Assembly (NCBI GenBank): GCA_015146655.1
Contig: VKHL01000176.1
Location: 2,242 to 55,503 of the forward strand
Length of the DNA stretch: 53,262 bases
Source: Ochromonas danica
Lineage: Eukaryota; Sar; Chrysophyceae; Chromulinales; Chromulinaceae
Direction of reading: 5' to 3'
The notes beneath the pieces are model-generated. The model searched no databases, was not told the origin of the DNA, and worked only from the letters and a program-made list of their open reading frames with translations. Shown here piece by piece: positions 1 to 53,262 of the stretch. A program made the translations under genes and the position numbers. How positions within the stretch are numbered: the stretch's first letter is position 1; every line of letters starts with the position of its first letter.

Positions 1-870
1 TCGAAGTTGTCCAGCTCTGTAGACAGACTGGAGGATCTCGGGAGATCATTTCGCGGTTCAGTCGAAGCAGAAGCGTTGATCTTTTCTTCGGTGCGCTTTG
101 ACAAAGAACAGTCGAATGTTATGCTGTCCAATCTAATCCCTCGCAGATTTCTGACTGCACTCTGGGTTTGAGCCAAGTCATTAAAGCGAAGGAAGCCATG
201 GCCGGATTGGCTGCCATCCTTCTGTTCACATCATCGCCATCACCATCATGGAAAGACAAACCAAACTAACCATGAGCAAATAACTCTCCAAAACAATATC
301 CAAAGTATAGGAACTTACCTCCACTTGATAGCCTTTCATTAACACTTCAATAACATCCAGATGGTAATGATCGCGAAGCTTTGTCATCAAATAGTCTTCA
401 TTTACTTCGATATCGCGCCTAAGCTATAAAGCAGACAATTGGGATCAATGGTAGCCTTTCATATCCGATCATATTAAACACACATCATCACTCTTAGCTA
501 TGGCAAGTCTATCAACAGAAGAGAGAGAGATATACAACACAATAACACACAACAACACTCTCTCCACTTCCCATCCCATGAAAGAGAACAGTTACGAGAG
601 ACTTTATTTCGCACAGCTTGAACTAAAGACTTCAGTCATATCAATGCACTGCTCACTTACCCTGCGAGTCACAAAGCTGAAGTGGGCCGAATAGCCTTCG
701 GGAATAGGTTGCTTTCGCTCTTTGCGACTGGTGTGATTGACATGTCTGTCAAAGTATCCCATTAGTGACTGAGAGCAAACCATGCAAGCAAGTTGGTGTT
801 ATTACCTCTTATTAACTGAGCGGGCTTCAGAAGAACCTTTTCTTGTCTTTCTATTGTCGTTGGAGGACAT
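1..870 (-). CDS. RRM protein, array copy at left edge (3' end outside window)
   Basis: This is the 5' part of the same four-exon gene found complete at 3007-4462 and 6587-8042. Exons on the minus strand are 806-870, 661-745, 319-423 and 1-221 (continuing beyond the edge). The first three exons match the other copies. The start of exon 4 differs by a cluster of substitutions, several of them amino-acid changing: the RNP1 core reads SGHGFLRF where the other copies have SGYGFLRF, and further changes lie in the last RRM strands. Splice sites are kept (donor gtaag, acceptor aacag). This copy may be a diverged paralogue, or the border of a gene-conversion tract. The C-terminal tail is not visible. 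Confidence 0.75.
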
Positions 871-1419
871 TCTGTCTCGATTCTGATGATCAGTGAATTG
901 TAATGGTCAATGATTGATAATGATGTCGACAGACAGTCAATCCGATCCTATCAATTAGTTGTGTCATCGAAGTCCTGGCAACGAGAGCATCTCCCAGCGG
1001 GAATCAAGAGAGGATTGGGCAGCCCAACCCGCTCTTGTTCACTGGCTGTGGTTGATGGCCCGGAACCGGGTGCTCGGTTAACTTGTCAACTTCTTGTCGT
1101 CTTCTTCACTCCAGCAGCAGAGAGCATCGAGTCTCTCTATACATACCACATGACATCCTCTTCCATCTCCACTTTCCCTTTCCTTTGCCTTCACTGTTGC
1201 TTCTTCTATTCTCTCTTTACATTCTGAAGCAGAGAAGAAAGAAAGCAGACATGATGCAATCCGATAGATGATGTCACCTGCTGCTCTTGATGGATGGGTA
1301 GTGCGGGACGACAGGCACAGTTCATCTCATTGTGTAATGCTCGCAGTGGAGACTGTGATTCCGTGTCACGTAGCACATGATATCTCATCACAGGTGGTTA
1401 ACAACCAACCGACTCGGGA

Positions 1420-1719
1420 TTGCATGTGAACTGTGTCTGCTCTATTATCAATCAGAAGAGATGGAGAGCAAGAAGTACCCCTGGAGCTGCAGTAAGAGAA
1501 CAAGTTCTTCATGTGGGAAAGAGACGATCCTCGCGACTTCAGCGGTATGAAGAAGACGTGGAGAATCATCACGATGCGGTCAACAAGAGTTGTAGTCTCC
1601 CATTGTCTACTCCTCCTCGTGTTCCCTCTGCGAGTAGTGAGAAGACGAAGAAGTCCTCAGTGGGCGGAAATTCGCTGACCGCGCTGTGGTGGCTGCTGCT
1701 GGCTCTGCTGGCCATTTGA
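1420..1719 (+). other. Possible second gene of the array unit, plus strand (repeated at 5012-5311)
   Basis: A plus-strand open frame ends in a plausible tail: a Ser/Thr/Lys-rich stretch followed by a short hydrophobic C-terminus (LTALWWLLLALLAI) that could be a tail anchor. No ATG opens the frame. A pyrimidine-rich acceptor (atcaatcag at about 1446-1454) and a possible 51-bp intron at about 1490-1540 would make it a terminal exon, but I could not find upstream exons. Because the repeat copies are identical, conservation between them says nothing about coding. The rest of the 2.1 kb between gene copies (about 880-3000) shows no other recognisable gene. Confidence 0.2.
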
Positions 1720-2622
1720 ACCCTTTCGCATCTTTCGCTACCTCAGCCTCAACCTCAATCCCAAACATTTCTCAGACAACAGCAGCAGCAGATCATCTTT
1801 GCCTCGAGATTGGTTTAGACCTAGTGGACTTGCACATTCAATGTAAAGACTTAAAGTTCTCCGCCTACAGTACAATTTGAATCTTTCGATCATCTTCTGT
1901 AGCACTCCGCCACGACACTAAGATAAGATCCAATAAACCATACCAAAGAGAAGTGGTAGAACTTGTCTTCATTCACAATTCACTGGGAATTATTTTGTGT
2001 GGAGAGAGGAAAGAAGAACGATCATTCTTCCTTCACTTATTCAGACAAACAGAAGTGCAAAACAATAGAACATTTTGAAATATGAATCATTGATTGATCA
2101 AGTGGTTTAACATATTATTACACAATAGAACCCTCACATTGCAAAATAGACCAATCGATCAGTGCAGTTTGAGTCAGCTTGTTGATCAAGATTTCAAACG
2201 TGGTAATGACAGAAAATTAATGCCATCACTCACGCAGATAGTCACCATATTTCACAAACAGATATCAACTACAAGTATAATATCAACTACAAGTAAAATG
2301 GAGACATAGTCAACTGCAATGATCTTTCAAATGAAGCTGCACATCCTATCAGCACCATGCATTCATCATGCCCAGGAGAGCAGCAGCAAAGCAAAGCAGT
2401 AGAGACCAGCACATAAGAAGACCATCCCAGCCCGTTAATTGCCTTCACATCAACAAGGCCATAGAGCAAAACTATCCTAACACCATTTCTAAATGGAAAA
2501 TCTAACTCCACTGCATACTATTCCCAGAAGACTAGCCTGGTGCTATCCCAGATTCAACTCATGGAGATTGGCAAAACTCTTGTAGGTCATGAATGCCGCC
2601 AACAATGGGTCCACTCATGCCT

Positions 2623-2664
2623 TACTATAACTATAACTATAACTATAACTATAACTATAACTAT
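2623..2664. repeat. ACTATA microsatellite, length differs between array copies
   Basis: About seven tandem ACTATA units occur here, against about five at 6215-6244 in the next array copy. This is the only length difference seen between copies 1 and 2, and it explains their 12-bp period difference. Confidence 0.9.
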
Positions 2665-3006
2665 GGATGCCAACAACGGCTTCATTCACACTATTATCTA
2701 TCCAACTAACTATCAAGGAATCGCATATCACAACAGATCTAATTCAAGAATTGCACAGAAGAGAACTCGAAACAAGCTTGGCTTTGCATGAGGAACTCCC
2801 AAATAGTGATCAAAGGAAAGGGAAGGAAAAACAGGTACTAGGCAACTATGACAACAGTGTCCATGGACATTTGGTCAAAACAGATAAACATCTATGAATA
2901 GTAGGAACATAAAACATTCTCTCTTCTGCACCTCGTCTACACCCTCTTCGGGTTCAAAGACGACTACTGTGCTGATTCATACCAACTCCAGTTGGAATCA
3001 CCCACC

Positions 3007-4462
3007 CTATGCACGTTTCCAATACGGCATTGGGTGTTGGTAGGAGTGAGCTCCAGCTTGGCCATAGTAAGGGTTCATTGGTGCCTGATAAGGCTGATAA
3101 GGCTGATAAGACTGATATCCAACTTGTTGCTGTTGTTGAGCTTCCCACGACGGATGATAATTCACTGGATAAGACACAGGAGGAGAGGGTGCATGAGGCC
3201 CATAGACCATCCTATCATCTCTGCGATAGTAGTTGGGCAGCCAAGGTGGCAGAACCGATGGTGCACCACCATAGTACATATCACCACCATAGGGTGGAGG
3301 CTGCTGGACAAAGTTACTAGCCATTCCATGACTAGCTGTGAACGCAGGCGGAGCTGGCGGAGCGGTTGGTGGTAGTACGGCCCTGGTCATTGTTGTTGTT
3401 GCCTTCGCTGCAGAGGCCTTTCCATCATTGTCTGTGCCATAGCTCGACTCTAAGGACACAACATGGATTTCAGGAGAAATGATAGTAGGATGAGGATGAA
3501 ACGAGGAATTACCATGATGATCCGTGTTAGTAACCGCATTATTCCCCATAGGTTGCACTGTTTCCTGACTGGCGGCAGCCAAACCTCTCCCATCGAAGTT
3601 GTCCAGCTCTGTAGACAGACTGGAGGATCTCGGGAGATCATTTCGCGGTTCAGTCGAAGCAGAAGCGTTAATCTTTTCTTCGGTACGCTCTGACAAAGAA
3701 CAGTCGAACTTTATGTTATCCAGTGTAATCCCTCGCAGATTTCTGACTGCACTCTGGGTTTGAGCCAAGTCATTAAAGCGAAGGAAGCCATAGCCGGATT
3801 GGCTGCCATCACTCTGTTCACATCATCGCCATCACCATCATGGAAAGGCAAACCAAACTAACCATGAGCAAATAACTCTCCAAAACAATATCCAAAGTAT
3901 AGGAACTTACCTCCACTTGATAGCCTTTCATTAACACTTCAATAACATCCAGATGGTAATGATCGCGAAGCTTTGTCATCAAATAGTCTTCATTTACTTC
4001 GATATCGCGCCTAAGCTATAAAGCAGACAATTGGGATCAATGGTAGCCTTTCATATCCGATCATATTAAACACACATCATCACTCTTAGCTATGGCAAGT
4101 CTATCAACAGAAGAGAGAGAGATATACAACACAATAACACACAACAACACTCTCTCCACTTCCCATCCCATGAAAGAGAACAGTTACGAGAGACTTTATT
4201 TCGCACAGCTTGAACTAAAGACTTCAGTCATATCAATGCACTGCTCACTTACCCTGCGAGTCACAAAGCTGAAGTGGGCCGAATAGCCTTCGGGAATAGG
4301 TTGCTTTCGCTCTTTGCGACTGGTGTGATTGACATGTCTGTCAAAGTATCCCATTAGTGACTGAGAGCAAACCATGCAAGCAAGTTGGTGTTATTACCTC
4401 TTATTAACTGAGCGGGCTTCAGAAGAACCTTTTCTTGTCTTTCTATTGTCGTTGGAGGACAT
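3007..4462 (-). CDS. RNA-binding protein with one RRM and a Tyr/Pro/Gln-rich tail, array copy
   Basis: Exons on the minus strand are 4398-4462, 4253-4337, 3911-4015 and 3007-3813, giving 353 residues. Introns are 60, 237 and 97 bp with GT-AG ends. Residues about 37-130 form an RRM. Its RNP1 motif is SGYGFLRF (residues 91-98), followed by a conserved helix and a final FDCSLSE strand. The layout recalls RRMs of the RBP45/47 and TRSPAP1 group, in which a short linker precedes a GYGFVRF motif. The first 40 residues are basic. The tail is low-complexity, rich in Gln, Pro, Tyr and Gly, with repeated YQPYQ-type units, as in proteins that form RNP assemblies. The role is inferred to be mRNA or RNP binding; the RNA target is unknown. 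Confidence 0.85.
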
Positions 4463-6586
4463 TCTGTCTCGATTCTGATGATCAGTGAATTGTAATGGTC
4501 AATGATTGATAATGATGTCGACAGACAGTCAATCCGATCCTATCAATTAGTTGTGTCATCGAAGTCCTGGCAACGAGAGCATCTCCCAGCGGGAATCAAG
4601 AGAGGATTGGGCAGCCCAACCCGCTCTTGTTCACTGGCTGTGGTTGATGGCCCGGAACCGGGTGCTCGGTTAACTTGTCAACTTCTTGTCGTCTTCTTCA
4701 CTCCAGCAGCAGAGAGCATCGAGTCTCTCTATACATACCACATGACATCCTCTTCCATCTCCACTTTCCCTTTCCTTTGCCTTCACTGTTGCTTCTTCTA
4801 TTCTCTCTTTACATTCTGAAGCAGAGAAGAAAGAAAGCAGACATGATGCAATCCGATAGATGATGTCACCTGCTGCTCTTGATGGATGGGTAGTGCGGGA
4901 CGACAGGCACAGTTCATCTCATTGTGTAATGCTCGCAGTGGAGACTGTGATTCCGTGTCACGTAGCACATGATATCTCATCACAGGTGGTTAACAACCAA
5001 CCGACTCGGGATTGCATGTGAACTGTGTCTGCTCTATTATCAATCAGAAGAGATGGAGAGCAAGAAGTACCCCTGGAGCTGCAGTAAGAGAACAAGTTCT
5101 TCATGTGGGAAAGAGACGATCCTCGCGACTTCAGCGGTATGAAGAAGACGTGGAGAATCATCACGATGCGGTCAACAAGAGTTGTAGTCTCCCATTGTCT
5201 ACTCCTCCTCGTGTTCCCTCTGCGAGTAGTGAGAAGACGAAGAAGTCCTCAGTGGGCGGAAATTCGCTGACCGCGCTGTGGTGGCTGCTGCTGGCTCTGC
5301 TGGCCATTTGAACCCTTTCGCATCTTTCGCTACCTCAGCCTCAACCTCAATCCCAAACATTTCTCAGACAACAGCAGCAGCAGATCATCTTTGCCTCGAG
5401 ATTGGTTTAGACCTAGTGGACTTGCACATTCAATGTAAAGACTTAAAGTTCTCCGCCTACAGTACAATTTGAATCTTTCGATCATCTTCTGTAGCACTCC
5501 GCCACGACACTAAGATAAGATCCAATAAACCATACCAAAGAGAAGTGGTAGAACTTGTCTTCATTCACAATTCACTGGGAATTATTTTGTGTGGAGAGAG
5601 GAAAGAAGAACGATCATTCTTCCTTCACTTATTCAGACAAACAGAAGTGCAAAACAATAGAACATTTTGAAATATGAATCATTGATTGATCAAGTGGTTT
5701 AACATATTATTACACAATAGAACCCTCACATTGCAAAATAGACCAATCGATCAGTGCAGTTTGAGTCAGCTTGTTGATCAAGATTTCAAACGTGGTAATG
5801 ACAGAAAATTAATGCCATCACTCACGCAGATAGTCACCATATTTCACAAACAGATATCAACTACAAGTATAATATCAACTACAAGTAAAATGGAGACATA
5901 GTCAACTGCAATGATCTTTCAAATGAAGCTGCACATCCTATCAGCACCATGCATTCATCATGCCCAGGAGAGCAGCAGCAAAGCAAAGCAGTAGAGACCA
6001 GCACATAAGAAGACCATCCCAGCCCGTTAATTGCCTTCACATCAACAAGGCCATAGAGCAAAACTATCCTAACACCATTTCTAAATGGAAAATCTAACTC
6101 CACTGCATACTATTCCCAGAAGACTAGCCTGGTGCTATCCCAGATTCAACTCATGGAGATTGGCAAAACTCTTGTAGGTCATGAATGCCGCCAACAATGG
6201 GTCCACTCATGCCTTACTATAACTATAACTATAACTATAACTATGGATGCCAACAACGGCTTCATTCACACTATTATCTATCCAACTAACTATCAAGGAA
6301 TCGCATATCACAACAGATCTAATTCAAGAATTGCACAGAAGAGAACTCGAAACAAGCTTGGCTTTGCATGAGGAACTCCCAAATAGTGATCAAAGGAAAG
6401 GGAAGGAAAAACAGGTACTAGGCAACTATGACAACAGTGTCCATGGACATTTGGTCAAAACAGATAAACATCTATGAATAGTAGGAACATAAAACATTCT
6501 CTCTTCTGCACCTCGTCTACACCCTCTTCGGGTTCAAAGACGACTACTGTGCTGATTCATACCAACTCCAGTTGGAATCACCCACC

Positions 6587-8042
6587 CTATGCACGTTTCC
6601 AATACGGCATTGGGTGTTGGTAGGAGTGAGCTCCAGCTTGGCCATAGTAAGGGTTCATTGGTGCCTGATAAGGCTGATAAGGCTGATAAGACTGATATCC
6701 AACTTGTTGCTGTTGTTGAGCTTCCCACGACGGATGATAATTCACTGGATAAGACACAGGAGGAGAGGGTGCATGAGGCCCATAGACCATCCTATCATCT
6801 CTGCGATAGTAGTTGGGCAGCCAAGGTGGCAGAACCGATGGTGCACCACCATAGTACATATCACCACCATAGGGTGGAGGCTGCTGGACAAAGTTACTAG
6901 CCATTCCATGACTAGCTGTGAACGCAGGCGGAGCTGGCGGAGCGGTTGGTGGTAGTACGGCCCTGGTCATTGTTGTTGTTGCCTTCGCTGCAGAGGCCTT
7001 TCCATCATTGTCTGTGCCATAGCTCGACTCTAAGGACACAACATGGATTTCAGGAGAAATGATAGTAGGATGAGGATGAAACGAGGAATTACCATGATGA
7101 TCCGTGTTAGTAACCGCATTATTCCCCATAGGTTGCACTGTTTCCTGACTGGCGGCAGCCAAACCTCTCCCATCGAAGTTGTCCAGCTCTGTAGACAGAC
7201 TGGAGGATCTCGGGAGATCATTTCGCGGTTCAGTCGAAGCAGAAGCGTTAATCTTTTCTTCGGTACGCTCTGACAAAGAACAGTCGAACTTTATGTTATC
7301 CAGTGTAATCCCTCGCAGATTTCTGACTGCACTCTGGGTTTGAGCCAAGTCATTAAAGCGAAGGAAGCCATAGCCGGATTGGCTGCCATCACTCTGTTCA
7401 CATCATCGCCATCACCATCATGGAAAGGCAAACCAAACTAACCATGAGCAAATAACTCTCCAAAACAATATCCAAAGTATAGGAACTTACCTCCACTTGA
7501 TAGCCTTTCATTAACACTTCAATAACATCCAGATGGTAATGATCGCGAAGCTTTGTCATCAAATAGTCTTCATTTACTTCGATATCGCGCCTAAGCTATA
7601 AAGCAGACAATTGGGATCAATGGTAGCCTTTCATATCCGATCATATTAAACACACATCATCACTCTTAGCTATGGCAAGTCTATCAACAGAAGAGAGAGA
7701 GATATACAACACAATAACACACAACAACACTCTCTCCACTTCCCATCCCATGAAAGAGAACAGTTACGAGAGACTTTATTTCGCACAGCTTGAACTAAAG
7801 ACTTCAGTCATATCAATGCACTGCTCACTTACCCTGCGAGTCACAAAGCTGAAGTGGGCCGAATAGCCTTCGGGAATAGGTTGCTTTCGCTCTTTGCGAC
7901 TGGTGTGATTGACATGTCTGTCAAAGTATCCCATTAGTGACTGAGAGCAAACCATGCAAGCAAGTTGGTGTTATTACCTCTTATTAACTGAGCGGGCTTC
8001 AGAAGAACCTTTTCTTGTCTTTCTATTGTCGTTGGAGGACAT
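6587..8042 (-). CDS. RNA-binding protein with one RRM and a Tyr/Pro/Gln-rich tail, last array copy
   Basis: This is identical in structure to the copy at 3007-4462. Exons on the minus strand are 7978-8042, 7833-7917, 7491-7595 and 6587-7393, encoding 353 residues with the same RRM (RNP1 at residues 91-98) and Tyr/Pro/Gln-rich tail. I chose the ATG at 8042 because exon 1 then joins exon 2 in frame through an acceptor at 7918, after a tctcag-CTAAT branch-like region. A nearer acceptor would give a stop codon. Array homology ends only about 75 bp upstream of the start codon, so this copy has a promoter region different from the internal copies and might be expressed differently. Confidence 0.85.
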
Positions 8043-8115
8043 TCTGTCTCGATTCTGATGATCAGTGAATTGTAATGGTCAATGATTGATAATGATGTCG
8101 ACAGACAGTCAATCC

Positions 8116-8468
8116 TAAATCCCATGGAATCTTCCAATTGATTGTGTTATCAACAGAGGATTGACCACCTCTTAATCCCGGAACCGGGTGGTAGGTTAAC
8201 TTGTCGGGTTCCCCAGTATCTTGTGGGGGCGACTTTGGCGAAGAGAAGATAACGAAGAGGCGTCTGAAATCTACACCACAGTACAGTACAAACTACAAAT
8301 CTGATAGAATCCTGACGTCACCGGGCAATCCTCAATAGATGAATTCATTTCTTGAGAACTGGCTCGTGACTAGCGGGTTAGATCAGATTTTTTAGTGTAT
8401 ATGGTGGAGATCTTAACAACTCAGCAATGGCAATTGCATAGCCTATAACCTACATAAAGCCTTAAGTT
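8116..8468. other. Array right border and intergenic DNA
   Basis: Exact repeat homology stops near 8115. Weak similarity to the unit continues for about 90 bp: an AATT-GTGT-ATC stretch, then CCCGGAACCGGGT followed by GGTTAACTTGTC at about 8176-8205, which matches the unit at about 1057-1087. This looks like an older diverged copy that escaped homogenisation. The rest, up to the end of the La gene, shows no gene. Confidence 0.6.
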
Positions 8469-9509
8469 CTAGCGCCTGGCTCTCTTCTGATTGCCACGAC
8501 CTCGACCTCGGCCTTTGCCTTGTTTATTGCGGCTATCTCTTCTAGCTTTGAAATCAGCGTCGTTCTTCACCCAGTAGGCCTTCTCCTCTTCTCCAGCAAG
8601 CAGACGAGCAGACAGCTGAAGAGGTTTCTCCGCCTTAGGAACTTCAACTGGCACGTTAAGAGCTTGAATGACTTTCTCAGTCGCTTCTGAATCAGCACAG
8701 CGGATTACTGCCTCCGTCGATTCGTTACTATATTCCACAAAGCGGACATCGCCGATAGTGCGCAGAAATTCCTTCCATTCCACAGCTGTGAGGTGGGTGG
8801 GAAGATCAGCAAGTGCGATAACAAGACCTGCTTGATAGGAGACCTCACGCACTGGCTCAGGCTCAGGCTCGGCAGCCTCATCCACAGCCTCAGCGGTTGT
8901 TGCCTTACGCTTCTTGCCTGTCTGGGTCTCGGCATAGGCCTTCTTGTCTGCCAGCCAAGCGGCAAATGTGCTAACCACAACGAAGGGCTTGTCCTTATAT
9001 CCCAACACCACCTTGCCCTCAGCATCGACGGCAGCAGCAAGAGCCTTCTCCATTGACTCGACGGTGTCAAACTCAATGATCACAGAGCCCTTAAAGTGTG
9101 AAGCATTGCTCGTGCGATCCTTGGTAGTGCGCATTTTCACATAGAGAACACGACCGTAGACAGAGAACTGCTCGCTGATAGAATCGATGGTGACCTCAGC
9201 ATCGTCCGTGGGGTAGCCCTTCACGTAAAGAGATTTGGCAGCGCTTTCGTCAGTTTCGGGTAGAGCGTTAGCACGCTTCAACTTCTTGCGGTCAGAAGAG
9301 AGAATAAGATGCTCAGAGCTCTCAATGGCGTCAGCTACAGCCGCAACATCGGTGGTGAGGGACTTGAGGCGATTGAACGTCAGGAGAACACTGATGGCCA
9401 CGAAGCCATCAGGGTCGGATTCAGCAGCTGCCTTCAAGAAGGTATCACGGCGATAGTTGCTGTCGGAGAAATAGAACTCCACTTGCTTTTTGATAGCTTC
9501 AGAAGACAT
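8469..9509 (-). CDS. La protein (RNA polymerase III transcript chaperone)
   Basis: A single exon encodes 346 residues. The N-terminus is a La motif (residues about 1-95) with the family signature QVEFYFSDSNYRRD and FNRLKSLTTD. An RRM follows (about 110-200; SLYVKGYP, VYVKMRTT, GSVIIEF), then a second, xRRM-like domain (about 232-310). The tail is basic and Arg/Gly-rich (GKGRGRGRGNQKRARR), as in genuine La proteins with a nuclear localisation and RNA-binding tail. La binds the 3' UUU-OH of new Pol III transcripts, including pre-tRNAs, protects them and helps them fold. This is of interest beside the permuted tRNA locus at 18 kb, whose precursor should end in U5. It is divergent with the membrane protein gene at 9682 and shares a promoter region of about 170 bp. 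Confidence 0.93.
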   Translation of the reverse strand: MSSEAIKKQVEFYFSDSNYRRDTFLKAAAESDPDGFVAISVLLTFNRLKSLTTDVAAVADAIESSEHLILSSDRKKLKRANALPETDESAAKSLYVKGYPTDDAEVTIDSISEQFSVYGRVLYVKMRTTKDRTSNASHFKGSVIIEFDTVESMEKALAAAVDAEGKVVLGYKDKPFVVVSTFAAWLADKKAYAETQTGKKRKATTAEAVDEAAEPEPEPVREVSYQAGLVIALADLPTHLTAVEWKEFLRTIGDVRFVEYSNESTEAVIRCADSEATEKVIQALNVPVEVPKAEKPLQLSARLLAGEEEKAYWVKNDADFKARRDSRNKQGKGRGRGRGNQKRARR

Positions 9510-9681
9510 TGCGTTGACAGTGTTTCGGGGAATGAAATTGTGGAAATGAATGGCTGTGAGAGGTGAGGAAAGTATTTATACGGTTTATAAGGGCGTTTAT
9601 GCAGTTTGCAGAAGAGATTTTGGGGCTATACAAAAGGCGTTTTTACGCCACATCTGTTGCCATCATCTTACATGGACAACA

Positions 9682-10557
9682 ATGAGTGACCCTATCGACC
9701 CTTTAGCTTCTTATCTTTACAAGGAAAAAGCAGATCTTTCGGAGAAAGTGAAGCATGTGCACACACGAGAGGATGAGAAAAAGCTGGCGAGTGCCAGGAA
9801 GATGTTGAAGTTTCTTGACAGCGTGCCGGAGAAATACAAAACGGGTCCCTGGTCTCCTGTGGCCTATTTGGTGTTATTCTCATATGCAGTGTTCCTATTA
9901 TGGATGTTTCAGAGCGCTGTGCAAGCCTATCGGCCATTGAACTATACAAACACTGGCGGAGATGACACTCTTCTCAATCGATTCCGCCTTCTTGCGGGAC
10001 TGTATGGAGTTTTCAACACCGTTCTGACGGTGCGCGCCGTGGGTTGGTGGCCTTTCACCTCCTACACACTCACTTCGTGGAATCTCATGACAGTTCGTCT
10101 TCTCTCAGCTTCCCTGTCCTCTCTGGGCTTCACACAGTTTTCCTTTCTTGCCGATGTCACTCGCTTCCCTGCTTTGGTGGGATGCACAGTTACAGTGGTC
10201 GTGTGGTGGGTGATTCTTGTCCCGTTGATTCACTTCCTTCTCAGAAAGGATCCCACGGAGAGGAAGTTCTTCTGGAATTTCAACTTATCTTTTACGCTAA
10301 CAAACCTCCATCTCCTTAACTTGCCTATTATCGCTGTCGACTTCCTCTACTCCCGCCAACCTCTCAACTTCTTTGACCTCTATACCAGCCTCTTGGTTGC
10401 GTTCGTATATGCACTCTTCTATCTGAAGGTTCTGGATCCGCTAGGACTGCATTTCTACATCATCCTTACACCGCGCTCCAAACTTTGTATATTATCATAC
10501 GGGTTTATCCTTGGAGGATACTACTTAATTTATCTATTTTGGAACAGATGGGTTTGA
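9682..10557 (+). CDS. Multi-pass membrane protein, possibly FAR-17a/AIG1-like
   Basis: This is an intronless gene for 291 residues; the frame is open further upstream but I start at the first well-placed ATG. A charged N-terminal segment of about 60 residues (a KADLSEKVKHVH-type amphipathic helix) is followed by about six hydrophobic helices: near residues 55-75, 95-120, 125-150, 160-190, 205-230 and 265-290. The order of helices and the polar residues within them (NLHLLNLPIIAVD) recall the FAR-17a/AIG1 family of membrane hydrolases, but I could not confirm its catalytic residues. It could equally be an unassigned algal membrane protein. It is divergent from the La gene. Confidence 0.7.
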   Translation: MSDPIDPLASYLYKEKADLSEKVKHVHTREDEKKLASARKMLKFLDSVPEKYKTGPWSPVAYLVLFSYAVFLLWMFQSAVQAYRPLNYTNTGGDDTLLNRFRLLAGLYGVFNTVLTVRAVGWWPFTSYTLTSWNLMTVRLLSASLSSLGFTQFSFLADVTRFPALVGCTVTVVVWWVILVPLIHFLLRKDPTERKFFWNFNLSFTLTNLHLLNLPIIAVDFLYSRQPLNFFDLYTSLLVAFVYALFYLKVLDPLGLHFYIILTPRSKLCILSYGFILGGYYLIYLFWNRWV

Positions 10558-10795
10558 CCTGGTCATACATATTGATAGATGTACAGATTTTTGAATGGAA
10601 CCGAGCTACTAGACTCACTATTAGGTTTGTCAATATTGATGCTAATTTCCCCAGTTGTGTAGTCTAAATAGAAATTCTTCCCTCCCATCCCAAATTTCTA
10701 GATTCCATGGAATCTGTTTGCTGGCTGGCTTGTGGGCTGCGTGTTGTTTGTGGATGAGAGGAGAATCTCCACGAGAGAATATCCACCACTGCAGC

Positions 10796-12009
10796 ATGGC
10801 CAAGGCCTCCAAGTTATTGAGTCTACTTAATCTATCGGGTCATCAAGTTACTGGGGATAATGAGGCGGACGTGCTGAGTGCCCTGAAGAACATTCTTTCC
10901 CTGGCTCGTGACGTCGACCCCACGCTGCCAGTCATCCAGGGCAGAGAGTACAAAGACCTCCTTGGTGCCACCCCAGAAGAAGAAATTGAAGTCAACCAAT
11001 GGCTTTCATTTACCCGCACCAATCCCACCTTAACTAAGGAGCATGTTCAGACTATCAACAATGTCTTGTCCAAGAAGACCTATCTTGTGGGTCAGCGCCC
11101 CACTCTGGCTGATTTAGATGTCTACCTCACATTGCTGGATAGCATCGATCTGGTCACTCCTGATGAATCTGGAAATGTAGTTCGTTGGCTGGACCACGTA
11201 CAGCACCTCGTGCATGTTGCGGAGAAAAAGACCTTCAGCTTCCCCACTTTGTCCATCCCTGTTCCTGTCCTGGATCAGGCAACGCCCGCGGCGAAGAAGG
11301 TAGAAGAGAAGGCTGCTGAGCCAATCAAGGTGGAGGCCAATGTGGCTCCAGAGAAGAAGAAGGATGAGAAGAAAAAGGATGCCCCCACACCAGCAGCAGC
11401 ACCAGCAGTCGGTGCAGATGCTGAAGCTTCCGCCGAACTGGACCCTTCGAAACTTGATATTCGTGTTGGACAAGTGGTTAAGTGCTGGAATCATGAAGGC
11501 AGTGAAAAGCTTTTGTGTGAGGAGATAGATCTTGGTAAGATTGATGATTGGCATGGTGTGAATTTCCTAATACATGTATCTCCGCTGATTTGTTGCTTAT
11601 TATGGTGGCAGGCGAAGGAAATGTCCGCAATATCGCGTCGGGTATTCGTGCATTCTACAATGCTGAACAACTCGTTGGACGCAAGGTCCTTGTGGTGGCC
11701 AATTTGAAGGAACGCTCAATAGCAGGCTTCAAGAGTCAAGGAATGGTCCTCTGTGCCTGCAACAGCGACCACAGTCAAGTAGCACTCGTGGAAGTTCCTG
11801 CGGACGCGAAGGTGGGAGAAAGAGTTCTCTTTCCAGGATTCTCCTCTGAGCCTGCTACACCTGCTCAGATGGTAAAGAAGAAGATTCTCGAGACACTGGC
11901 TCCAGGCCTGCGCACGGATGGTGAAGGAGTGGCGAGATGGAAGGAGGTCGCTTTCACTCTTCATAATGAAGTCTGCCGAGCCCCTCTCATCAATGCTACA
12001 GTTTCTTAA
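10796..12009 (+). CDS. Arc1p/AIMP1-type tRNA-binding cofactor of aminoacyl-tRNA synthetases
   Basis: Two exons, 10796-11534 and 11612-12009, are joined in frame across a 77-bp intron (gtaag...cag) and encode 378 residues. Residues about 1-145 resemble a GST C-terminal-like domain (QRPTLADLDVYLTL), used in synthetase complexes for protein contacts. A Lys/Ala/Glu-rich linker follows (about 165-210). Then comes an OB-fold tRNA-binding domain (DPSKLDIRVGQV...HPE-like region, GRKVLVVANLKERSIAGFKSQGMVLCA) with the EMAP-II-type C-terminal extension. The family gathers synthetases and delivers tRNA to them in the cytosol. I chose the ATG at 10796 over an upstream frame because the protein then begins directly with the GST-like helix. 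AlaRS is encoded about 27 kb away. Confidence 0.9.
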
Positions 12010-12247
12010 TTGATAGTTTCATTGCAGCATTAATTCAAGAAATTCTGGAATTGTAATGTGGGTGATGGAAACAAACTTACAACCTTTCGAATTTCTGGGA
12101 AATCTGCTGCGTGCGCAGAGCGTTCCATGGAATTTAGACTGGACTGGCTCTCTCATTTGACCAATCTGCCGATAGACCATCCCGTCCTTCTTTGCTATTC
12201 ATCATTGAGATCCCGGATCTATCTGATCAGGCAAAAGATCTGAACAG

Positions 12248-14125
12248 ATGGCACACCACATAGCCTTCTTGAAAGCATTGGTGAAGCGTCCTTTTGAGGA
12301 GTTAGTTAATCTGCACAAGGCAGCAAGACGAGAGGAGGATGATTCGTTCATCATTGACCTTCGTAAAGACCTCGTAGCCTTGGAAGATCGACCAACTCGT
12401 CTAGAGGTCGTGCGCTGTTTCGTACGCACAACAGATTCTCATGGACTGGAGGACACGGGGTGGGTTATCAACGAGAGTTGTCGAGTTTGCTTGCGCTGTG
12501 GGATGGCGTTTGGCCTCTTTTTGTGGCGTCACCACTGTCGCATTTGCGGCCTACTGGTCTGTAACCCCTGCTCCATGCGGTCTAACCCCATTCTCGACGC
12601 TCCGGGACTGGAACATTCCAGGATATGTCGCGAATGTTGGCAATGCGAGGTGAGATCGTCTGTTCTCTTTCTTCGTTCTGGAGGAATCTCACCGCAGCTC
12701 CTTGATATGATAGAATGTGACCATGCAGGCCCAACCTAACCGCCATTTGGGAGAGGGGCTTGTAGAGGCTTTTCATGAGACTTCGCACACCAAAGAAGAG
12801 AAAGAAATTGTGGATCATCCATTGCCTGTTGAAACGACAATGACCACCACCAATACTGCAAACACAACAAACACTGCTGCTGCTACTACTACAAACAATG
12901 CTACTACTACCACAAACACAACAAATACTGCTGTTACTACTACAAACACAAGAAACACTGCAGTTGCTAAGGCACCTCCTCCAGTTATCGAGGTGTTGCC
13001 CTCGCCTGGATTTGTTATCAAGACACGTCGCGACAATGGCAAGAAAGTTTTTATTAATGTATACCATCACGAAGATGTCGTAGATGATGACCAAACCTTG
13101 CTTGCTAGCTTCCCTGAGGAAGTGTTGCCCGTCATCTACCATCACTACCATGAGCAGGATGAAACCTTGGCACTTTACGATGTGGTTATCTCCCCTTGTT
13201 ACTTCACTTCTCCGACAACTGAAATTACATCCCCGTTGGCTGTGCAGAAGGTGATAGACTCTATCCTCTCACTTTTGCTCTGTTTCCATTCATCTGGTGC
13301 TTATCCTGTTGCGACATGTTGATTTTCTCATAGATCTTGGATAGTTTAAATGGGAGCTATGAAGACAGTCTCTCTGTACAAGATTATGGAAGACCTCGCA
13401 TACGATCTGGAGCGAAAGGAGGGCCCTTAACAACGCCTCAAGTGTTCACACGTAACACGAAAATGGTGCCCACCGCAGTGCGTATTGTTAGTCTTCCTGA
13501 TGAGAGTCGCTCGGTTGTTTGCACAGAGTCTAGTACGGTCTTGCCAGAGGAGACGTCTTCCATGGTATCCGATCTGACCTACACGACTGCTACCAGCACA
13601 GTCACTCTCTCTGCCTTCCTCTCGCGCGGCTCCTCCTTCCCGCTCAGTATGATAGCGTCCCCCTTGTCTTCTAGTGCATTTGAGATCAATGTCACCGAGG
13701 AAATGCTAGTCGTGCATAATAATGAGATGGAAGAAGCGGAGGAGAAGCGACAGGTGGAAGATCTCTTGCGGTTGGCAGCTAAACATCCCTCCGCGCTATT
13801 GGGCTACCAGATAGTTCTATCCCCTCTACCAGCGCAGCCACTTCCAGCTTATTATTCTACCTACTACTATTATTCACCTCAGCGCAATAATGGTCATGAT
13901 GTCTCCCGCGGAGTAGCCCGTCTTGCCCCTTGGGAGGAAGACAATCTGTTTGACAAGCGGGTTTATGTCATCTGTGGTGTAATGAAAGGCCCTCACAGGC
14001 AGTCGTACTACCGTCTCTCTGCCTCTACTTCCTGTGGAGGGGAGGCAAGAGGTTTGTGGTTAAGATTATATCGTGGTGAGAAAAAGCCAGGACTATCCTT
14101 CCGTATCCTGCGCAAGACCGTGTGA
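12248..14125 (+). CDS. FYVE zinc finger - PIH1 domain fusion protein
   Basis: Three exons, 12248-12649, 12729-13250 and 13334-14125, are joined by introns of 79 and 83 bp and encode 571 residues. Residues about 75-134 form a FYVE-type zinc finger, with a WV...C..C motif, WRHHCRICG as the basic R(R/K)HHCR signature, and further Cys pairs ending in RICRECW. FYVE domains bind phosphatidylinositol 3-phosphate on endosomes. After a Thr/Asn-rich linker (about 170-212), residues about 220-400 look like a PIH1 N-terminal domain (PGFVIKTR...KKVFINVYHHEDV). PIH1 proteins work with HSP90 and R2TP in assembling dyneins and snoRNPs. The C-terminal 170 residues are not assigned. The fusion suggests a membrane-recruited co-chaperone; that role is inferred. 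Confidence 0.85.
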
Positions 14126-14525
14126 CGACCACCATCACCATCATTACCTTCTGACACCTCTTTTATAATAATTCCTTCCATGCATCATACTATGAGGTTT
14201 TTATATGAATATCCGTATTGAGTTTTCTTGGTATTAGTGTTTTGGGACCAAGTTAGACTACAAGCATACTAGTAATTTATGAATTAAGATACAATTTTGG
14301 TTTTACACACGTTGAATACACTCTCACACTGTTACGCTTCTTGTTCGTGTTCTCATTCTTGTTTTGGACAGTTTTACAGACCACTCACTTCGCTGTCAAA
14401 GTCCACTTTGCGGGGCAAAAAGTGTGAAAAGCGGGTTTATAAGCGAGATGAACTTCGAACTCCAATGGAATAATAGAAAACCTTTTTTCTCTTTTCTTCT
14501 CGTTTCGCTGGTTGTACACTGTATA
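14126..14525. other. Intergenic, kinase promoter region
   Basis: AT-rich DNA with a CCACCATCACCATCATT run just after the FYVE-PIH1 stop. No gene was seen. A second in-frame ATG for the kinase lies at 14448 and would add 26 hydrophobic residues. Confidence 0.5.
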
Positions 14526-14945
14526 ATGGGCGGAGGAGCCAGCTCTGTTGCTCGCTATTCTCTCAAAGTCTCCAATGCTCCACCTAAATTGACCTCTTCG
14601 GCCTCGCAGCCGCTGCTGGAACAACATCGCAAGCCCACTTTAAAGCGCTCGAACAGTGACCCGAAGGTGCTCACGGACAATACGATCTTCTCGCCGTATG
14701 TCGACCTCAATATTGGTCATCGAGGATCGGCGAAGGTCATTCAGCGTGCGGTCAGCCAGTCCAAGTCCACTCTCATTGGAGAAGGCAAGCTGGACTACAA
14801 GCGCTCGGACTTCTATGAGCTTTCTTCGAAGTACCCCTGGCTGCTCAAGAATGCTCACTTTGTGCAGCCCCAGCTACGAGATTTCATTGTAGGACGTATC
14901 ATAGGTGAGTGGTATTTGGTATTCTACCTACTACTACTACTGCTG

Positions 14946-14976
<31 letters not shown>

Positions 14977-16050
14977 CACTACCACTACTACTACTACTAC
15001 CACTACCACTACTACTACTACTACTACTACCACCACTACCACTACTACTACTACTGTTGTCAGTTGCTCACCATGTCTGGGAGGGAATGTCATGTCATGT
15101 CAGGTTATGGTCGCTTTGCCAAAGTCCATATCGCCCGCACGAGTCGCAACAAGTACTTTGCACTCAAGGTCTACTCGAAAAGTGAAATCTTCCGTCGCAA
15201 GGACATCCACCACATTCTCGGCGAGCGACAAGCTCTATACGAGATCAACCATCCCTTCTGTATGAAACTGTTCTCAGAGTTTGAGGACAAGGAACAAGTC
15301 TATTTCGCGCTAGAGTTCGTTTGCGGTGGGTCTCTGCGGAGCCGTCTCTTGTCGTTCAAGTACAATCGCTTCCCCATTGAAGTCGCCAAGTTCTACCTCT
15401 TAGAGATCTTCTCGGCCGTGGAGTATATGCATAATTTAGGCTTTGTTCATCGTGATCTGCGACCGGAAAATGTTCTGATTGATGAGGAGGGACACATCAA
15501 GCTCATTGACTTTGGTCATGCCGCGCGACTTGACAGCAACGTTAATCGCAAGCTCTACACCATCTGCTGCAGTCCCTCTTACCTCTCACCCGAACTTCTC
15601 AATAGCAAGTACACTGGTGGTTACGCGGAAGAAGTTGATTGGTGGGCATTTGGTGTTTTGATCTATGAGACCATCGTGGGTGGCTTGCCTTTCGGTGATG
15701 CTCGCGAGGAATCGATGTACGAGATCCTCCTTAAGATCCTCAATCACAAGATGAAAATGCCCTTCTTCCTCGACCGCCACGTCAAAGATATTCTCACGCG
15801 TCTTTTTGAACCTAACCTCACCAAACGCTTAATACAGCATGAGGAAATCAAAAAGCACAGCTTTTTCCGAGAGAAAGCTCACAGCAGCGATCCTATTGAC
15901 TGGCAAAATGATGTTCTTGGCCGCCGCCTCTTGCCGCCTTTCGTACCGCCAGTGGAGCGCGAGGGTGACACAGATTGCTTCCAAGTTGATCAAGCTTCGG
16001 TCAAGCAATGGAAGCTAAAGGGCTTCGAAAACCAGATCCAGCTCACTTGA
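14526..16050 (+). CDS. AGC-family serine/threonine kinase, probably N-myristoylated
   Basis: Exons 14526-14904 and 15104-16050 encode 441 residues. The N-terminus MGGGAS fits the N-myristoylation consensus (Gly2, Ser6), so I prefer this ATG to the one at 14448. The kinase domain runs from about residue 120 to 385. It has a glycine loop GYGRFAKV (127-134, split by the intron), Lys148, helix-C Glu167, HRD at 242-244 and DFG at 262-264, followed by an AGC-type C-terminal extension (PIDWQNDV...PPFVPP). Oddities are HRDLRPEN with Arg where the catalytic-loop Lys is usual, and CCSPSYLSPE where CGTPEYLAPE is usual. The fold and tail place it near PKA/PKG. Activity is likely but not certain, given the Lys-to-Arg change. 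Confidence 0.92.
14929..15056. repeat. CTA/CCA trinucleotide repeat inside kinase intron
   Basis: About 125 bp of CTACTAC units with interspersed CCA fill most of the 199-bp intron (14905-15103), exactly within the codons of the glycine loop. It encodes poly-Thr, poly-Tyr or poly-Leu in open frames, none of them meaningful. The repeat is likely length-polymorphic. Confidence 0.95.
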
Positions 16051-16701
16051 TCAGGCTTCTTGTTTCTTCGCCTCATATATCTATTGATTTGTTCTTGGTG
16101 CCTCCTCCGCGTGTGAAATGGAGGGTCTTCGTCGCTCTCCGCGGCGAATACCCAATTGCTCACTTTCGTGAAGACCGGCAAGATGCCTTACCTCTTCTCC
16201 TGCTCTTGTCTCAGTTTGCTTTCTCCTCTTCATCTCTTTCCCTTCGAGTGCCTAATTATTGTATTTATGTGACCCTTTGTTCTCGAGCAGACCGTTCGAA
16301 TCGATGATGATGGTGATGATGATGATGATACGTTGTGGGCCTCTTAAACACATTGCTGCTCCACTCCTACACTCACAGTATATTCAATTGTCAACAAGCA
16401 ATATACAGTATATATCCTCTCTGTCCTCTGTCCTTGTCTCTCGATTGTTATGATGCCTTTGTTCTTCGTTCTTTTCATTTTCGTGATAGTGACTGTGTTG
16501 TTGTTGTTGTTGTTGTTGTTGTTTACAGTAGTAGTTATTACGCTAGTTATATATTTATGAGTACTATTGGTGAGGATTAGCAGTAGATTAGCAACGTTCT
16601 GACAAACACTGACATTAGCAAGAATGTGTTGATGCGAACTTCATCTTTGTTTAATGTGTTTATCTACAGTGTCTCTCTCAATTTTCTGAGCACTCCTCAA
16701 A
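16051..16701. other. Intergenic DNA between convergent genes, simple repeats
   Basis: Pyrimidine-rich 3' UTR-like DNA with a GATGATG run at about 16303-16329 and a TTG run at about 16498-16521. The flanking genes converge. No gene was seen. Confidence 0.6.
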
Positions 16702-17744
16702 CTAAGGAACAGAGGAGGTTGAGACGGAGGCAGACTTCGTGGCGGTCAGGTTAGAGACTCTGACCGCCATTGCGACCTTATCCTGGCCCTTCATCCAGTC
16801 TGTGGCAGCGGAAACAAGTGGCAAGCCTAACAAGTTGGTTAGCTGAGTATCACGCGCAGACACGTCCAACAACCCCAGACCACGCTGTCCGCACCGCCTC
16901 CAGGCCAGCGCGCCGCAGTGGCAGCGATGCGATGGAGGCGCGCAGAATGTTGTTGTTCTCGCCGAGTCCTCAACCTGCGGCTGTTGCTGCTGTTGCTTCT
17001 TGTTTGAAGAAGCTAAGTCCAAGACATAGTCACGGCGATTACAATTCTGACAGAGAAAGAAGCGCTTGACCGCTCGCATCGAGTGAATCTCGTGACCTTT
17101 CTCTTGGCAAAGCTCTGGGAAAGCGTCTCTGAGATGATCCCTGGAGAACACTGAGGAAGAGGGCTTGGAGCAAGAGACGCATACATAGGCTTTAATGAAG
17201 ATCTCCTCGGTCTGCTTGGCCATCTGCTGTGAGCGCTTCTCTTGCTGGTCCAGCTTCGCCAAGCGCTGTTGGTGCGCCGCGAACCATTCGTCCTCTGCCT
17301 CGCGAGCATGCGAAGAGCGCTTCGATAGCAGCGCATCCACTTCGTCCAGTATGGCTCTATGGTGTTAAATGATTGACAAGAGGACACGCAAAGGATGAGT
17401 GCAGGAGGAATGAAGAGAACGCGAAGGTTCTGGCTGAGGCACCTCTTCGAGGTCTCGGGAGGCTTGGCGACCGCATCGCGAGCCTGCGGGGCATTGGCAA
17501 GCAAGGCCTTCATATTGACAACATTGCCGTGAATGAAGCGCAAGTCTTCTGGAGGAGGAGAGGGGGCCGAATGGCTGGTTCGGATCGCAGGACGAGATGA
17601 TGCCAAAGAGGGCATTGGAATAGTTCGAGCCAACGCCAGAATAGCATTTCCTTGGCCCGGGACTCTCTTCGAATGAGTTGCAGAAGATGCTACAGACTGG
17701 GGATCACCGGGAGGGTTAGAGATCTCTGAGTAAACTCTCTTCAT
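16702..17744 (-). CDS. Short Mcm10-like protein with only the C-terminal zinc domain
   Basis: Two exons on the minus strand, 17443-17744 and 16702-17356, joined across an 86-bp intron (gtgcct...atag), encode 318 residues. Residues about 150-230 match the Mcm10 C-terminal zinc region: YVCVSC, a GHEIH segment, AVKRFFLCQNC, then HRCHCGALAWRRCG. The preceding region (about 102-145) is a charged helix, probably coiled coil. The first 100 residues are Pro/Ser-rich and unassigned. Mcm10 helps activate the CMG helicase at replication origins. The central OB-fold/zinc DNA-binding core of typical Mcm10 is not visible here, and the protein is less than half the usual length. Either upstream exons were missed (17745-18000 is AT-rich and does not look coding), or this is a reduced or paralogous form. 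Confidence 0.75.
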
Positions 17745-17967
17745 GAGGTGAAACTGGAAATTCAATTTTAAACCTCTGCATCTCTTCTTAAGTTATCGCT
17801 ACACTGCAGCAGTGCACAGTACAAAGCAGGCGAACAGTGTGATGAATGAATCTAATGGACAGATCTAGAGATTAAAGTGAGCTAAGCAAATCTATAAGTT
17901 ATAAAAGAGTTAAAAAGCAGACGATAAATATTCCAATAGGCACAATAAATATTCTAACTCAACAGAC

Positions 17968-17972
17968 AAAAA
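17968..17972 (-). terminator. Pol III T5 terminator of the permuted tRNA gene
   Basis: Five T residues on the minus strand lie seven bases after the 5' half of the permuted tRNA (17980-18017). This fits a transcript that ends there. Confidence 0.75.
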
Positions 17973-17979
17973 GAGTTGC

Positions 17980-18060
17980 TTAGGAGGGTTACGCCGTATC
18001 CATTGGGCCAGCAGGGCAGAAGTCAACCCTACCCGGGACTCGAACCCGGAATCTCAACCT
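17980..18060 (-). tRNA. Circularly permuted tRNA-Arg(CCU) gene
   Basis: On the minus strand the 3' half (18059 to 18025) comes before the 5' half (18017 to 17980), separated by seven bases. Read in mature order, 5' half then 3' half, they give a complete 73-nt tRNA. The acceptor stem GCCCTGC/GTAGGGT pairs 7 of 7 (two G-U). The D arm is GCC-CAATGGATAC-GGC. The anticodon stem TAACC/GGTTG pairs 5 of 5 (one G-U), with loop CTCCTAA and so anticodon CCU with U33 and A37. The variable loop is AGATT. The T arm CCGGG-TTCGAGT-CCCGG is perfect. The 5' half closely resembles ordinary eukaryotic tRNA-Arg(CCU). The join falls in the anticodon loop around 37/38. Such genes are known from Cyanidioschyzon, prasinophytes and chlorarachniophyte nucleomorphs: the precursor is spliced to a circle, then opened by RNase P and RNase Z. 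Confidence 0.88.
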
Positions 18061-18087
18061 ACCACCTGCACTCATCGTGTGACTAAA

Positions 18088-18098
18088 CCACTCAGCCA
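18088..18098 (-). promoter_or_regulatory. A-box in the leader of the permuted tRNA gene
   Basis: TGGCTGAGTGG on the minus strand matches the Pol III A-box consensus and lies in the leader, 41 bases ahead of the B-box GGTTCGAGTCC (18036-18046) in the T arm. In a permuted gene the D arm falls after the B-box, so an upstream A-box restores normal A-then-B promoter order. The second A-box-like sequence, in the real D arm (TGGCCCAATGG), lies downstream. Confidence 0.7.
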
Positions 18099-18208
18099 CA
18101 GTGACCAGATTAACTTTGCCAGTAATAGCAGCAAATATAAGATGTAATAGATTACCTGTACAATGAACAACATTTGTCAACATCTGCTGTGTGATCATAT
18201 TTTTCAGA

Positions 18209-19329
18209 ATGGCAATCTCCCCCTTTTTGCGAAATGTCTTATTTTATATCTACGGGGTTGCAGTGTTAGCGATAGGTCTTGGTATTGCTTTGAATGATCT
18301 GGGTGACAAGTACGTTCGGTCAGCTCGACGCGACGAGTTCTGCCAGCACTACTTGGTCAACCTCCGGCTGGAAAACTCCGCTCTTTGCTGTGATGAGGGC
18401 TATCACGACACCGACTGGGTCTGTTTTGCTTCGTACAATCAGGTGAATCGTCTGTTGGCCTCTCCATGGGCGTGGCTTCTGGCGATGTTGCCGATGCTTC
18501 TGACTTCTGCCCTGGACCTCTGCTGTGTGGTCCGAGCCTTTCATCGTCTGCAAAGCAGGAAGACACCTCCCTCTCTCTCCACGACTGTGGATTCTTCTGT
18601 TCCTCTGTGGCGGTTGGCACTCTCCTCTCTGCAGCTGCAGCGCTACGGACTCTACCTCGGCGTCTTCGCTTTTCGTCTGGTAACGCTTTGGCCACTCCTC
18701 TGACACACATGGAACCTTTCTCTTCATTCACTCCTTGCACTGTCTAGATCTTCTTATACATGCTTCCTGAATATCTTATGCGCTGGCTCTACCACAGTCG
18801 ATGGTTGTCTGCAGAGACCTGCTGGGCCACCCAGTGGCTGTCACCCTCCAAGTAAGACTGCAAAACTCTCCTCCTCTCTCTCTGAATCTCCTCAAAGGTC
18901 TATCTTATGATATCTGGCAGATGCACTCTGCGAATGGACTTCTCCGATCATATAGTTCTGGCACTGGTGCACTATATGCTGCCCTTCTGCTGGGAGACCG
19001 CCTTCATCTTCCACAGCCGCTCGGTGTCCTCCTCCAGCTCATTCCTCCTCTTGCCCCCCATCTCAACTCCGTCCTCCACAAATTCCTCTCCGAATAGGGA
19101 AGGAACTGCAGGAGAGAGATCCATTTTACCTTTGGTCTATTGGTTACCGGTAGTGGTGGGGTTCCTGGGCTATGTCCTGCTGCTCCGAATGATCTTCTTA
19201 ACAGCACTCTTATTTCACAATGCGCTTGAATGTATGGTGGCTGTGATACTGTCTTTGATCTCAATCTGGGTTCTCGTGCACCATCTTCGTGTCAGCCGTA
19301 TGCAACTTCCCTCATACACAGCACCGTGA
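18209..19329 (+). CDS. Multi-pass membrane protein with a Cys-rich loop, function unknown
   Basis: Three exons, 18209-18679, 18748-18851 and 18921-19329, joined by introns of 68 and 69 bp, encode 327 residues. I placed the second acceptor at 18920, not 18897, because the nearer one brings an immediate stop. Hydrophobic segments lie near residues 10-27, 82-102, 148-165, 200-220, 265-285 and 290-312. The first extra-membrane loop (about 30-75) carries Cys residues including a CC pair (EFCQHY, ALCCDEGY, WVCFASY), suggesting a disulfide-bonded luminal or extracellular domain. The overall shape (four or more helices, Cys-rich large loop) is vaguely tetraspanin-like, but I do not recognise the family. 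Confidence 0.7.
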
Positions 19330-20263
19330 TGACGACGCAGAATGGAGGGGAGAAAGAACAGAATCAAACCTGTGCCAGTGAAAGCAGTGAGCAAGAAAAC
19401 ATGATTAACTGAGAGACGGCTGCAGCTTATTGGAGATGAGAAAGACAACTTTGATTCGGTAATTTTCAACCCGAAGTCGAAGCAAATACAACAAACAGAC
19501 AGACTGAAAGTAAAGGCAGCAATGACGGAGGCAATGAAAGATAGTCATCGTAAAGTAATATGAACATTAACACTATAGATAAGATTAACGTATGGATAGA
19601 GGATCAGCTTGGTAGCACACAATAAAACTCCACATTTCAAATAACCAAAGGTGCCAGCCAAAGGTGCCGAAAACCCTCCAAAACTCATTGCAGAGTAACA
19701 AGAGCCAAGTGACATACTTAATTCGCAGCTCGACGAGGGCTGCGGCTGGAGCGACAAATCGAGAATCACCAGCCTTGCAGTCCAAGCCATAGTCTGGTGA
19801 CAAAGGTGGTACAAAAATCACAGTCAACTTCCTCCTCTCCAAATATCGAGCACTTTTTCGCCTAAGTTTCCACAAGCGTTTTTGACAAGCAATATCTCTT
19901 CGAATTTTGCAATTCAAGCGGGTCCGAGCTCTGATTTCAGAAAGATGATTTAAATTTTATTTCAAATCAACGTTGTTTTTGCAAGGATACAGAGATCACG
20001 AATTACGAGAAAAATGGAAAACACACAAGTTTTGACTTTTTGTGTTGCGTACAGTAACAGTTTTTCGTCCCACTTTCCCGCATTTTTGACACTTTTGACT
20101 CAGCAGCGCGCCAATTTGCGGCAGGAAAGATTCTCAGAATTTGTTTGACCTCACCCAGCCAACAAACAACAACGCTCAACTGACAACAAACACTTCTTTG
20201 CCCAACACCTCTAGACGTCATACCGTCAGATACAAATTGTCCCTATCCTATCGCTGCAATTTC
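19330..20263. other. Intergenic, AT-rich, no supported gene
   Basis: A minus-strand frame at about 19585-19960 contains a coherent basic stretch (LWKLRRKSARYLERRKLTVI) followed by a good donor (AA-gtatgt near 19720). No ATG or upstream exon could be found, so it is not called. The 200 bp before the globin start are the likely globin promoter. Confidence 0.4.
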
Positions 20264-21089
20264 ATGGGAACGATCATCTCCGCGAATCGCACCTCGCCGA
20301 CTGCAGCCGGCAAATCTGTGGAAGAGATTCTTCGGTTCGTTACTCCGGTTTATCACACTAGACAGCCTCTCTCTCCGAAGGAACTGGAGGCCGTCATTTT
20401 GACTTGGAGGATGATTGCTGGAAACAAATGTCCGGAATTTAATCGTTTACGAGAAGCCAATCCCAACTTGGAGTGGAAGATCTGTCCCGAATACTTCCCA
20501 ATCGTATTTTACGACCGCCTCTTCGATGTCCACCCGCAGTGTCGTCAGCTCTTCTTGAGGCCAATCAACAAACAGGGTGGCTACCTTGTCCAGTACCTCT
20601 CCCTCTGTATCGATCAACTAACCGATCCTATTAAGCTGAAGCAGTCCCTGATCTACTTGGCTCAAGTGCACAACAAAATTGGGATCAAAGCCTATGAATG
20701 TAAGGACACTGCCTCCTCTCTGCTGGATATCTAGGCCGACAATATCATGCTCATTGAATGGTGGTGGTATGGTGCAGATGGGATTGTAGGCGAGTGTCTG
20801 CTGTGGGCACTCGAGCGAGTCATTGGGAAAGAAGACTTCACTGAGGATGCTCGCAATGGTAATGACTATCTTCTTCTTTCCTTTCGCCTGCCAGGCTTCC
20901 TCCTGTGAAGCTGTTTGATTTATTGTGTGATCAGGATGGGTGAAGATCTACTCCGCCATGCTGGATATCATCTTGCCTATTGTGGTGGAGTTCGAACTGT
21001 CCCATCCCCAGTTGATAGACGGCCTCACTGACCGACGAATGAGCACGACCTCCATTCAGCCTGACCGCTTGCTGTCCTCCAGCTCCTAA
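20264..21089 (+). CDS. Single-domain globin, probably N-myristoylated
   Basis: Exons 20264-20699, 20778-20858 and 20935-21089 (introns 78 and 76 bp) encode 223 residues. I chose the acceptor at 20777 because it restores the family sequence YEYGIVGECLLWALERVIG; the nearer one at 20734 leads to a stop. The fold has a pre-A extension of about 35 residues, an A-B region (LSPKELEAVILTWRMI), an E helix with Gln104 at the likely distal position, an F helix with proximal His136 (LAQVHNKIGIKAYEYG) and G-H helices ending in WVKIYSAMLDIILPIVVEFE. The protein binds heme and probably O2 or NO. The start MGTIIS fits the myristoylation consensus (Gly2, Ser6), so membrane attachment is likely. No reductase domain follows. 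Confidence 0.92.
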
Positions 21090-22001
21090 TTAGTTTTGTT
21101 TTCCCTGTCATCCGCTCTCCTGTGCAGCTGTTAAGTGTCTTCTTCTCAAACACTCCTTGGGTGATTGCCGCAGGTATTTTATTGTTTGTATACAGCGATG
21201 ATATTATCCTCTCTCGGATTCGCGCATTGCTTAAGGTCACCATGATAGTGTGCAATCTGCTTGCTGGCAAGCGTGATTCCAGCACAGGTCATTGTTATTG
21301 TCGTTGTCATTGTGTTGCTACGTCTTTTCTGTCTCTTTCTGCGTGCTATGGTTGCTTTATTGGATTGACTGTGATATGTTGTGTTGATGTCATGTTGTAT
21401 TATATGGGCGTTATTCTTTCTTTTCTTTCTCTTTCTGTTCTCTGCTGGCTGTAGTGGACACGTAATTTACATAATTTCAATATTAAGAGAAGCGTTTACG
21501 ATGCGACAGAACAACACGTGGACATGGATAGATCTAGGAGATAACCGTAAGAGAGCAAGTTACTGCAACTAACTGGACTGCGGCCTAACTAGACTACAGC
21601 ATTGTAACAACTGTACACTACAATTGTACAGCGGAGGGATGTGGCTCAATAAAAAACAGTTTCTTGACCGGCTGTTCTGTAGTCGAGTTCTAATCACGTT
21701 TATGTGACTTTTCCCTGTCGCCTGAGAGGTCTATAGCTGTCTTCTGTCATGTTAAGATCACTCTGTCTCTGTCATGTTAAGGTCTCTCTGTCTCTGTTCT
21801 CTCTCTGTCTCTGTCATGTTAAGGTCTGTCTCTCTGTCATGTGTCATGTTAAGATTGGTCTGTCTCTCTGTCTCTGTTATGTTAAGGTCTCTCTCTGCCT
21901 CTGTTGTTGTCTGTCTGTGGGATCTGATCTCTTCTCATCTCATTTGATCTCATTGACTCACTCGCTCACTCCGTCCTGTCCGCCCGTCCCACCCGAGGAA
22001 A
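21090..22001. other. Intergenic, 3' UTR-like and pyrimidine-rich DNA
   Basis: An AT/T-rich stretch holds an AATAAAAA-type motif at about 21648. A degenerate minisatellite (21743-21890) and the pyrimidine-rich promoter of the SAPS gene follow. No gene was seen. Confidence 0.6.
21743..21890 (+). repeat. Degenerate minisatellite built on TGTCATGTTAAGGT
   Basis: Five variants of TGTCATGTTAAG(A/G)T, separated by CTCTGTCTCTG runs of varying length, lie directly upstream of the SAPS gene. Confidence 0.8.
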
Positions 22002-25000
22002 ATGTCTCTCTTTGCTTCGCTAGCACAAGGAGATATCTGGTCATTGAGCGGCATCTCCTTCAACAGGTTGGTGTACCTCCTCCTCCTCCCCCTCCTCCTC
22101 CTCCTCCTACCTCTCTCATCTGACTACCTCTCTTAAACAGCCCTATAAATGATATTCTCGACCGCGGCGGGTATTCTCTCGAGGAGTTGCTGGGCGAGGA
22201 CGAGCTCATCCAGGAGGTCAAGTCCAAGAATGACCGCCTCATTGACTTGTTAGCCTCCTCCTCCTCCTCCTGCTCCTCCTCCTCCTGCTACCTCTCGCCT
22301 CTAACCCTTTCCTTCTCCTCTTCTCTTTGCTGCAGTCTTGTTCTGGACAATAGCGTTGAGAAGCTCATCGACTTCGTCGTCGTCCCTGCGCGGCCTGAGG
22401 ACAGCGTGAACCGCCGCTTCAAGTGAGCCTCCTCCTCCTCCTCCTGCTCCACAGCCTTTATCTCATGTGCATGCTTCTGCAGGTTTCCCTACATGTCATG
22501 CGAAGTGATCTGCTGCGAGGTGCCCGAGCTGCTCGAGAAGATCGTGCAGCACTACCTGCCCCGCCTCATGGCCTTCCTCTCCTCCTCCACCACCACCACC
22601 ACCTCCTCCTCCTCCTCCGAAGAGGACTTGGACTGCTATCTGGCGGGCTACTTCGAGAAGATCCTGGACACGCTCTTCCGCAAGAACACGTCGGAGATGA
22701 TGGCCTTCCTCAACGCCCCCGAGCAGAAGGGATTGCTGCCCGCCTTTCTGGGCCGCATCTCCAACTACTCCATCATGCAGATCGTGCAGCGACTCATGCT
22801 GCCACACATCCCCTTCAACGGCGAGGCGGCTATCTCCGACTCCAACCCCAACCTGCTCGAAGTGAACGAGGCGGGCCACACGGAGGCGTTCTGTCGCTGG
22901 GCATACGAGCCCGAGACTGGCCCGGCGCTGGTGGATGCCATGATTGGCAGTCGTCATACAGACGTGCCGCTTCACCTCAGTGACCTCATCATCACTGTGC
23001 TGCAGCTGTCTCCGCCCGAGACGTTGCTGGTGCGCTACCTTTGCCAGCCAGACGTGCTGGATCGACTGCTCGCTCATGCTCTGCAGGTAAAGTATCTCTC
23101 GCAGCTGTCTGATAGTGATAGACGAATGACTCTCTGCTGCCTGACCCTCTGACAGGTGCAGGAAGTGGCGGACCTGCAGCTGCTGGACGGCTCGTGCTGC
23201 GGACCTCTCGAGGAAGGACCAAACTATGCTGAGCGCTGCCGCCTACTTGCAGCCAACACGTCCTTGGCTGCTACTGCCGTGCTTGAATCGCTGGTCTCTC
23301 GACTGTACGAGGCCGAGTACAGCTTGCAGGAGATGTTGGCCTCTTCGGCAGCCAACGCTAACGGACAGTCCCCCACCCAACAGGTAGCAGCCACACACAC
23401 CCGTTGACAGTGCTTTGCCTTTGGATTAATGTCATTCATGTCTGGTGTGCGGAACAGGGAGGTGCTGGCCGAGGAAGTGCGGAGGAGGAGGCTACCCAGC
23501 ACACCGTCCAGAGCTACATCGACACCATTTGCGCCGTCCTGCTGCCTCACCTTCCGCGTTTGAAGGACGTTCTAATGACCATTCTTCAACGCGCTATCCA
23601 ACCCGCGGCTGCTGATGGCTCAAGTTGTGGAAGTGCGCCGGCGCGTTCTCCTCGTTTGGGTCACCACGGCCTGCAGCTGGTCAAGTTGATTGAGGCGGTC
23701 ATTCGCTTAGGCAACGAGGCGGTGGAGGCGTCGCTCTGCAGGCACTCATTCTTTCCCCTTCTGCTGCTGCTGTTCCTTCAGTTCGAGCAGCACGCCATCC
23801 TCCAGCTCGCCGTGCAGCGCGTTTTCGTGATGTTGCTGGAGGCGGCGGAGAGTCGCTGCAACACGCAGATCCACCTGCTGACTGCCTGCCCTCTGCTGGA
23901 CCTTATCATGCACAAAGTTCAGAGGCTCTACTACGCTCAAGGAGAGCAGGAGGAGGAGCAGAACCTCTACCGCGTCTCGCCAGGGGACTGTGTTCAGAGC
24001 GGCAGCGGCGAACGAGTGGCTTTGCCCAGCGTGGTCAAGAGTTGCAGTCACAGCAGCGACACGGAGGTGCTGGGGGTACCAGGAGGCTGTGGTGAGACAA
24101 GTCTTGAGGGTTCCCCGCTGGAACAACAGCAGGAAAGCGCCTCTGACAAGGAGCAGGAGCTGAAGGTCTCGCTGCTGCAGCGCCTGCTCAGTCTGCCGAT
24201 CGTCAACCCCTCGAGGCATTCTTCAGCCATGGGCAACCTCATGCTCATCGCTCAGGTACTTCTTCCCGCTGCTGTTGCTATTCCTTCCATTGTCAAGCTC
24301 TGATTGTGTCGCTGCTGCAGGCGGCTTGTCTGGCTCTCGGAGAGAGTGCGGAAGGCGATGCAACGAGTGGAGCTGTCAACGGTGAGTTTCTTGCGATGTT
24401 TGTGTGCATTCATTGATTGTGTTGGCTTATCTCCCTTCTCTCAGAATCAGGCAATTCGCTGGTCAGGCAGCAGGAAGACGACGAGGGAGACTTCGGCCAG
24501 TTCCACTCCCTCTCGCCTCCACGCAATCCGAATAACAGCGCCGTCGCTGCGGCCAACCAACAGGGAGGTTCTCAAGCCGCTCCCTCCGAGGAAGTGGGAG
24601 CTGAAATGAGGGATTACCTCCGCTATCACTTCCTTCACCCGCAGGGAGGCGATGAGGGAGTGGCGCGAGAGCGAGCGGAGTTGCTGACGCGCTGGGATCG
24701 CTTTGTGCAGCGCCAGTTAAAGCCGGTCCTGCAGCAGCAGGGCGGTAACGTTGCTAACAGCACTTCCTCAGGGGTGCCTAATGGCAGCAATCGCTCTGAA
24801 CTTAACGTGTTGGGCGGGGTTGGAAGTCTCTTGGGGGGAATGGGGGCAGCAGAACACAACGTGGAGGTCAAGGTCATCAAGGTAGCTGTTGACTACAAGG
24901 GATGTTATTTCCTCGTTGATTTGGGTCTAATTGATGGTGTTTCTCTTACAGGAGAGCGAGGATGGAGCAATCATCGAAGAGGTGGAGGGAACAGAAGACT

Positions 25001-25788
25001 ACCTCAAGCCTTTGCAGGGAGTGATGGGACTGCACCAGGAAGAAGAAGAGGAAAACGACGAATTTGGACACAACGAGGAGTTCGAAGTCATTGCTGGCGG
25101 ACCTTCGGGAGGAGGAGGAGGCAGATTTCTCCACGAGGTAAGTTGGGGAAGGAGGTGTAACAGTTGTGTGCCATTTGGAGGTTATGTTAGTCTCATTCTG
25201 ATGGTTGATGAACAGGAACTTTTCTCTCGCACACAGGTCTTACCACACTCGCTCGCTCACTCCATGCGAGGAAGTAGTAGTGGTAGCAGTAGTGGTAGCG
25301 ACAGCGACTCATCTGACGAGGAAGACTTCAATCCGCGCAGTAGGAGCAGGAGCAACAGCGGTGGCGGCAGTGGCGGCGGGAGAAAGAAGACCAACCCTGT
25401 CCCTTCCGTCGAGCCCCCAGAATCAGGTTAGCTCTGCCCGCTGACTATTCGCACTTCTTCCAGACATCTTATTGTTGATGTGACAGAATTTGCTAATTTC
25501 GCCGCTTTCGATGCCGTCCCAATGGCGGAAGCGCTCGTTCTTCCCTCGCCAGTGCCTGCAGGCGATGCCGAGGTGCTATTCCCTCCTGTGCCTCCTGCTG
25601 GCGTGGAGTCTCACCCCTTTGATGAGGTGGATTTCGCTCAGGCCTTTGCTGGTCAGTGCTCGACAGCTTCGACAGCCTCAGCTTCAAGCACAGTGCCGCC
25701 AGAAACAACGAATCTGTCCGAGATGAAGGTGGTGGAAGATGATCCATTTGCAACAGGCACGGACAATGCACATGCTGATATCTGGTAG
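22002..25788 (+). CDS. SAPS-family regulatory subunit of a PP6/SIT4-type phosphatase
   Basis: Eleven exons are 22002-22066, 22141-22248, 22336-22422, 22483-23086, 23156-23383, 23458-24255, 24321-24381, 24445-24881, 24952-25137, 25237-25426 and 25487-25788, encoding about 1021 residues; all joins keep frame. An alternative acceptor at 25215 would add seven residues. The N-terminal 600 residues are the SAPS domain: SLEELLGEDELIQEVKSKNDRLIDFL, FPYMSCEVICCEVPELLEKI, GLLPAFLGRISNYSIMQIVQRLM and the TVLQLSP region. In yeast Sap proteins and human PP6R1-3 it binds the phosphatase catalytic subunit. The C-terminal third is acidic and low-complexity (EEEEENDEF, SDSDSSDEED, SRSRS) and ends in FANFAAFDA and DPFA motifs that recall endocytic adaptor-binding peptides. 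Several introns are CTC-rich. Confidence 0.93.
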
Positions 25789-26340
25789 AACAAAGACTGT
25801 CTGCGGTTATAGCTTTAGGAGAGGTGTCTCTCTCTCTTCATGCAGATGAAATATATATATCAGTGTATATATGTATGGCCGTGCTCGTGGAGCAGGTCGG
25901 ACTAACTAAGACAGACTATTTGATGCCTTGCTCTCTCTTTCTCTTGATGATGATGCATTGTCATGTCTCACCGAATAGACAGACTACCGCTAGGGTGTAT
26001 TAAACTTACAAAGACCGCAATGGAGCAGCTAATGGTTCTCAATGCCATCAGTTAATCGTCATGTACCACTTCTACTCCCTCGAGCAGCATTACGCAAACA
26101 GACTAACCTTTCCCACTCTTTACTACCTGCCTAAAACAACATGAACACACGCTGACAGATCCGCTTATGACATCACAATATTACGACTAGTCTAGACTAC
26201 GGACCTTTGTAACGACCAGCCAGCCGGTGTAACTACATCTAGACTACCTCAAGTATCAACACGAGCATGCTTCGCTCATCACATATAAAAGTAAAGCCGA
26301 ATTTACAGTACAATTTGAACACACTGATCGATCATTGAGC
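25789..26340. other. Intergenic between convergent genes
   Basis: A short ATATAT run lies at about 25849-25870, and AT-rich 3' UTR-like DNA follows for both flanking genes. No gene was seen. Confidence 0.6.
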
Positions 26341-28650
26341 TTAATGAGCAGGTGAGAAGTCGTCTCCTTCATCGAGCAGACGCTGTGCTTCATCTTCTCT
26401 GTCTTGAGACCGAAGAAGAATACACAAATTGTTGCGTGCAGTGATTGTATCATGGTGCTGAAGACCTAAGACAGCCTTCCGTAGTTGATAGCAAGAGCGA
26501 AAATATAGTTCGGCTTGCATGGGATGGCCCTCTTCGAAATAAAGCACGGCCAAATTGTTCATGGCCGACAGAGTCTCAGGATGGTTATCGCCGTAGAGAC
26601 GACGAGCCATGCTTACCGCTTCAATAGACAAGCTCTCTGCTTCAGAATAGTTCTTCTCCTCCTTGTAAAGAGCAGCCAGGTTGCGGGTGGTTATCAAAGT
26701 GTGCTCATGGTCCCCCAGCAAAGCCTTCTGCTTGCTCAAACACTGGAGATAGAGTGGTTTAGCTCGATCTAACTGCTGACGAGACTTATAGAAATGGGCA
26801 AGGTTATTCAAATGAACAAGCGTGTCGACGCTTTCCTCTCCCATGGCCCGAACATGTTGGTCCAGGGATGTTTGATAGAGTGTTTCTGCTTCTTGCGTCT
26901 TGCCCTGAATATCGAATACATAGGCCAGGTCGTCGAGCACCTGCAACGTCTCGCGATGAAACTCACCCAAAACAGCCTGGCGTTGCTTCAAACAATTCTT
27001 GTACACCTCTTCTGCACGAGCGAAGTCGTCCTTCTTTTCGTACAGATGGCCCACAGCAGTGAGTGTGGAGATGGTGTCCGGATGCTCTTTGCCCAGCTGC
27101 TCGATTTGGCAAGCTAATACACGTTCATAATATCCTTGTGCCTCTTCAAAAGCTTCAAGAGCAACGCAAACCGATGCCAAGTGACGAAGAGTAGTGAGCG
27201 TGTCTCGATGGTAAATGCCGATCACTTTCTCTCTCCCAGCAAGACATTCAACGAGGAGATTCTTAGCAGCTCCCAGTGCCTTTTGTTTCTCAAAGACTTC
27301 TCCTAACGCTTGGAGGGTTTGCAAATAGTCAATGTGGAGCGGGCCAAGCAAGTCAGCTTGCACCGCTTTGCTCGCCTGCAACGTCTTCTCTGCAAGAGCA
27401 ATGCGTCCCTCCGTCAGATAGAAATAGCCAAGCTCGCTCTGGAGGCGCAGGGTATCTACATGCTTGTTTCCCAGCATTAACCGACGCTTCTCGAGACAAT
27501 CCTGATAATACTGCTCCGCTAATTGCAGTTTGCCTGTAATTTGATACAGACTGGCCAGGCGATGCAATATGTCCAAAGTGTGAGGATGCAGATCTCCTAA
27601 GATCGCCTGTCTTCCTTTCAAACACGCTAGATAAAGGTCTTCAGCCTTGTCAAAGTCGCCCAGTCCAAAATAGAGCTGAGCCGTCACTGCTTGAATAGCC
27701 AAGGCCTCGATAGGATTGGGATTGCCCTGGGCTAACGTGCGATCGCACAAAGAGATCAACCAGTCGCTCAACTTTTCAAAAATCAACACGTTTAGTCTAG
27801 CGAAGCCAATCACTTGTCGCACTGCTTGGAAGATGCTCTCCTGATCACTTGGCAGCGACGCGAGGCTCTTCTCGGAGTGAATGGCTTGCAATAAGGTATT
27901 GATGGAGGACTGCGCATGATGTGCGATCTCCTCCAAGAAGACTTCCTTCTGCTTGCTGCTTAGCGTGACTTCGAATCTGTTCCCAGTGGAGATGGAGAGG
28001 AAGAGTTCCCACAGGCACCAGCTGCGCGTCAGAGGCTGCGGGTCGGACCACGAGGGCAAGACGAGAACCGTCTGGCCGATCTTTTCAATCAGTCCGCGCA
28101 ACTGGACCAGCCAAAAGGACCCGTCTTTGGCCTCTTGATAAGAAGAAGAGAGGTGCTGGTTGTAGGAGAACAAGTCGAGCCACACGACGATGTCTGGCTG
28201 GTCGGGGTAATGCGCCTTGACCGCCTCGACCATTTCCAAGAAGGAAGTCTGCCAGGCATGGATCACATAGACTTGAGCTTCTCCGACTGCCTTTTCATGG
28301 CCGTTGGCTTTCAAATGCTCGCAATAGGTCGACTGCCCTGCGGCGGTGGCGGGCTTGATCACCAGCTCAGCGACTTGAGCAGTCGTCAGGCCCACAAACT
28401 TCTCCCTCCCGCCATTCTTCTTGATGAACTTCTCCAAATAGGAAAGCTTCATTCCCTCCGTGGAGAGAGGCAGAAGGTCTTGATACTGCTGCGGGTCGGT
28501 GAGTTCCTTGGGCAGCACGATGCCCTTCTTCCCGCGGCCGCGACTCTTCTTGCTCTGGCGGTCATCCTGCTGCAGGAGGAAGTAGACCGTGAGCGTGGCC
28601 ACGATGCCAAGAGAGAAGAGCAAAGGGACTGCAGATCGCTTGAAGTCCAT
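26341..28650 (-). CDS. Membrane-anchored TIR-like/TPR repeat protein
   Basis: A single exon encodes 769 residues. One N-terminal hydrophobic segment (about 8-26) is followed by a basic KKSRGRGKK patch, so the bulk is probably cytosolic. Residues about 80-270 form an alpha/beta domain with strands (VYVIHAW, DIVVWLDLFS, QTVLVLPSW), a WxDxFxxNQH motif and LTRSWCLWEL. The last recalls the SxWCxxEL element of TIR domains, whose Glu is catalytic in NADase TIRs. From about 310 to 755 there are about ten kinesin-light-chain-type TPRs of 42 residues, with recurrent LGxxHxxTL and LAxLYxxxG. Related TIR-like/TPR proteins occur in algae and oomycetes. The function is unknown; a scaffold or sensor role is inferred. 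Confidence 0.88.
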   Translation of the reverse strand: MDFKRSAVPLLFSLGIVATLTVYFLLQQDDRQSKKSRGRGKKGIVLPKELTDPQQYQDLLPLSTEGMKLSYLEKFIKKNGGREKFVGLTTAQVAELVIKPATAAGQSTYCEHLKANGHEKAVGEAQVYVIHAWQTSFLEMVEAVKAHYPDQPDIVVWLDLFSYNQHLSSSYQEAKDGSFWLVQLRGLIEKIGQTVLVLPSWSDPQPLTRSWCLWELFLSISTGNRFEVTLSSKQKEVFLEEIAHHAQSSINTLLQAIHSEKSLASLPSDQESIFQAVRQVIGFARLNVLIFEKLSDWLISLCDRTLAQGNPNPIEALAIQAVTAQLYFGLGDFDKAEDLYLACLKGRQAILGDLHPHTLDILHRLASLYQITGKLQLAEQYYQDCLEKRRLMLGNKHVDTLRLQSELGYFYLTEGRIALAEKTLQASKAVQADLLGPLHIDYLQTLQALGEVFEKQKALGAAKNLLVECLAGREKVIGIYHRDTLTTLRHLASVCVALEAFEEAQGYYERVLACQIEQLGKEHPDTISTLTAVGHLYEKKDDFARAEEVYKNCLKQRQAVLGEFHRETLQVLDDLAYVFDIQGKTQEAETLYQTSLDQHVRAMGEESVDTLVHLNNLAHFYKSRQQLDRAKPLYLQCLSKQKALLGDHEHTLITTRNLAALYKEEKNYSEAESLSIEAVSMARRLYGDNHPETLSAMNNLAVLYFEEGHPMQAELYFRSCYQLRKAVLGLQHHDTITARNNLCILLRSQDREDEAQRLLDEGDDFSPAH

Positions 28651-29381
28651 GTCCTAGTCTAGTTAACGACGAGATCTTTCAGTGCAGAGGATGAAGTATT
28701 CAGTTTCGCTCAAACTGAAAAAGAAGACAAGAGAGAGGTGGTTAATTAACTTATCAACTAATTCAAGGATGGAAGGGAAAGATCAGCGCTTACCTTCCAA
28801 ACGAAGCTTTGGAGATGAGGACAGCGAAGACACAAAGCGATGAGGACTTCGACGATTGATTAGGTGTGAATGAAGAAGTGAAGGGAGATTGAAGTGAGCA
28901 GATTGAGAGGCGGGGTTGAGTCCCAGTCGCTACTGTGTCAGACCAAGAAGTGACTGTCGGGCCTCCTGCTCTGTGTGATGACATCAGCCACGATGACGTA
29001 CCACATCGGACACCATACCACAACAACTCTCGCATCAACAATCATCTCACACGCACATCAAACATCATGCTCATATCATATCTTATCGCATCAAAACGAG
29101 TCGGAAACTACGAGCAGGTCGAGGTTCCCTGGATGATTTGATGAAATTGCTGGAAAATAAAATTCTTGAAGAGCAAAGATCCAACACATCGACAAGTTGG
29201 GAGGTGGGCAAGTTAAAGCCATGGTCCTCCTTAAATTAACTATGGAGTCAAAAGGCTTCTCATGTTAAGGAACGGCAAGGAACTGAATAGCCAATAAAGC
29301 AAAAACTGGTCATATAGAGTATTTGGTGATAACAAGAACATGAAATAGTGTAAACAGTTGGAAAGACAAAAGTTTGGATCT
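28651..29381. other. 5' leader region of the TIR-like/TPR gene, with probable UTR intron
   Basis: On the minus strand a donor (GGAAG-gtaagc) at 28793 and an acceptor (ctttttcag) at 28715 define a likely 79-bp 5' UTR intron ahead of the ATG at 28650. The remainder up to tRNA-Gly shows no gene. Confidence 0.55.
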
Positions 29382-29451
29382 GCATCAGCCGGGAATCGAA
29401 CCCGGGGCTAAAGCTTGGGAAGCTTTCATTTTACCACTAAACTACTAATGC
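29382..29451 (-). tRNA. tRNA-Gly(CCC)
   Basis: This is a complete 70-nt cloverleaf on the minus strand. The acceptor stem GCATTAG/CTGATGC pairs 7 of 7 (one G-U). The anticodon stem AAAGC/GCTTT encloses loop TTCCCAA (anticodon CCC). The T arm is CCGGG-TTCGAAT-CCCGG. A TTTT run follows within 15 bases. There is no intron and the gene is linear, in contrast to the tRNA-Arg locus. Confidence 0.97.
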
Positions 29452-29854
29452 AAATTGGCTTGGCGGAGGACAGCCACTTGAAGATATAAATCAGAATTGA
29501 AATCTATCTTGATTTTACTGGTCTAAGGTCACGCGTCACACCGGAAAAAACAAAAAACTGCCGGGCGTGACGAAAATGTCACGCTTTTGACACCTACACA
29601 AGACTGCGACCATCTCAGTTGAAGATGGATAGAATATTGCTTCATTGACTTGAATTAACTTACAGCATAACATCAAGAATGATTTATTCGATCTGTAGAA
29701 ATGCGAGGGTGGCGCGTGCCTAGCGACTTTTGTCGTTTGTACAAGACGTTCTGCCTCATCTGTGCGAATTAGCTGAGATGCTCAAGAAGGCAAGAGGAAG
29801 AAGAAGAGAACTGAACCAATCTTCAATAGAGATAGAAGAAATGCTTTGACAAAG
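29452..29854. other. Intergenic DNA with GTCACGC-rich inverted repeats
   Basis: GCGTGAC at 29565-29571 and GTCACGC at 29578-29584 form a perfect 7-bp hairpin. A nearby GTCACGCGTCAC lies at about 29528-29539. These may be a regulatory site or the edge of the adjacent transposon remnant. No gene was seen. Confidence 0.5.
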
Positions 29855-30013
29855 ATGCTGTCGCTGTCTGATTGGATGTTTCAACGAATGTTCCGAGTAG
29901 ATCGACCAACGTTTTGCAAAATTGTTGACAAAATCAGACCGAAGCTGCAGAGAAATGAAGAAATGGCCAAGAGAAACAAGAAGAATAGTAATAGAATAGT
30001 TGCCTTGAGATGA
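29855..30013 (+). mobile_element. PIF/Harbinger-like transposase remnant
   Basis: A 52-codon frame begins LSDWMFQRMFRVDRPTFCKIVDKI. This resembles the N-terminal helical region of HARBI1-type (DDE_Tnp_4) transposases, where a W/F-x-x-x-F-R-x-x-x-x-T-F motif precedes the catalytic domain. No DDE part follows, so the copy is truncated. A plus-strand frame at 30010-30237 follows without recognisable homology. Confidence 0.5.
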
Positions 30014-30299
30014 ATGATACGCAACGAACGCACAGATATTCTCCTGATATTCAACCAGGCGATAGAAGCGAAGTTATTGAAAATATACAGGGACGGGCTT
30101 CGGAATTAGTGCGGAGAGCTGCTGAGAGCTTCAGCGATTGGTGGTTCGCGTCGTTTGGTGGTTCTGACATTACAGAGGCTTTATTCGGAGAGAGAATTAC
30201 CAGACCTAGAGAGAGTTCGCAAAAAAATTTAGTCTGATTCTAGAGCAGCAGGCAGTCCCAATTGATAACGATGTGTAATTATTAATATTAAAAATAAGC

Positions 30300-30780
30300 T
30301 TATAATACTAACAATGAACAATCTTCAAAGCTATTAGCATGCAAATCATCATGGTTGCTGCTGCTGCCAGCATCTGCAGGCTGCAGCTTTTGCATAAGGT
30401 GTTTCAAACGACTTACAGCACCTTGAGCTGCTAAGCAATCTTGAGACTGACTTGCAAGACAGTCCAATAACTGCACGTACATGGCATCTCTATCGGCCTT
30501 CTCGTTCATCTGCATGAACTCGTTCTCGGTCTTCATGATAGAAGAAACAATCATTTCAAAACCACCACCACCTCTTCTGGAAACGTCTGGAGTTGTCAAG
30601 AATGATTCAGATGTTTCTTCTCTCTCCGTACCGTTACTACGTGCCCTCGCTACCTCAGACTCGCTACCTCAGTCATGACATTTGCTCTTTCTAGCACTGA
30701 AGCTCGCTCCTCAGCAGTGAGTACTTCCCACAACCGATAAATTTTCTTCGCTTGCACCTCTGTGATCTTTCCCAATCATC
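30300..30780 (-). mobile_element. Possible second ORF (Myb/SANT-like) of a Harbinger-type element, broken
   Basis: On the minus strand, 30300-30599 encodes a helical, Gln/Met-rich segment (MKTENEFMQMNEKADRDAMYVQLL). Upstream pieces in other frames (GKITEVQAKKIYRLWEVLTAEERASVLERA, about 30680-30780) look like part of the same protein. Harbinger elements often carry a second, DNA-binding ORF opposite the transposase, and that arrangement fits here. At least one stop and a frame change interrupt it. Confidence 0.35.
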
Positions 30781-30978
30781 ATATCCACTTTAGGGAAAAG
30801 CTATCAGATTTTCTATACCGGCAGCATCTGCTATGTAACCTGCTTCAGCTGCAAAAGTACATGCAGATACCTCACCCGAGCATCAGCTTGAGTCTAAAGG
30901 ATCGATAAAGCTTTTCTGTAATCCAAGATGGCCGAAATTCTGGTGATGTGTTGATGTTTGCCTCTGCGAAAATAAATA

Positions 30979-31019
30979 AAAATTGATCGCGCAAGTTTGG
31001 AAATTTTGCGATCAATTTT
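30979..31019. repeat. 12-bp perfect inverted repeat
   Basis: AAAATTGATCGC and GCGATCAATTTT flank a 17-base spacer, 100 bp downstream of the COX18-like gene. It may be a transposon end or a 3' hairpin. Confidence 0.8.
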
Positions 31020-31122
31020 CTTGAAGCCAAAAAAGACAAAACATAGCTAAATGTTGGCTTATATCTTTACACACATCGACAATAAGATCTAATGGTACAA
31101 TCCCTTCGGCTTCTCTTCACCT

Positions 31123-32046
31123 TCACTCTGTTTTGTTAGGAGGAGAGGGAGGAGCGAAGGAGGCAGAGGCATTGGGAGGCGGTGGAAGACCTAAGAAGGC
31201 CAAGACCTTTTCATCTCTAAATGCCACTGTCTGCGCTAATCCAAAGACACTATTGGGAATCCAGTAACAGAAGACACCGCAGGGGAGCGAAGAGACGAAA
31301 GGCACTGAGAGCAGAATCAGACTCTGGAAGACATCTTTCATCACGGTGATGAACTTGCTGCTCCTGGGGTTGGTGAGAGCGATGTCCAGGTTGACATACG
31401 AGACAGAGAGCGCCAGGAAGGGAAGAACGAAGGAGCTGTCTTTTTCGGAGAGATCTCTGAACCAGAGCAATCCTCCCTCTTCCAGCCGCAAATCCAGAGG
31501 GCCGTGCAGCACAAGGTCTCGCACTGAGTAGACAAAGGTCACGAAAATACCAAAATTGATAGCAGGGTACAGGAAAAACTCCCAAACTCTAATATCGTGG
31601 AGGACGAGACAAGAGCGCAGGCCTTTGATGAAGACTCGCACCACCTGCAGAGACTCTTCGGGTTTGGTGGCGCTGCTTAGCCTTTGCCTGAGCAGCTGAC
31701 TGAGAAAATTTATCTCCGCCGTAGACTTGCCAATTTTGTGCGAGAGAAGGATCTGCTGGCGGACGAGAGGGATGAGGGCCAGGCGCATGGCAATAGTGGA
31801 CAACCCAATCGTGGCCCACCAGTCCAGCTGCGTGACTGTGTGCAATGAGATCAGACTGGATTGAACGGACGATACAATTGAGGCTAATTCAACTGAAAAA
31901 GCTCTCTGCTGTTGGTACTGCTGCGGCTGGAACCGTTGCTGCTGCAGTTGTTGATGTGAAGGGAAGGGGAGGAGGGAGGAGGAGGAGGAGGGAACATGGC
32001 TGCGCATTGGTCGCACCACGCGATAAAGACCTTGTCGCATCAGCAT
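31123..32046 (-). CDS. COX18/OXA1-type mitochondrial membrane insertase
   Basis: A single exon encodes 307 residues from the ATG at 32046. The first 60 residues are Arg-, Ser- and Gln-rich without acidic residues (MLMRQGLYRVVRPMRSHVP), a mitochondrial presequence. The core follows YidC/Oxa1/Alb3 topology: LDWWATIGLSTIAMRLALIPLV as TM1, an IKGLR-containing hairpin, then helices near AINFGIFVTFVYS, FLALSVSYVNLD, LILLSVPFVSSLP and VFCYWIPNSVFGLAQT. The WWATI/R-L-A-L-P-L TM1 pattern is closest to COX18. It would insert inner-membrane proteins, such as the Cox2 C-terminal tail. It is divergent from the rhomboid gene across 280 bp that carry a long palindrome. Confidence 0.88.
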   Translation of the reverse strand: MLMRQGLYRVVRPMRSHVPSSSSSLLPFPSHQQLQQQRFQPQQYQQQRAFSVELASIVSSVQSSLISLHTVTQLDWWATIGLSTIAMRLALIPLVRQQILLSHKIGKSTAEINFLSQLLRQRLSSATKPEESLQVVRVFIKGLRSCLVLHDIRVWEFFLYPAINFGIFVTFVYSVRDLVLHGPLDLRLEEGGLLWFRDLSEKDSSFVLPFLALSVSYVNLDIALTNPRSSKFITVMKDVFQSLILLSVPFVSSLPCGVFCYWIPNSVFGLAQTVAFRDEKVLAFLGLPPPPNASASFAPPSPPNKTE

Positions 32047-32215
32047 CTTCCTCAGACAATCCGGTCGCTCAGTGATTGACACGATGAGATGAAGCTCTTG
32101 CTTTGTCTTGTCGCTTCCTCCTCCCCATCGCGTTTCCGAGGTTTCGAACTTTCGGACAGACGTCTTAAGTTAGTGCATTTTGGATTTCCACAATGCGTTG
32201 AAAACTGCCAAAAGG

Positions 32216-32258
32216 TGGGTTTTGACTTCAAAATACTTAGTTTTGAAGTCAAAACCCA
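32216..32258. promoter_or_regulatory. 18-bp perfect palindrome in a shared promoter
   Basis: TGGGTTTTGACTTCAAAA and its exact complement are separated by seven bases (TACTTAG). The site lies between the divergent starts of the COX18-like (32046) and rhomboid (32325) genes. It could be a transcription-factor site, a cruciform, or a tiny transposon relic. Confidence 0.75.
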
Positions 32259-32324
32259 GCAGAGTGCTCAATCAATGAGGAAGAACTCTAGTCTGCATTG
32301 CAGAGCCCATTTGCCCTTCAAAGA

Positions 32325-33428
32325 ATGGTTCTGCCCAAGCTAATTGAGAAAATGCACTTTTGGCCTGAGATCTCACAAGATAAAGACCCCATCTTGAGGA
32401 TCTACGCTCCCTCAGAAGACGACGAGGTGCTCCAGGGCCTCGCTCGACTTTCCGAGACAACTGCCACGTTCGAGGCCTTCCTGGCCAAACAGTTTGAGGC
32501 ATTCTTATGCCTTCCTCCAGTAATCCAAGGCTTGGTTGGGGTCAATGTCTTCATGTGGCTTCTTTGTAATTTCTCTGACAGCATCATTGGGCAACACTGT
32601 GGAGTAAGTGTGAAGAATGTACGAGAAGGAAGATGGTGGTCCGTGCCCCTTAGTGCCTTCTCTCACCACTCCATTGCGCATCTGATGGGCAACATGTCTG
32701 TCTTGGTGAAGTTGGGTAGTCCGCTAGCAGATGCCTTGGGCACCAAGAGATTTCTGTTGTTGGTGCTGGGCAGTGCAGTTGGCGCCTCTCTCATCGCCAC
32801 AGCCTGGACCTGGCTGTCAGCGAAGGTCTTTCGACGCAATGAAAGAGTGCAACGACAGTTGTTCATTCCGTGCATTGGGTTTAGTGGAGTTAATATGGCA
32901 TTATTCTATTTGTTCTCAGAGATGCGGCCTAATGCGCTCATTGAATTTGTATCTTTCCCACCAATCTCTCCTCCTCTGGACTCTACCGTTGAAAAGAAAG
33001 AAGATGTGGGCAAAGTGGCCATTGCTGATGGCAAGATTGATGGCGTGGAGAGTAAGATGAGCAATGAAATGCCAAAGACAGTCGAAGGCGAAGTGGTTCA
33101 TACCGACTCAAAAGAACTTGTTAAAGGAAGAAAGGCAGAGTCAATTCAAGAAAACACCGAGGCCATCACTGTCCGGTCACTATTTCACAGTTTCGTATGT
33201 GTTGATGTCTCGGGGCTGCTTGTCCAGCTCCTTCTCACTGACTCTCCTATTGCACATGGATGTCATCTGGGAGGGGTTGCCTGTGGGATGATTGCGAAAC
33301 AACAACTATTGGCTAGCCCTCATACTCCCAAAGCGTTGAAAAGGAAATTTTTAGGCCAGAAGAGTAAGAGAATAAAGCTGAAGACACCCTGGAATCAATC
33401 ATGGGAATGGGAAATTCCGTGGAAATAA
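32325..33428 (+). CDS. Rhomboid-family intramembrane serine protease
   Basis: A single exon encodes 367 residues. It has rhomboid landmarks in order: WWSVPLSAFSHHSIAHLMGNM (TM2 region with conserved His and Asn), GFSG with nucleophile Ser187, and AHGCHLGG with catalytic His314. About six helices are present. The first ATG in frame is at 32325. A roughly 70-residue, charged, Lys/Glu-rich segment (about 210-280) is inserted between the helix bearing Ser and the helix bearing His, unusual for a compact rhomboid core. The pairing with COX18 suggests an organellar role, but the N-terminus is not a clear transit peptide. The last 190 bp of the gene are duplicated at 52202-52391. Confidence 0.88.
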   Translation: MVLPKLIEKMHFWPEISQDKDPILRIYAPSEDDEVLQGLARLSETTATFEAFLAKQFEAFLCLPPVIQGLVGVNVFMWLLCNFSDSIIGQHCGVSVKNVREGRWWSVPLSAFSHHSIAHLMGNMSVLVKLGSPLADALGTKRFLLLVLGSAVGASLIATAWTWLSAKVFRRNERVQRQLFIPCIGFSGVNMALFYLFSEMRPNALIEFVSFPPISPPLDSTVEKKEDVGKVAIADGKIDGVESKMSNEMPKTVEGEVVHTDSKELVKGRKAESIQENTEAITVRSLFHSFVCVDVSGLLVQLLLTDSPIAHGCHLGGVACGMIAKQQLLASPHTPKALKRKFLGQKSKRIKLKTPWNQSWEWEIPWK

Positions 33429-33542
33429 TCACCCCACAATGACCGAGACTTGACTTGATGTTATTTAATCATCCTTAGCATGCTTCGAATGTCTCGTATT
33501 GCTACAATGAAGCGAAGATAGCGTGTTTTGGCATAATGGCTT

Positions 33543-34518
33543 CTAAGCGTTTGCCATGTTAGAGAGGAACATATTCCAGAAGACGGAGATTACGCTGGCA
33601 AAGAGAACTCTGCGAAGGAATCAATTGCAGAAAGACAGCATTAACATTGCATCATGTGGGTATCAGCACTATTGTATATAATCATCATTTCTCCCTCTTT
33701 CTGGGGTTACAAGTTGCTTACCTGTAAGGAGGAGCAATAGCGTAGAAGTTGTAGAAATTCACAAATGGCCATATGCACCAGTTCGCAAGCAATGTGGGTC
33801 CCAGTTTCGATTGCACCGCTTGCACTCCGTACTGCACCCAAGTCATCAAGTTCGAAGACAGTGTTGCTTGATGGGGAGGTAAGATGCGGTCGACGATGTC
33901 AAAGCAGAAGAAGAAGCCTGCAGTGACAGCAATAGCGCCAAGTGTTTGATCTAACAACATCATCGCCATGGAGCGCTTCCAGGAGGAGAGGCCTTGCAAC
34001 CCAGGCAAATTGTTGAGATACTCAAACCAAACGTGGGTTATCGGCGCTCCATACAAAGCCGAGACCACCATCAACACGAAGAGACGATGAAAATTGATTC
34101 CAGACACCAAAAACTGCCCCAAGGTTCTGAGCGAGAATGGGTTTGAGAGGCTAAGGAAAAGGTAAAGCTGCAAGAGGAGGTCGCCCAGCGCGCCAACAAG
34201 AGCGGAGGATATCATCTTCGTGCGAAAGGGGTGCTCTACGAGGTGGTAGAAGTACCACTGACTGAAAGATGCGAACCTCCCTGCAAGAAGTCCCTCGCCA
34301 TTCTTCTCCTGTGCGTCGTTGGAGTTGGGCTGTTGACAAAGAACTGTGAGAGGGATGGCAACAAAGGGAGAAGAGTTTCCCTGAAGCTTCTGAGGCGGAT
34401 GCAGTGGCGAGTATTCACTGCGAAGAGGAGAGCGCGAGGAGAGGATCTTGTTAGGAGGAAAGCCATGGCTGGCACTGACCTCCAGCAACATCAGAACTGT
34501 GAGAAGGAATGCCACCAT
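33543..34518 (-). CDS. Mpv17/PMP22-family membrane protein, probably plastid-targeted
   Basis: Two exons, 33722-34518 and 33543-33609, joined across a 112-bp intron, encode 287 residues. Exon 2 restores the family C-terminus (RVLFASVISVFWNMFLSN). Family features are HPFRTKMISSALVGALGD, GAPITHVWFEYLN, a DQTLGAI region and WCIWPFVNFYNFYAIAPPYR, the W-x-x-P-x-x-x-F signature. The N-terminus is a signal peptide with a likely cut before Phe (SASHG-FPPNK), then a Ser/Arg-rich stretch, as in ASAFAP-type plastid presequences. Mpv17 proteins form small channels in organelle membranes. Its 3' part is duplicated at 52506-53035. Confidence 0.9.
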
Positions 34519-34783
34519 CGTTTTGACCTGATAGGAAAAGGTTTGACCAAAGTCCTAGTGGTTCCGCTGCCTCTTCTCCTTCCCTCTCTCTCATCAACAT
34601 AACGATGAGCAACCAAATGGTGGCTGTGAAAGATCTTGAAGTTTTCAACTTTGAAACTTTGAAACTGAAAGCGATGGAAAATCCAAATCCCCAAATCCTC
34701 AAACTTCGTCTAGTTGGAGTTGATGACAAGGTCAAGAACATTGAATAGTGTGTAGTCTAGTAGTAGTGTGTCCGCGGTGACTG

Positions 34784-37146
34784 ATGAAGCGGCTTGGATA
34801 TTTGCTGTGCTGCTTCACGGCTTGTCTTTTCTGTCTCAGTGAGGGATCGACTATTTCTGCTTCCTGCGCGGCTGTGCTGGGCGGCGAGGCGCGCTATTCC
34901 GTGCCGTGCTGGAAAGCGCTCTTCTCCCCCTCAGACTGTGCGGTGCGAGGCCCTCTTCGCTTCGTGCCAGTGGATGATCTCTGCCGGCCGTCTGATTCCT
35001 CTGGCATCTCTGACGAGGTCTGCAGAGCGAATGAGTGCGAGAGGAGCAAGCAAGAGGTCGCTGTGGTGCAGCGCGGGGGCTGTTCCTTCTCTCTCATGGC
35101 TGACCGCGCTGCCGCACTGGGTTATGCTTCTCTGGTGGTAGTGAATCGTGTCCCGGGGCTCTTCACCATAGGCTCGTCTGACTCCACCTTCAGCGCCTCC
35201 CTCCCCGTCTTCTCTGTGGGGAGTGACTTCCTCTCGCTGGCTCGCGACGGAATAGAGGCGAAGTCAGCTCTCTTCACTGCCACCTGCCCTGCTTCCTCTT
35301 CGCCCTCCAGTTCAAAGAGTGTGTCAGAGGAGGGATTGGCGAGGGGGTGGTTGGGTCATAATGAGGTGCTGGCAGTCGTTGACTGGGTGGTGGCAGGGCT
35401 GGCCGCGTGTCTGCTGGCGATGTTGATGGCAGCAGGCCTGCGCGCTATCACAGACTCCTTTTCATCTTCCTCGATAGAAAGTAGTGCCGATGATGCGAAG
35501 GGGTCGAAGATTGAGAGGCAGCTGCTGCTTGTGCTAGGCGTGGCCCTGCTAGCCGTTGTCTTCTTCGCCTCTCGCCTCGCCACTCTGCGACCATCAGCCG
35601 CACAGATGCGAGAAACTACCCCACTTTCTCCTTCCTTGCTGCTATCTTATAACCATCGCGAGACGGATGAGCAGATCTATGAGGTTAGCCCACCACGATC
35701 TCTCTCTCTCGGTGAAGGAAAGTGACTCATCGTGTCATACTGCCAGGCGCTATTGGATGGAGTGATGAAGCGTTGGGATGACTACACGCTGCAAGGGAAG
35801 GACATTCTGAGTAGACTGCATCTCCCTGCGGAGAACTACGACTTCGCGGTCTTCATCCACCCCCCAGCGTTCATCTATTTGACTGCAGGGCTGCTGCGGC
35901 TGTGGCCAACGCTGCCTCTCCCTTTGGTGCCCGTCCTCTACCAGCTCGTTGCTTTCCTTTGTCTTCCTTGGCTGGTCCGGGAAGTTGTTTGGGGGACTTC
36001 GTTAGAGCGACACTATATGACAGTCTCTTTGAAGGCGATGCTCTTGGTCGCCGTCTGCCCTACCACTCTCTTTTGCAGCCAGAAGTTCTGGTTAGATAAC
36101 AGTTTACTCATGAACATGAGTCTATCCGTGGCTGTTCATATGGCCTGCTGTCGCTGGACAGTGACGAGGAGCCTCCAGAACATCTCCTTCGCTGCCTTGC
36201 CCATGGCATTGTCTGGCCTGGTGTTTGGAGGCTTGGCATTGAACACGAAGATTACTGCCCTGGCTGCGCTGCCTTTCTTCCTCTTATGGATAATCAGAAG
36301 GTTCGGCAAGATCTTCTCTTGGCAGTCTATTGGGTCTATTCTGATTTTCCTCCTCTCCGCCACAGCAGGCCATGCGCCATGGCTCTGGCTCTATCATGTG
36401 AGATCCAAACAACTTGCTTCCTCACCTCTGTTAACAATTGGCTAATAGAGGGGGTGGTGAATGATTCTTGATAGAGGTACACAGGCAGGTGGCTGCCCAG
36501 CGCTTGGCCATCAGAAGAAATGATTCAAACCTTCCCTTTCCTTGCGCAGGCAGTTTCTCGTCCCTGGCACCACTATCTCCTCTTGCTCTTCACCCTGCAC
36601 CCCATCTATATGGTAGCTGTGGGAGTGTCATCGATGTTGTTATACCTGGCGGCTGTGGATTTGCTCTCATTGCTTATGAAGACTGGCTTTAGACGAGTTA
36701 GTGCTGGGCATCCCTCAATTCCCTCTCGAAACGATCTGTTCTTGTCATTGGCGACGTTCTCGACCTATCCCTTCGCTTTTCTGTGTGCACTGACGGTGCT
36801 GGGAGCTGCTGGTGCAGGTTTTCAAGCCAGATTTCTGCTACCAGCATTGCCTGGATGGGCTGTCTTGGCCTCTGTTTTCTTGACTTTAATTGAAGACTCG
36901 GGGCAGGTTACTGAAAGATCTTCCCTGGCCACCCTTTGGACTAGCATCTCCTCAATGCTGCTCATCTGGGCTGCCATGCATGCCTTCTATTATGGGGTGC
37001 TCGCGGCGCCCCTTTATGCTGATGTTGAGAAACATTTGCTTCAGATTCTCCGCGACATGCTGTCGAGCAGTCTGCCAGTGGTAGAATCCAGAGAAAGTGC
37101 TCAAGTCTTGAGGCAATATATGCGGCATTTTGGCGTGATGTCTTGA
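34784..37146 (+). CDS. Protease-associated-domain / GT-C glycosyltransferase-like membrane protein
   Basis: Exons 34784-35683, 35747-36397 and 36475-37146 (introns 63 and 77 bp) encode 740 residues. The third-exon acceptor at 36474 yields RYTGRWLPSAWPSEEMIQTFPFL, a segment expected in the family. A signal peptide (1-22) precedes a Cys-containing luminal region. Its core (about 85-165; VAVVQRGGCSFSLMADRAAALGYASLVVVN) is a protease-associated (PA) domain. Two helices follow (about 198-220, 248-265). The C-terminal 430 residues are multi-pass and resemble PMT_2/ArnT-like GT-C transferases (FAVFIHPPAFIYLTAGLLRLWP, KFWLDNSLLMNMSLSVA). It is likely an ER or Golgi enzyme using a lipid-linked sugar. 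Donor and acceptor are unknown. Confidence 0.83.
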
Positions 37147-37772
37147 TGGTGCTAGAGCTATTATACTATACTACAGTTTACTCGTCATTCCACTGTAAAT
37201 GAGGTGTCTTGCTGCCAAGTCCCACTGTAACTGTGCCCAATGGCAAAGCACGAATAGACTGCTTTTGACCGTGTCTTTTTGAAAAGATGAAGAGAGAGCT
37301 GGCGACCAAGTATCTTGCTAGTGTTATCAGCATATCATATGTATTATGAATGTAGACTATCAACCTAGACTAGACCATTCTGTTGTAGATACTACAGACT
37401 GGATGTGTGTATGACAGAGGAGAAAGTTAACTGTACTTGTCTGTTGCATCTTCCTCGTCATTACAATAAAAGGTCTGCGTAGCAACACCAACCTTCTCTT
37501 TCGACTGTTTCAAGCACCTTTGGTAGGTGGTCATGATATGTTTCTTACAGCAAATAGCCAACAGAGGATATCGACATTGGAGAGGAGAACATTAACCACA
37601 GAATAATGATTCCCATTGGATTCCTTATTTCTCTCCGTAACTTTTGATAAACAACTTGTTTTGGCCAAGAAACGCGTTGGCTTTGGGAAGTTAACTGTTG
37701 GCCCTGTGTGTTGGGGAGAGAAAATCGAATGTCAACAGTGTTGAATAGTGTCGAATATCTGAAGGAAAGAAG
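37147..37772. other. Intergenic, AT-rich, no gene seen
   Basis: 3' region of the GT-C gene with an AATAAA signal at about 37467, then the promoter of the GPx gene. Confidence 0.55.
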
Positions 37773-38520
37773 ATGAGCTCTCCTGCTATCATTTTCTGTC
37801 TACTCTTAGTGACCTTGTTCTCGTTTATCCTTCTAACCTCTGGACAACAGGGCTTGGTCGATCATCATGAAAGCTGCGACTTTTGGGCTTCCATCGGCGA
37901 GTGCGACGCCAATCCAGGATACATGCTATCCAACTGCGCCAAGTCATGTGATGCCATCGTCCAGGCGAATAACCTGCCTCTCCCTGCATCCTTCTATGAG
38001 ATTACAGAGAAGGACTTGGAAGGTCGCGAGATCTCCTTCGAGCAGTTCCGCGGCAAGGTCGTCTACGTTGTTAACGTGGCCTCTTACTGTGGATACACAG
38101 AGAGCAACTATGAACTGATCCGCAGACTGCAGCGATATAACAAAGACGGTCTTGTTATCCTCTTAGCGCCTTGCAATGGGTTTGGTGCTCAAGAACCTGG
38201 AAATGCCCAAGAGATTCGCACTTTCGCTGCAGAGAAGGGCTACCAGGGAGTCATTCTCTCCAAAGGTGAGGTCAATGGCGTGCAGACTCGACCCGTCTTC
38301 CGTTATCTCAAAAGCAGGGCGAATAAGTCCCATATCTCCTGGTAAGAGATCTACTCTGCCTATTCCATTCTATTGGTGGTCAACGAAGCATGTTGGTGTG
38401 GTGTAAAGGAACTTTGACGGAAAATTCATCGTGGATCGCGAAGGTGAAGTGCACGTTCCTCAAGGCGATTTGGAGGAGGAGATTCGACGATTCCTAAATG
38501 AGCCGGTGCGAGACCTTTGA
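37773..38520 (+). CDS. Secreted-pathway glutathione peroxidase with an N-terminal ShKT-like domain
   Basis: Exons 37773-38341 and 38409-38520 (67-bp intron) encode 226 residues. A signal peptide (1-24) precedes a ShKT-like module at 35-59 (CDFWASIGECDANPGYMLSNC, then AKSC) that has four Cys instead of the usual six. The rest is a glutathione/thioredoxin peroxidase with Cys106 in NVASYCGYTESNY, Gln140 in GFGAQEPG, and Trp190-Asn191 in WNFDGKF, completing the catalytic tetrad. The peroxidatic residue is Cys, not selenocysteine. The enzyme reduces peroxides. The ShKT module is known in algae and animals mainly next to secreted enzymes such as prolyl hydroxylases and probably mediates protein contact. 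It acts in the ER lumen, outside the cell, or beyond. Confidence 0.92.
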
Positions 38521-38697
38521 ATCTCATCTCCTGATGCTCTTCCGTCATTAACTGAGTGTCAACAATGCCACTGGGGCTAGCAGCTTCACTCTAATCAGTT
38601 AAGCCAAAAAGATGTTTGATTCATTTAAATTGAGTACCAATAGATTAGATGGCGAGGAAGTCCAATACAAGATAGTTTCCCTGCCAAACTGTATTTT

Positions 38698-41338
38698 CTA
38701 CACTTGAGAGTGAGAGAAGAGATACGACTTGGCCGCAGCCGCGATCTTCTCCATCACCTCCCCTCGCTGAGAGGAAGAATAGGCAAGACTTCCTTGAGCC
38801 GATGCCGCCTTTCCACCTCCTCTTCCACCAACAGCCTCAAGGGAGGTCGCCAGCCACTGGTTGGCTTGCAACCCGCTGGCCAGATCCTTCTCCGTCACCA
38901 CAGCGAAAACAGAAACCTTTTCCTGGTCCACATCATCAGAGATGACTAAGAAGGAGAGATCAGGAGCCGCCTTGCGAATAGCTTCAGTGGCCTTCTTGAT
39001 GGCTTTGCTGTCTGTTCCCACGGGGACAAAGAAAACTGCCCGCTGGCCTCCGCGTTGGACAACTGCCAACACTTCATCCATCGCCTTTGCGATCACCCCG
39101 TCAACGAGTGAAGCAAGGTGGGTCTTCTTAAAAGAGAACAGATGCTTTTGGATGTTTTCCAACTGCTTGCGAGCTTGCACAGCGGCCACCACGGACACCT
39201 GCTCCTGCTCCAACTTCTGCCTCAAGTTTATACTTGCGCTTTCTAACTTCTCCACATCTTCCGCCTTCGCGCCGGACAAAGAAGCTTCCAACAGAGAGAT
39301 TTGATTGAGGAGGTCGTGACTTCGGCTGCGCACGGCGGTGGCTGCGTCCCCAGTCAAGGCAGTAATGCGACGAATCCCTCGCGCCACAGCCGACTCCTCC
39401 ACAATGATGATCTCTCCCGCTTCCTTCGTGTTGTGCATATGTGTCCCGCCACAGAATTCTATTGAATAGTCGATCCAGTCCTCTAAGCTAGGAGTAGAAA
39501 GAACGGCGGACAGGTCTGCGCCGATGGCCAGGACACGCACAGGGTCGGGATACACTTCTCCAAACACTGCGCGTAGTCCATGAATTGCTTTGGCTTGGGC
39601 AAGAGGAACAACATCCTGGTAGACAGGAAGAGACTGGCGAATGATGACATTCAAGCGACGCTCGACTTCCATCAACTCCTCCACTGTGAGACCCCGCGAC
39701 GAGGCGAAGTCAAAGCGGAGTTTCTCTTCATCGACAAGAGAGCCTCGCTGATCAACGGCCTCATTGGGCAGAACTTGACGAAGAACATGGTTTAGAACAT
39801 GGGTCATGGTATGGTTGGGTGTGACACGACGTCTTCTCTGCTTGTCCACCTCTGCCTCTACGACGCTGTGACGCTGCACGACGACCTTTTGCTTCTTGCT
39901 CAATGGCGATACGATGCAAGTGTGTAAGACATATCCACCATAGCTTTGCACATCAATTACATCAAGGATCATGTCTTCAGAGAGTCGCAGTTGGCCACGA
40001 TCAGCAACTTGACCGCCTGCTTCTCCATAGAACGTCGTCTGCGCCAAAACGATCCCTACAACCTCCTCAGCCTCCAGCTCCACCTGGTCATGGAATCCAG
40101 TAGAGGTGAAGATAGCTTGGAGAGGTGTTTTCACCGCGAGATTATCTGACTGGTACTTCAATCGGTCATCTGTAACAGGAACGCCTTCTTTCTGCAGGGT
40201 AGCAACTGCTTCTGCATCCAAAGCCAGCGCTCCCCGACCAGCCAGTCGCTTCTGAGTAGTTGCCAATCGAGAACGTTCTTGTTGCTCCGTCATTGCTGCA
40301 TGGAAACCTTGCATATCTACCTGATAACCTCTTTCAGCGGCCATGATCTGCGTGAGGTCGATGGGGAAGCCAAGGGTATCATAGAGGTAGAAGGCTTGCT
40401 TGCCATCCACAATCTTTGTCTCCGAAGAAGAGGCTTCCAACTGAGCGATGTAGTCATTGAAGTGCTTCACACCCTTCTCGAGCAAGGTGACGAATGCCTC
40501 CTCTTCTTCCTTGACGATGGCCACGACTTCCTTCTCCTTCCCCACTAACTCTGGGAACGCCGATCCAAAATACTGGGGCACGAGGGGGACTAATTGATGG
40601 AAGAATCCTCTCTGCGCACCAAGAGTCTGCATGCCATACCTCACGGCTCGTCGCAGGATGCGTCTAAGCACGTAGCCTCGTCCTTCGTTGGATGGGACGG
40701 CGCCATCTGTGATGGCGAAGGTCAAGGTACGCAGATGGTCAGCAAGAACGCGATAAGCTGTGTCTCTGTAGCCCTGACGAGCATCTGCCTCGCCAATAAG
40801 GCCAGCATATGGTGCACAGCCAACAGCGCGACCGATGGCTGTGAAGAAAGGCTGGAACACGTCAGTATCGTAGTTCGATCGCTTATTCTGCAGAATTGAA
40901 GTCAATCTCTCCAATCCCATGCCAGTATCGATATGCTTGCTAGGCAAGGTGCGCAGTGAGCCATCACTTTCGCGGTTAAATTGGATGAAAACAAGGTTCC
41001 AGATCTCGATGACATCCGGGTCGTCCGCGTTGACAAGTTGGCTTGCGTCTCGATTACCAATGCGGTCATAGTGAATCTCCGAGCAGGGTCCACAAGGACC
41101 AGTGTCACCCATTTCCCAGAAATTGGCCTTTTTATCAAAAGGCAACACTCTCTCAGGCGGCAGGAATTGCAGCCAATAGTCCCTCGCCTCGTTATCACAG
41201 GGAAGGCCTAAACTCTCGTCTCCTCCAAAATAAGATGCATACAAGCGATTGGGGTCCAGGCCATAGACATTGACGAGCAGGTCATAGGCCCAGCCGATGG
41301 CTTCTTTCTTGAAGTAGTCGCCGAAGGACCACGTGCCC

Positions 41339-41370
<32 letters not shown>

Positions 41371-41820
41371 CTTGCCCACGTCGTCCAGATCGTTGTGCTT
41401 ACCACCTGCACGAATACACTTCTGGCTGTTTGCTACGCGCCTTAAGGCTGCCAGAGGGCTGGTGGGCTCCACTGTGCCCAGGAAGATGGGCTTGAATTGG
41501 TTCATGCCAGCGTTGGCGAAGAGCAAGGTGGGGTCATTCAAGGGCACGCAGGGCGAGGACTTGACATTGACGTGGCTGTGTTTGCTCACAAAATAGTCCA
41601 CAAACTGAGAACGAACTCTCTCTACAGGCCACTGCAACTCTTGGTCAAATGATGCAGAGGTGGAGGCCAGAAACCTCCTCGTTAGTGAAGGAGGTCGACA
41701 GTGAAGTCTTCTCAACAACATAGAAGATGTCGAGGAGAAGTGTTTGAATGCAGCGATATGCACCATCAGAAAATCCACAAAACAACACAAGAAGAAGACA
41801 AAAGGCGCTGCTTTGTGCAT
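38698..41820 (-). CDS. alaS: Alanyl-tRNA synthetase, organelle form with bipartite presequence
   Basis: A single exon encodes 1040 residues from the ATG at 41820. The protein has all AlaRS parts: a class II catalytic core ([42 protein letters not shown]), a tRNA-recognition region, an editing domain with HTMTH and CGGTH zinc ligands, and a C-Ala domain (GGRGGGKAASAQG). It attaches Ala to tRNA-Ala and edits mischarged Ser and Gly. The first 28 residues form a signal peptide (APFVFFLCCFVDFLMVHIAAF). A Ser/Arg-rich transit-like stretch follows (SSMLLRRLHCRPPSLTRRF). An internal ATG at the start of MLLRRLHC would give a mitochondrial presequence alone, so one gene may serve both organelles. It is convergent with GPx and divergent from the DUF4336 gene. 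Confidence 0.96.
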
Positions 41821-42144
41821 AATCGCTATCAAGTCCAGTCCTCAGAGAGCGTGGGTGATCCTTTATCTAGTCACAATAGAAGCAAGAAGGACACACAGTG
41901 TAAGGCTGGGATGGCTGAAGGGCTGGAGGAGATGGCGATACGATACGATCGATATCTGATAGTCTACTATACGACAGTCTGTCCTTGCTCTGCACTGCTG
42001 CCCCACAGTGAACGAAGAAGCTCCTCCTCAACATGTACAAACGCGTTCTTGAGGTGTTAACTTAAGAGGATAGCTAGACTACACGTCATCCCACATATGG
42101 AATCACATCATGTGCAGGCAGAGATTTGGAAGAACAACTAACTA
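41821..42144. promoter_or_regulatory. Shared promoter region between two probable plastid-protein genes
   Basis: 324 bp separate the divergent starts of AlaRS (41820) and the DUF4336 gene (42145). No coding signal was found. A CGATACGATACGATCGATATC-like cluster of CGATAC repeats lies at about 41936-41957. Confidence 0.5.
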
Positions 42145-43593
42145 ATGGAGATGCGGCGAGCAATAGTGCTTCTTGCTGTCTTGATATCTTGTCTCACTTT
42201 CTCAGAAGGTTTCTCTCTGAGACCCTGGACTTCTTCTGCGCAGGTGGTCTCTCTGAAGAAAGACTCTCCCGCAGCACCGCCTCGACCCATCGCCCTGCCC
42301 CCCTCTGATGCACGCTACTACTGGGACTTGTCTTCTGTGGCCTTCTCCTTGCTCCCTCTCTTTCCTGGCCTTCGCCGTAAAACTATTCTGCAAGAGGTGT
42401 CCCCTAATAAGATTTGGACTCTGGACCAAGTGCAGGGAGTCATCAATGTCAACGTGCCAGTGAGAGCTGTCGTCGTCAAGCTGGCAGCTGGCGGACTGTT
42501 GGTCTACAATCCTGTCGCTCCCACTGCGGAGTGTGTGGAAATGGTGCGAAGGCTGGAGAAGGAGCACGGGCCTGTCAAGTTCGTCCTCCTGGCCACGCTG
42601 GGCTTGGAGCACAAGGCCTTCTTCGGCCCCTTCTGCCGCCACTTCCCCAATGCAGAGGTGTATGCGCAAGCAGGGCAATGGTCTTTTCCTTTCAATTTAC
42701 CCAATGCCTTTGTTGGCTTTCCTGCGCATACGAAAGACCTGCCCACAAACATCGACGAAGCGCCTTGGAAAGAGGACTTCGACCAAGCCGTCTTGGGACC
42801 TCTTCGCTTCAAGTCAGTGGGAGGGTTTGGTGAAACAGCGCTCTATCATCGTTCCACAAAGACTTTGCTAGTGACAGACGCTGTGGTGCTGGTTGCTGAC
42901 CGTCCCGCGGCGATTCTGGAAGAAGACCCTCGAGCACTTCTCTATCACTCTCGCGATAGCCAAGCTGATCCCGTAGTCGATACCGAAGAAGCTCGTCTGA
43001 AGGGATGGAGACGAATGGCATTGTTTGGATTGACTTTCTTCCCTTCTGCTATTGAGGTCAAGGATCTGGTTGAGGCAGTGCTACAACTTCCTTCCTTGCC
43101 ACGTGAAAGCCATCTGCTTGGTCAAGGTGCTGTACCCATAGATGGAGGACTTTATCTCTGGCAATGGAAGAAATCCGAGCTGCCAAGTTTCCAGGCATTA
43201 CAAGGTGGATTGTTGGTCGCACCCATTTTGCGTTCCCTCATTCTCAACAGAGAACCTGAGAAGGTTTTGGCGTGGGCAGACCAAATCAGTTCTTGGGCCA
43301 TCGAAAGAATTATCCCAGCTCATCTAGAGAATGACATCGCAGCCAATGGTGAGGATTTCCGGCGAGCCTTTGCCTTCCTTCGTGGCCAGAAAGAACAGAG
43401 CAAGAAGGAGCTGGACAAGAGGATTGTTGACGCTGTTTTCCCTTTCTGGTCTTGGCAGACGACCTTTCGAAAGACCCCTATGATTAAGAGTGATAGTGCG
43501 GCGCTGCCTCTGCCTGAAGATATGAAGCTGCTGAATGTCCTCTCGGATCTGTTCACCAAGTGGGGTATTGTGGCTCCTCCTTCTTGTCGTTAG
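42145..43593 (+). CDS. DUF4336-family protein, probably plastid-targeted
   Basis: A single exon encodes 482 residues. The protein matches the DUF4336 family of plants, algae and cyanobacteria: VINVNVPVRAVVVKLAAGGLLVYNPVAPT, LATLGLEHKAFFGPFCRHFPNAEVYA, GQWSFPFNLP and KTLLVTDAVV. The order of strands, with an EHK/H-containing loop, resembles a metallo-beta-lactamase fold, but its enzyme chemistry is not known. The N-terminus is a signal peptide with a likely cut before Phe (FSEG-FSLRPWTSS), then a Ser/Pro/Lys-rich stretch, the ASAFAP-type plastid signal. The family is tied to photosynthetic lineages, which supports the inferred algal host. Confidence 0.88.
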   Translation: MEMRRAIVLLAVLISCLTFSEGFSLRPWTSSAQVVSLKKDSPAAPPRPIALPPSDARYYWDLSSVAFSLLPLFPGLRRKTILQEVSPNKIWTLDQVQGVINVNVPVRAVVVKLAAGGLLVYNPVAPTAECVEMVRRLEKEHGPVKFVLLATLGLEHKAFFGPFCRHFPNAEVYAQAGQWSFPFNLPNAFVGFPAHTKDLPTNIDEAPWKEDFDQAVLGPLRFKSVGGFGETALYHRSTKTLLVTDAVVLVADRPAAILEEDPRALLYHSRDSQADPVVDTEEARLKGWRRMALFGLTFFPSAIEVKDLVEAVLQLPSLPRESHLLGQGAVPIDGGLYLWQWKKSELPSFQALQGGLLVAPILRSLILNREPEKVLAWADQISSWAIERIIPAHLENDIAANGEDFRRAFAFLRGQKEQSKKELDKRIVDAVFPFWSWQTTFRKTPMIKSDSAALPLPEDMKLLNVLSDLFTKWGIVAPPSCR

Positions 43594-43925
43594 CAATTTC
43601 CCTTCCAAACCTTTGTTCGAGGGCGCTCCTTTGCTCTTCGTATTATAGCTTCTAGAGATCTTTGTTTGTGTGATATTTTGTCCCTGTAGTTAATTTTACA
43701 AGTTTTTGGTCTGTTGAAAAGTTACAAGTAGTTTACAGACAGTCATTCCATGGAATCAATGGAATCCACACACACCATCACACCGGACACATTCTTTTTC
43801 ACCTCAACTACTGCATCAACTCCAGCAGAACTGCTTTGCTTGGCCATCCATCTGTTCCCATTTCATCCATCCTTCACTTTGGTCTCTTCCCTTATTCTTA
43901 TCTTTTCCCTCAACTATCTTTCCCC
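43594..43925. other. Intergenic DNA, source of a patch copied near the telomeric repeat
   Basis: The stretch 43701-43795 (containing GGTCTGTTGAAAAGTTACAAG and CATTCCATGGAATCAATGG) recurs, with small differences, at 53041-53152 beside the telomeric repeat. No gene was seen. Confidence 0.7.
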
Positions 43926-45836
43926 ATGTCGTCATCCTATTTGACAAAGTTGAAAAAAGCAATTCTGTCTCAGTCCAGTCTTCACGTCTATGCTCTCGGT
44001 GAGTAACCACACAGCCTTCAACTATGCTAGCAGTGGCGCTAATTTAGATTGGTGGTGTGCGATAGGATTGTGTATTGTCTGTGGCAAGCAGACTGTTAAA
44101 TGGCACCAAGGTGAGCTCTGTTCTCTATTTGAAGTGTTTGAACTCCATGTTGATGAAATGTCTCTGTCATGGGATAGGCTATGCGCTGTGCGGTTTTTAT
44201 CTCTTCGCCGTGGTCTCCGCAGTCTACATTATCATGCACATCGTGCTGACCTTCTCCTTCGCGGAGATGATCTCCATCGTCCCCTTCTCTGGGGGCGGCT
44301 ATGCCTATTCGCGCTGCTCGTTGGGCCCGGCCTTCGGCTACTTCGCCGCTCTGGTCGAGCTGGGCAAGTACATTATCTACACAGTGACGAGTATAACTCG
44401 TGTTGGATTGATCTTCCAGGATTCCTACCAATTCGATGATTCGTATCTGATCTACACGTGGTTGATCTTCTTCGCCGCGGTCAACATCCTCCATCTCTTC
44501 GACATTCGACTGCTCTGGGTTATTGTAGGAGCCACTGCTTTGGCTACCTTGGCTGTCCAGCTCATGTTTGTGAGTGGTGCCATGGAGAAAGGAACCATCC
44601 ACAATATCAACGGCTCCAAATGGAATTCGGATGCCGAGATATTCTTGCAGGGCTTTCCGTTCGCTGCCTACTTGATGGTCTCTTCCGATGCTGTGCGTAC
44701 TTGTGTGGACGATGAGGTAAGGTTCTACATATTATTCGTAATACCACTGGTCATAGTGTTCACATTGTCGTTCATGTTGTTATCAGAGCAAGAAGGTGGT
44801 GCCCATGGCTTTGATTCGCGTGGTGCTTTGGTCGGCGTTGATCGCCTTTGCTACCATGGTCTCTCAATCAGCTTATATTTATGATGACAGCACTCTTGCA
44901 AAGGGTGCATATTCCTACAAGAAGGGATTTCTCATCATGTTCCCGCACATTGACGTTTTGAAAATCCCTTTCTTCGCTCTTCCGGGATCTATTGGCTGCT
45001 CGTTCGGCTTCCTCTATTGCACTGCTCGCCAAATGCGATCTATGGCTCGCTCTGGCTTGCTTCCCCCTATCCTTGCCTGGGGACAGAAGACTGCCAAGGT
45101 GGTGGACGAGAATAGCGAAAAGGGCACGACAGCCATTGTTCCCGGCGAGAAGGGCAATGACAGCTCAGAGGGAGGCAATGCTGTTACCCATGATACCAAA
45201 CCCACGTTAGCCTTGCTCGTGTGCTCGATAATCGGCTTCACTCTCATGATTTGCGGCGCGAAGAAGCTGGAAGATCCCAACACGACCTTCACCCACGCTG
45301 GCTCTCTGCTGCGGTGCATCCAGTACTGGTTCTTGATGGTCGCCTATATAGTCTTTTCCACCCGCTTCTCGGGTATGACGAGGGAAATTACAAGCCCTTT
45401 CGGTATCCTGGGAGCAGTTTGTGTCATTTTGTTCTTTTTCGTCATGTTTGTCTCTGCCTTGCACTACGATGAAGACAGTCAAGGCCAGGGGATCATGTTG
45501 GTATTCTATTTCGGCTTGTCTATGATCTATTATGTATTAGTTGTGCAGCATCGTCAATTCTTCTCCAAGGAAGAGCAAGACAAGTTCCTCAAAGCCTACA
45601 TCGTCAATGGTAAGTCTTCTCCTCTTCCTTTACATTGACATCATAGCAGCAGCCTAGTGTTAACGTCTTGCTCTGTCTCGTGGTGGATACTGTTAGCCAA
45701 TAAAAATCGTCGCAAAACTGGCAAGAAGGAAGAGTCTATTGTCGCTTCTTTGTTCAAACTTTTGTCCAAAGCAGTGCCTCAAAACAAAGTGAACCCTGGA
45801 AATACCAACAAAACAACAGCGAATACTGCGCGTTAA
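43926..45836 (+). CDS. APC-superfamily amino-acid/amine permease
   Basis: Five exons, 43926-43998, 44048-44110, 44178-44716, 44787-45609 and 45697-45836 (introns 49-87 bp), encode 545 residues. About twelve hydrophobic helices are expected. Family features include the first-helix region (LDWWCAIGLCIVCGKQTVKWHQG), SFAEMISIVPFSGGGYAYSRCSLGPAFGYFAALVELGKYIIY, the typical TM2-3 region of ethanolamine/amino-acid permeases, and IGCSFGFLYCTARQMRSMARSGLLPP. A charged cytosolic loop (about 370-415) and a Lys-rich tail follow. It imports an amino acid or amine across the plasma or organelle membrane; the substrate cannot be told. The ATG at 43926 is supported by in-frame joining of all five exons. Confidence 0.88.
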
Positions 45837-48008
45837 CTATCTTTATGTTCGATCAACATGCTCGACTGTCCGTTCCTCACTGTTCGTAGACTATTATATC
45901 TTGTATTTATTCTATTCTATATTTATTCTATTCTGTACTTATTCTATTCTGTATTCATTGGCTGACGTCATAGGATGTTGATGTTCAATGATTGTTTGGA
46001 TCCGCCGTCACATTCGGCATCTATAAGCTTTGTCGTGTTGAAAACGACCAATTCTAGTGTAAGTGAGTGGTTATGTTCCAGCAGGCTATGTACCAATCAA
46101 CAGCAGGTTGCATAGTTTTGTTGTGATGATGCTATGCTGTCTTCACCGTTAGCCTCGTGAAATTGTGTGTATAGCGTAGTGCCTTGAAAGTTCGTCATAT
46201 TCTCCATCTCTTCGTGGTTAATTTGGTAATGGTTGAAGTAGCTGAGTTATGCTGTACTAGTGTAGCCATCTGGTGTAGTTGATGATGATTATGATGATGA
46301 TGATGATGTAATAGTAGGAAGTGGTGAAGGCAATTGGAGCCCTTTTTTTCATGGGGTCAATGGCAACGTATAATGTATCAAATTTTTGAATTTCTTGAAG
46401 ATTCTTGTAGGTCACGATATGGCCATATAAAATGGTCATAGTAACTACTCTTGCAAAGCAATCTATTGATGTGAATTTCTTCTCGGAGCGAAAGTAAAAG
46501 TGAGTGAGTCGCTATTTTGAGCGAAACGGTTGGACGAGGCAATTTGGACCCTTTTCATAGCATTCAATATCATCAGAGATAATGATGAGTCATTTCAAAA
46601 GATTTTTAAAATAAAAGTAGTATGTATTTTCTTCTCACTATCATACCTGATTAGAATGGAGAGGTTATATTCGGTCGATCTGAAGAAAGATCATGTTCTT
46701 TTGCAGTTTTGTTCATGTTTTGGATATGATCAGCCAAATCTTCTGTTATAGTCGTAATCAATGATGAATAATTGTCTATTATCAAGGTAATATGTCCTCC
46801 CCCATTTGGTTATACTACTCTATGATTTGTTGTCATTTGTCTGTCACCTTCACCGACATAATGGCAAGTGACACGCTCTCCAAAGATGAGTTGCCCTTGA
46901 AAGGAGCATTTTCAACAATAGAGTCGTAGTTGGTGAGAGGAAGTAATGAGTGTTATATGACAGTTGCCTAGAGATATTCTTCACAGTGTTTATGGAGAGG
47001 TTGAGGTGGAAGGATCTGTGGATATAGCCTGTGTTGAGAAGAGATTTCGAGAAGCTTGGCTGTCCTCCTTGAATAACCTTAGCATATCAAGAGCTTATGT
47101 GGGTGTTTCTAATGCTAAATTCAGAGCATTTTCTCTATGTGGCTGGTGAGTCGCAAGGTATTGTATGTGGAAGAGTTTCCTGTTAGTGTGAGTGTGGTAT
47201 GGGTGATCTACGAATACTAAGAATGAGATATTTGAAGCTCCAGAGAATAGTCAATAATTCTCAACAGAAAGATAAAACGAAACTTTGGGGATCGTAAGTA
47301 TATTAGCCTATACGATACTTGTATGACTACATCACTAAGATGCTCGGCTTGTCTGTCTGTATTCATTCTCACTGTCACCACTCCTTGTAGATTATGACAA
47401 TGACTCAATAAGACTGACAGATTGCTCTTCAATGGCTCTTCCTTACAGAGGTCAGATGTTGTTCTTGTATCTATCGCAACAGATCGAAGAGCAGGACAGT
47501 AGGATTCCATGATGTCCAATCCTCCTCCCACAAGATCTTCTAAAAAGCCCATATCACACAAAATCGATAGTTCGTATCTTTTCATAGCAGATTTTGAAAT
47601 ACCATCCATTTCTATAGGTTCAATGCGGCTTATCTTGCGGGTGACGACTTGAAAGAGAGCCGTTCTTCATTCCAAGTCTGTATTGCAGCGATAGATCGAA
47701 AGATTGAAACTCTTAAACAGCCAATCCGAGAGTGCCAAAGACAATCCCGAAAGATTCAGAATTTGTAAAGGCAGTTTCCGCTGTCACACTCAATTCTGTC
47801 ACTCTCCCTCTTTCCGCTCCATGCTTTTCAGATATTTGTATCATTTTTGAGGAATCCTGAATCAATAATCGACTGATCCTCATTCAAAATTTCAATAACC
47901 GCCTCTGCTCTGCTATAGCATGAGAGTGATTTAGTGTTCGTTTCAAAGGTATAGCGAAAGGATTTATAAAGATTCCCTATGGAGAAGTTCTAATATGAAA
48001 ATGACTCC
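45837..48008. other. Gene-poor AT-rich region, possible decayed genes
   Basis: A TTCTATTC-type repeat lies at about 45905-45955, and GATGATG at about 46282-46310. Two stretches (about 46325-46345 and 46533-46553) share GAGGCAATTTGGACCCTTTT-like sequence and may be an old duplication. A minus-strand frame at 47217-47609 has an LRR-like passage (NLSVLLSHCHNLQGVV) without a complete gene. No feature is supported beyond these. Confidence 0.45.
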
Positions 48009-48010
48009 TA

Positions 48011-49705
48011 GAGTAGCGTGCACATCCCCCCGCATGTGCGGATCCCCGCGACGGTTTTTTTCTTATGAATGACAAAAGAAAATAGTTCTTTAAGCATTAC
48101 ATGCACATTTCAAATGGATCATGCCAAAATTTTCAATTAATTTCTTCTTTTCTTGTTTGAAGGAGAATTTTGCTCGTTTGAAGGAGGCTCATTTTCCCTG
48201 TTTTCATTGTCATCTCCCACAAGCCAGGTTCCACTCACAATGACATCAAATGGAGTCATTTTACGTCCTCTTTTGCCCGACTCAAGAGACATTGGTTCCT
48301 TTTTGACCATAGAACTATTTAGGACCGAGTCACAGTCCACAGGCCAAAGACCGGTGCGTGTCCAGGCTTTCGCGACAAGACACTTGCTTAGGGCAGCCGA
48401 TTCTGCAAGATGAAGAGCTTGTAATGAGCGATTTCTTCTCTATAATTCAATACAATTATTTCTCTTCTCTATAATGATCGATATAACTCGGTGTATAGCC
48501 GTTTTAGAGTCAAATTCGGGCCAAGATCCAATGGTTGTAGGAGAGCAGAGGAGGAAGGTTCAATGAGCCAAATGATCAGTTTATGTCCCTCCTCCAACCT
48601 TTTGATGTCAATAAAATTCATTGAACAGTGGTTATCGAGAATTAACATCACACATTTGCCTTCCAGGTCGTGCTTTTCCTTGTAATTTTTTAATCTTTCG
48701 ACATAACCCTTCACAACCAAGGTTTTCAAGGTTTTCGACTCGATTCAGCCATTTTGACCGAGCAGGAGTAGTCAAACTTATTAATGATATCCTCAGAGAG
48801 CCACGGCAAGCGCTTAAAAGGGAAGATTACGGTCGGGTAAGTGGTCACCATACGCATTTAACCATAAGCACGTGGTCTTCTGCTCTTCCGCTTTGAAGAT
48901 CTCCGCGGTGGGTTTTGGGCCCCCAAGACACATCAATGCACGTCTGGACTTCAAAAGCACTCGAATGATGGGTTTCGTCCATATTCCAGATTTGTTCTGG
49001 TCCCAAATGATGCTTTTTAACAATTTGTGCATAAGCATCAAACCACCTCTCAACGCCCTCGACGGTCATAATTGTTTGCTACAAAACGAAAGATAACATC
49101 AAAAAGGTTATAGAAAACGCATTCATTGAAACTTACAGACTCTACGAGTCTTGGAGCGGCCATGGTGAGCCCATGCTTCTTCAGTAAGCGGTAGATCGTA
49201 TATCTGCTGATCCAAGGGAATGGAACTCGCAGATCGGCGCCTCTATGATCAAAAACCATTTTTATGGTTAAAACTTGACAGTTAACTCATCTTACAACAG
49301 AGTGTGACAGTGACTATTCCATACTTACAATAGCGATAGCACTTCATAGGAAATATTCTGTTGGCCCTCAAGGTTTGACTAGACCAGATCTATAAAATGA
49401 CTTTCTTTGTCCTCCTGCAATGCAGGAGGCTGTACATTTCGGCCTGGTTCTCTCCCTTTAGCAGCCCCTTTGCACTGCCCTCTTCAGGTGGATTCTGGGG
49501 CCTTCAAGTCTCCAGCAACTTCTCGATAGGAGCCACCATGCCTCTGTTTGTAAAGAACATGCTTTTCAGCATCCTCCAACTCTCCAAACTCCTTTGTTGC
49601 TGACGCGTAGCGATTGGTAATTGAAAAATCGTTCTTGAAAATGGGGAGTGATCATGGCTGCTGTGCGCAGGGATCCGCACATGCGCGGGGATGTGCACGC
49701 TGCTC
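48011..49705 (-). mobile_element. Pogo/Tigger-like (Tc1-mariner) DNA transposon, 1695 bp, with TIRs and TA duplication
   Basis: The ends form 40-bp terminal inverted repeats, at 48011-48050 and 49666-49705, that differ at three positions. Both begin GAG(T/C)AGCGTGCACATCCCC and contain the inner palindrome CGCATGTGCG. The element is flanked by TA on each side (48009-48010 and 49706-49707), the target duplication of Tc1/mariner elements. Inside, on the minus strand, are pieces of a DDE_1 (pogo/CENP-B-type) transposase: an HTH-like part, IWNMDETHHS, LILDNHCSMNF, PLDLGPN and a C-terminal TGLWPVDCDSVL. The 3' end of the coding region lies near 48137. The low TIR divergence suggests a fairly recent insertion, although the ORF is no longer intact. 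Confidence 0.9.
48137..49259 (-). pseudogene. DDE_1 transposase of the Pogo-like element, interrupted
   Basis: A clean 58-bp intron (49079-49136, gtaag...gtag) joins the HTH-like piece (YRLLKKHGLTMAAPRLVES) to the domain with TVEGVERWFDAYAQIVKK and the NMDET motif, the first catalytic Asp. After that Asp the homology (ALMCLGGPKPTAEIFKAEEQKT) continues in another frame, so at least one frameshift is present. The second catalytic Asp lies in LILDNH. The third region and the C-terminus follow in further frames. The copy is therefore probably not able to make a full protein. Confidence 0.7.
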
Positions 49706-49870
49706 TAATTGCAAATTTGCGATAGAGCTGAGTGAGAAAGAAAGTCCTATTTTATGAGTTTAAAATCTTGAAAAAAATGGCGCAAGGTCATTTTCCGAAA
49801 ATGGCGCAAGTTGCCTGTGAGTGCTGCAGTAGCCACACTGATTTGATGCAAGAAGATCCTGATTTGTGAC

Positions 49871-51973
49871 ATGCAAGCCACTCAACACACCATCCCGTTG
49901 ATTTTGCTCATTCATCTTAACAAACAGTACGAGAGAGTGTCGATGAAATGGGCGAAAAATTTTAAGACGAAAAAGAATTTTTTTGCTATCAGTAAGGAAT
50001 TTGTTGAAAAAGAAGCGAAATACAGCTCAGGTAGAATAAAGCAAGTCCCTGGTGCTGTTGCTGTGGTTCGACAGAACAGTAAACTTATTACCGTGAAAGC
50101 AGATGTGAAGGTCGAATGTGAGATTGTTTTTTTGTTTGATCTGATGAATGACGACGGTGATTTTCATTATGAAGCCCCAATTGGCAGACATGTGGCATGT
50201 GTTCTATTTATTGGCCATGGATCGTTTAATTCTATGGAAGGAGTTCCATTGGATCGATTGTATCAGTTTGCACTGACATGTGGGGGATTCGTAACAGCAT
50301 TTCTGGGATGTGATTTAGGGAGTTCAAGGAAAAATAAACTTCTTTTTGCTTCTAATTCCCGAAGTGATATGGTTACCATTGCGTTTGATGAGAAAGTTTC
50401 TTTTGAAATGATTGAAAGTTCTGGAATTCTTGCCGTATTACACAATTTTGCTTGTAACATTGGCAGTTCTCACTGCGGAGAACTTTTCGTCAACGGAACT
50501 AAAACAGTATTTAGATTTTCCGTAGCTGCTGTTAACGTCAAAGCTAAACGTCATCTCAATCATGTAATATTTTTCAATGACGGTGAAGGTGTATTAACCT
50601 CAATGGAAAATGGACTTATTCTTTTGAAGAGAATTCCCGATCAAAATAAGGAGTTGCAAGAACTATTTTCTGATCTTTTGTTTTATCATTGGTGGTTTAC
50701 CAGCAAAGATGATGAGCCGACTCGGATTATCACTGATGCAACTAATAAACTAAATAACATGTGTGATAATAATAACTTTCAGAATGCCCTTGAAATCGTA
50801 GAGAGTTCTCTGAAAAGTTTTCCATCATTGAATGATTTACTTGGTGTTTTGAAGAAAGTTGAAGAACATTGTCTATCGGAGGCGACAATACTGGGAATTT
50901 GTGAGGGTAATTGGAGGTGCATATCAGCCCAAGATTTAGCTGTTGGTTTTTCAAGAGGATATCGTGGAACTTCAACCTATAATGAAATGTGTAAGTACTT
51001 CTGGTATTTGTTACAGACCATTCCAGATCAGGAAGATTATAAGTTTGTTTTGACAGCTTGGCTTTCTTGCGATGCTCTCACTCATCTTACTATTCGTGAA
51101 GATAATACGTGGATCATTCAACATGAAACTCTATCAACAATCGTACTTAACCAATTACCCAGGAGATATAGTTATACCAAAGTTGAGCTGAACGATTTAC
51201 TACCTTTTCATGAAACGAAAAACTATGTTAAAAACTGCAGTGCAACGTGGGTAGACCTTCTGAATGAAAGTTCAAAATCCATTTTCCTCGGCGGCAAGAA
51301 GTCATTACTAAATGTTACACTTCCTTTTGAGGATTCAGATTGTAATTATCAGTTTGAAAAAGTAAATAATAAAACTCCGCAATTAGAGAATTATAGTGTT
51401 CGATCGTATGACTACTCATCATCGGAATTTAAAGAAGCATTGAAATCTATTGCAGCTTTTGTAATCGATGGCACAAATGATCCTAAAGGTTTTGACTCGA
51501 AGGAGTTCAAGGAATATACAAGAGCTGATAAAATGTTTAAATTCTCCCACTACTCCAGCTACGTGGAATCCAATATCTGTAGCAAAGCAGTTAAAGAGGA
51601 TGTAGATACCTTTAACAGCTTGAATCAATGTCGATTCGTATTTGCGTACCGTAATAATAAAACCCAAACAACTTGGGTAGGCCCCCTGTATTTTACAGAT
51701 GTGCATTATGGGTCACTGATCTTAGTGAATCAGCCAAAAGGGACGAATTATAAGTGGGACGAATTTAAAGATGAGCTGATGAAACCAATATCTTCGATTG
51801 GAAATCAAGGAAATGCTTTGAAAACTGCGCTTCGTGTTGCGAAGGACAAAAAGTATCATCCATTCTGTTATTGTGGCCGGTTGACCATAACAAAATCTGT
51901 TGATGAAGTAGAACTTTTATTGGTTGAGGGACCCAAACTGTTTGCAAATCTTCACACGACAATATTCTCCTAA
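49871..51973 (+). CDS. Orphan 700-residue protein, AT-rich gene near the chromosome end
   Basis: An uninterrupted single-exon frame of 700 codons runs from the ATG at 49871; Met25 is an alternative start. No signal peptide, membrane helix or repeat stands out and I do not recognise a family. Base composition and codon endings are distinctly A/T-rich compared with genes left of 45.8 kb. One passage, residues 108-152 (VACVLFIGHGSFN ... VTAFLGCDLGSS), has a hydrophobic strand ending in His116-Gly and a second strand ending in Cys147. This His-Gly/Cys layout is used by clan CD proteases (caspase, CHAT, gingipain groups). The 31-residue spacing is short for caspases but near that of gingipains. 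This is a weak hint only. A conserved reading frame of this length in AT-rich DNA argues for a real gene. Confidence 0.75.
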   Translation: MQATQHTIPLILLIHLNKQYERVSMKWAKNFKTKKNFFAISKEFVEKEAKYSSGRIKQVPGAVAVVRQNSKLITVKADVKVECEIVFLFDLMNDDGDFHYEAPIGRHVACVLFIGHGSFNSMEGVPLDRLYQFALTCGGFVTAFLGCDLGSSRKNKLLFASNSRSDMVTIAFDEKVSFEMIESSGILAVLHNFACNIGSSHCGELFVNGTKTVFRFSVAAVNVKAKRHLNHVIFFNDGEGVLTSMENGLILLKRIPDQNKELQELFSDLLFYHWWFTSKDDEPTRIITDATNKLNNMCDNNNFQNALEIVESSLKSFPSLNDLLGVLKKVEEHCLSEATILGICEGNWRCISAQDLAVGFSRGYRGTSTYNEMCKYFWYLLQTIPDQEDYKFVLTAWLSCDALTHLTIREDNTWIIQHETLSTIVLNQLPRRYSYTKVELNDLLPFHETKNYVKNCSATWVDLLNESSKSIFLGGKKSLLNVTLPFEDSDCNYQFEKVNNKTPQLENYSVRSYDYSSSEFKEALKSIAAFVIDGTNDPKGFDSKEFKEYTRADKMFKFSHYSSYVESNICSKAVKEDVDTFNSLNQCRFVFAYRNNKTQTTWVGPLYFTDVHYGSLILVNQPKGTNYKWDEFKDELMKPISSIGNQGNALKTALRVAKDKKYHPFCYCGRLTITKSVDEVELLLVEGPKLFANLHTTIFS

Positions 51974-52201
51974 GAGTAGAGAATGCTTTTTTTGTTTTCG
52001 CTACTACTAACAGATTATTGTTTCCAAATATTTACTACCTCCGACTACTTTTAGTTGATCCTTTTCTTTAATGATAAATTAAACTTTCTCCAATAATTCA
52101 CTTTCAAGAAGAGTGCTTTGTATGACCAAAGTTAATGTATTAATTGCGTAGATCATCATACACACAGTTTTATTCATCGATATCTATGGTGAGGTCTATG
52201 G
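51974..52201. other. AT-rich 3' region of the orphan gene
   Basis: T-rich DNA leads into the duplicated block. No gene was seen. Confidence 0.5.
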
Positions 52202-52391
52202 TGACTCTCCTATTGCACATGGATGTCATCTGGGAGGGGTTGCCTGTGGGATGATTGCGAAACAACAACTATTGGCTAGCCCTCATACTCCCAAAGCGTT
52301 GAAAAGGAAATTTTTAGGCCAGAAGAGTAAGAGAATAAAGCTGAAGACACCCTGGAATCAATCATGGGAATGGGAAATTCCGTGGAAATAA
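52202..52391 (+). pseudogene. Fragment of the rhomboid gene (last 63 codons)
   Basis: This is a copy of 33239-33428, including the catalytic His region but not the Ser motif or any promoter. It cannot encode a working protease. Confidence 0.9.
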
Positions 52392-52505
52392 TCACCCCAC
52401 AATGACCGAGACTTGACTTGATGTTATTTAATCATCCTTAGCATGCTTCGAATGTCTCGTATTGCTACAATGAAGCGAAGATAGCGTGTTTTGGCATAAT
52501 GGCTT

Positions 52506-53035
52506 CTAAGCGTTTGCCATGTTAGAGAGGAACATATTCCAGAAGACGGAGATTACGCTGGCAAAGAGAACTCTGCGAAGGAATCAATTGCAGAAAGACA
52601 GCATTAACATTGCATCATGTGGGTATCAGCACTATTGTATATAATCATCATTTCTCCCTCTTTCTGGGGTTACAAGTTGCTTACCTGTAAGGAGGAGCAA
52701 TAGCGTAGAAGTTGTAGAAATTCACAAATGGCCATATGCACCAGTTCGCAAGCAATGTGGGTCCCAGTTTCGATTGCACCGCTTGCACTCCGTACTGCAC
52801 CCAAGTCATCAAGTTCGAAGACAGTGTTGCTTGATGGGGAGGTAAGATGCGGTCGACGATGTCAAAGCAGAAGAAGAAGCCTGCAGTGACAGCAATAGCG
52901 CCAAGTGTTTGATCTAACAACATCATCGCCATGGAGCGCTTCCAGGAGGAGAGGCCTTGCAACCCAGGCAAATTGTTGAGATACTCAAACCAAACGTGGG
53001 TTATCGGCGCTCCATACAAAGCCGAGACCACCATC
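52506..53035 (-). pseudogene. Fragment of the Mpv17-like gene (3' part)
   Basis: This is a copy of 33543-34072: exon 2, the intron and the last 350 bases of exon 1. It lacks the signal and transit peptides and the first transmembrane helices. It is cut at 53035 by the next patch. Confidence 0.9.
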
Positions 53036-53040
53036 TATTG

Positions 53041-53152
53041 CGAGTTTTTGGTCTGTTGAAAAGTTACAAGCTGAAGTAGTTTTCAGACAGTCATTCCATG
53101 GAATCAATGGAATCCACTCACACGTTCAGCTGCTTCCGCACCGGACACATTA
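53041..53152 (+). repeat. Diverged copy of the 43701-43795 intergenic patch
   Basis: It shares GTTTTTGGTCTGTTGAAAAG, CAGTCATTCCATGGAATC and CACCGGACACATT with 43701-43795, with a few substitutions and small insertions. It lies between the 834-bp copy and the telomeric repeat. Confidence 0.8.
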
Positions 53153-53185
53153 GAGTGAACGCCATTTTGGCCCCACTCAGAATCG

Positions 53186-53262
53186 AACCCTAACCCTAAC
53201 CCTAACCCTAACCCTAACCCTAACCCTAACCCTAACCCTAACCCTAACCCTAACCCTAACCC
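53186..53262. repeat. Telomeric repeat array, AACCCT on the plus strand
   Basis: About 12.8 perfect AACCCT units (TTAGGG on the minus strand) run to the window edge. A natural right-hand chromosome end would show TTAGGG on the plus strand, so the array is in the opposite orientation here. Confidence 0.97.

Follow-up and report, generated by a model that had tools for sequence, protein, structure and literature searches.

The window, as the whole stretch of 53,262 nucleotides analyzed here is called, contains on its minus strand (17968-18140) a tRNA-Arg(CCU) gene in which the 3′ half precedes the 5′ half, and which is best interpreted as a nuclear, type II circularly permuted gene with its junction between positions 37 and 38 of the mature tRNA. 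To this interpretation, including the maturation pathway proposed below, we assign a probability of about three in four; the likelihood that the locus is a genuine permuted tRNA-Arg(CCU) locus is very high and, judging from its sequence, there is a good likelihood that the gene would be functional. Indeed, the circular permutation at 37/38 proposed in the preliminary description remains the best reading of the locus: the re-ordered halves form a cloverleaf, no linear Arg(CCU) gene was found in the assembly, predicted Pol III signals lie on both sides of the halves, and the same assembly contains splicing endonuclease domains and RtcB.

Following the minus strand, on which all these elements lie, the locus starts with a TATA-like element, TTATATTT (18133..18140), located 42 nt upstream of an A box, TGGCTGAGTGG (18088..18098), which belongs to the leader and is outside the mature tRNA. 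The leader also includes GAGTGC (18068..18073), one strand of a junction helix that pairs with the trailer (17979-17973). The 3′ half (tRNA positions 38-73; 18025..18060), identified by a covariance model and by ARAGORN, comprises the 3′ strand of the anticodon stem, the variable loop, the T arm with the B box GGTTCGAGTCC (18036..18046), the 3′ strand of the acceptor stem and U73; it is followed by a 7-nt intervening sequence, GACTTCT (18018..18024), between position 73 and position 1, and by the 5′ half (positions 1-37; 17981..18017), identified by the same two methods, with the 5′ strand of the acceptor stem, the D arm, the anticodon CCU and A37. The region is closed by the trailer strand of the junction helix, GCAACTC (17973..17979), and by a T5 stretch, the predicted Pol III terminator (17968..17972). 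The succession of 3′ half, 7-nt spacer and 5′ half agrees with the preliminary description, as do the 41 nt from the end of the A box to the start of the B box and the position of T5 (17972-17968) at the end of the trailer. The order of the halves, the cloverleaf obtained after re-ordering and the 7-nt spacer joining 73 to 1 are the features of a type II permuted gene, and the T-stretch behind the 5′ half and the upstream TATA-like element also belong to a permuted gene; in a linear gene the 5′ half would precede the 3′ half, which is not the case here. The permuted locus is present once in the assembly.

The tRNA gene is located inside a 464-base gap (17744-18209) between two divergent open frames, one with its ATG at 17744 on the minus strand and the other, identified by eye, with its ATG at 18209 on the plus strand; further along, the frame at 16702-17364(-) matches the Mcm10 zinc motif with 28 bits. 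The window also contains a perfect direct repeat of 1,900 bases (2636-4535 and 6216-8115), whose copies are 3,580 bases apart and each include the same 271-aa frame; it represents either a recent duplication or an assembly artefact.

When the two halves are rejoined between positions 37 and 38, a cloverleaf is formed, which ARAGORN reports as tRNA-Arg(cct). The acceptor and anticodon stems had initially been described as fully paired and the D arm as formed, and this needs some qualification: the acceptor stem has 7 of 7 pairs only if two G-U pairs (1:72 and 6:67) are counted, the anticodon stem reaches 5/5 with one G-U pair (27:43), and the D arm does form, but with three of the four pairs in its stem, C13 and C22 being mismatched. 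The T arm, with five stem pairs in the ARAGORN drawing of the re-ordered halves, and the anticodon CCU, U33 and A37 are all present, as had been proposed. By inspection, U8-A14, A15-U48, G18G19, U33, A37 and TTCGA are intact in the re-ordered tRNA, and the discriminator base is U73. In the natural order, neither ARAGORN nor the Rfam tRNA model at its gathering score calls a tRNA at the permuted locus, and their only call in the window is a linear tRNA-Gly(CCC) at 29380-29452; thus, isoacceptors that appear to be missing in algae may hide more permuted genes.

The permutation was evaluated with a covariance model, R2, which was built by permuting in silico, at 37/38, ten linear tRNAs from the same assembly, with the locus itself excluded. 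R2 matched the locus over its full length with 54.9 bits (E 1.3e-15, window); the second match in the window, at 13.1 bits, overlaps the linear tRNA-Gly. Over 42 sources, comprising 152,537 bases, R2 yielded 76 matches with a runner-up at 39.0 bits, and 73 of the 75 other matches overlap linear tRNA genes. In agreement with the permutation proposed at the outset, a permutation-aware ARAGORN scan on doubled segments (148,679 bases) identified a permuted tRNA at this locus only: among its 37 rows, 31 lie where linear genes are located and show the anticodons of these genes, one is the linear tRNA-Gly and five are at the permuted locus, where four read Arg(cct) and one is misread as Cys. The R2 and ARAGORN scans cover about 0.5% of the assembly, and for the rest of it they give no information on permuted genes. 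Two observations argue the other way: the leader/trailer helix, taken by itself, is only modestly unusual, being equalled in stability by 131 of 5000 shuffles and by 244 of 5000 random pairs from the window, and the 142 nt have a folding energy that is ordinary for a sequence of such composition (z -0.17).

A linear tRNA-Arg(CCU), whose absence would, according to the preliminary description, make the permuted gene essential, was looked for in the 31.19-Mb assembly by sequence and by three patterns in which an anticodon loop with CCU is combined with motifs of the D or T arm, and none was found; genes with introns beyond the allowed gaps or with unusual loops, and unassembled DNA, would escape these patterns. 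The re-ordered 73-mer matched only its own two halves in the assembly, with no further copy of either. The first pattern retrieved the permuted locus only; the second gave 18 matches, 12 of them to Lys(CTT) genes, in which the match begins at the acceptor stem, and six to sequences that are not tRNA-like by eye; the single match of the third is not tRNA-like by eye either. Of the 1363 candidates in the search of the assembly with the Rfam tRNA model, only 63 were scored, so that this search is not an inventory. The assembly being mixed and possibly incomplete, these searches fall short of showing that a linear copy is absent and that the permuted gene would be the sole source of tRNA-Arg(CCU). 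In 11 uncurated open frames of the window, which together comprise 5,421 codons, 27 of the 281 codons for Arg are AGG, and this codon is therefore in use; Arg(UCU) genes, with G73 as discriminator, are present in the assembly and could serve AGG by wobble.

The putative A box of the leader restores the A-then-B order that is broken by the permutation. Its start is 52 nt from the start of the B box, a distance outside the range of class I linear genes (42-45, and 44 in the five tRNA-Phe genes) and near only to that of tRNA-Ser(GCU), which is 53. Scored with an A-box matrix built from 15 linear genes, it reaches 10.85, which is equalled by six of 106,314 other positions of the window; the displaced A box of the gene itself scores 8.0, the linear tRNA-Ser 7.5 and the other linear genes 9.4-17.6. 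An A box this good is expected 0.0008 times in the 15-position slot (42-56), and the frequency of a TATA-like word in its 22-nt slot is 0.030 (window); both slots were chosen after the layout had been seen, and these chance figures are optimistic. In a reference set of 39 linear tRNA genes on nuclear contigs, many of which are copies of few isoacceptors, a TATA-like word at -52 to -34 from the A box is present in 16 and absent in 23, and at least four T are found within 25 nt behind the gene in 38. Since 23 of the 39 lack such a word in the slot, the TATA-like element may be dispensable here as well. Odds somewhat better than even are given to transcription through the leader A box. A TFIIIC B-block profile had no match in the assembly, with no eukaryote among the controls of that search.

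As for the origin of the leader, GTGGCYGAGTGGTYNAG is matched exactly in the assembly at this locus only, and with one mismatch at eight places; four of these eight correspond to two tRNA-Ser(GCU) genes and to two places where ARAGORN finds no tRNA. The leader A-box stretch is identical to tRNA-Ser(GCU) at 15 of 18 positions, to the 5′ half of the gene itself at 11 of 18, and to the other twelve sequences compared at 9-12 of 18. Because of the 15/18 match, and of an A-to-B distance of 52 as compared with 53 in Ser(GCU), the leader may be the remnant of another tRNA copy, and we infer that its A box was either kept or borrowed from such a copy. Derivation of the leader from a decayed copy of the gene's own 5′ half was also considered, and it is unsupported beyond the A box: in register, 15 of 37 positions are identical (154 of 10,000 shuffles as good), and outside the A box the identity is 7 of 26 (3846 of 10,000 shuffles as good). 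When the locus is folded as RNA, the leader A-box stretch (window 18078-18100, minus strand) is also drawn as a hairpin of nine pairs.

A broader reading that combines these points is put forward tentatively, its odds being somewhat below even: the permuted gene would keep a normal TFIIIC-type promoter by means of a spare A box in the leader, itself a remnant of another tRNA gene copy and later removed by splicing; permutation would then not depend on TATA-only transcription, permuted tRNA genes could arise in any eukaryote whose Pol III promoters are ordinary, and no other gene would supply tRNA-Arg(CCU) in this stramenopile nucleus.

In the proposed pathway, a type 2 promoter, consisting of the upstream TATA, the leader A box and the B box of the 3′ half, would recruit Pol III, which would stop at T5. 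The transcript would then fold with strands from both halves closing the anticodon stem, and leader and trailer would come together in a relaxed bulge-helix-bulge joint; in this joint C32-G(-3), C34-G(-5) and C35-G(-6) would pair, with U33/U(-4) unpaired, flanked by 3-nt bulges and followed by the GAGUGC/GCAACUC helix. The tRNA splicing endonuclease would cut on the 3′ side of A37 and on the 5′ side of A38, the ends at 37 and 38 would be joined into a circle by RtcB or some other ligase, and the 7-nt spacer would be removed by RNase P and tRNase Z, with CCA added thereafter. While sequence, structure and promoter layout are observed at the locus itself, transcription, the circle and charging are expected by analogy with the precedents of Cyanidioschyzon merolae and of prasinophytes. 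By the usual positional rule for such joints, the 37/38 junction would be compatible with a relaxed bulge-helix-bulge.

The unconstrained minimum-energy structure given by RNAfold is the permuted cloverleaf with the leader/trailer helix, and the pairing probabilities in the ensemble are 0.69-0.80 for the acceptor stem, 0.57-0.63 for the anticodon stem and 0.27-0.29 for the T stem. The pairing of GAGTGC with GCAACTC, already noticed in the preliminary description, is confirmed, with five of the six pairs at 0.96-1.0 and the sixth divided between two A residues. At the 37/38 joint the outer helix and both 3-nt bulges (U36 A37 A(+1) and G(-2) U(-1) A38) are present, but the central helix, with three of four pairs, is weak in the ensemble (probabilities of 0.15-0.41), which, together with the low values of the T stem, counts against the scheme.

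The enzymes that the pathway would need are represented at the level of the assembly. A Sen-type endonuclease domain (PF01974) was found on contig C7, with 38.6 bits in the genome search and 36 in hmmscan, and on contig C21, with 27.3 and 27.4 bits, respectively, for a cut-off of 27; a search of PDB with the C7 frame retrieved tRNA-splicing endonucleases as weak matches (best E 0.0013; Sen34 E 0.67). RtcB is matched on contig C8 with 389.5 bits; the match (C8:38607-39656, residues 1-320 of 426) includes three TGA and one TAG, and these in-frame stops perhaps correspond to introns. A Trl1-type ligase domain was not found in the assembly, and no control was matched by that search either. The assembly is mixed, and both endonuclease and ligase may belong to another of its organisms.

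The window is part of contig C176 of an assembly of 31,187,593 bases in 337 contigs. Its attribution to an ochrophyte nucleus, in line with the stramenopile origin first suggested, is supported by the tree of its alanyl-tRNA synthetase (AlaRS) and by the 47% GC content of the contig. The window AlaRS falls into one group with ten proteins from databases and a EukProt entry, and this group is placed beside Chattonella, Nannochloropsis and Pinguiococcus, apart from diatoms, Triparma, oomycetes and red algae, in a tree of 35 rows chosen among the 120 matches listed and with a weak root; SH-aLRT values are 97-100 for the three smallest starred sets and 89 for the join to Chattonella. The source of the window is thus most likely an ochrophyte, and a chrysophyte would be a compatible guess. 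Plastid genes, named by eye from translations as were the mitochondrial ones, are found on contigs C193, C202, C303, C311 and C319, and mitochondrial genes on C214 and C237; at least three sets of plastid genes and at least two of mitochondrial genes are present, with overlapping tRNA clusters and genes, and therefore more than one organism, namely several ochrophytes, contributes to the assembly. The COX1 encoded on C214 matches a EukProt entry with 100% identity over 91%, and the EukProt AlaRS bearing the same style of name has only 56% identity with the window AlaRS, which suggests that C214 derives from a species other than that of the window.

The main alternative to a functional permuted gene is a dead rearranged copy, that is a tandem or rearranged, unprocessed fragment of tRNA-Arg, with the real Arg(CCU) gene unassembled or its codon read through Arg(UCU) wobble. 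The C13/C22 mismatch in the D stem, G1-U72 and U73 could mean relaxed constraint and argue in this direction, as do the presence of Arg(UCU) genes and the occurrence of the locus as a single copy in a possibly incomplete assembly. However, complementary stems and tertiary positions are kept in both halves, a terminator lies directly behind the trailer helix, the assembly yielded no linear Arg(CCU), and a dead copy has no need for a leader A box at working distance, for which the (optimistic) chance expectation is 0.0008; this alternative is hence regarded as unlikely. Far less probable is that two half-tRNA pieces of a split, trans-spliced system abut here by chance: split tRNA genes are known in archaea (PMC3218864, in excerpt), but here the acceptor and anticodon stems are each built from complementary strands of the two halves, which lie within one short unit, and the assembly yielded no additional copy of either half.

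Equally improbable is a Y RNA, namely an RNA bound by Ro60, with a body that resembles a circularly permuted tRNA. YrlA of bacteria has a tRNA-like domain (PMC11472068, PMC7790460, both in excerpt), and in one bacterial Y RNA the body can be superposed on tRNA in circularly permuted order (PMC11472068); in the present locus leader and trailer pair, and the Rfam YrlA family, RF02553, aligns to it with 21.0 bits (E 0.07). This score has to be compared with a gathering score of 69, the alignment involves mainly the tRNA-like body and leaves the Y stem largely mismatched, and no TROVE/Ro60 domain was found in the assembly with E up to 10, in a search whose control matched one of 14 genomes (Deinobacterium). 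Moreover, a Y RNA would presumably not need a full anticodon arm with CCU, U33 and A37 and a 37/38 junction. With a YrlA score below the curated one and no Ro60, the Y RNA explanation is disfavored, and the reading as a permuted tRNA gene is retained.

Relatives of the locus were also searched for by pattern in viral contigs (three contigs), which gave phage tRNA clusters and Y RNA-like units, and these are not considered relatives. In one of the three contigs, the permuted model scores 61.2 and 49.3 bits where ARAGORN finds no linear tRNA, and the ends of these units are conserved. IMG/VR loci among L091 and L094-L141 contain units of the form GAGC-NNN-U-RCU-UAUUUC ... AGY-(reverse complement of GCNNN), with permuted tRNAs, whole tRNAs or short sequence as inserts (L091:1675-1754(-), L091:4053-4128(-), L109:7871-7946, L118:3033-3109, L105:3575-3650 and L111:2532-2610(-), among others); in several of them an anticodon arm is present by eye. 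An exactly matching trailer occurs within 260 nt in 64 of the 69 distinct units, compared with a mean of 2.94 when the key of another unit is used, although some contigs are near copies and the units are not independent. Among six loci tested, the permuted matches L111:2538-2607 and L108:3-121 align to Rfam YrlA with 33.8 and 32.7 bits (gathering score 69); in view of these weak matches, the viral permuted units look like Y RNA-like RNAs. The L091 stretch had no match among 50,697 phage records.

As to the significance of a permuted tRNA-Arg(CCU) gene, the kind of gene is known, while lineage and promoter layout are new; a stramenopile nuclear case would represent a further, probably independent, origin of permuted tRNA genes and, if the gene is expressed, would extend them to another branch of life. 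That no such gene is in print for an ochrophyte, as supposed from the start, holds for the open-access literature searched, as far as the excerpts go. What appears to be new in the layout is a leader with a putative Pol III arrangement, with TATA at -42, an A box that precedes the B box by 52 nt and T5 behind. According to the excerpted review (PMC3978253), the A and B boxes of permuted genes are inverted and unsuitable for TFIIIC, an upstream AT-rich or TATA-like region may serve in their place, and TATA-dependent transcription may predominate in algae; in the same excerpt, no leader A box is described for permuted tRNA genes. How transcription takes place despite inverted internal boxes is a question put in that review, and the leader A box suggests an answer to it that can be tested.

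By 2014, permuted tRNA genes had been reported in a red alga, four prasinophytes, a chlorarachniophyte nucleomorph and a crenarchaeon, with intervening sequences of 1-74 bp (PMC3978253, in excerpt, also for what follows unless otherwise indicated); those of the Amorphochlora nucleomorph (PMC4494063, in excerpt) and of Auxenochlorella (PMC12633428, in excerpt) were added later. Auxenochlorella, a green alga unlike the probable ochrophyte studied here, has nuclear permuted genes as well, which were found after tRNAscan-SE had returned an incomplete set (PMC12633428); the excerpt gives no promoter layout for them. C. merolae resembles the present case in having nuclear permuted genes with an upstream TATA-like element and a downstream T-stretch, among which is a permuted Arg(CCT); the latter is, however, of type IV (59/60), has an intervening sequence of 23 bp and is interrupted by an intron at 14/15, and no leader A box is described for this alga. 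The closest similarity is with the type II genes of prasinophytes (Ostreococcus, Micromonas) and of the Bigelowiella natans nucleomorph, in which the 3′ half also comes first: all those listed but one have the junction at 37/38, as here, and all but one lack an intron; their joint is of the hBH type, which the present one may resemble in its bulges and outer helix; their intervening sequences are 5-64 bp long, as compared with 7 here. The listed type II isoacceptors are Ser, Leu, Cys, Asn, iMet and Arg(TCT), and their hosts belong to the green lineage, whereas the gene described here is an Arg(CCT) of a probable ochrophyte; and, unlike type II genes with their inverted boxes, it has in its leader a putative second A box that re-establishes the A-then-B order.
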